Shown: piece by piece, positions 1 through 64,000 of the stretch | Numbering within the stretch: position 1 is the first letter of the stretch | Layout: every line of letters begins with the position of its first letter | NCBI RefSeq assembly: GCF_017873815.1 | Contig: NZ_JAGGKQ010000005.1 | Span: 1-64,000 of the forward strand | Reading direction: 5' to 3' | DNA length: 64,000 nucleotides | DNA from: Halorubrum alkaliphilum | Lineage (GTDB): Archaea > Halobacteriota > Halobacteria > Halobacteriales > Haloferacaceae | Notes under the pieces: model-generated | Database searches by the model: none | The model's input: only the letters and a program-made list of their open reading frames with translations | What the model was told of the DNA's origin: nothing | Position numbers and translations under genes: made by a program

Positions 1-580
1 GTGTCCAGTGTCACCGGCGACCCGGATGACACCGAACTACCAAGGCTCACATCAGATCTCCTCTTACGCCGGAGCGCAGCGGGCGAGATCCTCATTGACT
101 CGAGTCGGGATGTCCCGACTCAGCGAAACCGGGCCGAGTTGAACGGCCCGAGTTCGCGGTGCGTTCTTCGCATTACATTCGAACGCGCTTATACACTTAA
201 GCACGTCGGAACGCTTCGACCGGCCGAGTTCACGGCCGGCCGCGCCTCCCACGTCGGGGGGCTCTTCGCATTCGTACGAATGGTCAGTACACATTTAACC
301 CCATCGAACTGGAGCCACTACGTCATGCGATTTCATGGGTTAGATGATCAAGGGAGTTCGTACTACTCGCGTTCAACACGCAACGCGGACGATAGCAACG
401 AAAGGCACGGTCAGTCGAGATCGACCGAACGGGATGATGACCTCGAAAAGTAGTGGATCGAGTGTCATCGACGAGGACCGACCGGTCGGGGTAAGGCTCA
501 GATGGCATCGACAGCGGGACAGTTTCACGCTTCGCAGTCACCGAGGTACACGTTGTGGTCGAAAGTGCCACTGCTTTCGG
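1..580. other. Hairpin-rich non-coding region upstream of TBP
   Basis: I see no credible gene here; the open frames on both strands look like random GC-rich readthrough without a recognisable domain. The first 290 bases contain several clean inverted repeats: arms GTGTCACCGG / CCGGATGACAC at 8-32, a 9-bp stem at 102-121 (loop TG), GGGCCG / CGGCCC at 131-149, CCGGCCG / CGGCCGG at 220-239, and the palindrome CATTCGTACGAATG at 269-282. The third and fourth share the core GGCCGAGTT. They could be terminator or leader structures of a gene beyond the left edge, or a small structured RNA. No rRNA signature was found. Confidence 0.4.
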
Positions 581-582
581 GG

Positions 583-629
583 CCGTTTATACCACGGGCG
601 TTTATAAGGGAGGGGGACACATATAAAAG
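583..629 (+). promoter_or_regulatory. Tandem TATA boxes of the TBP gene
   Basis: Three TATA-like elements precede the TBP start codon at 636: GTTTATAC near 585, TTTATAAG at 601-608 and ATATAAAAG at 621-629. The middle one lies 28-35 nt before the ATG, the usual spacing for a leaderless haloarchaeal transcript. The extra boxes would give alternative starts or let TBP bind over its own start site. That autoregulation is an inference from position only. Confidence 0.6.
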
Positions 630-635
630 CGAACG

Positions 636-1196
636 ATGACGAACCCTGCAGACTCGATCGAGATTCAGAACGTAGTTGCATCGACGGGGATCGGACAGGA
701 GCTCGACCTAGAAGCCCTTGCAGAGGACCTTCCCGGTGCGGACTTCAACCCGGACAACTTCCCCGGACTCGTCTACCGCACGCAGGAACCGAAGGCGGCA
801 GCGCTCATTTTCCGGTCGGGAAAGATCGTCTGTACAGGCGCAAAGAGTATCGACGACGTTCACGAGGCGTTGGGCATCATATTCGAGAAGCTTCGTGGAC
901 TACAGATCCCAGTCGAGGAGGACCCGGAAATAACGGTTCAAAACATCGTTTCGAGTGCTGACCTCGGACACAACCTGAACCTGAACGCGCTCGCGATCGG
1001 GCTCGGGCTGGAGGATGTCGAATACGAACCGGAGCAGTTCCCCGGCCTCGTCTACCGCATGGACGAACCAGAGGTCGTCATTCTCCTCTTCGGGAGCGGT
1101 AAGATCGTCATTACGGGCGGAAAGCGGACTGATGACGCGGAAGGTGCCGTCGAGGAGATCGTCGAGCGGATCGAGGGTCTCGGTCTGCTGGGTTGA
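636..1196 (+). CDS. tbp: TATA-box-binding protein (TBP)
   Basis: This general transcription factor binds TATA boxes and, with TFB, recruits archaeal RNA polymerase. The 186-residue protein has the two-fold saddle repeat: one half begins at about residue 8 (IEIQNVVAST), the second at about residue 99 (ITVQNIVSSA). Each half carries FPGLVYR and a GKIV.TG strand motif. Length and symmetry match archaeal TBP, with the strongly acidic surface expected in a haloarchaeon. The ATG at 636 is preceded by well-spaced TATA boxes. The gene is convergent with orc1/cdc6 across a 90-bp gap. Haloarchaea often have several TBP paralogues, so this may be one of a set; which one cannot be told here. Confidence 0.97.
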   Translation: MTNPADSIEIQNVVASTGIGQELDLEALAEDLPGADFNPDNFPGLVYRTQEPKAAALIFRSGKIVCTGAKSIDDVHEALGIIFEKLRGLQIPVEEDPEITVQNIVSSADLGHNLNLNALAIGLGLEDVEYEPEQFPGLVYRMDEPEVVILLFGSGKIVITGGKRTDDAEGAVEEIVERIEGLGLLG

Positions 1197-1286
1197 TCTT
1201 TCAGTCGATCGAGACGAATCGACATCGAACGGGAAGCGTTCGTGGCAGACTTCGTCGTTGGTCGGACTGTATTTCGGGGGTAGTAG

Positions 1287-2492
1287 CTACGTATCCGACG
1301 CATCACCGACGAGAACTTCCTTGACTACGCTGGGATCCTCAAGCAACTGGTGTTTCGTATAGCTTCCCTCCGCGCTACCACCGCTGTGTTTCGACTGTTC
1401 GATAATGTCGAGGAACGCGTGTTCCTTGAGAAGGTCACGAACTCGACGTAGTGAGAGGCTGTCCGATCCCTCCTGTCGACAGATGTTCTCGTAAATATCG
1501 TATACGCGGCTCGTCCGGAACCCGTCCTGGCCATCGTGTGACAGCGAGAGTAACGCGAGTGCCTGAAGGACGTATCGCGAATGGGGTGTCGAGCCGCGGA
1601 TCAGCTCACGGAACCGATCGGTTTCCGCACGTTCACGCGCCTGCGTGACGAATCCTTCTCGGACGGTCGGTTCCCCGTTCGCCTGTGCGATCTCGCCGGC
1701 ATACCGGAGAATGTCGATCGCCTTACGGGCATCTCCGTGTTCGCGGGCAGCGAGCGCGGCCGCGCGTGGGATGGTGGACGGTTCGAGAACGTCCTCGTGG
1801 AACGCGTCTGATCGGGCCTGCATGATCTCTCTGAGCTGGTTCGCGTCGTACGGAGGGAAGACGAACTCGCGCTCACAGAGACTCGACTTGACGCGTTCAT
1901 CCATCCGATCCTTGTATTGGATCTTGTTACTGATCCCGATCACGCCGAGTTTACAGTCCGTAATCTTGCCGGCCTCACCGGCCCGGGAAAGTTGCATTAG
2001 GATCGCATCGTCATCGAGTTTGTCGATCTCATCGAGGATGATCAACACCACATCGTAGCGCTGATCGAGTATCCGCCACAGTCGTTTGTAATACGTCGAC
2101 GTCGAGAGTCCCTTATCAGGGACGTTGATCCCAGTTAGATCGGGATCGTTGACCCCCTCCGCAATGGTTTGAACCGCCTGCGTTTCGGTCGTGTCCTGAG
2201 CACAGTCAACGTACGCGAACGTCGCGTTGACTCCCTCCTCGCCCGCCGTCGAGACGAGACGCTTGGAGACGTACTTCGCACAGAGGGACTTTCCCGTACC
2301 AGTCTTCCCGTAGAGGAGTACGTTACTTGGGCTCTGACCGAATATTGCGGGATTCACCGCGGTAGCGAGATCGGATATCTCGTCGTCGCGGCCGACTATC
2401 CGGCCCTCGCCGGGAAGGTGACTGATCTCGAGGAGTTCCTTGTTGGCGAATATCGGGTCCTCCCTCGTGAAGAGGTCGTCCGCTGCGTCCAT
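1287..2492 (-). CDS. orc1: Orc1/Cdc6 replication initiator
   Basis: This AAA+ protein binds origin recognition boxes and loads the MCM helicase. The 401-residue protein, read from the ATG at 2492, has Walker A GKTGTGKS (residues 62-69), Walker B LDEID (about 153-157), a sensor-1 region (GISNK) and a C-terminal winged-helix domain. The open frame continues upstream to 2939, but that part is low-complexity and crosses the origin repeats, so the start at MDAADD is preferred; it gives the usual family length. An origin recognition box lies only 8 nt before this start and overlaps the likely TATA region, which suggests the initiator represses its own gene. Confidence 0.96.
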   Translation of the reverse strand: MDAADDLFTREDPIFANKELLEISHLPGEGRIVGRDDEISDLATAVNPAIFGQSPSNVLLYGKTGTGKSLCAKYVSKRLVSTAGEEGVNATFAYVDCAQDTTETQAVQTIAEGVNDPDLTGINVPDKGLSTSTYYKRLWRILDQRYDVVLIILDEIDKLDDDAILMQLSRAGEAGKITDCKLGVIGISNKIQYKDRMDERVKSSLCEREFVFPPYDANQLREIMQARSDAFHEDVLEPSTIPRAAALAAREHGDARKAIDILRYAGEIAQANGEPTVREGFVTQARERAETDRFRELIRGSTPHSRYVLQALALLSLSHDGQDGFRTSRVYDIYENICRQEGSDSLSLRRVRDLLKEHAFLDIIEQSKHSGGSAEGSYTKHQLLEDPSVVKEVLVGDASDT

Positions 2493-2499
2493 AGATGAG

Positions 2500-2520
2500 A
2501 CACCGGGTTTCCGGTGAAAT
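2500..2520 (+). promoter_or_regulatory. Origin recognition box 1 (overlaps orc1 promoter)
   Basis: The box contains the dyad CACCGG-GTTT-CCGGTG followed by AAAT. Unlike the other two copies it has no G-string next to it. It ends 8 nt from the orc1 start codon and covers the position (about 25-29 nt upstream) where the TATA element GTATTT lies, so it is placed to act as an operator. Confidence 0.8.
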
Positions 2521-2569
2521 ACGTTCTGTTTCCGTCGTCGAAACGGAACGGTCGGATCGCTTGAGACAC

Positions 2570-2612
2570 ACACCGGGTTTCCGGTGAAATGGGTGTGTGG
2601 GTGGGGGTGTGG
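2570..2612 (+). promoter_or_regulatory. Origin recognition box 2 with G-string
   Basis: This is the same 21-bp sequence as box 1, followed directly by GGGTGTGTGGGTGGGGGTGT. It faces box 3 across the putative unwinding region. A G-string beside the dyad is characteristic of functional haloarchaeal ORBs. Confidence 0.85.
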
Positions 2613-2692
2613 ATTCATCGGAAACGAGGTGTGCTCCGTGTCCGATGTCGATGAGGGTTCAACGACCGGAAGAAAAGATGGATAGAGGACAT

Positions 2693-2794
2693 GAGGGATG
2701 AGTAGGTGAGAGGGATGAGTAGGTGAGAGGGATGAGTAGGTGAGAGGGATGAGTAGGTGAGAGGGATGAGTAGGTGAGAGGGATGAGCAGGGAG
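2693..2794 (+). repeat. 17-bp iteron-like tandem array in the origin
   Basis: The unit GAGGGATGAGTAGGTGA is repeated five times without a mismatch (2693-2777), then a sixth degenerate copy follows (2778-2794). It lies inside the origin between facing recognition boxes and is followed by an A-rich tract. It is unrelated in sequence to the ORB. Read in the long open frame upstream of orc1 it encodes only low-complexity peptide, which supports non-coding status. Confidence 0.9.
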
Positions 2795-3123
2795 GATCGA
2801 CGAAGAAAAACAGAACAAAGAAAAACAAATAAAACAGGCAGCCAAGCAGAGCAGGCGATCGGACGAAGCGGACGGATGGAACGGAAAGCCGGAGGGAGTG
2901 GAGTGGCCAACTGGTGACACGAAAATGGAAAATGGTCAAGTGGGTTTCCCTTATTAGTCATCGATCCTCCATCGATCAGCTGCTCCATTCTAGTTCGGAA
3001 CGTGCCCCAAATCGCCGCTAAAGTAGCTTCGTCTACCACACAGAATACACTTCCACCGGTTCTACACAATATTCTCTCTTCACGCAAACGGGTACATAGG
3101 AGGACACGAAGGTGATCCGATCT

Positions 3124-3141
3124 CTGCTTCCGGTGAAGCAG
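3124..3141. promoter_or_regulatory. Possible mini-ORB dyad
   Basis: The dyad CTGCTTC-CGGT-GAAGCAG contains TTCCGGTGAA, the central part of the full recognition box. It lies within the origin beside the AT-rich tract and may be a weak Orc1 site. There is no G-string. Confidence 0.4.
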
Positions 3142-3330
3142 TCAAGAACTGCTACCGCAGATTCAATGAACTACTATCTACTTAGTGGTCTGTAAACAAG
3201 ACCAGTATTTATTCTTTGTGTATTGTTTTGAAGGGTGAACGAGGAAACACATCAGAGGAGATGTATCCATCCCAACTGAGCCCCAACCAACACCACTCAA
3301 AGTACTACACATAACACCACCCACAGACCC

Positions 3331-3351
3331 ATTTCACCGGAAACCCGGTGT
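3331..3351 (-). promoter_or_regulatory. Origin recognition box 3 (inverted) with G-string
   Basis: This is an exact inverted copy of boxes 1 and 2. On the minus strand it is followed by GGGTCTGTGGGTGGTGTTAT, so it points toward box 2. The pair bracket about 740 bp containing the iteron array and AT-rich segments. Confidence 0.85.
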
Positions 3352-3413
3352 GTCGGTACCCACAACACGTCCCACAACACGGAAGCGGATCGCGCGAGAG
3401 CAGGGACCGGAGA

Positions 3414-4235
3414 TCAGGTCGTATCCGCCATGGGGTCGGGAACAGTAAGCGGATCCGGAACCTCGTATCGAACGCCTTTTTCTCGGAGCTGTGTGGTATG
3501 TCGTGAGAGTTCGTCGGTTGAGACGAGAAGTACTACATCCAGACCACGGAGCGCGGCCTGTGGGACTCCATCTACGGTACCGAACTGGATATCGGGTTCG
3601 AGACCGGCCGTAACGGAGCACGCGTATGCTTCCGTACCGGCAACCGCGAGGAGGTCGTTCTCATCTAATCGGGAGGTGATCACCTCGGCACTGGGGGGTT
3701 CACCCTCGGTTATTGCAGGGACCGGAATCACCGTCACGACACCGGGATCGTACTCGACGACACCTTCGAACTCTGTCACTCCGACCACTTCGCCCGCTGC
3801 CCCACCGGTAACGACGACTGCGGTCGCCGAGCCTCCCTCAGGGAGAGCGTGGAGAACCCCATCCCGCATCGCTAAGCCCACTTCGTCTCCCTCCGATACG
3901 TCACCGGTAGTGATCGCCGCATCGACATCGACGCTCCCGAGCACGTCGTCGGAAACGTGTGACACGAACTCCGAAAGGGCATCGGTACGTGTGATCAGCC
4001 AATCAACGCCCTCCTTCGTCACTTCGTATCTCCCGCGACCCTCCTTTTCGACGTACCCCCTCTCAACGAGTTCGCGAACGTAGTCACTGACGGCTTGCGA
4101 AGTGACGCCCAACACCTCTGCGACCTCTCCCTGACTGACTGCCGGCTGTCGAGCTGCGATCTCGACGAGCACCCGATACTTGCTCGCGTCGCGCTTGTTG
4201 TCGAGCACCCGTGGTGCCACTGTCTCGTCGTCCAT
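3414..4235 (-). CDS. MarR-like winged-helix transcriptional regulator
   Basis: The 273-residue protein begins with a winged helix-turn-helix (about residues 15-75; SQGEVAEVLGVTSQAVSDYV is the recognition part). The long C-terminal region is probably a haloarchaeal ligand or effector domain of unknown role (DUF7839-like). Its 3' end faces the replication origin, so it may be a conserved origin neighbour, but nothing shows a replication function. The start at 4235 is immediately preceded by the palindrome ATCAA-TTATG-TTGAT, a plausible autoregulatory operator. Targets are unknown. Confidence 0.8.
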   Translation of the reverse strand: MDDETVAPRVLDNKRDASKYRVLVEIAARQPAVSQGEVAEVLGVTSQAVSDYVRELVERGYVEKEGRGRYEVTKEGVDWLITRTDALSEFVSHVSDDVLGSVDVDAAITTGDVSEGDEVGLAMRDGVLHALPEGGSATAVVVTGGAAGEVVGVTEFEGVVEYDPGVVTVIPVPAITEGEPPSAEVITSRLDENDLLAVAGTEAYACSVTAGLEPDIQFGTVDGVPQAALRGLDVVLLVSTDELSRHTTQLREKGVRYEVPDPLTVPDPMADTT

Positions 4236-4250
4236 ATCAATTATGTTGAT
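4236..4250. promoter_or_regulatory. Palindromic operator candidate at the MarR-like gene
   Basis: ATCAATTATGTTGAT is a perfect 5-bp inverted repeat with a 5-bp spacer abutting the start codon of the MarR-like regulator. In a leaderless transcript this would cover the transcription start, so binding would block initiation. Autoregulation is inferred. Confidence 0.4.
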
Positions 4251-4410
4251 GTTGGAAGCAAGTATGTTTGGTGTCCATCAACCGGTCTAACTGACGACCA
4301 ATTGACGACCCGATGAACCAGCCGCCGAACGACTCGATGAATAAACAAGCGAACGGCCCGACGAGTTGGCGGACCGGAGGACTGACCGACTAGCCGCACC
4401 CTACAGAGGT

Positions 4411-6663
4411 CTATTCCTGAGCGTCGACGACTGCGACGCCGCCGAGATTGACGATGTCTTTCACCTCGTCTCCACGCTGGAGCACGTGGACGGGCTGATC
4501 CATTCCGACGAGCATCGGACCGATGGCCTCTGCGCCGCCCAACCGCTGGAGCAGTTTGTACCCGATATTGCCGGCTTCCAAGTTCGGGAACACGAGGACG
4601 TTCGCTGCCTCGTCCAACTCGGAAAACTCGTAAGTTCCGTTGAGGATATCGTCAACGACCGCCGTGTCGGCCTGCATCTCCCCGTCAACCGGGAAATCAA
4701 CTCCCTCGTCGTCGTGGAGGATCCCGACTGCGTCACGCGGCTTTCGGGTCCCTTCGTTGTCGACGCTCCCGAAGTTGGAGTACGATAGGACCGCGGCGCG
4801 CGGTTCGACGTTGAACCGTCGGGCGAGGTCCGCCGTGTGCCGGGTTATTTCTGCAAGCGTCTCCGCGTCAGGGTCCTGATTAACTGTCGTGTCCGCACAG
4901 AACACGACCCGATTCTTGAACGTCAGCATGTACACGCCGGCGACGGTGTCGGTGTCGGCTGCCGAGCCGATGACCTGTAGCGGCGGCCGTAATGCCGACG
5001 GATAGTGGTGTGTTAGTCCCGTCAACATCGCGTCCGCGTCCCCCGATTTCACCATGACACTTCCGAGGTAGTTCGTGTCACGACGCACTAGGTCGTGTGC
5101 TTCGCGGTGTGTGATTCCCTTTCGCTTCCGGAGTTCGTGTAACCGGTCACCGTAGTCGGAGACGTCACGTTGTGCGGGGTCGACAATCTCCGGCTGGAAC
5201 GAGAGCCCGAGGTCGGTTGCGGTTCGTCTGATCTCGTCGGCGTTACCCAACAGGACCGGCTCGGCGATCCCCTGCTCGGAGAGCTGATAGGCTGCGCGTA
5301 TCATCTTCTCGTCGGTCCCCTCCGCGAGCGCGATCCGCTTCGGATCGCTTTTCGCCTTGTTCAACACCACTCGCATCATCTCTCTGGACTTCCCGAGCCG
5401 GGCCTCCAACCGTTCACGGTACTGTTCGATGTCGATCTCCGTTCGGGCACAGCCAGCGTCCATTGCCGCCTGTGCGACCGCGGGCGCGATCTCGAAGAGG
5501 ACTCGCGGATCGAGCGGTTTCGGGATGACGTAGTCGGCCCCGAACTGGAGCGGATCGTCTCCGTACGCCCTCACCACCGCGTCCGGAACGTCCTTTCGCG
5601 CCAACTCCGCGAGCGCCTCGGCGGCCGCGCGCTTCATTTCCTCGTTGATCTCTGTCGCTCGAACGTCCAACGCCCCACGGAACAGGAACGGGAATCCGAG
5701 GACGTTGTTCACCATGTTCGGGTAGTCGGACCGTCCCGTGGCCATGATCACGGTGTCGTCGCGGGCGGCCTTCGCATCTTCATACGTGATCTCCGGGTCG
5801 GGGTTTGCCATCGCGAAGATGATCGGGTCGGACGCCATCGACCGAACCATCTCGGGAGACACGATTCCACCGACCGAGAGCCCGACGAACACGTCCGCGT
5901 CCTGCATAGCGTCAGCGAGATCGCCGCCGGAAACGTCGCTGGCGAACTCCCGTTTGTACTCGTTGATGTCCCCGGAATCGGCTCGATCGGTCGTGATGAT
6001 CCCGGAGGAGTCACACATCGTGATGTTCTCGCGTCTCGCACCGAGCGAGACGTAAAACCGCGCGGTTGCGATGGCCGACGCGCCCGCGCCGGAAAAGACG
6101 ATGTCGAGCTCCGAAAGCTCCTTATCCGAGATATCGGCCGCGTTCATTAGTGCTGCTCCGGAGATGATCGCGGTGCCGTGTTGGTCGTCATGGAACACGG
6201 GGACGTCCATTTCCTCACGGAGCCGCTCTTCGATCTCGAAACACTCCGGAGCCTTGATGTCCTCCAGATTCACGCCACCGAACGTCGGCTCCATCGCCGA
6301 CACGGCCTCACAGAACGGATCGACCGCGTCGATGTCCAGTTCAATATCGAAGACGTCGATGTCGGCGAACCGCTTGAAGAGGACGCCTTTCCCCTCCATG
6401 ACCGGTTTCGATGCCGAGGCCCCGATGTCGCCGAGTCCGAGAACCGCGGACCCGTTCGAGACGACTGCCACTAAGTTTCCCTTCGCCGTGTACTCGAACA
6501 CCGACTCCGGATCGGCGTCGATGTCCCGGCAGGGGGCAGCGACCCCCGGCGAGTATGCCAACGAGAGGTCACGCTGCGTGTTCGTCGGCTTCGTCGTCGA
6601 TATCTCGATCTTTCCGGGCGGATCTACTCGATGGTACTCGCGTGCGTCGTCATCCAGTCCCAT
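4411..6663 (-). CDS. maeB: NADP-dependent malic enzyme with phosphotransacetylase-like domain
   Basis: The enzyme oxidatively decarboxylates malate to pyruvate, generating NADPH in the cytoplasm. The 750-residue protein is the two-domain MaeB form. Residues 1 to about 420 are malic enzyme (YSPGVAAPC, a lysine-bearing [11 protein letters not shown] segment, [20 protein letters not shown] dinucleotide loop). Residues about 430-750 are the phosphate acetyl/butyryltransferase-like domain, often regulatory in this family. A TATA-like GTTTTTTAC lies about 25-34 nt upstream on the minus strand. The gene stands alone, with intergenic gaps of 175-195 bp on each side. Confidence 0.94.
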
Positions 6664-6857
6664 GGGTTACCCCTTTCGTGAACGGAGTAAAAAACTATCC
6701 GTACCGTCGAATGATGATTTCGACAGTCGTCTAATACGAGACGGTCGTACAAATCGCCGATACGGAGGTGTTTCAGCGTCTCTATGACGAAGCGGTGCCT
6801 CCGTAGCGAACGGTACTTCCATGACGAGGCGGTGATCATTTCGTGACCCGGGCCGAA

Positions 6858-7943
6858 CTACTTTTTTTCGTATGACTCGGCGGACGTTTCAGACCGTTCG
6901 GTAGACACTTCGGGCTGTCCGGTACGTACTGTGGCGTTCGGGTCGACATCCGGGTCAAGCATCGCGAGCTCGGGGTCGACGCTACCGAGCATCGAGACTT
7001 CATACGCGATCAGGTACGTACGAGTAACGAGTCTGACCGGGAGAAACACGAGCAGGAGGGCGATGATCCCGATGATGACGACGAGAGCGATCGTCACAAC
7101 GCCAGCGGTGGTTCCGGTCATTGCGGAGAACCCGCCGAGGAGCCCTGCCACGATCAGAAGCGTGACCGCACCGAGCACGAAAACGGCACCCCCAGCGAAC
7201 AGGAACACGACGCCCTCAGCGATCGAAACTCCAACCCCGAGGAAGAAATGAACGACCAGATACAACAGGAACTCCGTCCACGACTTCCGGAGCGTTACCC
7301 AGAATCGACTCCAAGCAGTCAGTACTCCTTCGTTCCGGTGGACCATCACGGGAACGACGAACTCGTAGGTGAACCGGATGATCAGAAGCATAAGCATTGT
7401 AAGGAGACCACCGACGAGAAGCGCTAGACCGATCCCCCACCCGGAGAGACCAACGAAGACGTCGCCGACGGCGTCCGCGGGGCCCCACCCGATCGTCGTT
7501 GACGCGGCGACCGCGACGAGAAGCGGGAGGACCAACACGAGCCCGGCAACGAACGAGAAGACGAACAGGCCGAATGCCTGACGGAACCGAGCGACGAACG
7601 GAGCCCAGACGCGGACCTCGTTCGTCCGGAGCGCGTCGTAGAACACTAATCGGAGCGAGAGGGTCGCAACCGAAACGAGCACGCTGAACGCGGCGAACGC
7701 CACGCCGACGGTGACGAGGAGCCCGGTATCGAGCCCGGAAAGGACCTCGTTCGGTAACGCGCCTTCCGGGAACGGCGTGAACTCCACCTCGGGGACGAAC
7801 GGTATCGAGACGTTCGTATTAACGGTGCCCATCAGGAGGACGAGGAGGGCCAGTACCGTCCAGCGAACCAAGCTGAACGGGAACAGAAACCGGCGAGTGG
7901 CCTCGACCGCATCGTCGACGGCGTCGACAGCGTGCCAACTCAT
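6858..7943 (-). CDS. Multipass membrane protein, DUF7544-like
   Basis: The 361-residue protein has a short N-terminal amphipathic stretch (AVDDAVEATRRFLFPF) and then about six to seven hydrophobic helices across residues 25-325, ending in a polar Ser/Glu-rich tail. It resembles an uncharacterised family common in haloarchaea. No catalytic motif is visible, so no reaction is proposed. Its promoter carries a strong palindrome between the TATA box and the start, suggesting regulated expression. It is divergent from the universal stress protein gene. Confidence 0.75.
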   Translation of the reverse strand: MSWHAVDAVDDAVEATRRFLFPFSLVRWTVLALLVLLMGTVNTNVSIPFVPEVEFTPFPEGALPNEVLSGLDTGLLVTVGVAFAAFSVLVSVATLSLRLVFYDALRTNEVRVWAPFVARFRQAFGLFVFSFVAGLVLVLPLLVAVAASTTIGWGPADAVGDVFVGLSGWGIGLALLVGGLLTMLMLLIIRFTYEFVVPVMVHRNEGVLTAWSRFWVTLRKSWTEFLLYLVVHFFLGVGVSIAEGVVFLFAGGAVFVLGAVTLLIVAGLLGGFSAMTGTTAGVVTIALVVIIGIIALLLVFLPVRLVTRTYLIAYEVSMLGSVDPELAMLDPDVDPNATVRTGQPEVSTERSETSAESYEKK

Positions 7944-7978
7944 ACCCCACGAGTTCTCGTGGGACTACTTATAAATGC
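7944..7978 (-). promoter_or_regulatory. Promoter with start-site palindrome
   Basis: On the minus strand a TATA element (TTATAAGT, about 7967-7976) lies about 26 nt before the ATG at 7943. Between them is the perfect palindrome CCCACGAGTTCTCGTGGG (7946-7963), which would cover the transcription start. This is a typical place for a repressor operator in archaea. Confidence 0.6.
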
Positions 7979-8127
7979 GGTAGGGATCTGGAAAACGACG
8001 GCGTTTGAACTCGATCCGCCGGGGTCAACGCGGTATCGAAACGAACCCGTCGACTGGAACTCACCGGGACCGAACCCGAGACCATCGACCGCCCCCTTTT
8101 AACTTCGGCGTCGACGAACGGTAGTGT

Positions 8128-8592
8128 ATGTTCGACACGGTCGTGGTCGCGACGGACGGCTCCGACAGCGTGGGTAGGGCGGTCCAGATCGCGATCGATC
8201 TCGCGGCCCGCTTCGACGCGGCGGTCCACGCCTTATACGTCATCGACGACGACGAGGTCGGGTCGTCACCGGAAGCGGTGCGTGAGGACCTCCGGGACGT
8301 GCTCGACGAACGCGGCACCCAGGCGCTCGAAGACATCGTCGATCTGGCCGAGGAGCGGGACGACGAACTCGATGTCACGGCCGAGGTTCGGGAGGGTCGC
8401 CCCGCCGACGAGATCATCGAATACGCCCGCTCGATCGATGCCGGCGTCGTCGTGACCGGAACGCGCGGTCGACACGGTGAGAACCGCTTCCTGATCGGGT
8501 CGGTCGCCGAACGCGTCGTTCGGACATGTCCGGTTCCGGTGCTCACCGTCCGTCGACTCACGAGCGAGAATCCCCGTCGCGTCACCGTTTGA
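8128..8592 (+). CDS. Universal stress protein, UspA family
   Basis: The 154-residue cytoplasmic protein is a single Usp domain. It opens with VVVATDGSDS and ends with the ATP-binding signature G-x2-G-x9-G-S (GTRGRHGENRFLIGS), followed by PVPVLTVR. Such proteins usually form nucleotide-binding dimers that help cells survive stress; the partner is unknown. TATA-like CTTTTAAC at about 8096-8103 is correctly spaced for a leaderless start at 8128. It is divergent from the DUF7544-like gene. Confidence 0.92.
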   Translation: MFDTVVVATDGSDSVGRAVQIAIDLAARFDAAVHALYVIDDDEVGSSPEAVREDLRDVLDERGTQALEDIVDLAEERDDELDVTAEVREGRPADEIIEYARSIDAGVVVTGTRGRHGENRFLIGSVAERVVRTCPVPVLTVRRLTSENPRRVTV

Positions 8593-8656
8593 AACGCATC
8601 CGTCCGACGTCCCGTCCATACGTATTCTTATATCCCAAGCCGGCACAGGAGAACCC

Positions 8657-9562
8657 ATGTCGTTCGGTACACGTTCCGGTAGGCCGGGGTTCTTCGACCG
8701 GGCCAAGACCGGATGGGCCCTCACGAAGGACAGCGCGGGCGTCATACGCGACCATCCGAACCTCCTCGTTTTCCCGCTGATCGCGGGGGTCGCAAGCGCG
8801 GCCTTTCTCGTCGTGCTCTTCGTCCCGATGCTGATCGCGAACCTGATCGGGAGCGGCTTGGAGTACGTCGCGCTGTTCGTCGTCTACTTCGCGACGACGT
8901 TCGTGAGCACATACGCGGCGGCCGCGTTGGTTCACGCGACCAACGAGGCGTTCCACGGCCGCGAACCGAACGTTATCGCGAGCCTCAAAACTGTCCGCAG
9001 TCGGCTCGGACCGATCGTCGTCTGGTCGCTGATCTCCGCAACGATCAGCGTCGTGCTCAAGACGATGGAGGACTCTGACAACCCGATCGCCGGTATCCTC
9101 CGATCGCTGTTCGCCGTCGGCTGGTCGATCATGACGTTCTTCATCGTCCCCGTGATCGTCTTCGAGGACGTCTCCGTGACCTCGATGTTCTCGAAGAGCG
9201 CGAGCGCGTTCCGCGACACGTGGGGTGAGACCCTCGGGGCCGGATTCGGGATCACGCTCGTCGTTACGCTCGTCGGCATCGTCCTCGCGATCGGCGCGAT
9301 CGCCGTATCGGTCCCCGTCGCGGCGGTGTTCCCTGGACCCGGAATATTACTCGCACTCCTCCTGCTCGGCGGCGTGATCGCGTTCGCGTACCTGCTCAGT
9401 CAGACGATCTGGGGAGTCGCGAAGACCGCCTTATACGTCTACGCGGTCGAGGGGCACCGACCGGCCGAGTTCGATAACTTCGACTTCGAAACGCTCGGCG
9501 GCCGGACGGAAGAGTCAGCATCGCCCGGAACGGCCGGGAGCCGAGACACGCTCGACCTGTAA
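8657..9562 (+). CDS. Multipass membrane protein, DUF6159-like
   Basis: The 301-residue protein has a polar N-terminus (about 30 residues, FDRAKTGWALTKDSAGVI) and about six hydrophobic helices, the last ending near residue 255 (TIWGVAKTALYVYAVEG). This layout fits the uncharacterised DUF6159 family of archaea and bacteria. TATA-like CTTATAT at 8627-8633 supports the ATG at 8657. No substrate or enzymatic motif can be seen. It may be an accessory membrane protein working alone. Confidence 0.75.
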   Translation: MSFGTRSGRPGFFDRAKTGWALTKDSAGVIRDHPNLLVFPLIAGVASAAFLVVLFVPMLIANLIGSGLEYVALFVVYFATTFVSTYAAAALVHATNEAFHGREPNVIASLKTVRSRLGPIVVWSLISATISVVLKTMEDSDNPIAGILRSLFAVGWSIMTFFIVPVIVFEDVSVTSMFSKSASAFRDTWGETLGAGFGITLVVTLVGIVLAIGAIAVSVPVAAVFPGPGILLALLLLGGVIAFAYLLSQTIWGVAKTALYVYAVEGHRPAEFDNFDFETLGGRTEESASPGTAGSRDTLDL

Positions 9563-9594
9563 CGGATCGACCGACTCTCCGCTGAGCCTACCGT

Positions 9595-10554
9595 TCAGGC
9601 GACCCGATTTCTGAGTTCGTTATCGCCCTCTCTTTTCCCCTCAAGTCGATCCACGTTGTCCACGAGGACGTCCGCGACGCGCTCGAAGTACTCGGGAGTG
9701 TGACCCGCGTTGTGTGGCGTGATCGTGACGTTTCCCAGTCCCCACAGCGGGTGGTCCTCGGGCAGCGGCTCCGGATCGGTCACGTCGAGTGCGGCCCCGC
9801 GGATCCGGTTGCTCCGGAGCGCACTCACGAGCGCGTCGGTGTCGACGACGCCGCCCCGAGCGATGTTCACGAGAACCGCGTCCGGTCGCATGGTTCTGAG
9901 TAGATCTGCGTCGACGAGCGTCCGAGTCTCCTCGGTGAGCGGGCATGCGAGCACGACGTACTCCGCGTTGACGACGGCCTCGTGGATCCGATCGAACCCG
10001 TACACCTCGTCGGTCGGCCCGCCCTTCTCCGGGGAGTACCTGACGCCGACCGTCTCGACATCGAACGCCGACAGCCGGTCGACCACCGTCCGCCCGATGG
10101 CACCAAGACCGACGACCGCAACGGTCGACCCGAACACCTCCGTCGTGGGATAGCTCCGCCACTCTCGGCGCGACTGCTGGCGGTGTGCCCGATGGAACTC
10201 GCGGGCGTGCCCGATCATCGCGCCGATGACGTACTCGGCGATGTTCGGTCCGTGAACGCCCGAAGCGTTCGTCACGGCGATGCCGCGGTCGGCGAGTGCG
10301 TCCATCGGGAGGTGGTTCGTCCCCGCGTACACGCAGGCGAACAGTTCCAAGTTCCCGGCGGACTGAAGGGAGCCGTCCGGAAGTCGTGGTCCGACCGCGA
10401 CGCGAGCGGTTTCGAGAAGCGTTCGCTCTTCTCCGGGCGTTCGCGCGAGGGCGATCTCGTGGTCGGGGAGTCGTTTACGCAGTATCGTCGCCAACTCGGG
10501 TGCGCCGGCGCCGTGGATCGTCTGTCGCAACACGGCAATGTCAGGATCAGCCAT
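9595..10554 (-). CDS. D-2-hydroxyacid dehydrogenase (NAD-dependent)
   Basis: The 319-residue enzyme belongs to the D-isomer 2-hydroxyacid dehydrogenases, which interconvert 2-oxoacids and D-2-hydroxyacids. It has the NAD-binding loop VGLGAIG, the arginine motif NIARGGVVD, the acid in DVTDPEPLP and the histidine in TPHNAG. The substrate (phosphoglycerate, glyoxylate or another oxoacid) cannot be inferred; the protein lacks the C-terminal ACT domain of long serine-pathway enzymes. It is followed at 89 bp upstream by the cystathionine synthase-like gene on the same strand, which is compatible with but not proof of co-transcription. Confidence 0.9.
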   Translation of the reverse strand: MADPDIAVLRQTIHGAGAPELATILRKRLPDHEIALARTPGEERTLLETARVAVGPRLPDGSLQSAGNLELFACVYAGTNHLPMDALADRGIAVTNASGVHGPNIAEYVIGAMIGHAREFHRAHRQQSRREWRSYPTTEVFGSTVAVVGLGAIGRTVVDRLSAFDVETVGVRYSPEKGGPTDEVYGFDRIHEAVVNAEYVVLACPLTEETRTLVDADLLRTMRPDAVLVNIARGGVVDTDALVSALRSNRIRGAALDVTDPEPLPEDHPLWGLGNVTITPHNAGHTPEYFERVADVLVDNVDRLEGKREGDNELRNRVA

Positions 10555-10643
10555 GCGTTCGAATTCTCGTCGTGGCTCAAAAATACCGGTGCCCCGGCGG
10601 TTCGGCGGATCGAACGGTCCGTATCCCGTGAACTCCTCGATCG

Positions 10644-11831
10644 CTACGAGTCCGTCGCCCCCTCCCGCGCAGCGTCGAACGCCTGCTGTAGGTCGCTTTT
10701 CATGTCGTTGACGTGTTCGATCCCGACGGAAACGCGGATCAACCCGTCCGTGAGGCCGGCGTCGACCCGCTCCTCTCGCGGAATGGCGGCGTGAGTCATC
10801 GCGGCCGGCTGTTCGATGAGGCTCTCGACGCCGCCCAGCGACTCCGCGAGCGTGAACACCTCCGTCTCGCTCACGACCGTCGACGCCTCCTCCAGCGTCC
10901 CGTCGAACTCGAAGGAGAGCATCCCGCCGAAGTCGTCCATCTGCTCGGCGGCGAGGTCGTGATCGGGGTGGCTCTCCAGTCCGGGGTAGTACACTCGCTC
11001 GATATCGTCATGACTCTCCAGCCACTCGGCGAGCTCCATCGCGTTCTCGCAGTGACGGTCCATCCGCACCGAGAGCGTCTTGATCCCCCGGAGAACGAGG
11101 AAGGCGTCGAACGGGCCGGGCGTCGCGCCTACTGAGTTCTGATAGAAGCCGAGCCGTTCGTCGAGATCCGCGTCGTCGACGATCAGTGCGCCGCCGATGG
11201 TATCGGAGTGACCGCCGAGGTACTTTGTGAGTGACTGGCAAACGATGTCCGCGCCGTGTTCGAGTGGTCGCTGGAGGTACGGCGTCGCGAACGTGTTATC
11301 AACCGCACAGAGCGCGCCGTGCTCGTGAGCGACGTCCGCGAGCGCGTCGATGTCGTTTACGTTCATCAGGGGATTCGTTGGGGTTTCGACCCACACCAAC
11401 TCGGTGTTCGACTCCATCGCGTCACGGACCGCGTCGTGATCCGTCGTGTCGACGAACGTCGTCTCCACGTCGTACTCGTCGTACACCTGCGTGAGGATCC
11501 GGTGGGTGCCGCCGTACACGTCGTCGCCGGCGACGACGTGGTCGCCCGCGGATAGCAGGTTGAGAACGGTGTTGATAGCGCCCATTCCCGAGGAGAAACA
11601 GCGGGCGTGGCTCCCCGACTCGAGATCGGCGAGGTTCGTCTCCAGATCGGTCCGGGTCGGGTTCCCCGTCCGGGAGTACTCGTAGCCACGATGTTCTCCG
11701 GGACCGTCCTGTTCGTACGTCGAGTTGGCATGGATCGGCGTCATCAGCGCGCCGGTCTCTGCGTCGGGCTCCTGTCCGGCGTGGATCGCGCGGGTCTCGA
11801 ACTCCCGCCCGTCCGTCGGGTCGTTGCTCAT
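10644..11831 (-). CDS. metB: Cystathionine gamma-synthase/lyase family PLP enzyme
   Basis: This pyridoxal-phosphate enzyme belongs to the Cys/Met metabolism family, acting in transsulfuration or in sulfide incorporation. The 395-residue protein carries YSRTGNPTR, the cofactor-loop motif SSGMGAI, the VDNTFATPYLQ aspartate segment and the Schiff-base lysine K203 in SLTKYLGGHSD. Family members with these motifs may be gamma-synthase, gamma-lyase or homocysteine synthase, so the symbol is a family-level label. No partner gene of the sulfur pathway lies beside it. The divergent neighbour encodes an ABC transporter lipoprotein, 160 bp away. Confidence 0.88.
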   Translation of the reverse strand: MSNDPTDGREFETRAIHAGQEPDAETGALMTPIHANSTYEQDGPGEHRGYEYSRTGNPTRTDLETNLADLESGSHARCFSSGMGAINTVLNLLSAGDHVVAGDDVYGGTHRILTQVYDEYDVETTFVDTTDHDAVRDAMESNTELVWVETPTNPLMNVNDIDALADVAHEHGALCAVDNTFATPYLQRPLEHGADIVCQSLTKYLGGHSDTIGGALIVDDADLDERLGFYQNSVGATPGPFDAFLVLRGIKTLSVRMDRHCENAMELAEWLESHDDIERVYYPGLESHPDHDLAAEQMDDFGGMLSFEFDGTLEEASTVVSETEVFTLAESLGGVESLIEQPAAMTHAAIPREERVDAGLTDGLIRVSVGIEHVNDMKSDLQQAFDAAREGATDS

Positions 11832-11950
11832 ACCTACCCGTCGTCCGCCGAGTCCGTCACTCTTGTCCTTCGGGTTGACTCGGTGGCGACGAGACGGCTG
11901 TCGGTCGGATCCGTATCAGTATATATCGGACCGGATCGATATGCTAACTA

Positions 11951-11970
11951 TTATAAAAATATTAAATGGT
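11951..11970 (+). promoter_or_regulatory. AT-rich promoter of the ABC importer operon
   Basis: TTATAAAAATATTAAATGG precedes the lipoprotein gene; ATTAAATG (11961-11968) is 24-31 nt before the ATG at 11992, the leaderless spacing. No riboswitch-like leader is present between promoter and start. Confidence 0.6.
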
Positions 11971-11991
11971 CGGACACGGATCATTTCACGA

Positions 11992-13200
11992 ATGACGGAA
12001 GACACTCCGAGCGGGCCATTCTCACGGCGTAACTTCCTCCTCGCTGGTAGTGGGGCAGCGACTGCCGGGATCGCGGGATGTCTCGGCAACGGAGACGAGA
12101 ACGGAACCGCCGGCGACGGAACCGAAAACGGAGACGACGCCGGGGACGGGAACGGCAGCGGACGCTCGTGGGAAGTGGGACACGAGGAGTACCGAACCAC
12201 GGTGACCGAGGCCGACCTCCCCGAGGAACTGTTCATCTACGCCGTCCAGACCGGATGGTCGAACTGGGACGCTGTCATGGCGGCGTTCGAGGACGAGTAC
12301 GGGGTTCCCCTCCACGACGACCAGCGCACCTCCGGCGAGGCGCTCTCGGACATTCGGACGAACGCCGGAAACCAGGACTACTCCGCGTACAACGGTTTTT
12401 ATCCCACCGGTCTTCAGGCGTGGGACGACGGGTTCACCACGGACTACAAGCCGGACGGCTGGGACCGGGTGCCGGACGATTTCAAAACGGACGATGGCCA
12501 CGTCACGGCGACGAGACAGATGACCATCGCGATCAACTACCGGGCGGACGTCTACGAGGATCGCGGCCTTGACGCACCGGAGACGTGGGAGGACCTCAAA
12601 CAGCCGGAGATCGCTCAGGATCTCGCGATCAACGTCCCGGGTGCGGGTGCGGGGCTGAACGCGATGCTGTCGATCAATCACGCGTACGGCGGCGACTTGG
12701 ACGATCTCGATCCGCTGTTCGACTATCTGGAGGAGATCGGCGAACACGGCGCGCGCCACCAGCGCAACCTCGATCGGCAGTTCACGGCCGGTGAGATATC
12801 GACCTACGCCGAGTTCGACTTCGGCGGCCTGTCGACGAAGTACAACAGCGACGATATTCCCGATGAGGACGTCGGCGTCGTCATTCCACAGGGGCCCGGC
12901 GGCGGGGAGGGTGCCGTCGCAGCGCCGTACGGATTCGCACTGCTCGATAACGCTCCGAACCCCGAGGCCGGAAAGTTGTTCATGGACTTCGTGCTCTCGC
13001 TCGACGTCCAACAGCTATTCTTCGACGGGTTCGTCCGCCCGATCCGCGCGGACGAGCTGGAGGCACCCGACGAGTTCCCGCCGGCCTCACAGTACGAGGC
13101 GGCGACGTTCGAGATCGACCAAGTCGAGCTCCTGGAAAAACAGGAGGAGATCGTCTCGGAGATCATCGACCGGAGTCCGCTCCCGGGCGTCGAGGCGTAA
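11992..13200 (+). CDS. ABC importer substrate-binding lipoprotein (iron/thiamine/polyamine-type cluster)
   Basis: The 402-residue protein is exported and lipid-anchored. SRRNFLL is a twin-arginine motif at residues 11-17 and IAGC gives a lipobox with Cys30, followed by a Gly/Asp/Asn-rich tether of about 30 residues. The mature part is a type-2 periplasmic binding fold of the family that binds ferric iron, thiamine, polyamines or phosphonates. The open frame extends upstream, but the ATG at 11992 is the right start because it places the twin-arginine signal at the N-terminus and is preceded by a spaced AT-rich promoter. It heads a four- or five-gene operon. Substrate is unresolved. Confidence 0.87.
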   Translation: MTEDTPSGPFSRRNFLLAGSGAATAGIAGCLGNGDENGTAGDGTENGDDAGDGNGSGRSWEVGHEEYRTTVTEADLPEELFIYAVQTGWSNWDAVMAAFEDEYGVPLHDDQRTSGEALSDIRTNAGNQDYSAYNGFYPTGLQAWDDGFTTDYKPDGWDRVPDDFKTDDGHVTATRQMTIAINYRADVYEDRGLDAPETWEDLKQPEIAQDLAINVPGAGAGLNAMLSINHAYGGDLDDLDPLFDYLEEIGEHGARHQRNLDRQFTAGEISTYAEFDFGGLSTKYNSDDIPDEDVGVVIPQGPGGGEGAVAAPYGFALLDNAPNPEAGKLFMDFVLSLDVQQLFFDGFVRPIRADELEAPDEFPPASQYEAATFEIDQVELLEKQEEIVSEIIDRSPLPGVEA

Positions 13201-13217
13201 ACCGACACGTCACATCG

Positions 13218-14162
13218 ATGTCGAATCATCCCTCTGAGTCCGGTGAGGGTCGACGGCTTCCCGCGCGCGTGCGGTCCCTAATGAATACCATCCGATCGTT
13301 CGTGTCCCCGCGGACCGAGGCGGATCGAGAGCGACGTCGGATCGCCGTCATGTGTCTTCCGTACTTCGTCCTCGCGACGTTCGGTGCGTTTCTCCCGCTC
13401 GGCATGTTGGCCCGGATGAGCGTCTCGGAGAGTCAGTTCAGCAACGAGGGATTCAGCCTCTCGGCGTGGGAGCTACTCCTCACCGAGCCCGTCTACCGCG
13501 AGATCGCGTGGAACACGCTGTGGTTCGCGACGGCGACCACCCTTTTCAGCGTCGCCGTCGCCGTCGCGATCTCTCACGCGCTCGCGAAGTATCAACTGCC
13601 GTTTCGGCGGTGGATCGTCGCGATGGTTTCGTTTCCTATCGCCTTGCCGGGGATCGTCGTCGGCTTCATGATCGTCGTCCTGTTCGGTAGAACCGGGCTT
13701 CTCACGAACGCGGTCGCCTTCTTTACCGGTGAGAACCCGATCGACCTCGCCGTGGCTCTCACCGTCGGTGGCCTCTTTTTGGGGTATTCCTTCTCCTTGA
13801 TCCCGCGCGCGACGATGGTCCTTCGCGGGACCTTTGCGGAGATCAACGAGGATGCCGAGGAGGCCGCCAAGTCGCTCGGCGCGAGTCCGCTGTTGACGTT
13901 TCGATACGTGACGCTCCCGCAGGTCTGGCCGGGGATCGTCGCGGCGTTCGTGCTCACGTTCCGTACTGCGTTGGCGATCTTCGGAACCGTACTGGTGTTG
14001 CCGGCACTCAACGTGGCGACGCTGCGGATCAACCTCGAGATCCAGTCGCTCGGGTTCAACCTCGCGACTGCCTCCGCCATCGGGCTCATCTACTTCGTGT
14101 TCATCTTCGTGTTCACGTTCGGCGGCGTCAAACTGATCGACAACGAGAGTCTCAAGATATGA
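13218..14162 (+). CDS. ABC importer permease 1
   Basis: The 314-residue inner-membrane permease has about six transmembrane helices after a polar 35-residue N-terminus. The cytoplasmic coupling motif EEAAKSLGASPLLTFRYVTLP (about residues 213-233) contains the EAA loop that docks on the ATPase. It is the PotB/FbpB/ThiP type. It starts 17 nt after the lipoprotein gene and its stop overlaps the next permease start by 4 nt, which indicates translational coupling. Confidence 0.9.
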   Translation: MSNHPSESGEGRRLPARVRSLMNTIRSFVSPRTEADRERRRIAVMCLPYFVLATFGAFLPLGMLARMSVSESQFSNEGFSLSAWELLLTEPVYREIAWNTLWFATATTLFSVAVAVAISHALAKYQLPFRRWIVAMVSFPIALPGIVVGFMIVVLFGRTGLLTNAVAFFTGENPIDLAVALTVGGLFLGYSFSLIPRATMVLRGTFAEINEDAEEAAKSLGASPLLTFRYVTLPQVWPGIVAAFVLTFRTALAIFGTVLVLPALNVATLRINLEIQSLGFNLATASAIGLIYFVFIFVFTFGGVKLIDNESLKI

Positions 14163-15100
14163 CTGGAGAGAACCGCCGGACCGACGACGAGACGGCAACG
14201 GACGGCGGGACGCAAACGGGTCGCAGCGAGACGACCGACACCCACCGGACGAGCCGCGAGAAGCGGGGTGGCCTCCACCGGTTCGACGTGAGTTCGGCGT
14301 TTGGCCGGCAGGCGGTCACGCTCGTGCTCGCGGCGACGCTGACGTTCCTGACGCTCCCGATCCTCGTGACCGTCGTCGCTTCCTTCGGCACGTCGTGGAC
14401 GGGCGTGATACCCACCGGGTACGTCAATCTGGACAACTGGCGCACCGTGCTCGGGCTCGCGGAGGGGATTGGGGTGCGACAGGGCGTCATCCGGGGACTC
14501 GCGTATAGCGCGGGGCTGGCGACCGCGGGCATGGTTATCAACATCGTCGTCGGCGTCCCCATCGCGTACTCGCTGGTTCGGTACGACTTCTTCGCGAAGG
14601 ACTGGATCAACACGCTCGCGATCCTTCCGATTGTCCCGGGCGTCATCCTCGCGATCGCGTTCCTGCGGATGTACCCCGAACGGGGTGGCTCCACCTTCGG
14701 GCTAATAATCGGCTACGCGCTGTTGAAATCCCCGTTCATGGTGCTGACCGTCCAGAGCTCCTTACAGTCGATGAACCTCCAGCAGATCGAGGAGAGTGCG
14801 CGGTCGCTCGGCGCGTCGTGGATCCGGACGTTCCTGACCGTGATCGTGCCGAACGCGAAGGACGGGATCATCGCCGGCTCGATCATCACGTGGACGCTAG
14901 CGGCGGCGGAGTTCAATTTCACGTACATCGTCCACTCGGCAGGGCCGCGACCGTTCTCGCTGTTCCTCTTCGAGAACATCACGCGGTCTCCCGTGTTACA
15001 GGGCGCGGCGGCGGTCTCCGTCTACTTCCTCATCGTCACGGCCGTGATCGTCCTCCTACAACGAGTAGGGAAGGCGGGGTTTACAACGGTGGAACGGTGA
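14159..15100 (+). CDS. ABC importer permease 2
   Basis: The 313-residue permease pairs with the preceding one to form the membrane channel. A polar 40-residue N-terminal tail is followed by about six helices. The EAA-type loop is ESARSLGASWIRTFLTVIVP. It is the PotC/ThiP-like second subunit. The start ATG overlaps the upstream stop (ATGA) and its own stop overlaps a further ATG (TGATG at 15098-15102), continuing the chain of coupled starts. Confidence 0.9.
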   Translation: MTGENRRTDDETATDGGTQTGRSETTDTHRTSREKRGGLHRFDVSSAFGRQAVTLVLAATLTFLTLPILVTVVASFGTSWTGVIPTGYVNLDNWRTVLGLAEGIGVRQGVIRGLAYSAGLATAGMVINIVVGVPIAYSLVRYDFFAKDWINTLAILPIVPGVILAIAFLRMYPERGGSTFGLIIGYALLKSPFMVLTVQSSLQSMNLQQIEESARSLGASWIRTFLTVIVPNAKDGIIAGSIITWTLAAAEFNFTYIVHSAGPRPFSLFLFENITRSPVLQGAAAVSVYFLIVTAVIVLLQRVGKAGFTTVER

Positions 15101-15225
15101 TGGCCGTGAAACGAGCGACCACGCGGGACGCGCTCGATGGATCGGTCACCGCGATCGACCACGCCGGTCGGGCCGTCGAAGACTCGGGACGGGTCGGGGG
15201 ACACGGTGCGGATCGAACGAACTGA
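15100..15225 (+). CDS. Possible 41-residue small protein coupled in the ABC operon
   Basis: The ATG at 15100 overlaps the stop of permease 2 (TGATG) and opens a 41-codon frame, MAVKRATTRDALDGSV..., ending five bases before the ATPase start. The peptide is soluble, basic at the N-terminus and has no recognisable domain. Start-stop coupling on one side and near-contact on the other argue for translation; lack of homology that I can recognise argues for caution. It may only serve to carry ribosomes across the 130-bp gap. Confidence 0.35.
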   Translation: MAVKRATTRDALDGSVTAIDHAGRAVEDSGRVGGHGADRTN

Positions 15226-15230
15226 TACAC

Positions 15231-16256
15231 ATGTCCGAAGTCACACTCGATTCACTCACGAAACGGTACGACGAGGAGGTGGCCGTCGACGGCATCGACC
15301 TCACCGTCAGGGACGGCGAAGTGCTCGGCGTCATCGGCCCCTCGGGTTGCGGGAAGACGACGACACTGCGAACGATCGCCGGCTTCGAGACGCCGACCGA
15401 GGGACGGGTCCTCTTCGACGACGACGACGTGACACACGTCCCGCCGGAGGACCGGAACGTCGGGCTCGTATTCCAGTCGTACGCGCTGTTCAACAACATG
15501 AGCGTGCTTGACAACGTCGCCTTCGGACTGAAGATGCAGGGCGTCGACAAGGAGGAGCGTCGTGACAGAGCAAACGAGCTTCTGGAACTCGTCGGGATCG
15601 GCGAGCACGCCGAAAAGGATCCACGACAGCTCTCCGGCGGCCAGCAACAGCGGGTCGGACTGGCGCGGGCGTTGGCGATCGAACCGCGGATACTCCTCCT
15701 CGACGAGCCGATGACGGGGCTCGACGCCAAGCTCAAGAAGCGACTTGAGGAGGAGATCGGCTCACTGCTCGACGAGCTCAACGTGACCACGTTGTACGTC
15801 ACCCACGACCAAGAGGAGGCGATGGTGATGTGCGACCGCATCGCCGTGTTGAACGACGGCCGGATCGAACAGATCGGGACGCCCGCAGAGATCTACGAGC
15901 GTCCAGCAAACGCCTTCGTCGCGGACTTCGTCGGCACCTCGAACGCCGTCTCCGCGACGATCGAGGACGGGCGGATGGACCTCGGGTTCGCGACGTACGA
16001 TATCGATGATATCCCGGAAACCGCCGAGGGGACCGCGATCGTCCGCCCCGGTGACTTCCGAGTCGGGGAGGGTGACATCGAGGGCGTCGTCCGGGATCGA
16101 TACTATCTCGGTGACCGGGTACGCGCCCGGATCGAACTACCGAACGGTGACCTCGTCACGGTCGCGCTCGATCCGTCGACCGAGAACGCACGGACCGGGG
16201 ATACCGTGTCGTTGGTGCTCGACCCGAGCGGCGTCCACGTGCTTCGCTCGGAGTGA
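15231..16256 (+). CDS. ABC importer ATP-binding protein
   Basis: The 341-residue ATPase energises the importer. It has Walker A GPSGCGKTT (residues 36-44), the signature LSGGQQQR, Walker B ILLLDEPMTGLD, the switch histidine in VTHDQEEAM and a C-terminal OB-fold (TOBE-like) regulatory region after residue about 240. This layout is that of the spermidine/ferric/thiamine importer ATPases. It closes the operon; a tRNA gene follows on the other strand. Confidence 0.92.
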   Translation: MSEVTLDSLTKRYDEEVAVDGIDLTVRDGEVLGVIGPSGCGKTTTLRTIAGFETPTEGRVLFDDDDVTHVPPEDRNVGLVFQSYALFNNMSVLDNVAFGLKMQGVDKEERRDRANELLELVGIGEHAEKDPRQLSGGQQQRVGLARALAIEPRILLLDEPMTGLDAKLKKRLEEEIGSLLDELNVTTLYVTHDQEEAMVMCDRIAVLNDGRIEQIGTPAEIYERPANAFVADFVGTSNAVSATIEDGRMDLGFATYDIDDIPETAEGTAIVRPGDFRVGEGDIEGVVRDRYYLGDRVRARIELPNGDLVTVALDPSTENARTGDTVSLVLDPSGVHVLRSE

Positions 16257-16298
16257 CCGTGGCCGTTCGGCTGTGTGTTTCGACACGTCCGTGAGAAG

Positions 16299-16409
16299 TG
16301 CTCGGTCAGGGATTTGAACCCTGGTCGTCGGCTGTCTTCCGAACCGGAACCGTCGCGTCCCGCGTTCGTCGAAAGGCCAACATGATTGGCCGGACTACAC
16401 CAACCGAGC
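16299..16409 (-). tRNA. tRNA-Glu (UUC) with a 36-nt intron
   Basis: The minus strand folds as a complete cloverleaf: acceptor GCTCGGT / ACCGAGC with discriminator A, T arm CAGGG-TTCAAAT-CCCTG, and anticodon stem TTGGC / GCCGA. The loop reads CTTTCG...A with anticodon TTC at 16371-16373. A 36-nt intron (16334-16369) sits between positions 37 and 38. It forms a textbook bulge-helix-bulge: loop CTTTC pairs with intron GGAAG, intron GAAC pairs with intron GTTC, and two 3-nt bulges (G^AC and AC^A) mark the cut sites. Mature length would be 75 nt. No CCA is encoded. Confidence 0.93.
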
Positions 16410-16458
16410 GTGATTTCTGCTTACGCCGCATCCGATTTAACTCTTCTCAACTCTCACC

Positions 16459-16497
16459 GCCTCGCTACTGATCCACACGGCCTCGCTACTGATCCAC
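16459..16497 (+). repeat. 18-bp direct repeat downstream of pstB
   Basis: GCCTCGCTACTGATCCAC occurs twice (16459-16476 and 16480-16497), a 21-bp period, in the short gap between the tRNA and the pstB stop. No function is evident. Confidence 0.7.
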
Positions 16498-16540
16498 GCA
16501 GGTTCGCTCCCGTGTTCATCTGGCCCGGCTTGGGCGGTGA

Positions 16541-17428
16541 CTACCCGAACTTCCCCGTGATGTAGTCCTCGACCCGCTGGTTCTCCGGGTTCTCGAAGAT
16601 ACGGTTGGTGTCGCCGAACTCGACGAGTTTCCCGCCGGTGAGGAAGACCGCGGTCTTATCGGAGATGCGGGCCGCTTGTTGCATGTTGTGTGTGACGATG
16701 ATCACCGTGTACTCCTCGGCGAGTTCGTCGATGAGGTCCTCCACTTTCGCAGTCGCGACCGGGTCGAGCGCCGACGCGGGCTCGTCCATTAAGATCACTT
16801 CGGGATCGGGGGCGATCGCGCGGGCGATGCAGAGCCGCTGTTGTTGCCCTCCCGACAGGTCGAGCCCCGACGAGTCGAGTTGGTTCTTCACCTCGTCCCA
16901 CAGCGCGGCGTTCCGGAGCGACTCCTCGACGCGTGCGTCGATGTCGCCGTCGTATCCCTGTATCTTCAACCCGTACGCGACGTTGTCGTAGATCGACTTC
17001 GGGAACGGATTCGGCTTCTGGAACACCATCCCAATGCGTCGCCGAAGGGCGACCGGGTCCACCTCGTCGCCATATACGTTCGTGCCGCGGTAGCGGAGCT
17101 CGCCGCCGACCCGCGCGGCGTCGACCATGTCGTTCATCCGGTTGATACACCGGAGGAACGTCGACTTTCCGCAGCCCGATGGGCCGATGATCGCCGTTAC
17201 TTCCTGCTCGGGGAGCCGGACGTTCACCGGCTTGAGCGCCTCGACGTCGCCATAGTGGACGGTCAGATCCGTGGCCTCGATGACGGTCTCGCGCTCGGGG
17301 ATCTCTTGGATCGACGGCGTGGTTTCATCGAGCGTCTCTCCGGGTCTCCGTGCTTCGGTTCCGGTATCCGTGCTGTTCGCCGCCTCGCTGTCCGTCGTCT
17401 CGTCGGTGGTTGAGTAACTGTCGCTCAT
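16541..17428 (-). CDS. pstB: Phosphate ABC transporter ATP-binding protein PstB
   Basis: The 295-residue ATPase of the high-affinity phosphate importer has Walker [10 protein letters not shown] (82-90), signature DLSGGQQQR, Walker [14 protein letters not shown] and switch [15 protein letters not shown] after Walker A is typical of PstB. A 45-residue acidic N-terminal extension is common in haloarchaeal homologues. It is the last gene of pstS-pstC-pstA-pstB, starting 3 nt after pstA. Confidence 0.95.
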
Positions 17429-17431
17429 GGG

Positions 17432-18451
17432 TTATCGTGTCTCGTACTTGTTACGGATCAGGATGGCCGTCGCGTTCATCAACAGCAGGATCGAGAGGAG
17501 GACGACGATCCCGGCAGCGGCGACGTGCTGGAAGTCGCCCTCCGGCAGCCGCGCCCAGTCGAAGATCTGCATCGGCATCGCCGCGAAGGGACCGAACAGG
17601 TCCGGTACTGGGATCCCCGATACGTCCTCGATCGGCGCCCGGAACATCGAGGTCGCCGCCCCGACCATGATGAGCGGTGCGGTCTCACCGATGGCTCGGG
17701 ACAGCGAGAGGATCGTCCCGGTCATGATACCGGGGAGTGCTGACGGGAGGACGACATCGCGGACGACTTCCCAGTCGGTCGCGCCGACGCCGTAGGCGGC
17801 GTGTCGCTGTGAGTCCGGGACCGCCCGGAGCGCCTCCTGTGACGAGACGATAACGATCGGAAGGATCAGCAGCGTGAGCGTGAGCGCTCCAGCGAGGAGA
17901 CTCTCGCCGAATCCGGCGAACCGGACGAACACCGCGAGACCCAACAGCCCGTACACGATCGAGGGTACCCCCGCGAGATTCGAGATGTTCGCCTCGATGA
18001 ACCCTTTCAGCCGGCTTTCGGCGGCGTACTCCTCCAAGTAGATCGCCGCACCGACGCCGAGGACCATAGTGAAGACGGCGGTGAGCGCGATCAGGAGGAT
18101 CGACCCGACGAGCGCGGGGAAGATGCCCGCGCCGCGACCGCCGGGATAGTAGTTCTCGATGAACCGCGAAGGCGGATACGTGAGGAACTCCAGTGTCACC
18201 CAGCCCCACGCTTCGAGGAGCACGTCCGCCAGCAGGACGACGAGCGCGACGATCCCGACGAGCGTCGAGGCGGCACACACGGCGACGAAGACGCGTCCGA
18301 TCCGCTGTTTTCGCTCGATGTCGTCGCCGACGGTCGCGAAGGGGTTGGCGTGTTCGCCTCCATCGGTTCGGACGTGGTCTCCGCCCTCCGGCCGGGCGAG
18401 TTCGTCGCCGTCGGTTCGGGCGTCGTCGGAGCTGGACGACGAACCGGTCAT
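17432..18451 (-). CDS. pstA: Phosphate ABC transporter permease PstA
   Basis: The 339-residue membrane subunit has an acidic, charged N-terminus (about 50 residues), then six helices. Motifs typical of PstA include [24 protein letters not shown] and the coupling loop [20 protein letters not shown]. It overlaps pstC by 4 nt. The [10 protein letters not shown] motif lies near the last third. Together with PstC it forms the phosphate channel. Confidence 0.95.
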
Positions 18452-19473
18452 TGGTACTCCTCCTGGTAGCGACCCTTGATTTGAAGACTCAACAGGTTCA
18501 TCGCGAGCGTCATCGCGAACAGCAGGAGACCGACCGCGAACAGACTCTGATACCCGATGGAGCCGACGGACACGTCGCTGATGCCGATCTGAACCATGTA
18601 CGCGGTCATCGTCTGTGCGGGTTCGAGTGGATTCAGCGTCACGTTCGGCTGCATCCCGACCGCGAGCGTCACTGCCATCGTCTCACCGATCGCGCGGGAG
18701 ATGGCGAGGATGTACGAGGCGATCACGCCCGAGAGAGACGCGGGAAACACCACGTCAGTCGACACCTCGAACTTGGTCGCACCGAGCCCGTAGGCCGCGT
18801 TCCGGAGGTCGTCTGGCACTGCCGACATCGCGTCCTCCGACAGCGACGACACCATCGGGATGATCATGATACCGACGACGATCGCGCCGGCGGCGGCGTT
18901 GAACGTCCCGGTCTCCGGAAAGAAGCGCTGGATGAGCGGCGTAATGAACGAGAGGGCGAAGAAGCCGTACACGATCGTCGGAATCCCGGCGAGTATCTCA
19001 AGAGTCGGCTTGATGACCTTCCGCACCCGCCGATCGGCGTACTCCGAGAGGTAGATGGCCGTCGCGGTACCGACCGGAAGCGCGATCAGTGCCGAGCCGA
19101 CCACGATTATCATCGTCCCCCACACCAGCGGAAGGATCCCGTACGACCGGGGACGGATGATCGGCGACCACTCCGTGCCGAACAGGAACTCGGTCACGGT
19201 CACCCGGGCGGCGAGTCCGGACCGAAGGGCTTCGAGCGCCTCGGTCGGACTGCCAGCGAGGATCCCGGCACCGACGCTCGCGAGCAGTTCGAACAGCGTC
19301 TCCTCGCGGAAGAACCCCAACGCGCCGTCGACAAGGACTACGACAATCCCGAACGTGGTGAGGACGGTGACGAGCGCGCACGCGAAAAACACGCCACGAA
19401 CGGCGAGGTTCTTGCCCGCCGGAATGTCCGACCCCGCTCGCGAGAGGTCCGCACCCTCCGTCGCGTCGCTCAT
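18448..19473 (-). CDS. pstC: Phosphate ABC transporter permease PstC
   Basis: The 341-residue membrane subunit has six to eight hydrophobic helices. PstC-type motifs are [21 protein letters not shown], the loop [20 protein letters not shown] and [13 protein letters not shown]. Its start overlaps the pstS stop by 4 nt and its stop overlaps pstA, so the four pst genes are translated as a coupled unit. Confidence 0.95.
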
Positions 19474-20522
19474 TCGTCGACCCCGACCCTCGCGAGCGCG
19501 TCACTCAGTCGCTCACGGCTCTCTTCGACCGTCTCGTCGGGGATGGCGTAGTACCCGACTTTCCGTGCGGCCCACTGGGTCCACGTCAACGTCTCGCCCG
19601 GATCGACCACCGACTCGTCGGCGTCGCCGTCGATCGGCTCGAAGAAGAACTCCGCGTACGCCCGGAACTCGGGGCGTGTCAACTGCGTCGCATCGAAGTA
19701 CACGTACATGGGCCGGGAAAGCGGCGTGTATTCGCCGCTCTCGATCGTCTCCCGTGTCGGTCTGACCCCGCCGTTTCCGTCGTCGACGGCGACGAGTCGC
19801 AGGTCGTCCTCGTTCTCGTAGTAGTAGCCCGCTCCGCCGAATCCGAGGGCGTGGCGATTCCCGCGGACGCCCCGGACGATGACGTTCGTGTCCGCGCTTC
19901 CGGCGTAGTCCGACCGGATGTTCCCGTACTCGCCGTTTATCGCCTGTGTGAAGTAGTCGAAGGTTCCGGAGGCTGAGTCGCGACCGTACAGGTCGATCTC
20001 CTCGTCGCCGAACGGTTCGTCGGCCCACTCCTCGCGGAGGTCACCCCACGTGTCGACATCCGAGCCGGAGCGCCAGAGCCGATTGAGCTCCTCGACGGTG
20101 AGCGTGTCACACCAGTGGTTGTCCGGATGTGCCCAGACCGCGATGCCGTCGAGTGCGGCCTCCAGTTCGAGGAAGTCGATGCCGTTGGAGCCACAGATCG
20201 CTTCCTCGTCGTCAAGGATCGCACGGCTGGCGTTCTGGACATCCGTGTTCCCGGAACAGAAGCGCTGGAACCCCGCACCGGTTCCGGAGCCTCGAACAGG
20301 GATCCGAACGCGGTTGTTCCGCCACTGAAACTCCTCGGCGACGGCGGCACCGTGCGGAAGGAGGGTATTGCTCCCGTCGACGACGATCCGTCCGTCCAAC
20401 CCTCGACCGTCCGCTCCACGAACGAGACATCCCGAGAGTCCGACAGCGCTTCCTCCGACGGCAGCCAGATACGCCCGCCGGCCGAGCCGACCGTCGACCC
20501 CACCGGTGGTGTCGCTCTCCAT
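19470..20522 (-). CDS. pstS: Phosphate-binding lipoprotein PstS
   Basis: The 350-residue extracellular phosphate-binding protein heads the pst operon. GRRAYLAA (twin arginine at residues 15-16) and lipobox LSGC (Cys32) give a Tat-exported lipoprotein. The mature protein has [18 protein letters not shown], the phosphate-loop region [12 protein letters not shown] and [10 protein letters not shown]. The ATG at 20522 is chosen over an upstream start because it is 26 nt from TATA-like ATATTTAG. The divergent partner is the PhoU-type regulator. Confidence 0.94.
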
Positions 20523-20731
20523 CGTTCGATAGAGCGGTACAGGCACCTAAATATGCTACTATAATAGATATATAGTGCTATATATAGATACGTTGCTTCG
20601 GCGAGATGCTATCCACATAGTAGCAAAACACGTCTTAAAAGCGCTAAAATGATAGAAAGTGCGTGTGTAACGGAGAATAACGAGGTATATAGAGTACACA
20701 AACTTAACACGGGTGAGGACGTACGGCCGAT
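20523..20731. promoter_or_regulatory. Divergent pstS / phoU promoter region with repeated AT-rich boxes
   Basis: This 209-bp AT-rich region serves both operons. pstS has TATA-like ATATTTAG at 20547-20554 (minus) and the phoU-like gene has CTTAAC at 20703-20708 (plus), each 24-32 nt from its start. Three related boxes begin with TGCTA: TGCTACTATAATAGATA (20554-20570), TGCTATATATAGATA (20576-20590) and TGCTATCCACATAG (20607-20620). They are candidate phosphate-response sites; the binding factor is not shown by the sequence. Confidence 0.6.
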
Positions 20732-21730
20732 ATGGAAACGCGGAAGGTGCAAGTGACCGGCGGCTCGACGTACACCGTTTCGATCCCGAAGTCATGGGCG
20801 ACCGAGAACGACGTCGGGGCCGGTAGCGAGATCGAGTTCCACCCGGACGGTGACTCACTGTTTCTCACGCCGCGAACCGAGACCGAGCGGACTCGCGGGA
20901 CTCTCGACGTCACGGATCTGACCGGTCAGGAACTCACGAGGGCGGTGACGACGATGTACGTCAGCGGGTTCGACGTCATCGAGCTTCAGGGATCGGGGAT
21001 CACCGCCGAGCAGCGATCGACGGTTCGTGAGGCGGTTCAGAGCCTCGTCGGCCTTGAAGTCTTAGAGGAGACCCGCGAGAAGGTCGTTATCCGGGATCTC
21101 CTCGACTCCTCGGAGCTCTCGATCCACAACGCCGTCACCCGAATGCGACTCATCTCGCTGTCGATGCTCGAGGACGCCTTGGCCGCTCTTCACGATCTCG
21201 ACCACAATCGCGCCCGCGACGTGATCGGTCGCGACGACGATCTCGACCGGCTGTGGCTCGTCGTCTCGCGGATCTTCCGAGCAACGCTTCGGACGCCGAA
21301 GGCGGCCGAGGAGCTGGGGCTCCCGCGCGAGGAGTGTTTCGACTACCACTCCAGCGCGCGTCAACTGGAGCGGATCGGCGACCACGCGACGAAGATCGCC
21401 CACCTGACGCTCAACATCGAGGAACCGCTCCCGGACGAGGTACTCGACGCGATCGACGATCTCTACGAGGACGCGGTCGAGGTGGTTGACTCTGCCATGG
21501 ACGCCCTGTTCGCCGAGGACAACGACGACGCCAGTCGGATGGCCAACGACGCCCGCGCCGGCGTCCGCGAGATCGATGAGCGCGTCCGAGCGATCGACGA
21601 ACTACTCCGCGATCTCGACCCCGCACGCGCCCAGCTGGTCGGGTTGGTCGTCGACTCTGTGCTCCGCTCTGCCGACTACGGCGGGAACATCGCGGAGACC
21701 GCACTCCAGAAGTCCGCTCCAACGCCCTAG
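20732..21730 (+). CDS. phoU: AbrB-PhoU domain phosphate uptake regulator
   Basis: The 332-residue protein joins an N-terminal SpoVT/AbrB-like DNA-binding fold (residues 1-50; VTGGSTYTVSIPKSWA) to PhoU helical bundles (from about residue 110; the metal-binding type motif ERIGDHATKIA lies near residue 215). This fusion is the common haloarchaeal form. PhoU proteins damp Pst activity and phosphate signalling; the AbrB part suggests direct promoter binding, perhaps at the shared intergenic region. It is divergent from pstSCAB. Confidence 0.9.
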   Translation: METRKVQVTGGSTYTVSIPKSWATENDVGAGSEIEFHPDGDSLFLTPRTETERTRGTLDVTDLTGQELTRAVTTMYVSGFDVIELQGSGITAEQRSTVREAVQSLVGLEVLEETREKVVIRDLLDSSELSIHNAVTRMRLISLSMLEDALAALHDLDHNRARDVIGRDDDLDRLWLVVSRIFRATLRTPKAAEELGLPREECFDYHSSARQLERIGDHATKIAHLTLNIEEPLPDEVLDAIDDLYEDAVEVVDSAMDALFAEDNDDASRMANDARAGVREIDERVRAIDELLRDLDPARAQLVGLVVDSVLRSADYGGNIAETALQKSAPTP

Positions 21731-21809
21731 CGTCGGAGAGCCGCGCTTGACGGGATCGATCGTCGCCGGGTGACGTGTCTTTTTGGTCATCGGACCCGGA
21801 GTTGGAACC

Positions 21810-22193
21810 ATGCCCGAGATCGAGTTAGGCGTTCCGCGAGGAGTCATCGAGTCGTTGCCGGAAGAGGATGGAACCGCGGAACGGGATATGCGGCACGCGA
21901 TCACCGGAATCCAGTCGCGGCTGAACGAGGAGATCGACGGCGGCGATCCGGCCGCAGCCGCCGAAGTCGTTGCCGACGCGATCGAACGCATGGAAACGCA
22001 GGCCAGCACCTACCACGAGTTCGTTCCCGAACTCCGTGCGTGGGGACAGTCGCCCATCTACGCTATCGCCTGGCGGAACCTCTACGTCGAGCTTATCGGC
22101 CAGCTGTACGAACACGAGTGGCTCGTCGACGAACTCGACCGCGAGCGCAACTTCCGGCTCGTCGACGACGGGATCCGGCTCTCGGATCTGTGA
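21810..22193 (+). CDS. Conserved haloarchaeal hypothetical protein
   Basis: The 127-residue acidic protein is mostly helical with no signal peptide or membrane segment. The ATG at 21810 (MPEIELGVPRGVIESLPEE) is preferred to a GTG 27 nt upstream. The C-terminal half is rich in aromatic residues (YHEFVPELRAWGQSPIYAIAWRNLYVELIGQLYEHEWLV in part). I do not recognise the family. It sits in a plus-strand series with the SAMP-like gene 60 bp downstream. Confidence 0.7.
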   Translation: MPEIELGVPRGVIESLPEEDGTAERDMRHAITGIQSRLNEEIDGGDPAAAAEVVADAIERMETQASTYHEFVPELRAWGQSPIYAIAWRNLYVELIGQLYEHEWLVDELDRERNFRLVDDGIRLSDL

Positions 22194-22253
22194 TGGCTGC
22201 GAACCCGTCGACGGACGCCCGCTTTTAACCCCTCCCACCTCCAGATCACGTGT

Positions 22254-22859
22254 ATGGAACTGGAGTTGCGGTTCTTCGCGACGTTTCGGGAGGCCGCCGG
22301 CGGAAAGACCGTCCACCGCGAGTTCGAGGACGGAGCGACGACAGGTGACGTGCTTCGCGAGTTGGAGGCGGAGTACGAGGGGATGACGGGACGACTGATC
22401 GTCGATGGCGACCTCGCACCCCAGATCAACATCCTGAAGAACGGGCGCGAGGTCCTCCATCTTCAAGGGCTCGAAACCCCGCTGGAGGACGGCGACCGCC
22501 TGTCGGTGTTTCCGCCCGTTGCGGGCGGAACGACCAATCCCGGGGAAACGGAGGAGCGGACCGATCCCCCATCCGAGGAGGGGTGGGTCCGTCGCGAGGT
22601 CGCGTACCGCGGTATCTCCAGACGGCTCGCGGCACACTACCTCGTGAACCTCGGGGGAGAACTCGTCGACGCCGACGACCCGGCGGAGGCGACCCGCGTT
22701 GATGGCGAGGGGTGGCGGGCAGCGCTGAGCGCGGAGACGGTGACGGCGGCGGCGTCGATACGACTCACCGAGGTGTCGGTGTCGTTCGCGGGCGAGGAGT
22801 CGGTTCTCGACACGCTCCTGCCGAAATTCAAGCAGAAGGCGATGCGCGCGGGGGGTTGA
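22254..22859 (+). CDS. SAMP/MoaD-type ubiquitin-like protein with C-terminal extension
   Basis: Residues 1-92 form a beta-grasp domain of the MoaD/ThiS/SAMP class (LRFFATFREAAGG at the start, INILKNGR, then FPPVAGG with Gly91-Gly92). That is the size and end of a free archaeal SAMP modifier. Here the chain goes on through an acidic linker (93-110) into a second domain of about 90 residues and ends AMRAGG, a second C-terminal diglycine. Possible roles are molybdopterin sulfur carrier or protein modifier; activation by an E1-like enzyme would need a free Gly-Gly. The gene overlaps the next one (TGATG). Confidence 0.85.
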   Translation: MELELRFFATFREAAGGKTVHREFEDGATTGDVLRELEAEYEGMTGRLIVDGDLAPQINILKNGREVLHLQGLETPLEDGDRLSVFPPVAGGTTNPGETEERTDPPSEEGWVRREVAYRGISRRLAAHYLVNLGGELVDADDPAEATRVDGEGWRAALSAETVTAAASIRLTEVSVSFAGEESVLDTLLPKFKQKAMRAGG

Positions 22860-23275
22860 TGCGCGACCACGAGGCCGAAAGCGGTGCGGGAGGGAACGAT
22901 ACCCTCGTCGGCTCCCACCCCATCGACGGAACGGCGCTGTTGAAGTCGGCGGCGCTCGCGAGCGTCCCGAGCGATCGTCTGCCGGCGCTGCTGGTCCGGG
23001 TCCAATCGGGTCTCTCTCCCCGGGTCGACGAGTACCGGCGCCGATACGAGCGGGTGGCGTGCGACCCCGACCGCGAGGCGTTCCTCGTCGAGTCTGATCA
23101 TTGGGAGGCGATCGGAGACCGGCTCGGGCTCGCCGACCGCGAGCGCGACGCGGCCGCCCGAGCCCACGAGACCGCCGTCGAGCAGTGGGGATCGAAAACG
23201 AACCGGCGCGACGAGTTCGAGACGGCACTGGAGATCCGGTCGGCAGTCGTGATCGGCGTTCCGTCCCGTCACTGA
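22859..23275 (+). CDS. Unrecognised protein translationally coupled to the SAMP-like gene
   Basis: The 138-residue protein starts at the ATG within the TGATG overlap at 22857-22861. It is soluble, helical and acidic, with a charged middle (RVDEYRRRYERVACDPDREAF) and no motif I know. Coupling to the ubiquitin-like protein implies a related role, perhaps as partner or target, but that is inference. A longer upstream frame exists but would run antiparallel in sense to the SAMP-like coding frame and is not supported. Confidence 0.65.
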   Translation: MRDHEAESGAGGNDTLVGSHPIDGTALLKSAALASVPSDRLPALLVRVQSGLSPRVDEYRRRYERVACDPDREAFLVESDHWEAIGDRLGLADRERDAAARAHETAVEQWGSKTNRRDEFETALEIRSAVVIGVPSRH

Positions 23276-23352
23276 TCGGGTTTTGCCCCTCCGAAACCGG
23301 TACTCACGCCCCACACCGAGGAACCTTTGTCGTTCGGATCAAACGGACTCCC

Positions 23353-24081
23353 ATGCGACTCGCCCGCCTGCTGACGTCGAGCGGACCGATCTCGGGACGG
23401 TACGAGGACGGCGTCATCACCACCGATGAGGGTCGATACGAGGTCGGTCGCGACGGACGCCTGCTTCCGCCGTGTAAGCCCAGCGCGCTCTACTGTGTCG
23501 GCCGCAACTACGCCGAAACGCTCGACCAGATGGCGTACGAGCGTCCCGAGGAGCCGGACTTCTTCATCAAACCCCCGGCGAGCCTCCTCGCTCACGGACA
23601 ACCCATCCGCTACCCCGACTGGACCGAGGAGTTAACGTACGCGGGGGAGCTCGTCGCCGTGATCGACGAACGGTGTCGAGAGCTCGATCCCGCCGACGTG
23701 TCCGATGTCGTCCGTGGATACACGGTCCTCAACGACGTGGACGCGCTCGACCAGCAGGGCCGGACCGCGCGCAAGGCGTTCGACGGGTCTGCCCCGCTCG
23801 GCCCGTGGATCGAGACCGACGTCGATCCGTTCGATATCGAGATGTCCACGACGGTCGGCGGAGAGACCCGTCAGGAGGCGAACACCGAGCTGATGTTATT
23901 CGGCCCCCACGAGGTGGTCTCGTATCTCTCACGGCGGTTCACGCTCCGCCCCGGCGACTGTATCGCGTTCGGAAGCCCGGCGAACCCCGGGTTGGTCGAG
24001 CCGGGCGAAAGCGTCGAAATTACGTATGAAGGCGTCGGAACCCTGTCGAATCGGGTGTCGACGGCTCCCGTCCCCGAGTGA
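23353..24081 (+). CDS. Fumarylacetoacetate hydrolase-family protein
   Basis: The 242-residue protein has the FAH fold used by 2-keto-4-pentenoate hydratases, acylpyruvases and oxaloacetate decarboxylases. Motifs: YCVGRNYAETLDQ near residue 48, FIKPPASLLAHG, metal-ligand glutamates in ELTYAGELVAVI, aspartate in VLNDVDALDQQ, active-site lysine region ARKAFDGSAPLGPW, and the C-terminal GDCIAFGSP.NPG. The start at 23353 (MRLARLL) is chosen because upstream frame sequence is unrelated. Exact substrate is unknown. Confidence 0.88.
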   Translation: MRLARLLTSSGPISGRYEDGVITTDEGRYEVGRDGRLLPPCKPSALYCVGRNYAETLDQMAYERPEEPDFFIKPPASLLAHGQPIRYPDWTEELTYAGELVAVIDERCRELDPADVSDVVRGYTVLNDVDALDQQGRTARKAFDGSAPLGPWIETDVDPFDIEMSTTVGGETRQEANTELMLFGPHEVVSYLSRRFTLRPGDCIAFGSPANPGLVEPGESVEITYEGVGTLSNRVSTAPVPE

Positions 24082-24091
24082 CGACCAATCA

Positions 24092-25312
24092 TCATTCCTC
24101 CTTTCGAATCGGCTGTTTCTCCCCGTAGGTGAGCGTCCGCCAGAGCCACTCGACGGGGCCGAACCGGAAGACTCGGAGCCACAGGACCGACAACACCAGC
24201 TGACCGATCCAGACGACGACGACGAATCCGAGCATCTCGACGCGGCTCACGGTTCCGAAGTAGCCGAGTCCGTGACCGTAGAAGACGCTCGTCGCGACAA
24301 CCGTCTGGAGGAGGTAGTTCGTGAACGCGGTCCGGCCGACCGCCGCGAACGTACGGGTGATCGGACCGTCGGGTCGCCAGCGCGTGTACAGAACGATAGC
24401 GCCGACGTAGCCGCCCGCGACGAGCAGCGCGCCCCAGTAGTTGAACTGCCGCCAGAACAGCGCTGCGTCGGCCGACCAGTCGTTGGCCTCGATGTAGCAG
24501 ACGCCGGCGAGCACGATCCCGAGGCCCGCGACGCCGCCGGCGACGAGGAATTTATATATTCGGGTCGAGCGTTCGCCGGTCAGCACGCCCCACTTGTACA
24601 GCGCCATGCCGAGCAGGATCACGCCGCCGACCTGCCAGAACGACCCACCGATGAACCCGGTGGTCTGTCGCTCGAACGCCGCCGGCACGCGGTGCTCCAG
24701 CTGGCCGACCCAGCCGCCCTGATACGTCGACACCTCGGCGGCGATGGCCGACGCCGCGGGGGTCCACTGCCCCGCGATCGCCTCGCCCCCGCCGGCGAAT
24801 CCGGCGAGCACCTCCAGCGACGAGGGCACGAGCAGGAGCAGTAGTCCGAGCATGGCCTGCGCTGACGGATCCCAGTCGCGACAGAACACCAACCCGAGCG
24901 CACAGAAGCCGTACGCGACGAGGATGTCGCCGTACCACAGCAGATATGCGTGGGCCATCCCGATCGCTATCAGCCACGCAGTTCGCCGGTAATGGAGGGC
25001 CATTGCGGACTGACCCTTCCGCTCCTTGCTCTCGATGAAGAGGACGATCCCTGCGCCGAACAGCGCGGAGAACAGCGTGATGAACGTTCCTTGAGCGAAC
25101 ACGTGAGCGACGAGCCAAGCGTAGTAGTTGGCTCCGGCCAGATCGCCGTAAACAGTCGAATCGGCGTATATGGTCGGGTTCAAAAGTGTCTGCTCGGGCA
25201 TTGAGAACACCCACACGTTGATGACGAGGATCCCGAGAACCGCGACGCCGCGGAGGACGTCGAGGCTAACGATCCGTTCGGAGGGCGGCGTCGGGCCGGG
25301 GGAGTCGCTCAC
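24092..25312 (-). CDS. DUF418 domain membrane protein
   Basis: The 406-residue protein has about ten transmembrane helices. SERIVSLDVLRGVAVLGIL at the N-terminus and the C-terminal DUF418 segment (FAAVGRTAFTNYLLQTVV, then PVEWLWRTLTYG) are characteristic of the YeiB/DUF418 family, related to membrane acyltransferases and possible transporters. Its role in haloarchaea is not established. It converges with the FAH-family gene, with only 10 bp between stops. Confidence 0.88.
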   Translation of the reverse strand: MSDSPGPTPPSERIVSLDVLRGVAVLGILVINVWVFSMPEQTLLNPTIYADSTVYGDLAGANYYAWLVAHVFAQGTFITLFSALFGAGIVLFIESKERKGQSAMALHYRRTAWLIAIGMAHAYLLWYGDILVAYGFCALGLVFCRDWDPSAQAMLGLLLLLVPSSLEVLAGFAGGGEAIAGQWTPAASAIAAEVSTYQGGWVGQLEHRVPAAFERQTTGFIGGSFWQVGGVILLGMALYKWGVLTGERSTRIYKFLVAGGVAGLGIVLAGVCYIEANDWSADAALFWRQFNYWGALLVAGGYVGAIVLYTRWRPDGPITRTFAAVGRTAFTNYLLQTVVATSVFYGHGLGYFGTVSRVEMLGFVVVVWIGQLVLSVLWLRVFRFGPVEWLWRTLTYGEKQPIRKEE

Positions 25313-25392
25313 GAGTTGATTCGGTACAGGAACCGTATCGACGAATAAGTTCGTGATCCGGATCGACTACTCCGCCGGAGAACGGTACTGTA

Positions 25393-25830
25393 TCAGCGTC
25401 CGATCACGACCGATCCGACGAAGTAGATCGCGAGCGCGACCGCCAGTGCCGCGGGGACGCCGACGAGGAAGTCCGCGCCGTCGAGCGCGAAGGCGACGGC
25501 GATCATCACGATCGCTCCGGCTTCGAGACCGAACCCGATCAGTCCTCGCTGCGTGCTCCGTGAGACCCGTTCCGTCGCGGCCGACAGCGAAACGTCTCCG
25601 TCGGCCGCCTCCTGGACCGCCGAGAGACCCACGAACCACGGGATAAACAGGAAGCTCCCCACCCCGGCGAACAGCCCGATGATACCGCTGTAAACGACGT
25701 TTTCCAGTGCCAGTACACCGACCGCGGTGAACGCGACGAACTGGACGAGTCCCGCGCCGACTCCGATCAGCGTGAGGAAGCGTTCGCTAGGCTCGTCGTC
25801 CGCAGTCGCGTTCGTCTCCTCGGAGGGCAT
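25393..25830 (-). CDS. Small membrane protein of unknown function
   Basis: The 145-residue protein has a polar N-terminus (25 residues) and four hydrophobic helices in two pairs separated by a short polar loop (SAVQEAADGDVSLSAATERVS). I recognise no family. It lies between the DUF418 gene and an oxidoreductase on the same strand, with gaps of 80 and 162 bp. Confidence 0.65.
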   Translation of the reverse strand: MPSEETNATADDEPSERFLTLIGVGAGLVQFVAFTAVGVLALENVVYSGIIGLFAGVGSFLFIPWFVGLSAVQEAADGDVSLSAATERVSRSTQRGLIGFGLEAGAIVMIAVAFALDGADFLVGVPAALAVALAIYFVGSVVIGR

Positions 25831-25915
25831 GTTCGCCCGTTCGAGCGATCCGATAAATACCTGTCCGATCCGGCTCGAACGAAACGCCGCCAGAGAGGAC
25901 GAGACAACCGCGAGG

Positions 25916-25969
25916 AAAGGGGCGAACTCACCGAGACGAAAGGGGCGAACTCACCGAGACGAAAGGGGC
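25916..25969 (+). repeat. 23-bp tandem repeat, 2.3 copies
   Basis: AAAGGGGCGAACTCACCGAG plus ACG forms a 23-bp unit at 25916-25938 and 25939-25961, with a third partial copy to 25969. It lies just downstream of the oxidoreductase stop (minus strand). Confidence 0.85.
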
Positions 25970-25992
25970 CAGACACGCGGCGCGGCGTCGGG

Positions 25993-27057
25993 TCAGTCAA
26001 GTCGGATCGCGCGGCCTTCTTCCGAGGACCGGTAGATGGCGTCGATGACGCGCTGTACGGAGAGCGCCTCCTCGACCGTGTTGATCGCGGGTGCCTCCTC
26101 GTCGGCGCTCGCTTCGAGGAAGACGCCGATCTCCGTCGCGTGGGTGTCGCCGCCGCGCGTCTCGATCTCGGCGTCAGAGAGGTGGTGGCTGCCGCCGTTG
26201 CCCGCCTCGTGGATCGTGAGTTCGTCCGCGCCGCGGTCGAACGTCGCGCCGGCCTCGGTCCCACGAACGACGAACTCGTCGTTCGTCGGTCGATTCGTCG
26301 CCCACGCGACCTCCAGCGATATCGTGTTGCCGTCGGTGTCGCGGATGAACGCGGAAGCGGAGTCGTCGACGTCGAACCCCTCCGGTCCCGTGTCCTCGCC
26401 CCACATGTGGACGTAGGCGTAGTCGTCCCGCCCGCCGAACTCCGAGCGCGTCTCTCCGGACACTTCGACGATCTCCGGGTGGTCGAGGAAGTAGAGCGCC
26501 AGATCGATCGCGTGAACGCCGATGTCGATGAGCGCCCCGCCGCCGGCGACATCCTTCGAGGTGAACCAGGAACCTCGTCCGGGGATCCCCCGACGGCGGA
26601 CGTAGTTGGCCTCGACGTGAGTCGTTTCCCCGAACCGCCCCGCAGCCTGCTCCTCCTTGATCACTCGAACCGGATCCGCGAACCGATTGTTGAATCCGAC
26701 CATACAGAACCCGTCGGCCTCGGCGCTTGCGTCCGCGATCCGTTCCGCGCTCTCCAGCGAGTGTGCGAGGGGTTTCTCGAGGAGAACGTCGAGTCCCGCT
26801 TCGAGCGCGGAGGTGGCGTACTCCTCGTGGAACCGGTTCGGTGTCGTGATCAGTACGGCGTCACAGGCGTCGTAGAGCTCCGTTTCGTCCTCGTAGGCAT
26901 GGACACCGAACTCCTCGTGGAACTCGCGTCTTGCGTCGGCGTCGATGTCCATCCCGCCGACGAGGTTCGCCCCGCGTTCGGCGAGTCGCGTGGCGTGATG
27001 TCCTCCGATCCCGCCGAGTCCGACGATCCCGACGGCGACGTCGTTCGCATGAGTCAT
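25993..27057 (-). CDS. Gfo/Idh/MocA family oxidoreductase
   Basis: The 354-residue NAD(P)-dependent oxidoreductase probably acts on a sugar or inositol-like substrate. It has a Rossmann start (VGIVGLGGIGGHHA), the EKPLAHS motif near residue 100 with its catalytic-region lysine, and the C-terminal Gfo/Idh beta domain (GGGALIDIGVHAIDLALYF). The start at 27057 (MTHAND) places the nucleotide-binding loop at the usual position; the frame reaches 27111 but those residues are unlike the family. No sugar gene cluster surrounds it. Confidence 0.88.
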   Translation of the reverse strand: MTHANDVAVGIVGLGGIGGHHATRLAERGANLVGGMDIDADARREFHEEFGVHAYEDETELYDACDAVLITTPNRFHEEYATSALEAGLDVLLEKPLAHSLESAERIADASAEADGFCMVGFNNRFADPVRVIKEEQAAGRFGETTHVEANYVRRRGIPGRGSWFTSKDVAGGGALIDIGVHAIDLALYFLDHPEIVEVSGETRSEFGGRDDYAYVHMWGEDTGPEGFDVDDSASAFIRDTDGNTISLEVAWATNRPTNDEFVVRGTEAGATFDRGADELTIHEAGNGGSHHLSDAEIETRGGDTHATEIGVFLEASADEEAPAINTVEEALSVQRVIDAIYRSSEEGRAIRLD

Positions 27058-27107
27058 GCTCAAACACTCACTATCATCGTAATTAAATTCCTCGTTCGGA
27101 GAGACGA

Positions 27108-27542
27108 TCAAACCAGTACGGAAACGACGTCAAGCAACTCCGACAGCTCGCCGACCGCCTCGCTCGCACCGTGGAGTAGTTCACGTGCGGCAGCTAGCTC
27201 CGCTATCTCGCCGATCCGGTCGGCCTCTCGTTCCATCACGAACCGACCGACGGTCCACGCTGCCCCGAGGAACGCGACCGAAGCAAGCAACCGCGACACG
27301 GCGAGGAGTTTGAGGAGGACCGGAAACACCAGAACCAGCGCGAGCGCCGCGACGAGAGTCGTCAGCAGTGTTGAGCCCGTTCCCGTCCCGCCGAGGTCCA
27401 TGCCTCCGGACCCCGACAGCGTAACGAAGAGTCCGACGACGAGAAGCGAGACTCCCCACAGCGCCGTGCCGAGGAGTTTCGCACGACTCTCGTATATCGA
27501 CCGGTTATCCGGTACCTCCTCATGGACCCATGGGTTCCGCAT
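27108..27542 (-). CDS. Small membrane protein of unknown function
   Basis: The 144-residue protein has a hydrophilic N-terminus (RNPWVHEEVPDNRSIYESRAK) and three hydrophobic segments at about residues 24-44, 58-82 and 86-98, then a helical amphipathic C-terminus rich in Glu and Leu. No family is recognised. It is 50 bp upstream of the oxidoreductase on the same strand and may be co-transcribed. Confidence 0.6.
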   Translation of the reverse strand: MRNPWVHEEVPDNRSIYESRAKLLGTALWGVSLLVVGLFVTLSGSGGMDLGGTGTGSTLLTTLVAALALVLVFPVLLKLLAVSRLLASVAFLGAAWTVGRFVMEREADRIGEIAELAAARELLHGASEAVGELSELLDVVSVLV

Positions 27543-27721
27543 GGCGGACCTCCACGACGTAGACGGATATATGTCGTTTTATCAATCAGATACGAGCGAG
27601 ACGTAATCGAGGACACGGGACCGATCGAACGGCCTTCGGGATCCGTGGTGAGGGGCAGTCCACCCGTCTCGACCGGTCCGACTGCTTCGCCCGGCGCGTC
27701 CGGTGAACGTACGGAGGAACA

Positions 27722-27757
27722 CAGAAAGTCCACGGCTTCAGCCGTGGGAGGAGTCTG
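27722..27757 (+). mobile_element. Solo IS200/IS605-type end hairpin
   Basis: AAAGTCCACGGCTTCAGCCG then TGGGAGGAG contains the perfect 8-bp stem CCACGGCT-TC-AGCCGTGG (27730-27747). Hairpins of exactly this form occur at the ends of haloarchaeal IS200/IS605 (TnpB) elements. No transposase gene remains beside it. The stop codon of the adjacent thiamine-diphosphate enzyme lies inside the loop, so this relic now forms that gene's last codons. Confidence 0.6.
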
Positions 27758-29600
27758 ACTCGTCCGTAAGTGAACGCGTCATCCACTCGCTCGCCTGCGG
27801 CTCGGCCGGATCCGTCATGACCTCGACGAGCGACGGTCCGTCGTGGTCGATCGCGTTCGCGACCGCCTCGCCGACCGCCTCCCGCGTGTCGACGCGCTCC
27901 GCCGCCACGCCCATGCCCTCCGCGATCGCGACGAGGTCCAACCCCGCGCCGTCCCACCCGTACGCGCCGGGCTCGAAGTCGTAGGAGCGTTCGGCCTCCT
28001 CGCTGATGATCGCGTAGTCATCGTTGTTGAGCGCGACGACCGTCACGTCGACTCCCTCGCTCGCCAAGGTGTGAAGCTCGTGGACACACATCATGAGGCC
28101 GCCGTCCCCGGTCAGCGCGACGACCTCGCGCTCGGGGTTCGCGAGCTTCGCGCCAATCGCGGACGGGAGTCCGGTCCCCATGGTCGCCCACGACCCCGGG
28201 TTTACGTACGAGGACGGCCCCAACGCGGGAAACGAGACGAGCGTCCAGAGCCGAAACCCGCCCGCGTCGGCAGTGACGACCGCGTCATCCGGGACGACCT
28301 CGCGGACCTCCCGGAGGACCTCGACTGAGCGGAGCGGATCCTCCGGATCGCGTTCGGCGGCGACCGCTACGAACCGATCCCGGTCCGCCTCGCGCACCGA
28401 TGTGGTCCGTTTCGCGCCCGGCGTCGACGAGGAACCGACACCGGCGGGTTCATCTCCTGCTCCGGTATCCGCCTCGATCCGTTCGGCGAGGGCCGAAAGG
28501 AATCGGTCCGCGTCGGCGATGACGCCCACGTCGGTCTCGTAACCGAACCCGATGTCGTCGACACCGAGCGTGACGTGGACGAGCGTGTCCGGGAGCTCGA
28601 CCGACCATTCCGCCGTCGCGACCGCGTCGAGATCCGAGCCGACGACCAGCCCGGCGTCGGCCCCCGCGAGCAGCTCGCGAAGCTCCGTGCTCGCGCCCCC
28701 GCAAAGCACGCCCGCCGACAGCGGATGCGTCTCCGGGATCGTTCCCTTACCCTTATACGTCGTCACGACCGGCGCGTCCAACAGTTCGGCGACCACGCGG
28801 AGCCCGTCGCTCGCACCGGAGCGTCTAACCCCGCCGCCCGCGAGCAGGACGGGATCCGACGCCTCGCGAAGCAGCGCGACGGCCCGGTCGACCGCGGGGT
28901 CGGACGGCTCCGTCGGGGGTTCCGGATCCCGATCCGGCGGCGTCGCCTGCGGCGTCCGGCTCGCGAGGGCGTCCTTCGGGATCCCGACTCTGACAGGTCC
29001 CTGTGGAGCCTCGCGGGCGACGCGGATCGCGTCGTCGACCGCGGCGACCGCGCCCGCGGGCGACTGTACGAGGACGTTCTCCTTGACGACCGTGTCGTAC
29101 GTCTCCGGCGGCGTCTCGTGGATCCCGTCCCCGCCGCGCACGTCGCGTTCAGTCTCCACGGCGAGGTGGAGCAACGGGACGCAGTCGTTTCTCGCGTTCT
29201 TCAGCCCGTTCATCGCGTTCATGTCACCCGGTCCGGGGACGACCACCGTCGCCGCCATCGTTCCCGGATCGCTCGACTCGGCGTATCCCCACGCCTGATG
29301 CGTCACCGCGGTCTCGTGGCGAGCGACGACGAACCGTGCGTCGCGGTCGGCGAACGCCCGGTTGAGCGGGAGCGTCTGTTTCCCGGGGATCCCGAACGCC
29401 GTGTCGATCCCACAGTCGAGCAAACGGTCCACGACGGCCTCCCCGACCGTCGGGACCGTGGCCCCGTCGTCCGTGTTTCCCTCGTCCGCGACCGCGTCGT
29501 CCGTGTTTCCCTCGTCCGCGACCGCGTCGTCCGTGTTTCCCTCGTCCGCGACCGCGTCGTCCGTGTTTCCCTCGTCCGTGTTCCCGGTATCGGGGTCCAT
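27738..29600 (-). CDS. Thiamine-diphosphate-dependent enzyme (acetolactate synthase-like)
   Basis: The 620-residue protein has the three-domain fold of acetolactate synthase/benzoylformate decarboxylase enzymes. The catalytic glutamate is in VARHETAV, the central FAD/nucleotide-like domain spans about 225-380, and the cofactor motif runs from TGDGGLMM to NNDDYAII (about 505-535). Substrate is unknown; no small regulatory subunit is adjacent. The N-terminus is odd: NTDDAVADEG is repeated three times plus partial units before the enzyme begins near residue 47 (VPTVGEAVVDRLL). The C-terminus ends in an IS-derived hairpin. Confidence 0.9.
   Translation of the reverse strand: MDPDTGNTDEGNTDDAVADEGNTDDAVADEGNTDDAVADEGNTDDGATVPTVGEAVVDRLLDCGIDTAFGIPGKQTLPLNRAFADRDARFVVARHETAVTHQAWGYAESSDPGTMAATVVVPGPGDMNAMNGLKNARNDCVPLLHLAVETERDVRGGDGIHETPPETYDTVVKENVLVQSPAGAVAAVDDAIRVAREAPQGPVRVGIPKDALASRTPQATPPDRDPEPPTEPSDPAVDRAVALLREASDPVLLAGGGVRRSGASDGLRVVAELLDAPVVTTYKGKGTIPETHPLSAGVLCGGASTELRELLAGADAGLVVGSDLDAVATAEWSVELPDTLVHVTLGVDDIGFGYETDVGVIADADRFLSALAERIEADTGAGDEPAGVGSSSTPGAKRTTSVREADRDRFVAVAAERDPEDPLRSVEVLREVREVVPDDAVVTADAGGFRLWTLVSFPALGPSSYVNPGSWATMGTGLPSAIGAKLANPEREVVALTGDGGLMMCVHELHTLASEGVDVTVVALNNDDYAIISEEAERSYDFEPGAYGWDGAGLDLVAIAEGMGVAAERVDTREAVGEAVANAIDHDGPSLVEVMTDPAEPQASEWMTRSLTDESDSSHG
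29466..29579 (+). repeat. 30-bp in-frame tandem repeat in the thiamine enzyme gene
   Basis: The unit GTCGTCCGTGTTTCCCTCGT plus CCGCGACCGC is repeated at 29466, 29496 and 29526, with a partial fourth copy from 29556. Because the period is a multiple of three, copy number changes would alter only the acidic N-terminal tail of the enzyme. Confidence 0.92.
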
Positions 29601-29662
29601 GATCGGGGACGACGACGGAACGCCTCAAAGGTCCATCGGCCACGACCGACCCGAAGTCGCGG

Positions 29663-30649
29663 TTACCAGCGATGGTGGACGTGCTTGCGGACGTGATCCT
29701 CGTACACTCGCTTGACCGCGGCGTGTGCGTCCTCGGACAGGGGTGACGCATCGCTGACGGCGGCGTTGCTCCGGACGTGTTCCGGCGTGGTGGACCCCGG
29801 GATCACCGTCGTCACGGCGTCGTGATCGAGGATCCACCGAAGGGCGAACGACGCCATGGACAGCCGGTCCGGAACGTGTGGATCCAGTTCGTCGACCGCC
29901 CGGAGTCCGACCTCGTAGGGCACTCCGGCGAACGTCTCGCCGACGTCGAACGCCTCGCCCTCGCGGTTGTAGTTGCGGTGGTCCGACTCGGGGAACGACG
30001 TCGACGCCGACAGCGATCCGGTTAGCAGTCCTGACGCGAGCGGAACCCGGACTATCACGCCGACGTCCGCCTCCGCGGCCGCATCGAGGAAGTACTCCGC
30101 GGGCCGCTGCCGGAACGGGTTGAATATCAGCTGGACCGTCTCCACGCCCGGGTAGCCAATCGCCTTCATCCCCTCCTCGACGCGCTCGACGCTGACGCCG
30201 TAGGCGTCGATCAGTCCGTCGTCGACGAGCCCCTGAAGCGCGGTGAACGTCTCGGGATTGTAGTACACGTCGGTCGGCGGACAGTGTAGCTGGAGCAGGT
30301 CAAGCGAGTCGACGCCGAGGTTCTTCCGGGAACGCTCGGCGAACCGTTCGAGGTTCGCCGCGGTGTACCCGTCGGCCTCGTGGGGATCGAGCCGCCGGCC
30401 CGCCTTCGTCGCGACGGTGACGTCGTCGTTCTCGATGTCGTCTCCGAAAACCTCTCCGAGGATCCGTTCCGACCGACCGTCACCGTACACGTCGGCCGTG
30501 TCGAAGAAGTCGATCCCGGCGTCACGGGCGGTTTCGACCGCGCGGACCGCTTCCGACTCCGTCACCTCTCCCCAGTCGCTCCCGATCTGCCAGCTTCCGT
30601 ACCCGACCTCCGAGACGGGACCGATGGACCCGAGTCGTCGTTTGTTCAT
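29663..30649 (-). CDS. Aldo/keto reductase
   Basis: The 328-residue NADPH-type oxidoreductase folds as a TIM barrel. The catalytic tetrad is visible: Asp in FDTADVYG, Tyr in the same motif, Lys in TVATKAGR and His in LQLHCPP. The C-terminal cofactor region is TTVIPGSTTPEHVRSNA. These enzymes reduce aldehydes and ketones; the natural substrate cannot be inferred. The gene is on the same strand as the thiamine enzyme, 62 bp upstream. Confidence 0.92.
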   Translation of the reverse strand: MNKRRLGSIGPVSEVGYGSWQIGSDWGEVTESEAVRAVETARDAGIDFFDTADVYGDGRSERILGEVFGDDIENDDVTVATKAGRRLDPHEADGYTAANLERFAERSRKNLGVDSLDLLQLHCPPTDVYYNPETFTALQGLVDDGLIDAYGVSVERVEEGMKAIGYPGVETVQLIFNPFRQRPAEYFLDAAAEADVGVIVRVPLASGLLTGSLSASTSFPESDHRNYNREGEAFDVGETFAGVPYEVGLRAVDELDPHVPDRLSMASFALRWILDHDAVTTVIPGSTTPEHVRSNAAVSDASPLSEDAHAAVKRVYEDHVRKHVHHRW

Positions 30650-30687
30650 GTCTCACGGTTCCGCCGTGACCGACAAGTGTCTGGCGT

Positions 30688-32652
30688 TCACTCCGCGACG
30701 TTGGTCTCCCTGACCCTGACTCCCTTGCGCGCGAGATGTCGCATCTGCCGTTGAGCGAACTCCTCCTCGCTCGATCCGCGGGTTGCGAGCACGTACACGA
30801 GCGCGGACCCCTCGGGACGCATGGTTCGACCCGCGCGCTGGGAGCCCTGTCGTCGACTGCCGCCGAGCCCGCTCGCAACGATCGCGAGTTCGGCGTTCGG
30901 GAGGTCGATCCCCTCGTCGCCGACCCGAGAGACGACGAGCGTGTCGAGGTCGCCGTCCTCCCCCCGGAACTGTCGGAACAGCTCCGTTCGGTCGCGGTGT
31001 GGCGTCTCGCCGCTGATGAAGGGGACGCCGAGCGCGTCGGCGATGGCATCGCCGTGATCGAGGTACTCGATGAAGACGAGCGCCTTCTGCTCGCGATGGG
31101 CGGCGAGTAGATAGCGGATCTCCTCGATCTTCGCGGGGTTCTCGGCCGCCACCCGCCGTCGCTCCCGGCCGTCCGCGCTGGCGTACTCGTTGCGTGCCAA
31201 CTCGTCGCGCCACGGGACGTATCGGATCTCGACTTCGGGCTCCTGAACGAACCCGGCCTCGAACAGCGCGTCCCAGTCCGCGCCGATCGGCCCCCCGATC
31301 AGGGTGTATATCTCCTCCTCGCTTCCCGTCTCGCGGACCGGCGTCGCGGAGAGGCCGAGCCGGTGTTTGCTCTGGAGCTCCGCCGTTCTGGAGTACACCG
31401 GGGCCGTGACGTGGTGGCACTCGTCGAAACAGATCAACCCCCACTTCCGCGAGTCGAACAGAGAGCGGTGGCGGTCCATCCCGGCGATCTGGTAGGTGGC
31501 GATCGTTACCGGCCGGATCTCCTTGGCACCGCCGTGATACAGGCCGATATCCGCGGGGTCGACCGTGGTGTGGTCGAGCAGCTCCTCGCGCCACTGCCCA
31601 GCCAATTCGCGGGAGGGAACCAAGATCAGCGTCTCTCCGCCGACGGCAGCCATCGTCGCGATGGCGGCGACCGTCTTTCCCGACCCGGGTGGACCGACGT
31701 ACACGCCCGAACGTGATTCGAGGAACGTCTCGACCCACGTCTCCTGATACGGTCGGAGATCAGTCGTGAGATCGATGTCCACCGGGTCGCCCGTGTCGAG
31801 GTCGCGGTCGTCCTCGACGGGATAGCCGGCGTCGTACAGCGCGCGCTTGACCGCTGCAACCTCCGTCTCGTTCACCCATGCCTCCGTCTCGGAGATGGGC
31901 GCGCGGACGTGTTCGTCCGCCAGATGTTGGTCCGCCACGTTTCCCATGAGGCTCTCGGAGGCCGCCTCCAACACGACGTAGTCGTCCTCGTGGGTGTACA
32001 GCCGGAACCGGTGTGCGCGCCGCCACTGGTCCCGGATCCACTCCTCCAAGTGCTCGAACCGACGAGGAAGCACCGACCGGAGGCTGGCGATCAACGCGTC
32101 CGCGTCCTCGAACGGCGCGGCCCAGACGTCCTCCTGGCGGATCCGGTAAAGATATCCGCGCGTTCCGGGATCGGTCCCGGTCGTGTCGACGAGGTTCGCG
32201 AACTGCGAGAGTCGCGCCCGCGTGAACTGTGTCGGTCGGTCGACGACGATCTCCCGGCGTTTCGGGAAGGTTACGACCCGCTCGCGGCTCGCCAGCCGAC
32301 CCCACTCGGTCGGGTAGAAGACGACGGGGTCGCTCTCGACGTCGAGCCGATCCACGTCCCCGCGGTCGACGAGCGTGGCGAGCGCGTCGCGGGCGGCCGC
32401 CTGCGTCGTCCCCAGCCGCCTCGCAACCTCGCTGGCGGTCGCGACGGGTCGTTCCTCGGCTTCGAGCGCGTCGTGAAACCGGTCGAGCGAGAGGGAGTCG
32501 TCGACATCGATCTCCTCGCCGTCGTCATCGGCGTCAATGCCGCCGTCATCGGCGTCAATGCCGCCGTCATCGGTATCGACGTCGCTCGCCGTAGCCTCCG
32601 TGTCGGGATCGGACGCGTCGCCGGCTTCCGGGCCGCCGGGGTCGTCGGTCAT
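30688..32652 (-). CDS. XPB/Rad25-like superfamily 2 DNA helicase
   Basis: The 654-residue protein combines a winged-helix-like N-terminal region (about 50-100), a damage-recognition-like middle segment and the helicase core from about residue 300. Core motifs are Walker A GPPGSGKT, the DExx box FDECHH, motif III LSATPVR and motif VI QRAGRTMRP. Archaeal XPB-like helicases unwind damaged DNA with a nuclease partner; none is adjacent. The ATG at 32652 gives an acidic N-terminus with repeated GGIDADD. A longer GTG start at 32763 exists but adds a tail unlike the family. Confidence 0.88.
   Translation of the reverse strand: MTDDPGGPEAGDASDPDTEATASDVDTDDGGIDADDGGIDADDDGEEIDVDDSLSLDRFHDALEAEERPVATASEVARRLGTTQAAARDALATLVDRGDVDRLDVESDPVVFYPTEWGRLASRERVVTFPKRREIVVDRPTQFTRARLSQFANLVDTTGTDPGTRGYLYRIRQEDVWAAPFEDADALIASLRSVLPRRFEHLEEWIRDQWRRAHRFRLYTHEDDYVVLEAASESLMGNVADQHLADEHVRAPISETEAWVNETEVAAVKRALYDAGYPVEDDRDLDTGDPVDIDLTTDLRPYQETWVETFLESRSGVYVGPPGSGKTVAAIATMAAVGGETLILVPSRELAGQWREELLDHTTVDPADIGLYHGGAKEIRPVTIATYQIAGMDRHRSLFDSRKWGLICFDECHHVTAPVYSRTAELQSKHRLGLSATPVRETGSEEEIYTLIGGPIGADWDALFEAGFVQEPEVEIRYVPWRDELARNEYASADGRERRRVAAENPAKIEEIRYLLAAHREQKALVFIEYLDHGDAIADALGVPFISGETPHRDRTELFRQFRGEDGDLDTLVVSRVGDEGIDLPNAELAIVASGLGGSRRQGSQRAGRTMRPEGSALVYVLATRGSSEEEFAQRQMRHLARKGVRVRETNVAE
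32521..32572 (+). repeat. 21-bp in-frame tandem repeat in the helicase gene
   Basis: GCCGTCATCGGCGTCAATGC plus C recurs with a 21-bp period about 2.5 times and encodes the acidic GGIDADD repeats at the helicase N-terminus. The period is a multiple of three, so length changes stay in frame. Confidence 0.85.
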
Positions 32653-33061
32653 TGGCTCGGCTTCGGTCGGGAGGCGGAAATGAGTAGCGTCCCCGACCGA
32701 CGTGGAGATAGGGAGATCCACGTACTCACTTATATACAGATACTGACGACGATGGTCGACCACTTATAAACAGCCACCTCTGAAAACGCTCGACTGATCT
32801 CAAATTCTCAGTGGTTGATACGGACGTCGTGGTGACTATGGCGCGCAGATACACTGCCGATTGCTTCCCGACTCACGTCAGTGACCGATGTCGGGAGTGG
32901 GTCTCGCAATACGGTGGAGTAGTTGTTTATAAGTGAGATAGTGGTGTTGCTGGCGGCTGGTTATAACTAGATGGTGCTGTGGTGAGCGGCTCTACTTCTC
33001 CAGCTGTTCGTTTATAAGTGGTTGCTGGCGGATCGGCGGTGAACACCTCCAAACCTCCAGT

Positions 33062-33506
33062 CGCGAGGACTCGCGCGCTTTGCTGCGCTCCTCGTCACTC
33101 GCGTTGTCGCCGGCGGCTCTGCCGCCGGCTGCCAGAGGGACCTTCGGTCCCTCACTGCTCGTTCCTGCGGTGCTTGCTACAGCGTGTGAGCCCTCGTGGC
33201 TCACGGGCCTCCGGCCCGTTCGCTGTCGGGGCCTCCCTCCGGTCGGCCCCGCTCCCTGCCTCTTTGAGTCCCGCCCCGCAACCGCCCCGCACCTCACGCC
33301 TCCCCAGCCTCGTCAGGGACGGTCGCCGGAACCGCTCGGCGACCGTCCCTGACTCAGCGAGAATCGGAGATTCTCTGGCAGGCGGCGGAGCCGCCGGCTG
33401 CCAGAGGGACCTTCGGTCCCTCGCGGTTCGCGGCTCTCCGAGCCGCTCACCGGGGCGCGGGGCGAGAGCGGAGCTCTCGCTAGCAACCGGCGGCAAAGCC
33501 GCCGGT
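33062..33506. repeat. Array of perfect short hairpins
   Basis: At least twelve inverted repeats lie head to tail in 445 bp, most with perfect 6-9-bp stems and 3-nt loops: 33062-33075, 33109-33129 (9 bp, TCT), 33135-33153 (8 bp, TTC), 33186-33204, 33203-33219 (7 bp, TCC), 33228-33250, 33312-33353 (16 bp perfect, 10-nt loop), 33359-33375 (7 bp, GGA), 33375-33404 (nested), 33404-33422 (8 bp, TTC), 33430-33446 (7 bp, TCC), 33462-33480 (8 bp, GGA) and 33486-33506 (9 bp, AAA). There is no protein-like codon pattern. This is not a CRISPR array, since arms differ between units and no spacer of constant length exists. Confidence 0.9.
33121..33422 (+). repeat. 33-bp direct repeat within the hairpin array
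   Basis: Positions 33121-33153 and 33390-33422 are identical over 33 bp, starting GCCGCCGGCTGCCAGAGGGA and ending CGGTCCCTC. Each copy holds half of one GC-rich hairpin and a complete second hairpin, so the array seems built from reused modules. Confidence 0.9.
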
Positions 33507-33741
33507 GACGCCACCGCATCGTTCATTTATAAAGGGTCGTCGCTGCCGCTCAAATACCTTTTATATACGATCTCGTTGCTATCGATCTGAGCGATCTACT
33601 CCCCGTATGATCGATGAGAACGTCTCATACTACGGACGTTTCCGTGAGTCCTCTAACCGATGGTTCCGCCGGGGACTCGACCGCTTATATACTGCTACCG
33701 GAAACGACGATCGTGGTTTAAATGACCCCTCGATAGCGACG

Positions 33742-34473
33742 CTACCGCCCGGACGGGCCGTGACAGCCGCGGCCGGTGATCGCGTCTTTCGACCGGAACC
33801 GGCAGCCGCAGTCGGCACAGCAAACGTAGGGCTGACCGGGCTCGGTTTCGAGGCGGTGCTCGCCCACAACGAAGGGGCGGGTGATCGCCCGCGGGCGGAT
33901 CCGGTCCGGGATCGGCTCGGCGGACGCCTCGCTTAGTCCGGTTCGCACGTCGATGGTGTCGATGTCGACGGGGTCAAACCGGCCTGCTTCGAGCGCGCGG
34001 TCGCGGTCCGCGATCTCCGTCCAGCCGGTGACGACCACGGGGGAGTTCGTCTCGGTGTCGCCCACGACGACGACGAACCGGATCCCGTCCTCGACGAGTG
34101 CGAACCGCCAGCCGTCGGTACGGTTCCAGCGGAGCTGTCCGCGTCGGATGGCGTCGCTCACGGCCCGTGTCGAGACGTATCTACCGGGCTGTTCGAGGCG
34201 TTCGCGGAAGTGGTCGGTGAGCGCGTACAGGCTCGGGTCGCGGACCGGCGGGTCCTCCGGGGTCCGTCGTCTCGCGGTCGGCTCGGAACCGCCGGCATCG
34301 GGGCGATGGGCTGACCGTGCTCTGGAGTCGTCCGGTCCGAACCGGCTCGGCGGCGTGGTCGGCTCGCGACGGGACCCGGCGTCGGGTGTCGCCGCGTGCG
34401 GTGCGGTCCGGCGCTCCGTCGATCCGGTACCGGACCCCTCGTCGGGTCCCGGTCCGCCCTGTCGGGATGCCAC
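33742..34473 (-). CDS. Hypothetical protein with C-terminal zinc-binding-like motif
   Basis: The 243-residue protein has a disordered Arg/Pro/Ser-rich N-terminus (1-75), a compact middle domain (about 80-155; DHFRERLEQPGRYVS, then WRFALVEDGIRFVVVVGD and VVVTGWTEI) and a C-terminal cysteine cluster (VCCADCGCRF...GRGC). The middle resembles DUF4258-type small domains related to RelE-like folds, but this is a weak similarity by eye. The cysteines suggest a zinc ribbon. No function is assigned. It faces the hairpin region with its 3' end. Confidence 0.65.
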   Translation of the reverse strand: MASRQGGPGPDEGSGTGSTERRTAPHAATPDAGSRREPTTPPSRFGPDDSRARSAHRPDAGGSEPTARRRTPEDPPVRDPSLYALTDHFRERLEQPGRYVSTRAVSDAIRRGQLRWNRTDGWRFALVEDGIRFVVVVGDTETNSPVVVTGWTEIADRDRALEAGRFDPVDIDTIDVRTGLSEASAEPIPDRIRPRAITRPFVVGEHRLETEPGQPYVCCADCGCRFRSKDAITGRGCHGPSGR

Positions 34474-34579
34474 TACCGATCCTTAGCGCACGGGTTCTTA
34501 AGGCTGTTACGGCGTACCACGATCGGTGACGGCCGGTCCCAGCGCACCCTTTATACAGCAGGCTATGTTAGCGTCGCGT

Positions 34580-35110
34580 ATGCCCCAGTGTGAAATGTGT
34601 GGTGCCGAGCAGGCCTCGCTGACGACGACGAAGGTCGAAGGCGCCGAGTTGGAGCTGTGTAGCTCCTGTACGGACTTCGGCACCGAGGTCCGCGAGGAGT
34701 CCAGCAGCTCCGCCGGGAGCAAGTACTCGACGAGTTCCAGCTCCGGGACCTCGTCGTCGTCGTCATCCTCCTCTTCGTCCGGATCCGGCGGCTCGTCCGG
34801 GAGTTCGCAGCGTCCACGCGACATGTTCGACGACATGGACGAGATCGCGACGGACTACGACGACCGGATCCGTAGTGCCCGGGAGTCCAGAGGACTGAGC
34901 CAGGAGGAGCTCGCGGACGATCTCAACGAAAAGGCGAGTCTGATCCGAAAGCTGGAGCGCGGCGACACTCTCCCGACCGACGATGTCCAGCGGAAACTGG
35001 AGCGCGCGCTCGACGTCTCGCTCGTCGAAGGAAAGGACGTCGACGAGGAGTGGGAGACGACCGACGCCGGAAGCATGACGCTCGGCGACGTCGTCAAACG
35101 GAAGGACTAG
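34580..35110 (+). CDS. mbf1: Multiprotein bridging factor MBF1-type HTH protein
   Basis: The 176-residue protein has an N-terminal zinc ribbon (CEMCG near residue 4 and CSSC near 30), a long Ser/Gly linker (about 45-85) and an XRE-type helix-turn-helix (about 95-150; RESRGLSQEELADDLNEKASLIRKLE). This is archaeal MBF1, a conserved co-factor linked to transcription and ribosomes. TATA-like CTTTATAC lies about 30 nt before the ATG at 34580. An upstream in-frame start was rejected because the zinc ribbon normally begins the protein. Confidence 0.9.
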   Translation: MPQCEMCGAEQASLTTTKVEGAELELCSSCTDFGTEVREESSSSAGSKYSTSSSSGTSSSSSSSSSSGSGGSSGSSQRPRDMFDDMDEIATDYDDRIRSARESRGLSQEELADDLNEKASLIRKLERGDTLPTDDVQRKLERALDVSLVEGKDVDEEWETTDAGSMTLGDVVKRKD

Positions 35111-35131
35111 CGAACCGGCCGTGAGAGGCGC

Positions 35132-35905
35132 TCACGCCGTCGCACCGTCGTCGCCGTCCGTTGCTTCCGACGACTGGTATCGTTCCCTGAGGTACTCGAT
35201 GATGGTGTCGACCGTCTCCGGATCGTAGCTCCAGAAGCCGTAGAACTCTCCGGGAGCCCGCTCCTCGGCGAGCAGCGCACACTTCGCGTCGTCGTATCCG
35301 CCGCCGTCGTACGCGACGAACCACGTCTCGCGGATCTCCGCGGTCCGGCCGATATGTACGGTGTAGTGGTCCGCGTCGGGCGAGTCCCCCTCGGCGGTCG
35401 CGTACGCGTGAACGTCGAGATCATCCTTCTCGCCCAGCCTGTCGTACGTGTTCGCCTCCCCGGTCAGTACTTCGAGCGTCTGGAATCCGGCGTGAAGCTC
35501 GCCGGTCCCGACGCGCCATGCGCGATCCTCGATCTCGCGGGAGGCCGCGACCATGTCCGCCCGCGAGTACGAGGTGAACATCGTTTCGTCGAGGTGGTCG
35601 AGGACGGGTTCGCCGACACGGCTCGGACCCGGGTCTCCCGAGATATCGGGCTCCGAATCGCCATCAGTGGTCCCCCCGTCATAGCCCGGTAGCAGGTCTT
35701 CGACTGCTACTGCCGTCACGAACTCCCCGTCACGTGAGAGCACCGCGTACCCCTCCGGTCCTTCGTCCGCGGACCCGTCGACGACTCGGACGTTCCGGTC
35801 GGCGAAGTGTCCCGCGAGGGTGTCCGCGGTGTCGGCGCGCGGATCGAACACGGTCAGTGTGGCCTCACGTGCCTCCACGCCGGCGATGAGTTCGATGAGG
35901 GACAT
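35132..35905 (-). CDS. DICT sensory-domain protein
   Basis: The 257-residue soluble protein looks like the haloarchaeal DICT sensor family: SLIELIAGVEAREATLTVFDP at the N-terminus, the VLDHLDETMFTSYSRADMVAASREIEDRAWRVG core cut here into segments (about residues 103-135), HAGFQTLEVL, and ETWFVAYDGGG. DICT domains are found with signalling proteins and are thought to sense light or small molecules. No output domain is attached, so a partner protein is likely. It converges with MBF1. Confidence 0.8.
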   Translation of the reverse strand: MSLIELIAGVEAREATLTVFDPRADTADTLAGHFADRNVRVVDGSADEGPEGYAVLSRDGEFVTAVAVEDLLPGYDGGTTDGDSEPDISGDPGPSRVGEPVLDHLDETMFTSYSRADMVAASREIEDRAWRVGTGELHAGFQTLEVLTGEANTYDRLGEKDDLDVHAYATAEGDSPDADHYTVHIGRTAEIRETWFVAYDGGGYDDAKCALLAEERAPGEFYGFWSYDPETVDTIIEYLRERYQSSEATDGDDGATA

Positions 35906-36050
35906 GTCCAGTTTCGGCCCCGAACGGGGTCGTTCGTCGCGTTATCCGCCCGGGTATATATAAGGTAGGGCGATACACGGCATTGGGGTCCGTTCGGCGA
36001 GCGACGCCGCAGTATGAAGCTATTTGCGCCCGCAGTCACGTATACCGATC

Positions 36051-36695
36051 ATGTTCATTCTGGTGAACCTCAAGGCGTATCCGTGTGATCCGATCGAGGT
36101 CGCGACCGCCGCCCGCGACGTGGCCGACTCTTCCGGCGTTCGGATCGCCGTATCGCCACAGGCAGCGGATCTCGCTCGCGTCGCCGAGACGGGCGTCGAG
36201 ACGTGGGCTCAACACGTGTCGCCGAACGCACACGGCTCGCATACGGGGTCGACACTCGCGGAGGCCGTCGCAGACAACGGTGCCGAGGGAACCCTCATCA
36301 ATCACTCGGAGAACCGCCTCAAACTCGCCGATATCGACGGGTCGGTCGGCGCGGCGGAACGGGCCGACCTCGAAACCGTCGTCTGCGCGAACAACCCGGC
36401 ACAGATCGGCGCGGCCACCGCACTCTCCCCGGACGCGGTCGCGGTCGAGCCGCCGGAGCTCATCGGTGGCGATGTCTCCGTTGCGACGGCCGACCCTGGT
36501 ATCGTCGAGGACGCGGTCGCGGCCGCGGCCGCGGTCGACGACGCCGTCGACGTGTTCTGTGGCGCGGGCGTCTCCACCGGCGAGGACGTCGCGGCGGCCG
36601 CGGACCTCGGCGCGTCGGGCGTCCTTCTCGCGTCCGGTGTCGCCAAGGCGGACGACCCCGCAGCTGTTCTTGAGGACCTCGTCTCCGAAATATAA
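36051..36695 (+). CDS. tpiA: Triosephosphate isomerase
   Basis: The enzyme interconverts dihydroxyacetone phosphate and glyceraldehyde 3-phosphate in central carbon metabolism. The 214-residue length is the short archaeal form. Active-site residues are seen: Lys in LVNLKAYP, His in LINHSENR and Glu in [10 protein letters not shown]; the phosphate-binding loop is [10 protein letters not shown] and the final [14 protein letters not shown]. The ATG at 36051 is used; an in-frame TTG 27 nt upstream adds residues not seen in the family. A plus-strand dnaK follows after 189 bp. Confidence 0.96.
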
Positions 36696-36884
36696 CTCGA
36701 CGGTTTCCGCCGACTCGGAACCACCCGATGAGTCGGCAACTGCGCTTGCGGGTCAGTATAAAGACATCGATGTTAGTGGCTACCATGATCGGGAAAACCG
36801 CAGGACGTAGGCGGTATCACTCGATCGACGATATCGGCTCGTCTAGTAACCTTTAACCGACACAAGCCGGTATATTCGGACAAG

Positions 36885-38822
36885 ATGGCGACCAACAAGA
36901 TCCTCGGTATCGACCTCGGTACCACCAACTCCGCGTTCGCGGTGATGGAGGGTGACGAGCCCGAGATCATCTCGAACGCCGAGGGAGACCGGACGACCCC
37001 GTCCGTCGTCGCCTTTTCGGACGACGACGAGCGGCTCGTCGGGAAGCCGGCGAAGAACCAGGCGGTTCAGAACCCCGATCGCACGATACAGTCGATCAAG
37101 CGTCACATGGGCGAGGACGGCTACACCGTCGAGGTCGGGGACGAGGAGTACACGCCCGAGCAGATCTCGGCGATGATCCTCCAGAAGATCAAACGCGACG
37201 CCGAGGAGTACCTCGGCGACGACGTCGAGAAGGCCGTGATCACGGTCCCGGCGTACTTCAACGACAAACAGCGTCAAGCAACCAAGGACGCCGGCGAGAT
37301 AGCCGGCTTCGATGTCGAGCGCATCGTCAACGAGCCGACCGCGGCCTCCATGGCGTACGGCCTCGACGACGAGTCCGACCAGACCGTTCTCGTGTACGAC
37401 TTGGGCGGCGGCACGTTCGACGTGAGCGTCCTCGATCTGGGCGGCGGCGTCTACGAGGTCGTCGCCACGAATGGGGACAACGACCTCGGCGGTGACGACT
37501 GGGACGAGGCGCTCATCGACCACCTCGCCGACGAGTTCAAGAACAATCACGGGATCGACCTCCGCGAGGACCGGCAGGCGCTCCAGCGGCTGAAGGACGC
37601 CGCCGAGGAGGCGAAGATCGAGCTGTCGAACAAGAAGGAGACGACCGTCAACCTCCCCTTCATCACCGCGACCGACAGCGGTCCGGTCCACCTCGAACAG
37701 TCGATCACGCGAGCGACGTTCGAGAACCTCACGTCCGACCTGATCGAGCGCACCATTGCGCCGACCGAACAGGCGCTTTCCGACGCCGACTACGCGAAGT
37801 CCGACATCGACGAGGTCATTCTCGTCGGCGGCTCGACACGGATGCCGCAGGTGGTCGACGAAGTCGAGGAGCTCGTCGGTCAGGAACCGAAAAAGAACGT
37901 CAATCCGGACGAGGCGGTCGCGCTCGGCGCGGCGGTCCAGGGTGGCGTGCTCTCCGGCGACGTCGACGACATCGTGCTGCTCGACGTGACGCCCCTCTCG
38001 CTCGGCATCGAGGTGAAGGGTGGACTGTTCGAGCGGCTCATCGAGAAGAACACAACCATTCCGACCGAGGAGTCGAAGGTGTTCACCACGGCCGCGGACA
38101 ACCAGACGTCCGTCAACGTCCGCGTCTTCCAGGGCGAACGCGAGATCGCCGATGAGAACGAGCTGCTCGGCGCGTTCCAGCTCTCTGGCATTCCGCCGGC
38201 TCCCGCGGGAACCCCGCAGATCGAGGTCTCCTTCAATATCGACGAGAACGGCATCGTCAACGTGGAAGCCGAGGACCAGGGCTCGGGCAACGCCGAGTCG
38301 ATCACCATCGAGGGCGGCGTCGGCCTCTCCGACGAGGAGATCGAGGAGATGCAGGAGGAAGCGGAGAAACACAAGGAGGAGGACGAGGCCCGCCGCGAAC
38401 GGATCGAGGCCCGTAACGAGGCCGAAACGTCGATCCAGCGCGCGGAGACGCTCTTAGAGGAGAACGAGGAGGAACTCGATCAGGAGCTCATCGACGACAT
38501 CGAGGCGGCCGTCGAGGACGTCGAGGAGACCTTGGAGAACGAGGACGCCGAGACCGAGGAGATCGAGTCCGTCACCGAGGCGCTCTCCGAGGCGCTTCAG
38601 GAGATCGGCAAGCAGATGTACGAGGGACAGGCCGCACAGGCCGGTCCCGGCGGTGCCGGCGGCGCTGCGGGACCGGGCGGTCCCGGCGGCATGGGTGGCA
38701 TGGGCGGCGGTGCGGGCCCCGGCGGCATGGGCGGAGCCGGACCCGGCGACGCGGACGCCGACGACGAGGAGTACGTCGATGCCGACTTCGAGGACGTGGA
38801 CGACGAAGACGACGAGGAGTAG
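36885..38822 (+). CDS. dnaK: Chaperone DnaK (Hsp70)
   Basis: The 645-residue ATP-dependent chaperone has the nucleotide-binding domain ([16 protein letters not shown] at residues 7-22, [29 protein letters not shown]) and substrate-binding domain with the [13 protein letters not shown] start and lid, ending in a Gly/Met-rich and acidic tail ([20 protein letters not shown]). TATA-like CTTTAA (36851-36856) supports the start. dnaJ follows in the same direction after 95 bp; grpE is not next to it, unlike many archaeal and bacterial clusters. Confidence 0.97.
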
Positions 38823-38917
38823 CGCCAAGACCACGAACCGTCGCGCCGACCGCTCGGCCTTCGGACGCGCCGCTTAACACGACGCAGCCACGAACGACTC
38901 AACAACGAACGTAACGC

Positions 38918-40072
38918 ATGAGCGAGAACTTCTACGACGTCTTGGGCGTGTCGCGGGACGCCGACGAAGACGAGATCAAACGGGCGTACCGCAAGAAGGC
39001 CGCCGAACACCACCCGGACGTCAGCGACGACGACGACGCCGAGGAGCGGTTCAAGAAGATACAGAAGGCCAAGGAGGTGCTCACCGACGACGAGAAGCGC
39101 CAGCAGTACGACCAACTCGGCCACGATCGGTTCACCGAAGCCGACAAGCGGGGCGCGACCGGTGGCGGGGGGCCCGGCGGTGGCCGCGGGCCCTTCGGCG
39201 GCGGTGCCGGCGGTGCCGGCGGCTTCGAGGACATCTTCAATCAGTTCTTCGGCGGGGGCGGAGGCGGCCGCGGTCGTCGGGACGACCGGCCTCGACAGGG
39301 GAGCGACCTTCGGACCGGGCTCACGATCGACCTCGACGAGGCGTTCGAGGGAACGACGAAGGAGTTCACGCTTGAACGACCGACGACCTGTGACACCTGT
39401 GACGGCGCGGGACATCCGCCCGACGCCGACGTGAGCACGTGCCGGCAGTGTAACGGGCAGGGACAGGTCCGACAGGTCCAGCAGACGCCGCTCGGCCGGG
39501 TCCAACAGACGTCGACGTGTCCACGGTGTGAGGGCACCGGCGAGACGTACAGCGAGGACTGTGCGGACTGTGGCGGCGACGGCGTCGTCCGTGAGGAGGC
39601 GACGCTCTCCGTCGAGATCCCTGCGGGCATTCAGTCGGGGCAGAGCCTCCGGATGGAGCGCGAGGGGGCTCCCGGTGAGAACGGCGGACCGAGCGGTGAC
39701 CTCTTGATCGAGATCGACGTGGACGTCGGCGAGCGGTTCGAACGCGACGGCGACGACCTCCGCGTCGAGGAGGCGATCTCGTTCCCGCAGGCCGTGTTCG
39801 GCGACACCGTCGACGTCGAGACGGTCGACGGCACCGTGGAGATGGACGTCCCCGCCGGAACACAGAGCGGGGAGACGTTCCGACTGAAGGGGAAAGGAAT
39901 GCCACACCTCCGACGGCGGGGGCGAGGAGACCTGTACGTACAGGTCGGCGTCGTCGTCCCCGATTCGATCAACGAGGAGCAGCGGGAGGCGCTGGAGGCG
40001 TTCGCCGAGGCGGGCGGCGAGGACATCGACGTCGACCGCGGCTTCTTCGAGAAGCTCAAGGGTTCGTTCTGA
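38918..40072 (+). CDS. dnaJ: Chaperone DnaJ (Hsp40)
   Basis: The 384-residue co-chaperone stimulates DnaK. It has the J domain with HPD (residues 33-35 in AEHHPDVSDD), a Gly-rich region (about 75-115), four zinc repeats CDTCDGAG, CRQCNGQG, CPRCEGTG and CADCGGDG (about 160-215), and the C-terminal substrate-binding domains (KGKGMPHLRRRGRGDLYV). It is complete and of normal length, in one strand with dnaK. Confidence 0.97.
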   Translation: MSENFYDVLGVSRDADEDEIKRAYRKKAAEHHPDVSDDDDAEERFKKIQKAKEVLTDDEKRQQYDQLGHDRFTEADKRGATGGGGPGGGRGPFGGGAGGAGGFEDIFNQFFGGGGGGRGRRDDRPRQGSDLRTGLTIDLDEAFEGTTKEFTLERPTTCDTCDGAGHPPDADVSTCRQCNGQGQVRQVQQTPLGRVQQTSTCPRCEGTGETYSEDCADCGGDGVVREEATLSVEIPAGIQSGQSLRMEREGAPGENGGPSGDLLIEIDVDVGERFERDGDDLRVEEAISFPQAVFGDTVDVETVDGTVEMDVPAGTQSGETFRLKGKGMPHLRRRGRGDLYVQVGVVVPDSINEEQREALEAFAEAGGEDIDVDRGFFEKLKGSF

Positions 40073-40143
40073 CCCATCGGGACGCCGCGTCACCGCATGG
40101 GCATCGACGGCAGGTTTTCGGTGCTTCATCACGTATCGCGAGT

Positions 40144-40464
40144 ATGGGCTACGACCGAGCGAGTTACACGGATGTCGAGCCGCGCGCACCGGGAATGTAC
40201 TTCCTTCGTGACGCGCTCGATTCGGAGGCACTGGGTGTGACCGTCGTCGAGGCCGACGACGGCTGGGAGGGTATGGAACACGATCACGCGGACGGTGATC
40301 ACGAGGAGGTGTATCTCCTGTTGGCGGGAACCGCGTCGATCACGGTTGACGGCGAGACGGTCGAGATGGACGGCGGCGACGCCGTACGCGTGGATCCGGG
40401 GTCGACCCGGACGCTCACGTTCGGCGCGGACGACTCCCGAATGGTGATCGCCGGCGCGCCCTGA
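40144..40464 (+). CDS. Cupin-domain protein
   Basis: The 106-residue protein is a single cupin barrel with metal-ligand type motifs: EHDHADGDHEEVYLLLAGTA (about residues 44-63) and DAVRVDPGSTRTL near residue 80. Small cupins bind metals and sugar-like or amino-acid ligands; the substrate is not evident. The following gene starts one base after its stop (TGAGATG), so the two are translationally linked. Confidence 0.85.
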   Translation: MGYDRASYTDVEPRAPGMYFLRDALDSEALGVTVVEADDGWEGMEHDHADGDHEEVYLLLAGTASITVDGETVEMDGGDAVRVDPGSTRTLTFGADDSRMVIAGAP

Positions 40465-40465
40465 G

Positions 40466-41188
40466 ATGGCGGTCGTCGGCGACCTGCTCGGCCGCGACCG
40501 CCGGACACGGACTACCGCGCTCGTCACGCCGAACGGAAGCGAGCGGACGTATCACGACCTGATCACGAACGCGTACAAGGCTGCGAACGTGTTGCGGTAT
40601 CTCGGGGCGCGCGAAGGATCGACCGTTGCGGTCGACCCGCAACCCGGATTTCACACGACGGTCGCGTTTCTCGGAGCGGCGCGACTCGGCGCAGCCGTCC
40701 GGTTCGACCCTCACGCGGGGATCGCTGCCGGCGACCGCGTCGTGGTGGCACCGGTTGCCGACGAATCGGACTTCGACCCCGATCCGGGCACGAACCTGAC
40801 CGTCTTCGGCGGCGCACCGGACCGTCCGGAGACGACCCACTGGGAAGGCGAACTCTGGAGCGAGAACCCCGGTACCCCTCCGAGCGAGGTCGATCCCGCC
40901 GACATCGTCATCCGGGGCGGCGACGGCGACGTATCGCATCGAACGCTTCTCGCGCTCGCGACGGGAATCGCGGATGACTACGGGATGACAGAGGGAACTG
41001 GAGTGGTTCTCCGTGTGTCGTTCGCGGAGCCACACGCGGTCGCCGCCGGCGTCATCGCCCCGCTCTCCTGTGGGGCAACGGTCGTTCTCGACCGATCGTC
41101 AGGTCGCGAGAACGGCGATATCGGCGTCGTACGGGACTCGAATCGAAACGTTCCGGAACCTCGGCGGGTCGATCTCGCGACGCTTTGA
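40466..41188 (+). CDS. Shortened AMP-binding (acyl-CoA synthetase-like) protein
   Basis: The 240-residue protein resembles the N-terminal subdomain of AMP-forming acyl-CoA synthetases: GSERTYHDLITNAYKAANVLRYLG, then GSTVAVD and FLGAARLGAAVRFDP. Full enzymes are 500-650 residues, and the canonical YTSGTTG-type P-loop and the C-terminal GRxDDxIK lysine domain are absent. It may be a haloarchaeal binding protein without adenylation activity or a decayed enzyme. It follows a cupin by one base and ends just before a mobile element. Confidence 0.65.
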   Translation: MAVVGDLLGRDRRTRTTALVTPNGSERTYHDLITNAYKAANVLRYLGAREGSTVAVDPQPGFHTTVAFLGAARLGAAVRFDPHAGIAAGDRVVVAPVADESDFDPDPGTNLTVFGGAPDRPETTHWEGELWSENPGTPPSEVDPADIVIRGGDGDVSHRTLLALATGIADDYGMTEGTGVVLRVSFAEPHAVAAGVIAPLSCGATVVLDRSSGRENGDIGVVRDSNRNVPEPRRVDLATL

Positions 41189-41234
41189 GAACGCTCGCCA
41201 CTCGAAACGGGTGTTGACATCCTCCCCGCCCTGA

Positions 41235-41251
41235 ACAGTAGTTGCCGAACC
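41235..41251 (+). repeat. Left terminal inverted repeat of the insertion sequence
   Basis: ACAGTAGTTGCCGAACC, exact inverse of 42577-42593. Confidence 0.95.
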
Positions 41252-41428
41252 AGACTTTCGTCGAGGCAGCTACGACGGAGTTGGCTCCGGGATCACAGCG
41301 AGTGTAACTTTTCTCCCAGTGCTGGATGATCGAAGGATGCGAGGGAACGCCGTCAGGCGGCGTTCCCGAGCAATACCTCTCAAGAAACCGCTCACTAACC
41401 GGTTTCCCGGTCGGAATGAAAGGCTAGC

Positions 41429-42538
41429 TTAGCCGTAGTCTGTCAAGATGAGTCGCCGAAAGATCCGCGTCGAAATCGGCGGTTTCTCCGGTTGGATCTT
41501 CCCAGCAACAAGGATGTTTGCGAGCACCCACAGGTTGTACAGCGCGACAGCGAACAGAAAGTAGAATAACCGAACCGAGAACGTCGGCGACGACGTTCTC
41601 GGGAGGAAGTCACCGATCTGTCGATAGGACGTTTCTATTCCCCAGCGGCGGCGGAACGCCGCCGCGTACGCTTTCGCTGTTGAAGAATCTACGTCCAAGC
41701 TCGTGACAAACCAAACGTGTTCGTCATCGTCCGAACGGTGCGGAACCGCGAAAACCGTCACATCGACCGACGCTGTCGGTGGACGCTTTCGCTGCATCGT
41801 GTAGTCATCGACGACCGTCTCAGCGCCGGCGCTGAGACGGCCTTTCATCCCACTGCTCGGGCGTGCACGAACGATGTAATCCACGCCTAGTTGTTCCAGC
41901 TCCGAGACGACGTGAACTTGATAGAATCCACGGTCAAGGTAGACCTGTCGAATCGAGACGTATTCACGAGCCGTTTCGACGAGGGAACGAACGGCTTCGC
42001 GCTTGGCGCGAAAGCCGTTCGCATCCATCGGGAGCACAGCAAGTGTAAACCGAGTACGGGGAGCAACGATACAGAGCGTTGCGAAGCAAAACGCTCTGTT
42101 CGTTCCCAGATCAGGATAGGTCGTTATCACGTGGTCAGTGTCGGCTGAGCCGTAGAACCGCCACTCATGGAGATCGATGGCGACATCGACGAACGCGGGA
42201 AGTCGCCGCTGTGCTCGGAGGACTTCGAATAGTCGATCCCGGACGCCATCGAACTGGTCGTCGATGGCGTCCGTCGAGAGGTTTCGCAGGTGGTACAGCA
42301 GCGATTTGGCGAGGGAATTCCGAGCAGTGGATGTGATGTCGACCTGTTGTTCCCGATCCAGTTGGAGCGTCTTCCCACCCGTGTTTGCAAACTCCTGATC
42401 GAATGCGATCCGAGAGAGGATTTCGAGAAAATCCTCTCTCGTGTACTTGCCGCACTGTTTGACCCCAAAATCCAGCTTGGGGAACAGCAACGTCGAAGCA
42501 GCGTTACAAACCTGTTTTGCCTCGGCTGTCTCAACCAT
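41429..42538 (-). CDS. DDE transposase of the insertion sequence
   Basis: The transposase catalyses cut-and-paste movement of the element. From the ATG at 42538 it is 369 residues; an in-frame TTG at 42586 inside the terminal repeat would give 385. The acidic triad is recognisable: Asp in VAIDLHEW, Asp in VYLDRGFY and Glu in RRRWGIETSYRQIGDF, the IS4-like Y-R-E signature region. No frameshift or stop interrupts it, so it is probably active. The element sits just downstream of the dipeptide transporter operon without breaking it. Confidence 0.9.
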   Translation of the reverse strand: MVETAEAKQVCNAASTLLFPKLDFGVKQCGKYTREDFLEILSRIAFDQEFANTGGKTLQLDREQQVDITSTARNSLAKSLLYHLRNLSTDAIDDQFDGVRDRLFEVLRAQRRLPAFVDVAIDLHEWRFYGSADTDHVITTYPDLGTNRAFCFATLCIVAPRTRFTLAVLPMDANGFRAKREAVRSLVETAREYVSIRQVYLDRGFYQVHVVSELEQLGVDYIVRARPSSGMKGRLSAGAETVVDDYTMQRKRPPTASVDVTVFAVPHRSDDDEHVWFVTSLDVDSSTAKAYAAAFRRRWGIETSYRQIGDFLPRTSSPTFSVRLFYFLFAVALYNLWVLANILVAGKIQPEKPPISTRIFRRLILTDYG

Positions 42539-42576
42539 ACTCAAACTCAGGAGCGAATCAAAATGAATCTCAGTTA

Positions 42577-42593
42577 GGTTCGGCAACTACTGT
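42577..42593 (-). repeat. Right terminal inverted repeat of the insertion sequence
   Basis: GGTTCGGCAACTACTGT, exact inverse of 41235-41251. It lies upstream of the transposase start. Confidence 0.95.
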
Positions 42594-43194
42594 GAAGGGC
42601 GAGGATTCCCGCGTGGGGCATCGGGCCGTTCCCAAGCCCCCGAGGGCAACTTTCCTCCCACGAAGGGAGTACCGGGTTCGTGCGCTCCACGTCAGGGCGA
42701 TGAGCGCATGGTGACGCTGACTCGTTGCGAGTTCCCCCGCTTGTGGCGCTCCCTGCGCCCAGTCCCAAACGGACTGTGCGAACGCGAGGATTCACGCACC
42801 TCGTTTCGAGGAGCCTGACACGGGTCGTGCCATCGACCATACTCCGCCACACCGCTTCGTGGCGAAGTGCAACCGCGAACAGGGTGTGCTTTGGTTAAGC
42901 CGTCACCCCCTCCCGTACACGAGCGTTACCACCCGTCCCAGCGGGGTTATGGGTTCTGTGAGGACGGCGAACGAATCTCAACCACGTACTCCCCACCTCG
43001 TTGTGAACCGAGATGGTGGGCGTGGAACCGTCCGTGTCGGCGGGAAGCGACCCCGGATCTTCCGATTGATACTTTACGCGATTGGCTTGCTACTATGTTC
43101 TATGCCGAGATTCTTGATAATGTCGGTTGTGTAGGGTTTGTCGGATTCATCCCCGCGCTAAAGCACGGGGCTTTCTCCTTGACTTACGTAAGGA

Positions 43195-44529
43195 TCAGTC
43201 GTCCGCGGCGGCCGGCGTGACGACGCCCTCGCGATCGTGAAGCAGACACGCTGATTCGTGGTCGTCGGCGTGGCGAGTCCGATCGGGCACCGTTTCCTCA
43301 CAGGGGGTAGTGAACTCGCTCGTGAGCACCTCTCCTGCGCCCTCACTATCGCCGTCGACCACGCGGTCGAGCGCGTTCTTCAGCGCCGTTTCCGCTTTCG
43401 CGTCCGATAACTGGTCCTCCAGATCGAACTCCGTCCGGAGCTGTGACCTGATCCCGGTCCCGTCGGAATCCTCGGCGACTCCGAGGTTTTCCCGCATCGA
43501 TTCGACGTCTATCGCTCCGGCAACGAGTCGATCACGAAGGGTGAGAAGCCCGCGCCAGTTCGATTGATCGATATCGAGTCCTTCAGGCTGGATAACCCGG
43601 TGACAGCGCGTGTGGAACCGGCAGCCGCTCGGCGGATCCGTCGGGCTCGGAACGGTTCCCTTCAGCTCTATCCCCTTGGCGGTCGAGCGAGGATCCGGGG
43701 TCGGTATCGCCGAGAGCAACGCCTCGGTGTAGGGATGCTGTGGATCGGCGAACACTCGATCCGTCGGCCCTATTTCGACGATCTCGCCGAGGTACATGAC
43801 GGCGACCCGGTCACACACCTTTTTTATAACCGACATATCGTGGCTGATGAACAGCAACGAGAGGTCGAACTCCGCCTGTAAGTCCTTGATGAGCGTTAGG
43901 ATCTCCGCCTGGATCGAGACATCGAGTGCCGACACCGGCTCGTCCGCGACGATGAGATCCGGGTTCAACACGAGGGCTCTGGCCAGCGCGATCCGTTGTT
44001 TCTGTCCGCCGGAGAACTCGTGTGGATACCGATCGTAATCCGATGCCGAGAGGCCGACTCGTTCGAGCAGGTTTTCGACTATCTTCCGTCGACGACGCCG
44101 ATCTGACATGCCGTGTACTTGTAGCATCTCGGCGACCGAGCTACCGACTTTCACTCGCGGATCGAAACTCGATGAGGGGTCTTGGAAGATCATCTGTGCG
44201 TCCCGACGGAACGCCTTCAATTCTCTGTCGCTGAAGTTCGTGATATCGTTCGAGTGGACTCCGTCGGCATTCGTACTCCCCTTGGATCGATCACGGCCGT
44301 TGAAGATCACTTCACCGGAGGTCGGTTCCTCCAAACGAATGATCGAGGTCGCAGCCGTTGACTTCCCACACCCCGACTCGCCGACGAGTCCGAGCGTTTC
44401 TCCCCGGCCGATGTCGAAGCTGATGCCGTCGACGGCCTTGGCCGCACCGACCTGTCGGTTGAACAGCCCTTTCTTGATCGGATAGTGTTTTTTCAGGTCG
44501 CGAACGGACAACAACGGCTCCTCAGTCAT
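43195..44529 (-). CDS. dppF: Oligopeptide/dipeptide ABC transporter ATP-binding protein (DppF-like)
   Basis: The 444-residue ATPase has Walker A GESGCGKST (about 50-58), signature EFSGGQKQR, Walker B LIVADEPVSALDVS and the C-terminal oligopeptide motif (HPYTEALLSAIP). It is about 100 residues longer than usual OppF/DppF because of an extra C-terminal acidic region with cysteines and a repeat of the CxxxC-type end seen in these proteins (TPCEETVPDRTRHADDHESACLLHD). The start at 44529 overlaps the stop of dppD by 8 nt. Confidence 0.9.
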   Translation of the reverse strand: MTEEPLLSVRDLKKHYPIKKGLFNRQVGAAKAVDGISFDIGRGETLGLVGESGCGKSTAATSIIRLEEPTSGEVIFNGRDRSKGSTNADGVHSNDITNFSDRELKAFRRDAQMIFQDPSSSFDPRVKVGSSVAEMLQVHGMSDRRRRRKIVENLLERVGLSASDYDRYPHEFSGGQKQRIALARALVLNPDLIVADEPVSALDVSIQAEILTLIKDLQAEFDLSLLFISHDMSVIKKVCDRVAVMYLGEIVEIGPTDRVFADPQHPYTEALLSAIPTPDPRSTAKGIELKGTVPSPTDPPSGCRFHTRCHRVIQPEGLDIDQSNWRGLLTLRDRLVAGAIDVESMRENLGVAEDSDGTGIRSQLRTEFDLEDQLSDAKAETALKNALDRVVDGDSEGAGEVLTSEFTTPCEETVPDRTRHADDHESACLLHDREGVVTPAAADD

Positions 44530-45568
44530 CGGCCGAACCGACCTCCGTCGTGTCCGGCTCCGTGTTCTGAATGCCGTCACGGATCACGGAGTCGTCATGG
44601 GCCGGTCGATAGTAGACACAGGAAGCCTTCTGTCCCGGATTCACCTCGACCTCCTCCGGCTGTTGCCCGGTCCGACACGCGTCGATCGTGTGGTCACACC
44701 TCGCGGCGAACCGGCACCCGTCCGGAGGATCATGTGGATCAGGGAGTTTCCCCGGTATTCCACCCGTGTTACCGCCGATATCCGGGAGACAGTTCAACAG
44801 CTGTTGTGTGTACGGGTGTGCCGGGTGATCGAAGATGTCCAACACGCCACCACGCTCCATTACCTTGCCCGCGTACATCACGATTATCCGGTCCGCGATC
44901 TCGGCAACGACGCCGAGATCGTGGGTAACGAACAGGATCCCCATGTCGAACTCCTCCTGTAGGTCGTCGAGTAGGCGGAGGATCTGTGCCTGTACCGTGA
45001 CGTCGAGCGCGGTCGTCGGCTCGTCGGCGATCAACAGATCCGGGTCGCCGACGAGTGCCATCGCGATCATCACTCGCTGTTTCTGCCCTCCCGAGAACTC
45101 GTGTGGGTGATCGTCGAAACGCGAGCTCGCGTTCGCGATCCCCACCTTGTCGAGCAGATCGACCGCCTTCGCTCTCGCCTCCTCGTTGGAGACGTCACGG
45201 TGGATCTGGAGCGCCTCCATGATCTGCCAGCCGACGGTGTAACAGTGGTTCATCGCCTCTTGGGGGTTCTGGAAGATGTGTGCGATCTCGTATCCCCGGA
45301 TGTCGCGAAGTTCCGGTTCGCTCATTTCGAGCAGGTCCTGCCCCTTGAACCGGACCGACCCCTCGACGTGACCCGGGGGAGATTTGACGATCCGAGTGAT
45401 CGACTCCGTTGCGACCGTCTTTCCGGACCCGGACTCGCCGACGATACACACGGTCTCGCCGCTGTCGACGCTGAAGTCGATCCCGTCGACCGCCATGAGC
45501 TCTCCGTCGTCTGTGCTGAACGTCGTCGTGAGGTCTTCGACCTCGAGTAGTGGTTCTGCGGTGGACAT
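44522..45568 (-). CDS. dppD: Oligopeptide/dipeptide ABC transporter ATP-binding protein (DppD-like)
   Basis: The 348-residue ATPase has Walker A GESGSGKT (44-51), signature [13 protein letters not shown], Walker [15 protein letters not shown], switch THDLGVV and the C-terminal [16 protein letters not shown] plus RCDHTIDAC cysteines typical of peptide importer ATPases. It pairs with DppF. Its start overlaps the DppC stop by one base, indicating strong coupling. Confidence 0.93.
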
Positions 45569-46752
45569 TATTCGCTCTCGGCCTCCGCTTCGGGGTTCAA
45601 CGCGTCCAATAGCGCGTCACCGAGGAAGTTGAACGCGAGGATGGTCAGGAACAGGACGATCCCGGGTGCCAACACGATCCACGGGGCGAACGCGAGGTCG
45701 CTGCGTCCCGCGGAGATCAACTGCCCCCACGAGGGGATGTTGGAGTCCCCGAGCCCGAGGAACGCCAGCTGGGCCTCCGCCAGCAGGAACCCGGGAATCA
45801 GCAGGGTGAGTTGGGTGATGATACTGCTTGCCGTGTTCGGGACGACGTGTTTACGGACGACCCGGTACGTGCTCGCACCGCTTATCCGACTCGCCTTGAT
45901 GTACTCTTCCTCGGAGACGGACAGCGACTTACTGCGAACGTATCTCGCCGTCCCACCCCATGCGAACAGCGAGAACACGAGGATGAACATTCCCAGTCCC
46001 GCACCGTAGATGTACAGGATGAGCAGGAACATCAGGAGCGTCGGGAACGAGAGGATGATGTCGACGAACCGCATGAGGACCTCGTCGACCCACCCGCCGG
46101 CGTACGCGCTCACCGTTCCGAAGGAGATCCCGATGGCCGCAACGATCGTCGTCGTAATAAACGCGATCTGCATGCTGATCGTCATCCCGTAGATGATGCT
46201 GGTGAAGACGCTCTTTCCACCCCGAGTCGTCCCGAGCGGGTATTCCCAAGTTCCCTGACACTGCCCGCCAACGATGTCACCGACGCAGTTGGCGACGTTT
46301 GCCGCGTCGACCGAGAGGAACACCGGCGGCTGGTGTCCGATGAGGATGTCCTGTTCGGGAGCACTTATGACGAGCGGACCGAGCAGTCCGCCCGCGAACA
46401 CGATCAGGAGCCAGCCAAGACTGACGACCGCGGGCCGGTTCCGTTTGAACTCCTTCCAGTAGTATTTCGTCATCCGCGGATTCTGGGCGAGCGGCAGGAT
46501 CAAATAGAAGAAGAACAGCAGTAGCGTGAAGATGAAGAAGTAGTCTAACGACTCAAGGTTCCGGCTCAGGCCGATGAACTCGAAGGTGTCCGTTCTATCG
46601 CCGATGAACCGCCAATCGTAGAGCCCCAACAGGACGACCGGGAGCGACGTGATCACCATGCCGATCGAGTTGATCGACAGGTCGAGTCGTCCGGACTCCG
46701 AGAGCTCGCTCCAGTCGACCTGATCGAAGCGTTCCGGTTTCTTCGTTGCCAT
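45568..46752 (-). CDS. dppC: Oligopeptide/dipeptide ABC transporter permease (DppC-like)
   Basis: The 394-residue permease has a hydrophobic pair near residues 30-50 and 70-95, an N-terminal OppC-type segment (KYYWKEFKRNRPAVVSLGW) and a core of five to six helices with the coupling loop KASRISGASTYRVVRKHVVP. An unusually long first half, with two extra helices and a periplasmic loop of about 100 residues, is common in haloarchaeal homologues. It forms the channel with DppB. Confidence 0.92.
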   Translation of the reverse strand: MATKKPERFDQVDWSELSESGRLDLSINSIGMVITSLPVVLLGLYDWRFIGDRTDTFEFIGLSRNLESLDYFFIFTLLLFFFYLILPLAQNPRMTKYYWKEFKRNRPAVVSLGWLLIVFAGGLLGPLVISAPEQDILIGHQPPVFLSVDAANVANCVGDIVGGQCQGTWEYPLGTTRGGKSVFTSIIYGMTISMQIAFITTTIVAAIGISFGTVSAYAGGWVDEVLMRFVDIILSFPTLLMFLLILYIYGAGLGMFILVFSLFAWGGTARYVRSKSLSVSEEEYIKASRISGASTYRVVRKHVVPNTASSIITQLTLLIPGFLLAEAQLAFLGLGDSNIPSWGQLISAGRSDLAFAPWIVLAPGIVLFLTILAFNFLGDALLDALNPEAEAESE

Positions 46753-46767
46753 ATCTATTGCCTCCGA

Positions 46768-47742
46768 TTATCTGTCATCGTAGCTGATCCGCGGGTCGAG
46801 TATTGTGAATACGAGGTCCTCGACGAGGTTCCCGACGACGGCGATGAACGTGAACACCAGCGTCGCGCCCAACACGAGGTTCGTGTCCTGTGCAACCAAT
46901 GCGTCGAACGTCAAGCGACCGAGCCCGGGGATGCCGAACACGACCTCCACGAGGAGCGACGACCCGAGGAACAGCGCTAGTAGCTGTCCCACGAGAGTCG
47001 TCGAGAGCGGCACGAGCGTCGGACGCATCACGTGATACGCGTACGCCCGAAGCGGTGAGACGCCCTTGGCCTTCGCGGTCTTCATGAAGTCGGAGTTCTG
47101 GAACTCCGCCGACTCGTTACGTGAGACGCGCATCGTCGCGCCGATCGAACCCGTGACCAGCACGAACACGGGGATGATCAGCTGGATCACGTTATCGAGG
47201 CTAAACAGCGGAACGCTCGTGTCGTAGACGACGGGGATCACGTCGAGCCACACGCCGAAGATCAGCAGCAGAATGATCCCGAAAAAGAAGTTCGGGATCG
47301 CGTAGCCGAAGAACGCGAAGCCGGTCGCTGCGTGGTCCTTCCAACTGTACATGTTCGCCGCCGAGTAGACCCCGACGATCGGACCGAGTATCACGGTCAG
47401 GATCGTCCACGGGATCGAGTACTGTGCGGTGTAGTACAGACCCTCCCACAGTGCCTCGGTCACCGGCTGACTCCGGTGCTGTGACCAGCCCCAGTCGAGC
47501 GTATAGACGCTCTGGAGGAAGTCCAGATACCGAACGTGGAGCGGCTCGTTTAGCCCTCGAAGCTCCCGTTCGCGTTCGGCCGCGGCCGCCGGGTCACCGC
47601 CCTGTAGCGCCGCCTGCGTCGCCGCCTCGCGGATCGACGGGTTCGGTGCGGCTGCGAGCAGGACGAACGTGATCGTGACGATGATAAGCGAAACTACTGC
47701 GGCCCACGCGACGCGAGCAGTAATGTACCTTCCAAGTCCCAT
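46768..47742 (-). CDS. dppB: Oligopeptide/dipeptide ABC transporter permease (DppB-like)
   Basis: The 324-residue permease has one N-terminal helix (RVAWAAVVSLIIVTITFVLL), a soluble outer loop (about 35-95), and five more helices. The coupling loop is KTAKAKGVSPLRAYAYHVMRP and the family end motif VVGNLVEDLVFTILDPRISYD is present. It is 15 nt upstream of dppC on the same strand. Confidence 0.94.
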   Translation of the reverse strand: MGLGRYITARVAWAAVVSLIIVTITFVLLAAAPNPSIREAATQAALQGGDPAAAAERERELRGLNEPLHVRYLDFLQSVYTLDWGWSQHRSQPVTEALWEGLYYTAQYSIPWTILTVILGPIVGVYSAANMYSWKDHAATGFAFFGYAIPNFFFGIILLLIFGVWLDVIPVVYDTSVPLFSLDNVIQLIIPVFVLVTGSIGATMRVSRNESAEFQNSDFMKTAKAKGVSPLRAYAYHVMRPTLVPLSTTLVGQLLALFLGSSLLVEVVFGIPGLGRLTFDALVAQDTNLVLGATLVFTFIAVVGNLVEDLVFTILDPRISYDDR

Positions 47743-47788
47743 TTGAATCGTTGTGTCTAAGTATAAACCGGATTAGGATATCGGGGAG

Positions 47789-49651
47789 TTACTCGTAGGT
47801 CCAGACCGGAAGGTCCCAACCGTTCGAGAAGTTCTCGATCGGTCCTTCCAGTCCCTCACGGTAGCCGATGAGGTCATCGCTGAACAGAAGCATGATGTAC
47901 GGCTGCTCCTCCGCGAGGTTGATGAACAGCTCCTCGAGGATCGAGATGAGTTCGTCGCGGTCCGTCGCCTGCCGCATGTCGGCGAACAGCGATTCCGCGT
48001 CGAACTCAGGATAGTAACCGACCGGGTTGTACTGCGCGTTCGCGCCGTCGAAGAACACCTGATTGGTAAGCGGGTTGCGTGGGTACGTGTTGAGCCCGTA
48101 GACGATGGACATATCCCAGTCCTCGTTGCTCGTCGCGGAGCGCGGACCGGGATTGTTGGGCCCCGGACTGACGTCCGTGTCCCACGAGACCTCCTCGCCG
48201 TTGACCTCGTCGGTCAGACCGTCTTCCGCGGGGTCCGCGGTCCAGAACTCCTCGCCGAACCGGGTACCGTCGATCGCCTCGACGTTCACGTCGATGCCGA
48301 GGTTCTCTCCCATCTCCTCGGAGATGAACTCCGCGGTGAGCTGGGAGGTCTCTTGGCCGGCGCTGTGGTAGATGTCGAGTTCGACCTGGTTGCCGTCGGG
48401 ATCGACTAGCTCGTCCCCGTCGAACTCGTAGTCGTACTCCGACTGGTCGATGGCTTCCTGTGCCAGATCCCGGGCGAACTCCCGGCCGTACTCGTCACCC
48501 ATGCCGAACTGCGGGAGGTCGTCGTCGCCGGGGTAGAAGTCGGTGAAACGCGGCTGCCACGTGTAGTGTGGCTGCGCGAGGCCACGGTACACTCCGTCTA
48601 TCAGTTCCTGCTTGCTGATTGATGCGTTGACCGCCTGCCGGAACTCCTTGTACCGGAAGAGGTTCCCCGGTCCCGTGTTCCAGCCGTTGTCACGCATGTT
48701 GACCGAGAGGATCGTGTTGTACGGCGTCGGGACCTGATTGACGTAGACGTCGTCGCGGTTGTCGTACTCCTCGTATCGTTCGGGCGGGATGGCGGCGCTG
48801 TCGACTTCGCCGGTTTCGAGCGCGCCGAGCCGCGAGGACTGTTCCTCGAGGTACGTGATCGATCCGCCCTCGAAGTACGGCGCGTCGTCGAACTCGTCCG
48901 GGAGATCGTCCGCCTCCTGTAGGTAGTAGTCGTCGTTTCGACTGTACTGGGTTCCGCTCCCACGGTTCCACTCGTCCATCACGTACGGGCCGAGATTGCC
49001 GCTGAACGTGAGTTCGAGCAGCTCCTCGTCCTGTTGCATCCCCTCCACGTCCTCGTCCTCGACGTACGGTTCGATCAGATCGCGGGGGATCGGATACAGT
49101 AGCGGGTCGAACGTCTCCGGCCAGAGCAGATTGGGACTCTCGAGGGTCGCTTGGAACTCGAGTTCTCCCGTCTGCTCGACGTCGACGCCGCCCCAGTTGA
49201 TCGTGGCCGCCGAGTTTGCCCAGTCGCTCTGGTGGACCTCCTGAATGAGGTAGACGAAGTCCTCCGCGGTCACCTGTCCGTAGGGATCGCTGAACTCCAG
49301 GTTGTCGCGCACCTCGAACGTCCACACCGCTCCGTCCTCGGTCGAGAGGTCGTAGAGCAGCGGCACGACTTCGTTGTCCTCGTTGAAGGTGTATCCCTGA
49401 TCAAGAGCACGCGCAATCGCGTTACCGGCACCGTTCTCGGTGTTGTATATCGGGTTGAGCGTCTCGAAGCTCGCTGCGGCCGCGGTGTCGTACGTGTCCC
49501 GATCCTCGTCTCCACCCGCTTCGTCTTCCTCGTCTTCCCCACCAACACAGCCGGAGAGCGTTGCGATACCGCCGATGCCGAGCGCGGAAAGCCATTCGCG
49601 TCGACCGAGGTGGCGCGGGTTATCAGCGCCGCCATTGTGTCGCTGTGACAT
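47789..49651 (-). CDS. dppA: Oligopeptide/dipeptide-binding lipoprotein (DppA-like)
   Basis: The 620-residue family-5 extracellular solute-binding protein delivers peptides or similar solutes to DppBCDF. RREWLSALG (twin arginine) and lipobox LSGC (Cys35) mark Tat export and lipid anchoring, followed by an acidic Glu/Asp/Gly-rich tether. The mature part has typical SBP_bac_5 features (SFETLNPIYNTENGAG, LEFSDPYGQVTAEDFVY, FRYKEFRQAVNASISKQ). The ATG at 49651 is used rather than an upstream frame start. It heads the operon dppABCDF. Confidence 0.93.
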   Translation of the reverse strand: MSQRHNGGADNPRHLGRREWLSALGIGGIATLSGCVGGEDEEDEAGGDEDRDTYDTAAAASFETLNPIYNTENGAGNAIARALDQGYTFNEDNEVVPLLYDLSTEDGAVWTFEVRDNLEFSDPYGQVTAEDFVYLIQEVHQSDWANSAATINWGGVDVEQTGELEFQATLESPNLLWPETFDPLLYPIPRDLIEPYVEDEDVEGMQQDEELLELTFSGNLGPYVMDEWNRGSGTQYSRNDDYYLQEADDLPDEFDDAPYFEGGSITYLEEQSSRLGALETGEVDSAAIPPERYEEYDNRDDVYVNQVPTPYNTILSVNMRDNGWNTGPGNLFRYKEFRQAVNASISKQELIDGVYRGLAQPHYTWQPRFTDFYPGDDDLPQFGMGDEYGREFARDLAQEAIDQSEYDYEFDGDELVDPDGNQVELDIYHSAGQETSQLTAEFISEEMGENLGIDVNVEAIDGTRFGEEFWTADPAEDGLTDEVNGEEVSWDTDVSPGPNNPGPRSATSNEDWDMSIVYGLNTYPRNPLTNQVFFDGANAQYNPVGYYPEFDAESLFADMRQATDRDELISILEELFINLAEEQPYIMLLFSDDLIGYREGLEGPIENFSNGWDLPVWTYE

Positions 49652-49900
49652 ACCAAATCGCAGTAAACACATACACAAAAAAGTTCAGATACACTGATCG
49701 ATCGCCGCTACTCCGGACGGATGGGGTCGTGTATCGACTTCGTTCGGCCCTTCTCACGGTGAGACGGTCTCGACATCGTCGATCGGATAGTAGCGTCAGG
49801 CATGCTGCGGTTCACGGAGGCGGGAGCGGTCGCGATTCCGTGGGAGGCGGTCGTCGGCGTGGATCCCAAAACCCTACTTGTTGCCGGTGAACCTGTCCGT

Positions 49901-50398
49901 ATGACCGACGTTCATTCGGCCCAGCGGGTCGGCGTGCTCGCCGATTCCCAGAACCTGTATCACACTGCACAGAGCCTCTATTCACGGAACATCGACTACT
50001 CCGCGCTTCTGGAGGAAGCGGTCCGTGATCGCTCGCTGGTTCGCGCGATCGCGTACGTGATCCGTGCGGACTCCCCCGAGGAGGAGAGTTTCTTCGAGGC
50101 GCTCCGCGACATCGGCTTCGAGACCAAGATCAAGGACATCAAGACGTTTGCGGACGGTTCGAAAAAAGCCGACTGGGACGTCGGGATGAGCCTCGACGCG
50201 GTCACGCTCGCGAACCACATCGACACGATGGTGCTCGTCACCGGCGACGGCGACTTCGCACGTCTCTGCTCCCATCTCCGTCACGCGGGCGTCCGCGTCG
50301 AGGCGATGGGCTTCGCGAACTCGACTGCCGACGAGCTCGTCAACGCGGCCGACGAGTTCGTCGACCTCTCGGAGCGTGAGGACCGATATCTCTTATAA
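49901..50398 (+). CDS. NYN-domain (LabA/DUF88-type) protein
   Basis: The 165-residue protein is a NYN domain, the PIN-like nuclease fold. Metal-site acids are in VLADSQNLYHTAQ, KADWDVGMSLDAV and VTGDGDFARLCSHLRHAGVRVEA (D near residue 113-115). NYN proteins process RNA, but many LabA-type members have no proven activity. The ATG at 49901 is chosen since it precedes the conserved strand by 10 residues; the frame extends to 49802. Lysine genes converge on it from the right. Confidence 0.86.
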   Translation: MTDVHSAQRVGVLADSQNLYHTAQSLYSRNIDYSALLEEAVRDRSLVRAIAYVIRADSPEEESFFEALRDIGFETKIKDIKTFADGSKKADWDVGMSLDAVTLANHIDTMVLVTGDGDFARLCSHLRHAGVRVEAMGFANSTADELVNAADEFVDLSEREDRYLL

Positions 50399-50415
50399 GT
50401 AGTCGACGACTACCC

Positions 50416-51609
50416 TCACAACACCGTCTCGATGACGTCTGCGACCGTCGCGGCCGCCACCTCGACCTCCCGAACGCGAACGTACTCCCGCTCGGCGTGG
50501 GCCACCGCGCCGTCGTCGTCGGCGAGGTCTCCAGGACCGAACACGACCGTCGGGGCGGGCGCGAAGTACGAGGCCTCCGTCGCCGCACCGAACGGGCGGA
50601 CGCCGCCGCCCCGACCTTCGGGCAGCCCGGCCGTTTCCGTCGCCTGCCGAACGGCACCCGTAACCGCGTCGACGAACGCGTGGTCCGGATCGGTCGAGAA
50701 CGCCTCCAGGAACGGGGACGCCCGCTCCGTGAGATCGAACCGGACGTCGACGTCGTCGGGAGTCTCCGACCGTACCGCGGCCGCGAGTTTCGCCCTGAAC
50801 TCCTCGGCCGTTTCGGGCGGAACGCTTCGGCGGTCGACCGTGATCGCACAGTCGGCTGGCACCTGATTCGTCGCCGATCCCCCTTCGATGACGGTTGGGG
50901 TGAGCTTCGGTGACCCCAACTGTGGGTGATCGTCGGCGTCGGCGTCGAACGTTCGGATCGCGGCGAGCGCGCCCTCCGCGGCGGCGACGGCGTTGGCTCC
51001 CGCGAACTCCGCCGCGTGCGCCGCGACTCCGGAGAGTTTGACGCGGCCCTGAAACCGACCCTTCGCGGCCGTACAGACGTCGAGGCCGGTTGGCTCGCCG
51101 ACGAGAAACAGATCGCCGTCGAGCCGATCGGCCGTCCCAGGAAGCCGACCGGTGAGCGACGCCGCGCCGAGCGAGAGTGCCTCCTCGTCCGGCGTCACCG
51201 CCAACGTGACTCGGCCACGAGTCGGCTCGGCGGCGAGGAACCCGTACAGGAGCGCGGCGAGCGGCCCCTTGGCGTCACAGGATCCGCGACCTCGGATGAC
51301 GTCGGAACTCGACCCGTCGGAGCCGCGTTCGAAGGGGACGTTGGGAGTGACGGTGTCGATGTGGGTGTTCAACACGAGGTGTGGCCCCTCGTCCGGCGAC
51401 GTCGAGACCGAGCGGGCGAGGACACAGCCGTCGTCGTCGGTCCTGACGTCGACGTCGAATCGTTCGAGGGTCGACACGAGTAGCTCCCGCATCTCGCCCA
51501 CGTCCTCGTGGGAGGGCGTCGCGACAGCGTCCTCCAAGAATCCGATCGGGTCGAAAGAAGCGGCATCGAGCCGTGGCGGCCCGACTCCACCCGGCTCCGT
51601 GCTCGTCAT
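50416..51609 (-). CDS. dapE: Succinyl-diaminopimelate desuccinylase (M20 family)
   Basis: The M20 metalloenzyme removes succinate from N-succinyl-LL-diaminopimelate. The 397-residue protein has zinc-ligand motifs: His in VLNTHIDTV, Asp in RGRGSCDAKGP, the Glu pair in DEEALS and the dimerisation domain between; the last His is near the C-terminus. M20 enzymes include ArgE and LysK, so the DapE call depends on its place last in the dap operon. An 83-bp gap with a repeat separates it from dapF. Confidence 0.85.
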   Translation of the reverse strand: MTSTEPGGVGPPRLDAASFDPIGFLEDAVATPSHEDVGEMRELLVSTLERFDVDVRTDDDGCVLARSVSTSPDEGPHLVLNTHIDTVTPNVPFERGSDGSSSDVIRGRGSCDAKGPLAALLYGFLAAEPTRGRVTLAVTPDEEALSLGAASLTGRLPGTADRLDGDLFLVGEPTGLDVCTAAKGRFQGRVKLSGVAAHAAEFAGANAVAAAEGALAAIRTFDADADDHPQLGSPKLTPTVIEGGSATNQVPADCAITVDRRSVPPETAEEFRAKLAAAVRSETPDDVDVRFDLTERASPFLEAFSTDPDHAFVDAVTGAVRQATETAGLPEGRGGGVRPFGAATEASYFAPAPTVVFGPGDLADDDGAVAHAEREYVRVREVEVAAATVADVIETVL

Positions 51610-51635
51610 GGTTCGAGAGTCGTCATCGTTCGTGG

Positions 51636-51670
51636 TTCGTCGTCATCCGGACCTCGTCGTCATCCGGACC
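51636..51670 (+). repeat. 17-bp direct repeat between dapE and dapF
   Basis: TCGTCGTCATCCGGACC occurs twice in tandem, followed by a partial third TCGTCGCCATC, in the gap between the dapF stop and the dapE start. Confidence 0.75.
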
Positions 51671-51692
51671 TCGTCGCCATCAGAGATCCTCC

Positions 51693-52649
51693 TCATCGCG
51701 GGTCGGCCGTGACGCGCCCGGAGAACTCGTGGGCGACCGGGCCGGTCAGCGTCGCCTGCTCCCCGTCCGGGACCGTGATGGTCAACTCGCCGCCCGGCGG
51801 TCTGACCACCACGGTGTCGCCGTCGATAAGTCCGAGACGGGCGGCGACGGCCGCGATGGCGACCGCACCGGTTCCACAGGATCGGGTCTCCCCTTCGACG
51901 CCGCGCTCGTACGTCCGCTGGTCGATGACCGGGAGTTCCCTCCCGGTCGCTTCATCGCCGCTCGATCCGCGGTCGACGACCGCTGCGAGGTTCACGTTCC
52001 CGCCCTCGGGGAAGACGTCGGCGTGACGAACCGGCGGTGCGACCGTTTCGAGGTCGACCGCGTCGATCCCGTCGGCCGAACCGACTCCCGTTGCCGCGTC
52101 GCGGCCCCCATTAACGAACGCAACCGCGTGAGGGACGCCCGTGTTCACGGCACTGACGGTCAGTCCCTCGATCGACTCCTCGATCAGCGGGTCGTCGCGC
52201 GCGACCGGAACCGCACGCGGCGCGAACGCCGGCGTTCCCATCTCGATGGTCGCCTCGGTCCCGTCCGTACTCACGGTCGCCCGGCGGGTCCCCGCCTGCG
52301 TGTCGATCATGAACTCGTGGTCGCCGGTTCGATCGTGTGCCCAGCGGGCGACGACGCGCGCGCCGTTCCCGCACATCGCGGCCGTCGATCCGTCGGGCTG
52401 GACGAGCGTCATCACGACGCGGGTCGGCCGATATCGGTCCTCGACGCTTACGAACAGGACGCCGTCCGCGCCTCGACGGTGGGATCCGGATTCGCCGCCG
52501 AACGACTCGGGGTCGACGCCCGTCTCGCGGTCGCAGTGGGTGCGCGCGAACGCTGCCCGATCACGGACGCTCCGGACGTCGGCGTCGACGACGAGGAAGT
52601 CGTTTCCGGTCCCGTGGTACTTCTCGACCGGAACTGCGTGAGTGCTCAT
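51693..52649 (-). CDS. dapF: Diaminopimelate epimerase
   Basis: The cofactor-independent enzyme converts LL- to meso-diaminopimelate. The 318-residue protein has both catalytic cysteines: Cys93 in AAMCGNGAR and Cys258 in RSCGTGAVA. FHGTGNDF-like YHGTGNDFLV starts the first domain. The start overlaps lysA by 4 nt. Confidence 0.95.
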   Translation of the reverse strand: MSTHAVPVEKYHGTGNDFLVVDADVRSVRDRAAFARTHCDRETGVDPESFGGESGSHRRGADGVLFVSVEDRYRPTRVVMTLVQPDGSTAAMCGNGARVVARWAHDRTGDHEFMIDTQAGTRRATVSTDGTEATIEMGTPAFAPRAVPVARDDPLIEESIEGLTVSAVNTGVPHAVAFVNGGRDAATGVGSADGIDAVDLETVAPPVRHADVFPEGGNVNLAAVVDRGSSGDEATGRELPVIDQRTYERGVEGETRSCGTGAVAIAAVAARLGLIDGDTVVVRPPGGELTITVPDGEQATLTGPVAHEFSGRVTADPR

Positions 52650-53992
52650 CGGCTCTCCCCCGTGGAGTCGTTTTCGGTCCGTTCGACCGTCGTCAGATCG
52701 GTCAGGGTCTCCCGTCGGCGAGCGATCGTAGCCATGCCGTCATCGAGCGTGACTTCCGCCGGCCGCGGTCGTGAGTTGTATTGGTTTGCCATCTCGTATC
52801 CGTACGCGCCCGTGATCCCGACCGCGAGGAAGTCTCCTCGGATCGGATCCGCGAGCGATCGGTTCTTACAGAGCGTATCGCCGGTCTCACAGATAGGTCC
52901 GGCGACCGTGACAGGGGTTGCCGGGCGTTCGTCGGGGGCGGTCGCGCCCGCCGCCCCGCCGAGGTTCCGGATCGGGTGGTATGCGTCGTACATCGCCGGA
53001 CGGAGTAGGTCCGTCATCCCGGCGTCGACGCCGACGACCGTCCCGTCCGGAGTCGGCTTGACGGTGTTCACTCGTGCCAACAGGACGCCCGCGTCGGCGA
53101 CGACGTATCGGCCGGGCTCGATCGCGAGGTCGACGCCGGCCGGGAGCGGTCCGACGGCCTCACGGGTCGCATCCGCGACCGCATGGAGATCGAGCGGCGG
53201 GGCGTCCTCCTCGTACGGGACGCCGAACCCGCCGCCGACGTCGACGTAGTCGAGATCGAGGGGTCGAGCGTCGCCGCCGGCCGACCCCGTCTCCGCTCGC
53301 GGTTCCACGAGCTCCCGGGCCAGCTCGCCCATTCGAGTCACCAGCTCGCGGTGGCTGTCCAGTTGGTCCGGGTCGATGCCGGATCCCGCGTGTGCGTGGA
53401 TCCCGACGAGGTTGAACCGGTCGGCCGCCGATCGGGCGACCTCCGCGGCGCGATCGTACGGAACGCCGAACTTCGCGGCTGCGCCTGTCCGAACCTTCTC
53501 GTGGTGACCCGCGCCGACACCGGGGTTCACGCGGAGACAGATCCGGCCGTCGTAGCCGCGCTCCGCCAGCCGATCGAGGGTGTCGACCGCGCCGACGGTG
53601 ACCGTGACCGCCGGCTCTGCCGCCGTGATGCCGACGACGTAGTCGAGGTCGCGAGCGGGCGGGTTGACCGCGGTGTAGTGGAGTCGCTCCCCGTCGAAGC
53701 CGGCGGCGAGCGCGCGGTCGACCTCCCCGGCGGAGGCGCACTCGGCGTCGAGGCCGGCCTCTCGGACCGTCTCCAGCACCGACCGTCCGGTGTGTGCCTT
53801 CACCGCATACCTGACATCCGCGTCCGGAAAGGCGTTGCGGAGCCGCTCGCAGTTCTCCCGTACCCGGTCGAGGTCCTGTACGTACAGGGGCGTCCCGTGT
53901 TCGGCCGCGATTTCGTGGAGCGCCCCGGCCTCCCAGTCGCTCACGCGGCGGACGGGCGGACCTGCCGAGGACGCCGCGTCGTCGTCGCTCAT
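52646..53992 (-). CDS. lysA: Diaminopimelate decarboxylase
   Basis: The PLP enzyme decarboxylates meso-diaminopimelate to L-lysine, the last step. The 448-residue protein has the Schiff-base lysine K65 in RYAVKAHTG, a Gly-rich cofactor loop (VDVGGGFGVPY), EPGRYVVADAG and the cysteine motif ICETGDTL contributed to the partner subunit. Its start overlaps dapD by 4 nt and its stop overlaps dapF. Confidence 0.95.
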   Translation of the reverse strand: MSDDDAASSAGPPVRRVSDWEAGALHEIAAEHGTPLYVQDLDRVRENCERLRNAFPDADVRYAVKAHTGRSVLETVREAGLDAECASAGEVDRALAAGFDGERLHYTAVNPPARDLDYVVGITAAEPAVTVTVGAVDTLDRLAERGYDGRICLRVNPGVGAGHHEKVRTGAAAKFGVPYDRAAEVARSAADRFNLVGIHAHAGSGIDPDQLDSHRELVTRMGELARELVEPRAETGSAGGDARPLDLDYVDVGGGFGVPYEEDAPPLDLHAVADATREAVGPLPAGVDLAIEPGRYVVADAGVLLARVNTVKPTPDGTVVGVDAGMTDLLRPAMYDAYHPIRNLGGAAGATAPDERPATPVTVAGPICETGDTLCKNRSLADPIRGDFLAVGITGAYGYEMANQYNSRPRPAEVTLDDGMATIARRRETLTDLTTVERTENDSTGESR

Positions 53993-54828
53993 TCGCGGAG
54001 GGCGTCCTCCCGTCGCGTCGCTTCGAGGGTGTCTTCCTCGACGTGCGTCGCGACGACGGCGGGTTTGTACGCGCCTCCCTCGAACAGATCGTGGTCGCCG
54101 ACGGACGACTCGACCATCCGCGTGAACGCGCGGCGCTCGGCGGGCAGGTGTCCGTAGAGTATCTCCTCCTCGACGAGGTCGTAGACGGGGATCCGGGGAG
54201 TAAGAAGGGTGTTCTCGCCGACGATCGAGTTCTCCCCGACGCGGAATCCACTCGTGACGCGACAGCCGGCACCGAGCGAGACGCCGTCCTCGATGATGAC
54301 GGGTGCGTCCTCGACCGGTTCGAGCACCCCGCCGATCAGGGTGTTCGCGCCCAGCTTTACGTCCGCGCCGATCTGTGCACAGGAGCCGACGGTGTCACAG
54401 GAGTCGACGAGCGCGCCGTCGCCGACGTACGCACCCATGTTGACGAACGACGGGCTCATCATGATACAGTCCTCGCCGAGATACGCGCCGCGGCGGATCG
54501 CGGTCCCGTCGGGCGTGTTCCGGGTGCCGCGCTCGCCGAGGTCGGCGGTCTCACGGAGCGGTAACACGTCGTAGTAGGTGACGCCGCCGTACTCGCGCGC
54601 TTTGGTCTCCCGGAGGCCGAAGTTGAGCAGGATTCCGCGTTTGACCCACTCGTTTGCCGCCCACGAGGTGACCGCGTCGCCGGTCTTCTCCGCGGCCCGA
54701 ACCTCGCCGGCTTCGAGTGCTTCCAAGAAGGCTTCGAGGACCGCATCGTCGTTATCGGTCGTCTCGTCGGCAGTGAGGCCGTCCTGATAGCGGTGCCAGA
54801 GGTCGGATACGTCGGATTCGAGCGTCAT
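53989..54828 (-). CDS. dapD: Tetrahydrodipicolinate N-succinyltransferase
   Basis: The enzyme transfers succinyl from succinyl-CoA to tetrahydrodipicolinate. The 279-residue protein has a helical N-terminus (1-85), then left-handed beta-helix hexapeptide repeats (RRGAYLGEDCIMMSPSFVNMGAYVGDGALV in part; about 110-235), typical of DapD trimers. This shows that the operon uses the succinylase branch. It is 92 bp downstream of dapB. Confidence 0.95.
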   Translation of the reverse strand: MTLESDVSDLWHRYQDGLTADETTDNDDAVLEAFLEALEAGEVRAAEKTGDAVTSWAANEWVKRGILLNFGLRETKAREYGGVTYYDVLPLRETADLGERGTRNTPDGTAIRRGAYLGEDCIMMSPSFVNMGAYVGDGALVDSCDTVGSCAQIGADVKLGANTLIGGVLEPVEDAPVIIEDGVSLGAGCRVTSGFRVGENSIVGENTLLTPRIPVYDLVEEEILYGHLPAERRAFTRMVESSVGDHDLFEGGAYKPAVVATHVEEDTLEATRREDALRE

Positions 54829-54920
54829 TTGTCGTGTTGTGGATGAGTGTCGGTATTTATCCGTCGGTCTCGGTATGCTCGTCGGACATCACTCCGCGTG
54901 AGCGTCGTTCGACGTGAACG

Positions 54921-55712
54921 TCATTCGTCGAGCACGTCGTCGAAGTCGTACCAGCCGGCGTCGCGGCCGGAGAGCCACGCCGCGGCGTCGAGCGCCCCCT
55001 CCGCGAACACGCCGCGGTCGCCCGCGCGGTGAGTCAACTGGAGCGTCTCGCGGTTGCCCGCCAGCAACACCTCGTGTTCTCCGGTCACGTCGCCCGCGCG
55101 CCGGGCATGGACGCCGATCTCGCCCTCCTCGCGTGGGGCGTCGCCCTCGCGTCCGTGGACGCGGCGGTCGAGGCCGTCGCGAACGCTCTCGACGTCGCCG
55201 AGGAGCGTCTTCGCGGTGCCCGAGGGGGCGTCACGCTTCCCGTTGTGATGGGTCTCGGTGAGTTCGATGTCGTAGCCGGGAACCGCCGCGACCGCCTCGC
55301 GGACCGCCCGACGGAGTGCGGCGACCCCCCGAGCGAAGTTGGCCGCTTTTAAAAGTGGAACCGACGAGCTCGCGGCGTGGAGCCGACCGATCCCATCGTC
55401 GTCGAAGCCGGTCGTTCCCGTGACGACGGCGACGCCGGCGCCCGCAGCCGCCTCCGCGTACGACACGGCCGACTTCGGACCCGTGAAGTCGACCAGAACG
55501 TCCGGATCGGTCTCCGAGAGCAGGTCGGGGAGTCGGGCCGCGTCGGCGACCTCGACGCTCCCAACAGGCTCCGTCTCGGTACGGTTGACCGCGGCGACGA
55601 CCGCCGTGTCCTCGCGGGCCGACGCTGCCTCGATCACTTCACGACCCATGCGTCCGCCCGCACCCGTGACGAGGACACGGAGATCGCCGGCGTCTCTCCC
55701 GTCGGTCGTCAT
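54921..55712 (-). CDS. dapB: 4-hydroxy-tetrahydrodipicolinate reductase
   Basis: The NAD(P)H enzyme reduces the DapA product. The 263-residue protein has a Rossmann motif VLVTGAGGRMGREV (residues 12-25), the catalytic ELTETHHNGKRDAPSGTA region with His pair and Lys, and the C-terminal domain. Its start overlaps the dapA stop by 4 nt (ATGA). Confidence 0.96.
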   Translation of the reverse strand: MTTDGRDAGDLRVLVTGAGGRMGREVIEAASAREDTAVVAAVNRTETEPVGSVEVADAARLPDLLSETDPDVLVDFTGPKSAVSYAEAAAGAGVAVVTGTTGFDDDGIGRLHAASSSVPLLKAANFARGVAALRRAVREAVAAVPGYDIELTETHHNGKRDAPSGTAKTLLGDVESVRDGLDRRVHGREGDAPREEGEIGVHARRAGDVTGEHEVLLAGNRETLQLTHRAGDRGVFAEGALDAAAWLSGRDAGWYDFDDVLDE

Positions 55713-56686
55713 TCGACGGCCTCCACGGGGTCGGGCGCGTCGCCCTCGTACTCGGCGAGCAGTTCCCGGAGCGATTCGCGCCGCCCCTCGGAGAGTCGAG
55801 TGAGTGGCGATCGAACGGCCGGACCGCCGCGACCGCGAACGTACATCGCCTCCTTCACCGGGATCGGGTTGGTCTCGACGAACAGCTCGCGAACGAGCGG
55901 CGCGAGCTCGTGGTGGAGCTCGCGCGCTCGGTCGTAGTCGCCCGAGAGCGCCGCACCGACCATCGCACAGGACCGCTCCGGCTCGACGTTGGCGACGACG
56001 CTTATCGTTCCGGTTCCGCCGACCGAAAGCGTCGGGAGCGTGAGCCCGTCGTCGCCCGACAACACCGAGAACCGCTCGTCGCGGGTGCGCTCGACGATCT
56101 CGCTGATCCGGTTCAGGTCGCCGGACGCCGCCTTGTATCCCAGCACGTTGGGGTGTTCGGCGAGTTCGACGGCGACGTCGACGGGGATCGTCCGACCCGT
56201 TCGCGAGGGAACGTTGTAGACGATCTGCGGGAGGTCGACCGCGTCCGCGATCGTTCGGTAGTGTTCGAGGAAGCCGGCGGCTTCGGGCTTGTTGTAGTAC
56301 GGCGAGATGAGCAGCAGCCCGTCCGCCCCCGCGTCGGCGGCCCGGCGGGACAACGAGAGCGCCTCCGCGGTGTTGTTCGAGCCGGTGCCCGCGATGACGG
56401 GTACGTCGTTTAGCGCGTCACGCACGGTCTCGATGACCTCCACGTGCTCGTCGTGTGTCATCGTCGCCGACTCGCCGGTCGAGCCGGCGGGCACCACGCC
56501 ATCGACGCCCGCGCGCTCGAGGAACCGGGCGTTGTCGGCGAGCTGTTCGTGGTCGATCTCGTTCGAGTCGGTAAAGGGGGTCGTCATCGCTGGGTACACC
56601 CCCTCGAAGGGTTCGGACGTTCGGTCTCCTCCCGTCGATTCGTCGTCGGTCGTATACGGTGTGGTGGTCGTCGTTGGGGTCGTCAT
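55709..56686 (-). CDS. dapA: 4-hydroxy-tetrahydrodipicolinate synthase
   Basis: The aldolase condenses pyruvate with aspartate semialdehyde, the first committed lysine step. The 325-residue TIM barrel has the Schiff-base lysine K185 in LGYKAASGD, Tyr157 in VYNVPSRTGR and GSTGESATMTHDEH. The ATG at 56686 gives a Thr-rich 30-residue extension before the normal start of the fold (GVYPAMTTPFTD); an internal ATG at 56587 would give the usual length, so the start is not certain. It opens the dapABD-lysA-dapFE operon. Confidence 0.94.
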   Translation of the reverse strand: MTTPTTTTTPYTTDDESTGGDRTSEPFEGVYPAMTTPFTDSNEIDHEQLADNARFLERAGVDGVVPAGSTGESATMTHDEHVEVIETVRDALNDVPVIAGTGSNNTAEALSLSRRAADAGADGLLLISPYYNKPEAAGFLEHYRTIADAVDLPQIVYNVPSRTGRTIPVDVAVELAEHPNVLGYKAASGDLNRISEIVERTRDERFSVLSGDDGLTLPTLSVGGTGTISVVANVEPERSCAMVGAALSGDYDRARELHHELAPLVRELFVETNPIPVKEAMYVRGRGGPAVRSPLTRLSEGRRESLRELLAEYEGDAPDPVEAVE

Positions 56687-57030
56687 GGCTGGGTCGTGTC
56701 GGGTTCGGTATCGGTGGATGGTCAACGGTCGCACGTGAGTCCGAGGTCGTCCGGGACGGGGTCGCCACTCCCGCCTGTGGACGCGTCACGCGCGTTTCTT
56801 CGAGAAGAGCCGCGTCGCTGCCGGCGTCCGCGAACGGCGTTTCGACGCAGTGGCGGTCACGGCCGGAGGTACGGCGGTTTCATTCTTATACGTTGTGTCT
56901 CGATCCAAGTTCTGCCGACGAAACGGGCGAAACGGGACGGGACGGGACGGGACGGGACGGGACAGGACGGGTGAACGTCGTCTCCGGACGCCACACGTTT
57001 TTACGAGACGAACGCCACTGCTGACATCTG
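56687..57030. promoter_or_regulatory. Divergent dapA / HD-protein intergenic region
   Basis: No gene is seen in these 344 bp. A TATA-like TTTTTAC (56998-57004) sits 27-33 nt before the HD-protein ATG. A TATA box for dapA is not obvious. A pentanucleotide microsatellite occupies the middle. CTTATACG at about 56886 could be another promoter. Confidence 0.5.
56934..56968 (+). repeat. (GGGAC)n microsatellite
   Basis: Six perfect GGGAC units (56934-56963) are followed by AGGAC, between the divergent dapA and HD-domain genes and 60-95 bp from the HD start. The shorter phrase AAACGGGCGAAACGGG precedes it. Confidence 0.95.
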
Positions 57031-57852
57031 ATGAGCAAGCCAGCGGACGACGAACACGTCGAACATCGCGAGTACGACCCCGAAGCCGACCACGCGTTCC
57101 CCGACGAGCGGCTCAACGAGGTGCTCGATCGGGTCCTGACCGATCCGGAGATCACGACGTATCTGGAGGCACAGAACGTCAATCCGGTCGCCCGGAAGGG
57201 CTACAACGACCACGGCGAGAAACACGTCGAGATCGTTCGCGACCGGGCGCTCCAGCTCTACGACCTGCTTAAAGACGGCGGGGTGGAGTTCAACGGCGCG
57301 CGACAACAGGGGCTCGACGAAGCGGACGAGCCGGTGATCATCGTGCTGGCGGCGACTCTCCACGACATCGGCCACGTCGTCCACCGTGACGACCATCCGT
57401 ACTACTCGATCCCGCTCGCCGCCGATATCCTTGATCGGATCCTCCCCGAGTTCTACGACGTGCCCGAGCAGGTGCGGGTGAAAGCCGAGGTGCTCCACGC
57501 GATCCTCTGTCATCACACCGAGGAGGAGACGCTGACGCTGGAGGCCGGCGTCATTCGGATCGCCGACGGACTCGACATGGAACGCGGTCGGTCGCGGGTT
57601 CCCTACGAGAAGGGGGGTCGTGGGATCAACACCGTCTCCTCGCAGGCGATCGAGTCGGTCGTCCTTCGACCGGACGAAGAAACCTCCGCACAGGTGGAGA
57701 TCCGGATGAACAACGCTGCCGGCGTGTATCAGGTCGACTCCCTGTTGAAAGCCAAAGTCGAGGGGTCGTTGCTGGAGGACGAGGTCCGCATCGTCGCGAT
57801 CAACACGAAGGAGAACGGCGGCGAGGCGATCGTCGAACGGATCGAGCTGTAG
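57031..57852 (+). CDS. HD-domain phosphohydrolase-like protein
   Basis: The 273-residue protein has an HD metal site: HGEKHVEIVRDRA (first His, about residue 63), LAATLHDIGHVVHRDDH (HD pair, about 108-110) and downstream HAILCHHTEEETL. HD proteins hydrolyse phosphate esters of nucleotides or signalling molecules; substrate is unknown. A C-terminal domain (from about 195) resembles a small beta domain fused in archaeal family members. TATA-like TTTTTAC supports the start. Confidence 0.85.
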   Translation: MSKPADDEHVEHREYDPEADHAFPDERLNEVLDRVLTDPEITTYLEAQNVNPVARKGYNDHGEKHVEIVRDRALQLYDLLKDGGVEFNGARQQGLDEADEPVIIVLAATLHDIGHVVHRDDHPYYSIPLAADILDRILPEFYDVPEQVRVKAEVLHAILCHHTEEETLTLEAGVIRIADGLDMERGRSRVPYEKGGRGINTVSSQAIESVVLRPDEETSAQVEIRMNNAAGVYQVDSLLKAKVEGSLLEDEVRIVAINTKENGGEAIVERIEL

Positions 57853-57868
57853 CGACGGCTGTCGCGGC

Positions 57869-59260
57869 TCAGGGCCCTCGCCACGTCTCGTTCACGCCCG
57901 ATCGGCCGCTCCGCTCCGTCGGCTCGACGTCGGTCGCCACGGGCGTCGTCTCGACGAAATCGTCCACGGTCAGTCCGCCGTCGAGTTGGCTTCCCTCGTC
58001 GGCACCGCCGCCGATCACCGGCGCGAACGCGAACCCGTTCTCCGGCGATCCGATGGTCGCGATCCCGGGCTGATTGACGACGATACGGCCGACACGGAGG
58101 ACCTCTACCGCCCGTTTCACGCGTCGTTGACGGGTCGTGTGAACCGCCGCCGCGTGTGATCCCCCGAGGTCGGCCGCGAGCGACAGCGCTGACCCGAACC
58201 CGTCCCGCTCGTGGACCGTGATTCCCGGGATCCCCGGCAGCGTCGCCAGCGGGTCGTCGCGATCGACCGGGTCGACGACGAGGAACGCCGCGGTCCGCGC
58301 GTCCGGCGGGACGTCGAGTTCCGTCGTAAGCCACCGCGGGGAACACCCGCGTGTGGACTCCGGAACCGTTCCGTCGCGTGAGACCAGCGTTCGGAGTGCG
58401 TCCGTCTCGCGCTCCGAGAGGACGTATCCCCCTTCCGATCGAAGCTCGGAGATCACGTCGGCGCGAGCGTCGCTCGTCGTCACCAGTGCGGCGTCGGCGG
58501 CGGGGTGGGCACCGAAGTCGTACGTCGCCCCGACCGCGACGCTCGTCGCCACCTCGGCGGCCGGAACGGTGCCGTCGGCGACGGCGACGAGCCCGTCCGC
58601 CGAGGTACAGTAGTTGGGAGTCCCACACCGCTGTCCGGCGGCGACGGTCGCCGCCGAACCGGGCGCACAGACCATATCTGCCGACTCGAACAGGGAGTCA
58701 GTCGCGGGCTTGGACGGGGGTGCCGGCACCGTCGAGACGAGCTCCGGCGGAACGCCGACGTCTGCCAGCGCGTCCCGGATCGTCCCGACGACGACGTCAC
58801 AGGTCTCGATCGTCGACGGCGACGGCGCGAACACGATCGGGTTCCGTCCGGCGAGTGCGAACAGCGAGACGACGGCCGGAACGACGACCGGATGCGTGCT
58901 CGGCACCGCGGTACCCACGACGCCGACGGGTCGCGCGATCGTCAGGGTCCCCGCCCGGTCGTCGCGGTCGACGACGCCGACCGTGGACTCCGTGCGGACG
59001 TCCCGCCGAGCACCGCCGATCGCGGTCGCGATCTTCTCGGCCTTCGCGCCCGGGTGTCCCCGTCCCGTTTCGTCGGCCGCAAGTCGGCCGAACCGGGCCG
59101 CTGTCTCCGGATCCGCCAGCGTCTCCCCGACGGAGTCGACGACCCGGAATACCGTTCGCTCGTCCGCGTTCGCGAACTCGGCTCCGGCCGACCGCGCGTC
59201 CGCGACCACGCTCGCGACTCGGCCGTCCGATCCGGTCTCCGTGGTAGCGTCCCCGTTCAT
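57869..59260 (-). CDS. Aldehyde dehydrogenase family protein (EutE/AdhE-like)
   Basis: The 463-residue protein has the ALDH fold of the CoA-acylating acetaldehyde dehydrogenase branch: PVGVVGTAVPSTHPVVVP (nucleotide and entry region) and a probable catalytic Cys in QRCGTPNYCTSADGLVAV (about residue 245). EutE-like enzymes turn aldehydes plus CoA into acyl-CoA. An unusual Ser/Asp-rich N-terminal tail and weak conservation in the middle make activity uncertain. TATA-like ATATT at 59286-59290 (minus) is 26 nt from the ATG. It is divergent from the regulator-ATPase-TPR gene. Confidence 0.75.
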   Translation of the reverse strand: MNGDATTETGSDGRVASVVADARSAGAEFANADERTVFRVVDSVGETLADPETAARFGRLAADETGRGHPGAKAEKIATAIGGARRDVRTESTVGVVDRDDRAGTLTIARPVGVVGTAVPSTHPVVVPAVVSLFALAGRNPIVFAPSPSTIETCDVVVGTIRDALADVGVPPELVSTVPAPPSKPATDSLFESADMVCAPGSAATVAAGQRCGTPNYCTSADGLVAVADGTVPAAEVATSVAVGATYDFGAHPAADAALVTTSDARADVISELRSEGGYVLSERETDALRTLVSRDGTVPESTRGCSPRWLTTELDVPPDARTAAFLVVDPVDRDDPLATLPGIPGITVHERDGFGSALSLAADLGGSHAAAVHTTRQRRVKRAVEVLRVGRIVVNQPGIATIGSPENGFAFAPVIGGGADEGSQLDGGLTVDDFVETTPVATDVEPTERSGRSGVNETWRGP

Positions 59261-59382
59261 GCCCGATTCTCGCTCACCCGCACCCATATTCTCACCCCGT
59301 GACGGATTGTGTCAGGGCTCGACCCATCACCTCGGCGAAGAAACAGTTATGAAGGTGGGAACTGCTACCGACCAACGTACCT

Positions 59383-62300
59383 ATGGAGGACCTCCCGGCG
59401 CTGGTCGAGGTGGTACAACGCCGGCTCGATTTCCTCGAAACTCTGGTCGGGGAGCCCCTCCGAAAGCACGAACTGGTCGACGCGCTCGACTGCTCACGGT
59501 CGACGGTGAATCGCGCGATCGACGAGCTCGAAGCCGAGACGCTCGTGACTCGCGAAACGGACGGCTATCGAACGACGCTCACCGGCCAGCTCCTATCGAC
59601 GGGCTATCGGCGGTTTCTCACCGCCGCGACCGATGTCGACGCCGCTCGCGACGTACTCTCGCCCCTCGGGGCGGACGCGGACCTCTCGCCGACGGTCCTT
59701 CGCAGCGCCGACACGTACCGAGCGGCGGGTCCCGACCCGTACCGACCGCTCGAACGACTGGATCGGGCGGTCGTCGACGCCGATACGGTCGACGCCGCCC
59801 TTCCGACCCTTCCGTATCCCCGGCTGCTCGACCGGTGCCGAGCGGTCGCCGCCGGCGGTGGTGCCGTCCGTCTCGTGATGGACGACGAGCTGTATCGTCA
59901 CGCTCGGACGCGTTTCCCGGCCGATGTAGCGTCGCTCGCGGGTCAGGACGGCGTCGAGATACGGGCCGGCGGGACGATCGACGTGGGCCTCGTCGTCGCC
60001 GACGGGACCGTCATCACCCTCGTTTTCGATGAGGAGAGGAGCCTCCACGGCATCACGGAGTCGAGCAGTCCCGAAGCCGTCTCGTGGGGTCGCGATCGGA
60101 TCCGGTCGCTCGCCGACGCCGGTGACAACGTGGGCGACGAGCTCGCGGGGCTGGCGTCGGCGAGCAACGCCGGCGAGGTCGGTGGGACCGAGGACGGTGC
60201 GGCTGGCGGAGCAGCCGACGGGGGGGACGGCGAGAGGGACGGCAGGACGGCTGGAAGGAGATTCGTCGGAACGACCGGTAGTGTGGGCTCCGAGACGCTC
60301 GCGAGCCAGGGGTTCCTGACGCTGGACGACGACCGGCTCGACGGGAACCCGGAGCCGATCGGTCCGCTCAGAGCCCCCGCCTCGTTCGCTGAGGTCGCGG
60401 CCGGATACGTCCTCGACCGTACCGTCCCCGGAGAGACCGGCCGGTACTCGCTCGACGACCGCCTGTTCGAGGGGCTCTCGGACGGACGAGACCATCTGCT
60501 GGTCGGTCCCGCGGGGAGCGGAAAGAGCACGGTCTGTCGGAGCGTCGCGGTTCGATGGCACCGATCCGGCCGCGGACCGGTATTGTACCGTCGAGGCGAT
60601 TCCGAGGAACCGTTTACCGCGGTCGAGAGCCTTCGAGAACGGATATCGAACGCCGAGGGCGACGTGCTCGTCGTCGTCGAGGACGCCGTCACCCCGGCAG
60701 CGGCCCGGACGATGGCCGTCGCGAGGGGACTCGCTGGCCGATCGAACGTCTCCTTCCTGTTCGACGCACGGCGCGACGCGTACGACGACCCCGACGGACT
60801 CCCGCTCACGCCGGCGGACCTAGCGTACCGGCGGCGTATCGAGACGATCCGGATGCCACGACTCGACGAGGGGGAAGTCGAACGGTTCATCGACCACGTT
60901 GCCGACGTCACCGGGGCGTCGCTCGCGACGGATTCGGCGGCCCTACTCGGGACGATCCGGGGCCGTAACGCCGGCGAACCGGGCAGCGACCCCGGCGGTC
61001 GTGACGACTCGGACGACCCCGCCACCGCACCTGCCACTGACGGCCAAGGCGAGGTCTCCAGACTGATCCACCGGCTCGCCTCCGCCGCCACTCGCCCCGG
61101 CGACGAGCGCGGAACGCTAAGCTCACTTGAAGGCGAGATAGCTCGGATCGTCAGCGACCTCGACGAGCGACCGCCCCCCACGATGGATGTCGCGGTCCTC
61201 ATCAACCTGCTCAACGTCGCCGGATTCGACGACGTCCGCTCGCTCGCATACGTGCTCTTGGACGCCGGATCCGCTCGTGACGCTGGACCCTCCCGTGCTA
61301 CGGGATCCGCCCGTGACGCCGGATCCGAACCGACCGACTCGGAGGCGGTTCGTCGTGCGCTTGATCGGCTGGAGGGCACGGTCCTGATCCCCGAATCCGA
61401 CGGATCGACCCGGATGGTTCATGAGGAGTGGTCCGTCCTGTTCTTGGAGCGACTGCTCGACCGAGAGCCGGAGCCGGTCGTCGCCAGACGCGTCGGTCGA
61501 GTGTTGAGTCGTCTCCTCTCGCTGGCCGACGAACCCGCGAGACGGTCGCGTATCCGGCGCGCCTTCGGCGGTGACGCCCCTGCGATCGACGACATCGAGG
61601 CGGACCCGGTCTCGTGGGCGGAGACCACGGTCACCGCGGTGTACGACGTCGGTCGGTCGTATCCTCGTCTTGCGGGGTTGTACGGCCGGGTCCGGTACTC
61701 GTGGATCGATCTCCCCGAGGCCTGCCCCGACGACCTCCGGGAGCGTCCGCCGGAGTGGATCACGCGGATGTACATCGATGCCGGCGACCTCGACCGCGCG
61801 ACGGAGGCGCTTGACGCGTGGCGGCCCGCCTCGGCGGCCGGAGAGGCGAAGCGCCAGCGCGGGTTCGGTGACGTGGCCCGGCGTCGAGGCGAGCACGACA
61901 CGGCACTGGACCACTTCAATCGGGCGATAACCCTGTTTGAAGACACCGGAGACCGGGAGGGGCTCGCCGACGCCGTTCGCGGCCGGGGACAGGCCGCACA
62001 CTTCGCTGGCGAGTTCGAGACCGCGTACGAGGCCAGCTCTCGGGCTTACGCGCTCGCGGCATCGCTCGACGATCCGATCGCGGTCGCGAAGAGCCTGATG
62101 AACGTGGCGAACGCGCTCGACGCCATGGGCGACTCCGAGACCGTGATCGCCCACTACCGGCTCGCACATGAACTGTTCCAGACGTACGATGACGTCCATG
62201 GCGAGGCGAACGTGTCGACGAACCTCGGCGTGGCGCTCCGACGCAGGGGCGATCTCTCCGGGGCAAGACGGGCTGGGAGACGAGCGCTCGAAGGGTACCG

Positions 62301-63126
62301 GACGGTCGGTGACACCCACCGGGAAGCGATCGTCCTGGTGAACCTCGGCGCGATCGCCGAACAGCGGGGGGAACTCGGCACGGCACGGGAGCGATACCGG
62401 ACGGTCGAGTCGCTGGCGGAGCGAACCGGCTCGGAACCCCACCGGGGGTTCGCCCTGAACGGACTCGGATCGGTCGCGCTCCGGGAGCACGCGCTCGACG
62501 AGGCCGAGCGACTGTCGCGGGACGCACTGGCGGCCTTCGAGGGGATCGACGCCGACCACCGAACCGCCATGGTGTCGACACAACTCGCGGAGATCGCCGT
62601 CGAGCGAGGCGACGCCAACGAGGCCGAGCGATGGCTCTCCCGGTCGGCGGAGCTGCTCGACGACCACGCGGGTCGTAAACGTACTGCGGCCCTCAACCAC
62701 GTACGCGGCAGGAAGCTCAGGCTACAAGGGGACCTCCCCGCGGCCGAACGCGCGCTCTCGTCCGCTCTCGAGGACGCCGAATCAGGCGGATTTATGGACC
62801 TAAAAACGCGGATACTCGCTACGCTCGGCCAGATCGCTGCCGAGCGGGGAGAGAACCGGATCGCGGTCGATCGGCTCGTGACCGCTATCGAGCAGGGGAC
62901 GGTCTACGAGTGTGAAACGGGCCTCTCCGACGCGTCAGACGCGTTGGAGTCGCTGGTGCCCGATCACGAGTTGCCGGGAGCCGACCGGGAAGCGACCGGA
63001 GCGGATGTCGTTCGGGAGGCGATCGAGGCGGTCGGCTCCGGGATCGAGATCGACGACGACGCGTGTCGCGAGTTGGCCGAACGCTGGCGGCTCGTGTCGC
63101 AATCGCTTTCCGCGCGGCAGGGGTAG
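59383..63126 (+). CDS. HTH regulator - P-loop ATPase - TPR fusion protein (STAND-like)
   Basis: The 1247-residue protein has three parts. Residues 1-60 are a winged helix-turn-helix (LVDALDCSRSTVNRAIDELE) followed by a FilR1-like haloarchaeal regulator domain to about 230. Residues 330-560 are a P-loop ATPase with Walker A GPAGSGKST (375-383) and Walker B DVLVVVEDA (427-435). From about 790 to 1190 there are about eight 40-residue TPR-like repeats (MNVANALDAMGDSE, NLGVALRRRGDLS, NLGAIAEQRGELG). This resembles signal-transducing STAND ATPases such as MalT, with DNA binding at the opposite end. Disordered linkers separate the parts. Target and signal are unknown. Confidence 0.8.
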   Translation: MEDLPALVEVVQRRLDFLETLVGEPLRKHELVDALDCSRSTVNRAIDELEAETLVTRETDGYRTTLTGQLLSTGYRRFLTAATDVDAARDVLSPLGADADLSPTVLRSADTYRAAGPDPYRPLERLDRAVVDADTVDAALPTLPYPRLLDRCRAVAAGGGAVRLVMDDELYRHARTRFPADVASLAGQDGVEIRAGGTIDVGLVVADGTVITLVFDEERSLHGITESSSPEAVSWGRDRIRSLADAGDNVGDELAGLASASNAGEVGGTEDGAAGGAADGGDGERDGRTAGRRFVGTTGSVGSETLASQGFLTLDDDRLDGNPEPIGPLRAPASFAEVAAGYVLDRTVPGETGRYSLDDRLFEGLSDGRDHLLVGPAGSGKSTVCRSVAVRWHRSGRGPVLYRRGDSEEPFTAVESLRERISNAEGDVLVVVEDAVTPAAARTMAVARGLAGRSNVSFLFDARRDAYDDPDGLPLTPADLAYRRRIETIRMPRLDEGEVERFIDHVADVTGASLATDSAALLGTIRGRNAGEPGSDPGGRDDSDDPATAPATDGQGEVSRLIHRLASAATRPGDERGTLSSLEGEIARIVSDLDERPPPTMDVAVLINLLNVAGFDDVRSLAYVLLDAGSARDAGPSRATGSARDAGSEPTDSEAVRRALDRLEGTVLIPESDGSTRMVHEEWSVLFLERLLDREPEPVVARRVGRVLSRLLSLADEPARRSRIRRAFGGDAPAIDDIEADPVSWAETTVTAVYDVGRSYPRLAGLYGRVRYSWIDLPEACPDDLRERPPEWITRMYIDAGDLDRATEALDAWRPASAAGEAKRQRGFGDVARRRGEHDTALDHFNRAITLFEDTGDREGLADAVRGRGQAAHFAGEFETAYEASSRAYALAASLDDPIAVAKSLMNVANALDAMGDSETVIAHYRLAHELFQTYDDVHGEANVSTNLGVALRRRGDLSGARRAGRRALEGYRTVGDTHREAIVLVNLGAIAEQRGELGTARERYRTVESLAERTGSEPHRGFALNGLGSVALREHALDEAERLSRDALAAFEGIDADHRTAMVSTQLAEIAVERGDANEAERWLSRSAELLDDHAGRKRTAALNHVRGRKLRLQGDLPAAERALSSALEDAESGGFMDLKTRILATLGQIAAERGENRIAVDRLVTAIEQGTVYECETGLSDASDALESLVPDHELPGADREATGADVVREAIEAVGSGIEIDDDACRELAERWRLVSQSLSARQG

Positions 63127-63133
63127 CGCGAGT

Positions 63134-63667
63134 ATGAGCGACAGCGAGGACCTCGCCGACCTGCGGACGGGTGCCGACTACCAGTTCGGTGCGGGGGCCG
63201 GCGAAGCGCTGTTCCCGTCGGAGGGGACCGTGACGATCCGGCGGTCCAGCGGCGGACGACCGCGACAGATCATCGACGGCGACGTCGACGACACGCCCGG
63301 CAGTCCCGAAGGGGACAGGCTGGTGTCGTACGGCACCGACGGGCGGTTCACCCTCGGGATCACGGGCGCGAAACGGCTCCAAGCCGCGTTCCCGGACTCG
63401 ACACACCGGATCGTCGTCGGCTCCGAGAGCGAGCCGTACGTGCGGGACGGCCGAAACACCTTCGCGAAGTTCGTAACCGCGGCTGACGAGGGGATCCGCC
63501 CCGGCGACGAGGTGCTCGTCGTCGACGGCGACGACACGCTGTTCGCCGTCGGGCGCGCCGAACTATCGGGCGCGGAAGCGCTCGCTTTCGAGAGCGGCGT
63601 CGCCGTCAAGGTCCGCCACGGCGTCGGTAACGATGTACCTGCCGAAACCCTCCCCGAGGATCTCTGA
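63134..63667 (+). CDS. PUA-domain protein
   Basis: The 177-residue protein has a PUA RNA-binding domain in its second half (about 95-165; NTFAKFVTAADEGIRPGDEVLVVDGDDTLFAVGRAELSG in part) and a first half that resembles the domain preceding PUA in archaeosine transglycosylase family proteins. It probably binds structured RNA such as tRNA. The ATG at 63134 follows the previous stop by 7 nt, so it may be translated with the TPR fusion gene. Confidence 0.8.
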   Translation: MSDSEDLADLRTGADYQFGAGAGEALFPSEGTVTIRRSSGGRPRQIIDGDVDDTPGSPEGDRLVSYGTDGRFTLGITGAKRLQAAFPDSTHRIVVGSESEPYVRDGRNTFAKFVTAADEGIRPGDEVLVVDGDDTLFAVGRAELSGAEALAFESGVAVKVRHGVGNDVPAETLPEDL

Positions 63668-63824
63668 CGCGCTCCCGCCGCCGAAGGCGCGAGTATTCCT
63701 CTCACAGACGGATCAAGTTGAGTTCCTCAGGGGTGACCGAAATGCTCCATCCTGAAGCTGGCTGAACCTCAGCATACCCTTTTGAGATCTGACCGCGACG
63801 ATCCGTTCGGCTGACGGGGTATCG
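63668..63824. other. Convergent intergenic region
   Basis: This 157-bp gap lies between two converging genes. CCTCAGGGGTGACC and GGCTGAACCTCAGCATACCCTTTTGAG suggest weak folding and a T-run terminator near 63778-63783. No gene is seen. Confidence 0.4.
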
Positions 63825-64000
63825 TCACGGATCGACGCCCGTGTCCTCGGCGATCGGTGTAGCACCCGTTCGTTCGGAAACCTGATCCAGATACGACCGC
63901 AAACTCGGGCGGTACGCCGGGTCGGCGACGCTCATCACCGCGTCCGGTCGCTCCCGTAGCGATAGCCCTCGGAGATCAGCGACCCCGTGTTCAGTAACGA
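63825..64000 (-). CDS. Acetyl-CoA hydrolase/transferase, C-terminal part (cut by the window edge)
   Basis: The last 57 residues of a minus-strand gene remain, ending at the TGA at 63825-63827. VTEHGVADLRGLSLRERPDA matches the conserved C-terminal motif of acetyl-CoA hydrolase/CoA-transferase proteins (4-hydroxybutyrate CoA-transferase family). These enzymes hydrolyse acyl-CoA or move CoA between acids. The rest of the gene lies beyond 64000. Confidence 0.85.
   Translation of the reverse strand, partial: VTEHGVADLRGLSLRERPDAVMSVADPAYRPSLRSYLDQVSERTGATPIAEDTGVDP

Follow-up and report, generated by a model that had tools for sequence, protein, structure and literature searches.

A dispersed intergenic element of haloarchaea with a conserved fold and apparently inserted two-hairpin units

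The hairpin cluster at positions 33,062-33,506 of the window (the whole 64,000-nucleotide stretch analysed, from Halorubrum alkaliphilum) lies within a non-coding element of ~0.73 kb that is missing from orthologous intergenic regions. It is best explained as one copy of a two-tier dispersed repeat, a structured intergenic element into which two-hairpin units have been inserted, and we put the probability of this reading at about two in three. Copies are dispersed, differ in occupancy at orthologous loci, conserve their structure, include exact empty sites, carry inverted loops and are mosaic. In the first tier, conserved linkers (GGGACTSAAAGGGGC ... GTAAGCACCG ... GAGGAGCGCAGCGAG ... GGGGCTTTS on the minus strand of the window) would hold stems whose sequence is highly variable and whose pairing is conserved. 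The second tier would consist of 45-60-bp units, each of two triloop hairpins with GTC at one foot, that behave like CGTC-tagged REPs and insert into the first tier with little or no target duplication. Copies would be shuffled by recombination via the conserved linkers, stems being exchanged as cassettes, and the folded strand may work at transcript ends, whichever way these run, to insulate adjacent genes or to terminate transcription between them. The broadest form of the claim, a haloarchaea-wide structured RNA or single-stranded DNA element with hypervariable stem cassettes on conserved linkers, colonised by ~50-bp two-hairpin movers for which no transposase is known, is offered tentatively, at somewhat less than even odds.

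The cluster contains ten perfect, non-overlapping hairpins with stems of at least 6 bp; nine have 3-nt loops (TCT, TTC, TCC, GGA, GGA, TTC, TCC, GGA, AAA), and the tenth, at 33,312-33,353, has a 17-bp stem and an 8-nt loop. The initial annotation had counted thirteen inverted repeats, of which the ones beyond these ten are imperfect; its description of densely packed perfect hairpins, with loops nearly all of three bases, is confirmed by counts against dinucleotide shuffles. With stems of at least 7 bp, nine hairpins are present against a mean of 0.37 and a maximum of 3 in 200 shuffles, and eight have a 3-nt loop against 0.065 in shuffles; any other 445-bp stretch of the window holds at most three such hairpins. 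Each strand folds about ten standard deviations better than shuffled sequence (z = -10.1 for the RNA fold, z = -10.4 for the other strand folded as DNA). The module said to occur twice is borne out as a 53-bp direct repeat (87% identity, at 33,109 and 33,378), and TATA-like TTTATAA boxes do flank the segment on either side. The cluster as first delimited is real but takes in just the central part of a larger element, whose parts are as follows.

32887-33613, no strand assigned: whole non-coding element, bounded by the left terminal motif and, at its degenerate right end, by the inverted right terminal motif
32887-32902, plus strand: left terminal motif GATGTCGGGAGTGGGT, from a search with the pattern GAYNNCGGGAGTRGRT
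32926-32932, plus strand: TATA-like TTTATAA; boxes with similar spacing occur in other copies
33011-33017, plus strand: TATA-like TTTATAA
33047-33077, plus strand: left arm of the long P1 stem, together with a degenerate CTCCAAAGCCCC box
33060-33200, minus strand: structured P1 domain (covariance model R1, cmsearch), broken by a 53-nt insertion
33107-33157, plus strand: inserted hairpin doublet 1; another copy (row L159+4102) holds its exact empty site
33186-33219, plus strand: two more hairpins, loops CTCGT and TCC; the window copy leaves its L004-like left half here
33262-33279, plus strand: conserved linker CTTTGAGTCCCGCCCCGC (C2)
33292-33312, plus strand: core, the highly conserved linker CCTCACGCCTCCCCAGCCTCG; G-rich on the reverse strand
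33312-33353, plus strand: post-core stem P4, perfect over 17 bp, loop GAACCGCT
33355-33395, minus strand: inserted hairpin doublet 2, in reverse orientation, fused at one hairpin with doublet 3
33381-33423, plus strand: hairpin doublet 3, with one hairpin common to doublet 2
33424-33452, minus strand: native P5/P6 hairpin, which carries tandem G.A mismatches on this strand
33457-33507, minus strand: inserted hairpin doublet 4; 11 other copies hold its exact empty site
33508-33517, plus strand: conserved end ACGCCACCGC
33526-33532, no strand assigned: TATA-like TTTATAA, usually 8 nt past the conserved end
33594-33613, minus strand: degenerate inverted right terminal motif

Against R1, a covariance model of the P1 domain trained on copies from the own genus and from named exact-core contigs (nearly all Halorubrum), the P1 domain of the window copy scores 27.8 bits (E 9.7e-6); it is missed by cmsearch with default filters and found only with filters off, and the match needs a 53-nt insertion exactly where doublet 1 sits. 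Doublet 1 is made up as TC-[9-bp stem, TCT]-TGCCA-[8-bp stem, TTC]-ACTG, its GTC tag borrowing the final base of the flank, and the uninterrupted counterpart of its site is GCGTTGCTCGTTCC in L171. Units of the doublet 2 type are inserted in many copies at CTC^CCTCGC. Doublet 4 reads [ACCGGCGGC..]-TGCTA-[GCGAGAGC..] on the minus strand; other copies carry a P4-type stem with the inverted loop AGCGGTTC. The window copy is mosaic and contains three or four two-hairpin units. In a search of the own genome, segment positions 1-125 match one copy at 99% identity, and other parts match other copies. Beyond the element, further TATA-like boxes and inverted repeats occur at 32,700-32,880 and 33,620-33,742 (for example 32,759-32,771 versus 33,010-33,022), which are perhaps remnants of further copies.

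The segment is gene-free, as first described: the neighbouring genes lie ~1,089 bp apart, versus ~19-133 bp at element-free orthologous loci. This gap, upstream of a helicase gene, is empty in about half of the Halorubrum species listed and holds an element, in either orientation, in other species of the genus. Chance ORFs overlap the region, as they might in a decayed GC-rich gene, the finding that the initial annotation held would undo its view of an array; with element-free gaps this short, and relatives that align by structure rather than by reading frame, such an origin is refuted and retains next to no probability.

Searched at the nucleotide level, the own genome gives 70 matches to pieces of the segment, and the terminal motif pattern has 99 sites there versus 5 for the reversed control, both counts coming from searches. 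From left to right, the element comprises the terminal motif GATNNCGGGAGTGGGT, TATA-like boxes, the CCAAAGCCCC box, hairpins, the linkers CTTTGAGTCCCACCCCG and CTCACGCCTCCCCAGCCTCG, further hairpins, GCGCCACCGC, a TATA-like box and finally the terminal motif in inverted orientation. A match is present in each of the 52 Halorubrum genomes searched, and the exact 19-base core is found too in Haloparvum, Halorussus and Halobellus. R1 matches 207 of 293 genomes and 68 of the 87 genera of the order; a deeper search of 16 genomes gives the highest count in G075, with at least 87 copies, per-genome counts being lower bounds. Elsewhere in the phylum, ~164 genomes gave zero R1 matches, and the 25 positive genomes of a phylum-wide sample are all members of the order. 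In genera other than Halorubrum, elements usually take the form of a lone P1 domain or of an inverted pair, arranged as GGGTGGGACTGAAAGGGGC, stem, GACGTAAGCACCGCAG, short pairs with G.A mismatches, GAGGAGCGCAGCGAG, stem and GGGGCTTTC. The early suggestion of a module spread through haloarchaea as an intergenic element draws support from dispersal across genomes, related modules being found in most genera of the order. Few copies are on plasmids and none in phage records, a distribution atypical of an aggressive transposon, and a viral or plasmid origin has little support.

The region is repeated, structured and partly palindromic, so a missed CRISPR-like, tRNA-like or otherwise known structured RNA was considered. 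In Rfam 15 no family comes near its gathering score (only far-below-threshold matches, of miRNA type and the like, are returned), neither tRNA nor tmRNA occurs in the 64-kb window, and no recurrent neighbouring gene accompanies the elements; this explanation is largely refuted and very improbable. The base element resembles Rfam 15 structured RNA families in its conserved linkers, covarying stems and preferred strand, and differs in matching no family and in having tens of intergenic copies per genome. Searches of the openly licensed literature for the conserved sequences, and for REPs or structured repeats of haloarchaea, gave no published description of the element. If the reading is right, most haloarchaeal genera carry an undescribed element outside RNA family libraries, in copy numbers that reach the tens, and R1 makes it searchable.

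Turnover is seen at orthologous loci. At the topA-endA locus (gene names here, as for the helicase, are a reading of translated flanks), an element of another family is present in most of the best 30 matching species and absent in others. At three of these loci (L267, L268 and L269) it is reduced to the scar GGGACTGAAAGGGGCTTTC or a one-base variant, both flanks being joined at a short direct repeat. The scar sequence occurs at 35 sites in 125 genomes (control 0); being rare, it is read as a footprint of loss, and the idea of a dispersed pre-existing target of the base element is rejected. Such precise scars could be useful to date loss events. No target duplication was recognised by eye at the ends of base elements. 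Orthologous elements can have entirely different stems while their linkers stay the same; L021 and L028 are near-identical over long stretches, with unrelated flanks and one hairpin cassette swapped, and between L026 and L027 a loop is inverted between its arms. The helicase itself (30,688-32,652) has orthologues in G013, G027, G037, G039 and G047 whose match is split near residue 413 in an ORF of ~1,150 aa, the pattern expected for an intein; the window copy has no such interruption.

Conservation of the fold is apparent in two alignments. For 45 compact copies (set A1, structure by RNAalifold on the minus strand), 55 pairs are predicted, 30 of which show a double compensatory change, and 96.1% of cells are paired versus 84.8% after shuffling and 28-43% with partners slid; related copies are not independent, so the shuffle figures, here and for the second set, are not probabilities. 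For 57 elements from genera other than Halorubrum (A3), 97.6% of cells are paired versus 73.2% shuffled, 28 of 33 pairs show compensatory change and the covariation score is 0.627 versus 0.185 shuffled, results that lean towards the model, strand comparison included, because the alignment was fitted to it. Covariation above chance over copies, as looked for in a structured RNA, is thus found against shuffled and slid controls; the arms do covary, whereas homologues without covarying arms, together with the lack of a transcript, had been named as counting against the RNA reading. Stems differ from copy to copy yet remain paired, and since whole stems are replaced at orthologous loci, some of the covariation is due to swapped cassettes rather than stepwise compensatory mutation. 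If the reading is right, the element is a natural system for asking how a fold is retained despite whole-stem swaps.

One strand is preferred. RNAalifold gives -68.7 kcal/mol for the minus strand versus -46.1 for the plus strand; among pairs predicted on both strands, G.U versus A.C stands at 39:16 in favour of the minus strand, and for pairs varying between C-G and U-A the intermediates stand at 54:12 and 48:5. G.U intermediates that favour one strand indicate a single strand folding on its own, as RNA or as single-stranded DNA. In the alignments, unpaired 2x2 stretches are mostly GA/GA on the minus strand, that is, tandem G.A mismatches between 2-bp stacks. Such regularities bear on a neutral explanation, in which palindromic junk is kept perfect by template switching (quasipalindrome correction) and gene conversion and the fold is unselected. 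Loop inversions, cassette swaps, the wholesale replacement of stems at orthologous loci and precise loss between short direct repeats would all suit it; within-molecule correction leaves the one-strand excess of G.U over A.C unexplained, however, and the tandem G.A pattern, linkers conserved across families and presence in so many genera also make it quite unlikely. The suggestion of a structured RNA is supported when taken to mean a conserved single-strand fold with compensatory changes. That strand probably folds as RNA; folding as single-stranded DNA is unlikely though far from negligible, and a double-stranded cruciform is improbable.

Many of the triloop hairpins belong to the second tier, being often paired as doublets (defined here by 3-nt loops) with 4-6-nt spacers. 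An exact empty site in another copy, meaning a junction without the doublet and with 8+8 identical bases, is found for 59 of 95 doublets; random segments drawn from these elements give 12.6. The inserts are 45-64 bp long, mostly 47-51, with junction repeats mostly of 0-2 bp. One unit type occupies several different sites in both orientations, for which homologous exchange alone is insufficient. Doublets more than 700 bp from a core number only six in ~800 kb, four of them at loci whose elements have no recognisable core, and the topA-endA element is likewise interrupted by doublets (L250, L253, L255, L256). Of 73 distinct doublets, 57 have GTC beside a stem on one side only and none has it on both sides (background 2.4%); the GTC is preceded by C in 24, T in 14, G in 13 and A in 6, the fourth base often being part of the target, so that the trinucleotide is clear and the full tag only partial. 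TGCCA follows the tagged hairpin as spacer in 21 of the 57 oriented doublets, with variants otherwise. Most triloop hairpins thus appear to be 45-60-bp two-hairpin units inserted into the base element; the proposal of selection on folding or a hairpin-making mechanism was right in spirit, but most of these hairpins would have arrived as units rather than been made in place.

Loop composition adds to the question of which molecule folds. Of 430 perfect hairpins inside elements, 271 have 3-nt loops, 61 have 4 nt and 29 have 5 nt; read on the purine strand, the triloops are GNA in 169 of 271 and closed by C-G in 254 of 271, while GNA accounts for only 38 of 309 triloops outside elements. GNA triloops closed by C-G, d(C-GNA-G), are classic stable DNA minihairpins, whereas in RNA tetraloops dominate and C-G-closed GNA triloops are unusual. 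RNA and DNA nearest-neighbour parameter sets assign the same energy to every triloop. The triloop bias suits DNA hairpins at least equally well, leaving single-stranded DNA as the main rival.

Gene context was read with a home-made gene caller. Of 116 elements placed, 47 lie in convergent and 20 in divergent gaps, convergent gaps being mildly enriched. Between tandem genes orientation is unbiased (25 vs 24), which counts against a simple mRNA-borne regulator. The right-end TATA box lies too near the first helix to start a transcript spanning the whole helix. For a replication barrier or a condensing site, both proposed at first, nothing was found in specific support. In most Halorubrum copies (L022, L026 and L027 among them) TTTATAA boxes are spaced regularly, by 34, 51 and 57 bp; these could bind TBP, and tens of elements would amount to many such sites per genome.

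The unbiased orientation would also be expected of a DNA-level mobile element without RNA function, whose purine-rich strand folds as single-stranded DNA (on the lagging strand or in an HUH-type intermediate) into hairpins recognised by a nuclease or transposase. The C(GNA)G triloops, loop inversions, doublets without target duplication and exact excision-like scars speak for it as well. Against it, G075, whose count covers base elements alone, has no PF01797 Y1 match, archaeal Y1 proteins are reported as IS200 type only, those of RAYT type not being reported in archaea (PMC6006769), the doublet targets have no fixed tetranucleotide in common, and elements are scarce on plasmids and absent from phage records; taken as a whole we hold it to be rather unlikely. 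The own genome has two Y1 matches, one free of internal stops; a Y1 transposase as mover of the base element is not supported, given its absence from G075. MITEs have terminal inverted repeats related to a transposon, usually with target duplication; for the base element, the terminal motif has 99 sites in the own genome, and no autonomous partner was found.

For the doublets of the two-tier repeat, the closest likeness is to the CGTC-tagged REPs of bacteria, which have CGTC, TGTC or CCTC at one end, a stem of 8-9 bp, a loop of 4-5 nt and a short unpaired tail of consensus CCA (Di Nocera et al. 2013, PMC3733652). Stem length is similar, GTC stands at one foot, in part of the units as (C/T)GTC, doublets are frequent and the TGCCA spacer may correspond to the CCA tail; in both, no dedicated transposase is known. 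The doublets differ in lacking, for the most part, the AT stem start and in living almost only within another structured repeat; with this habitat and their 3-nt rather than 4-5-nt loops, they are not classed as CGTC-tagged REPs. No mention of haloarchaea was found among the published families (PMC3733652). If the proposal is true, doublets would rank with the smallest known mobile units and might be a first archaeal relative of CGTC REPs, and the exact empty sites in many copies would offer a natural system for studying the movement of CGTC-type REPs, for which no transposase is known. With GTAG REPs, REPINs and BIMEs the doublets share high-copy intergenic palindromes, the doublet form and mosaic arrays, and by analogy the two may work alike. 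Classification as GTAG REPINs is rejected, since G075 has no Y1 transposase and GTAG is not seen at the feet of doublet hairpins, where the trinucleotides are GTC, AGC, CTC, AGG and others, with TAG just twice. SMR-A of Haloquadratum (~110 bp, with terminal inverted repeats, targeting IS605-type ends or PATE palindromes) is likewise a short haloarchaeal repeat nested in the palindromes of other repeats without target duplication (PMC3119063); the doublets, at 45-60 bp and within a structured element, are set apart from SMR-A by its description (PMC3119063).

Several other repeats were observed. In the own genome, seven adjacent 16-bp terminal-motif-like sites (GATGGCGGGAGTGGCT) lie in tandem at G000:C13:47,716-47,827. 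Within the window, a 17-bp tandem repeat, GAGGGATGAGTAGGTGA, runs for 5.8 copies with 98% matches at 2,693-2,791, and a perfect 30-bp tandem repeat at 29,465-29,578 (3.8 copies) encodes DEGNTDDAVA repeats near the N terminus of a thiamine-diphosphate-enzyme-like ORF.
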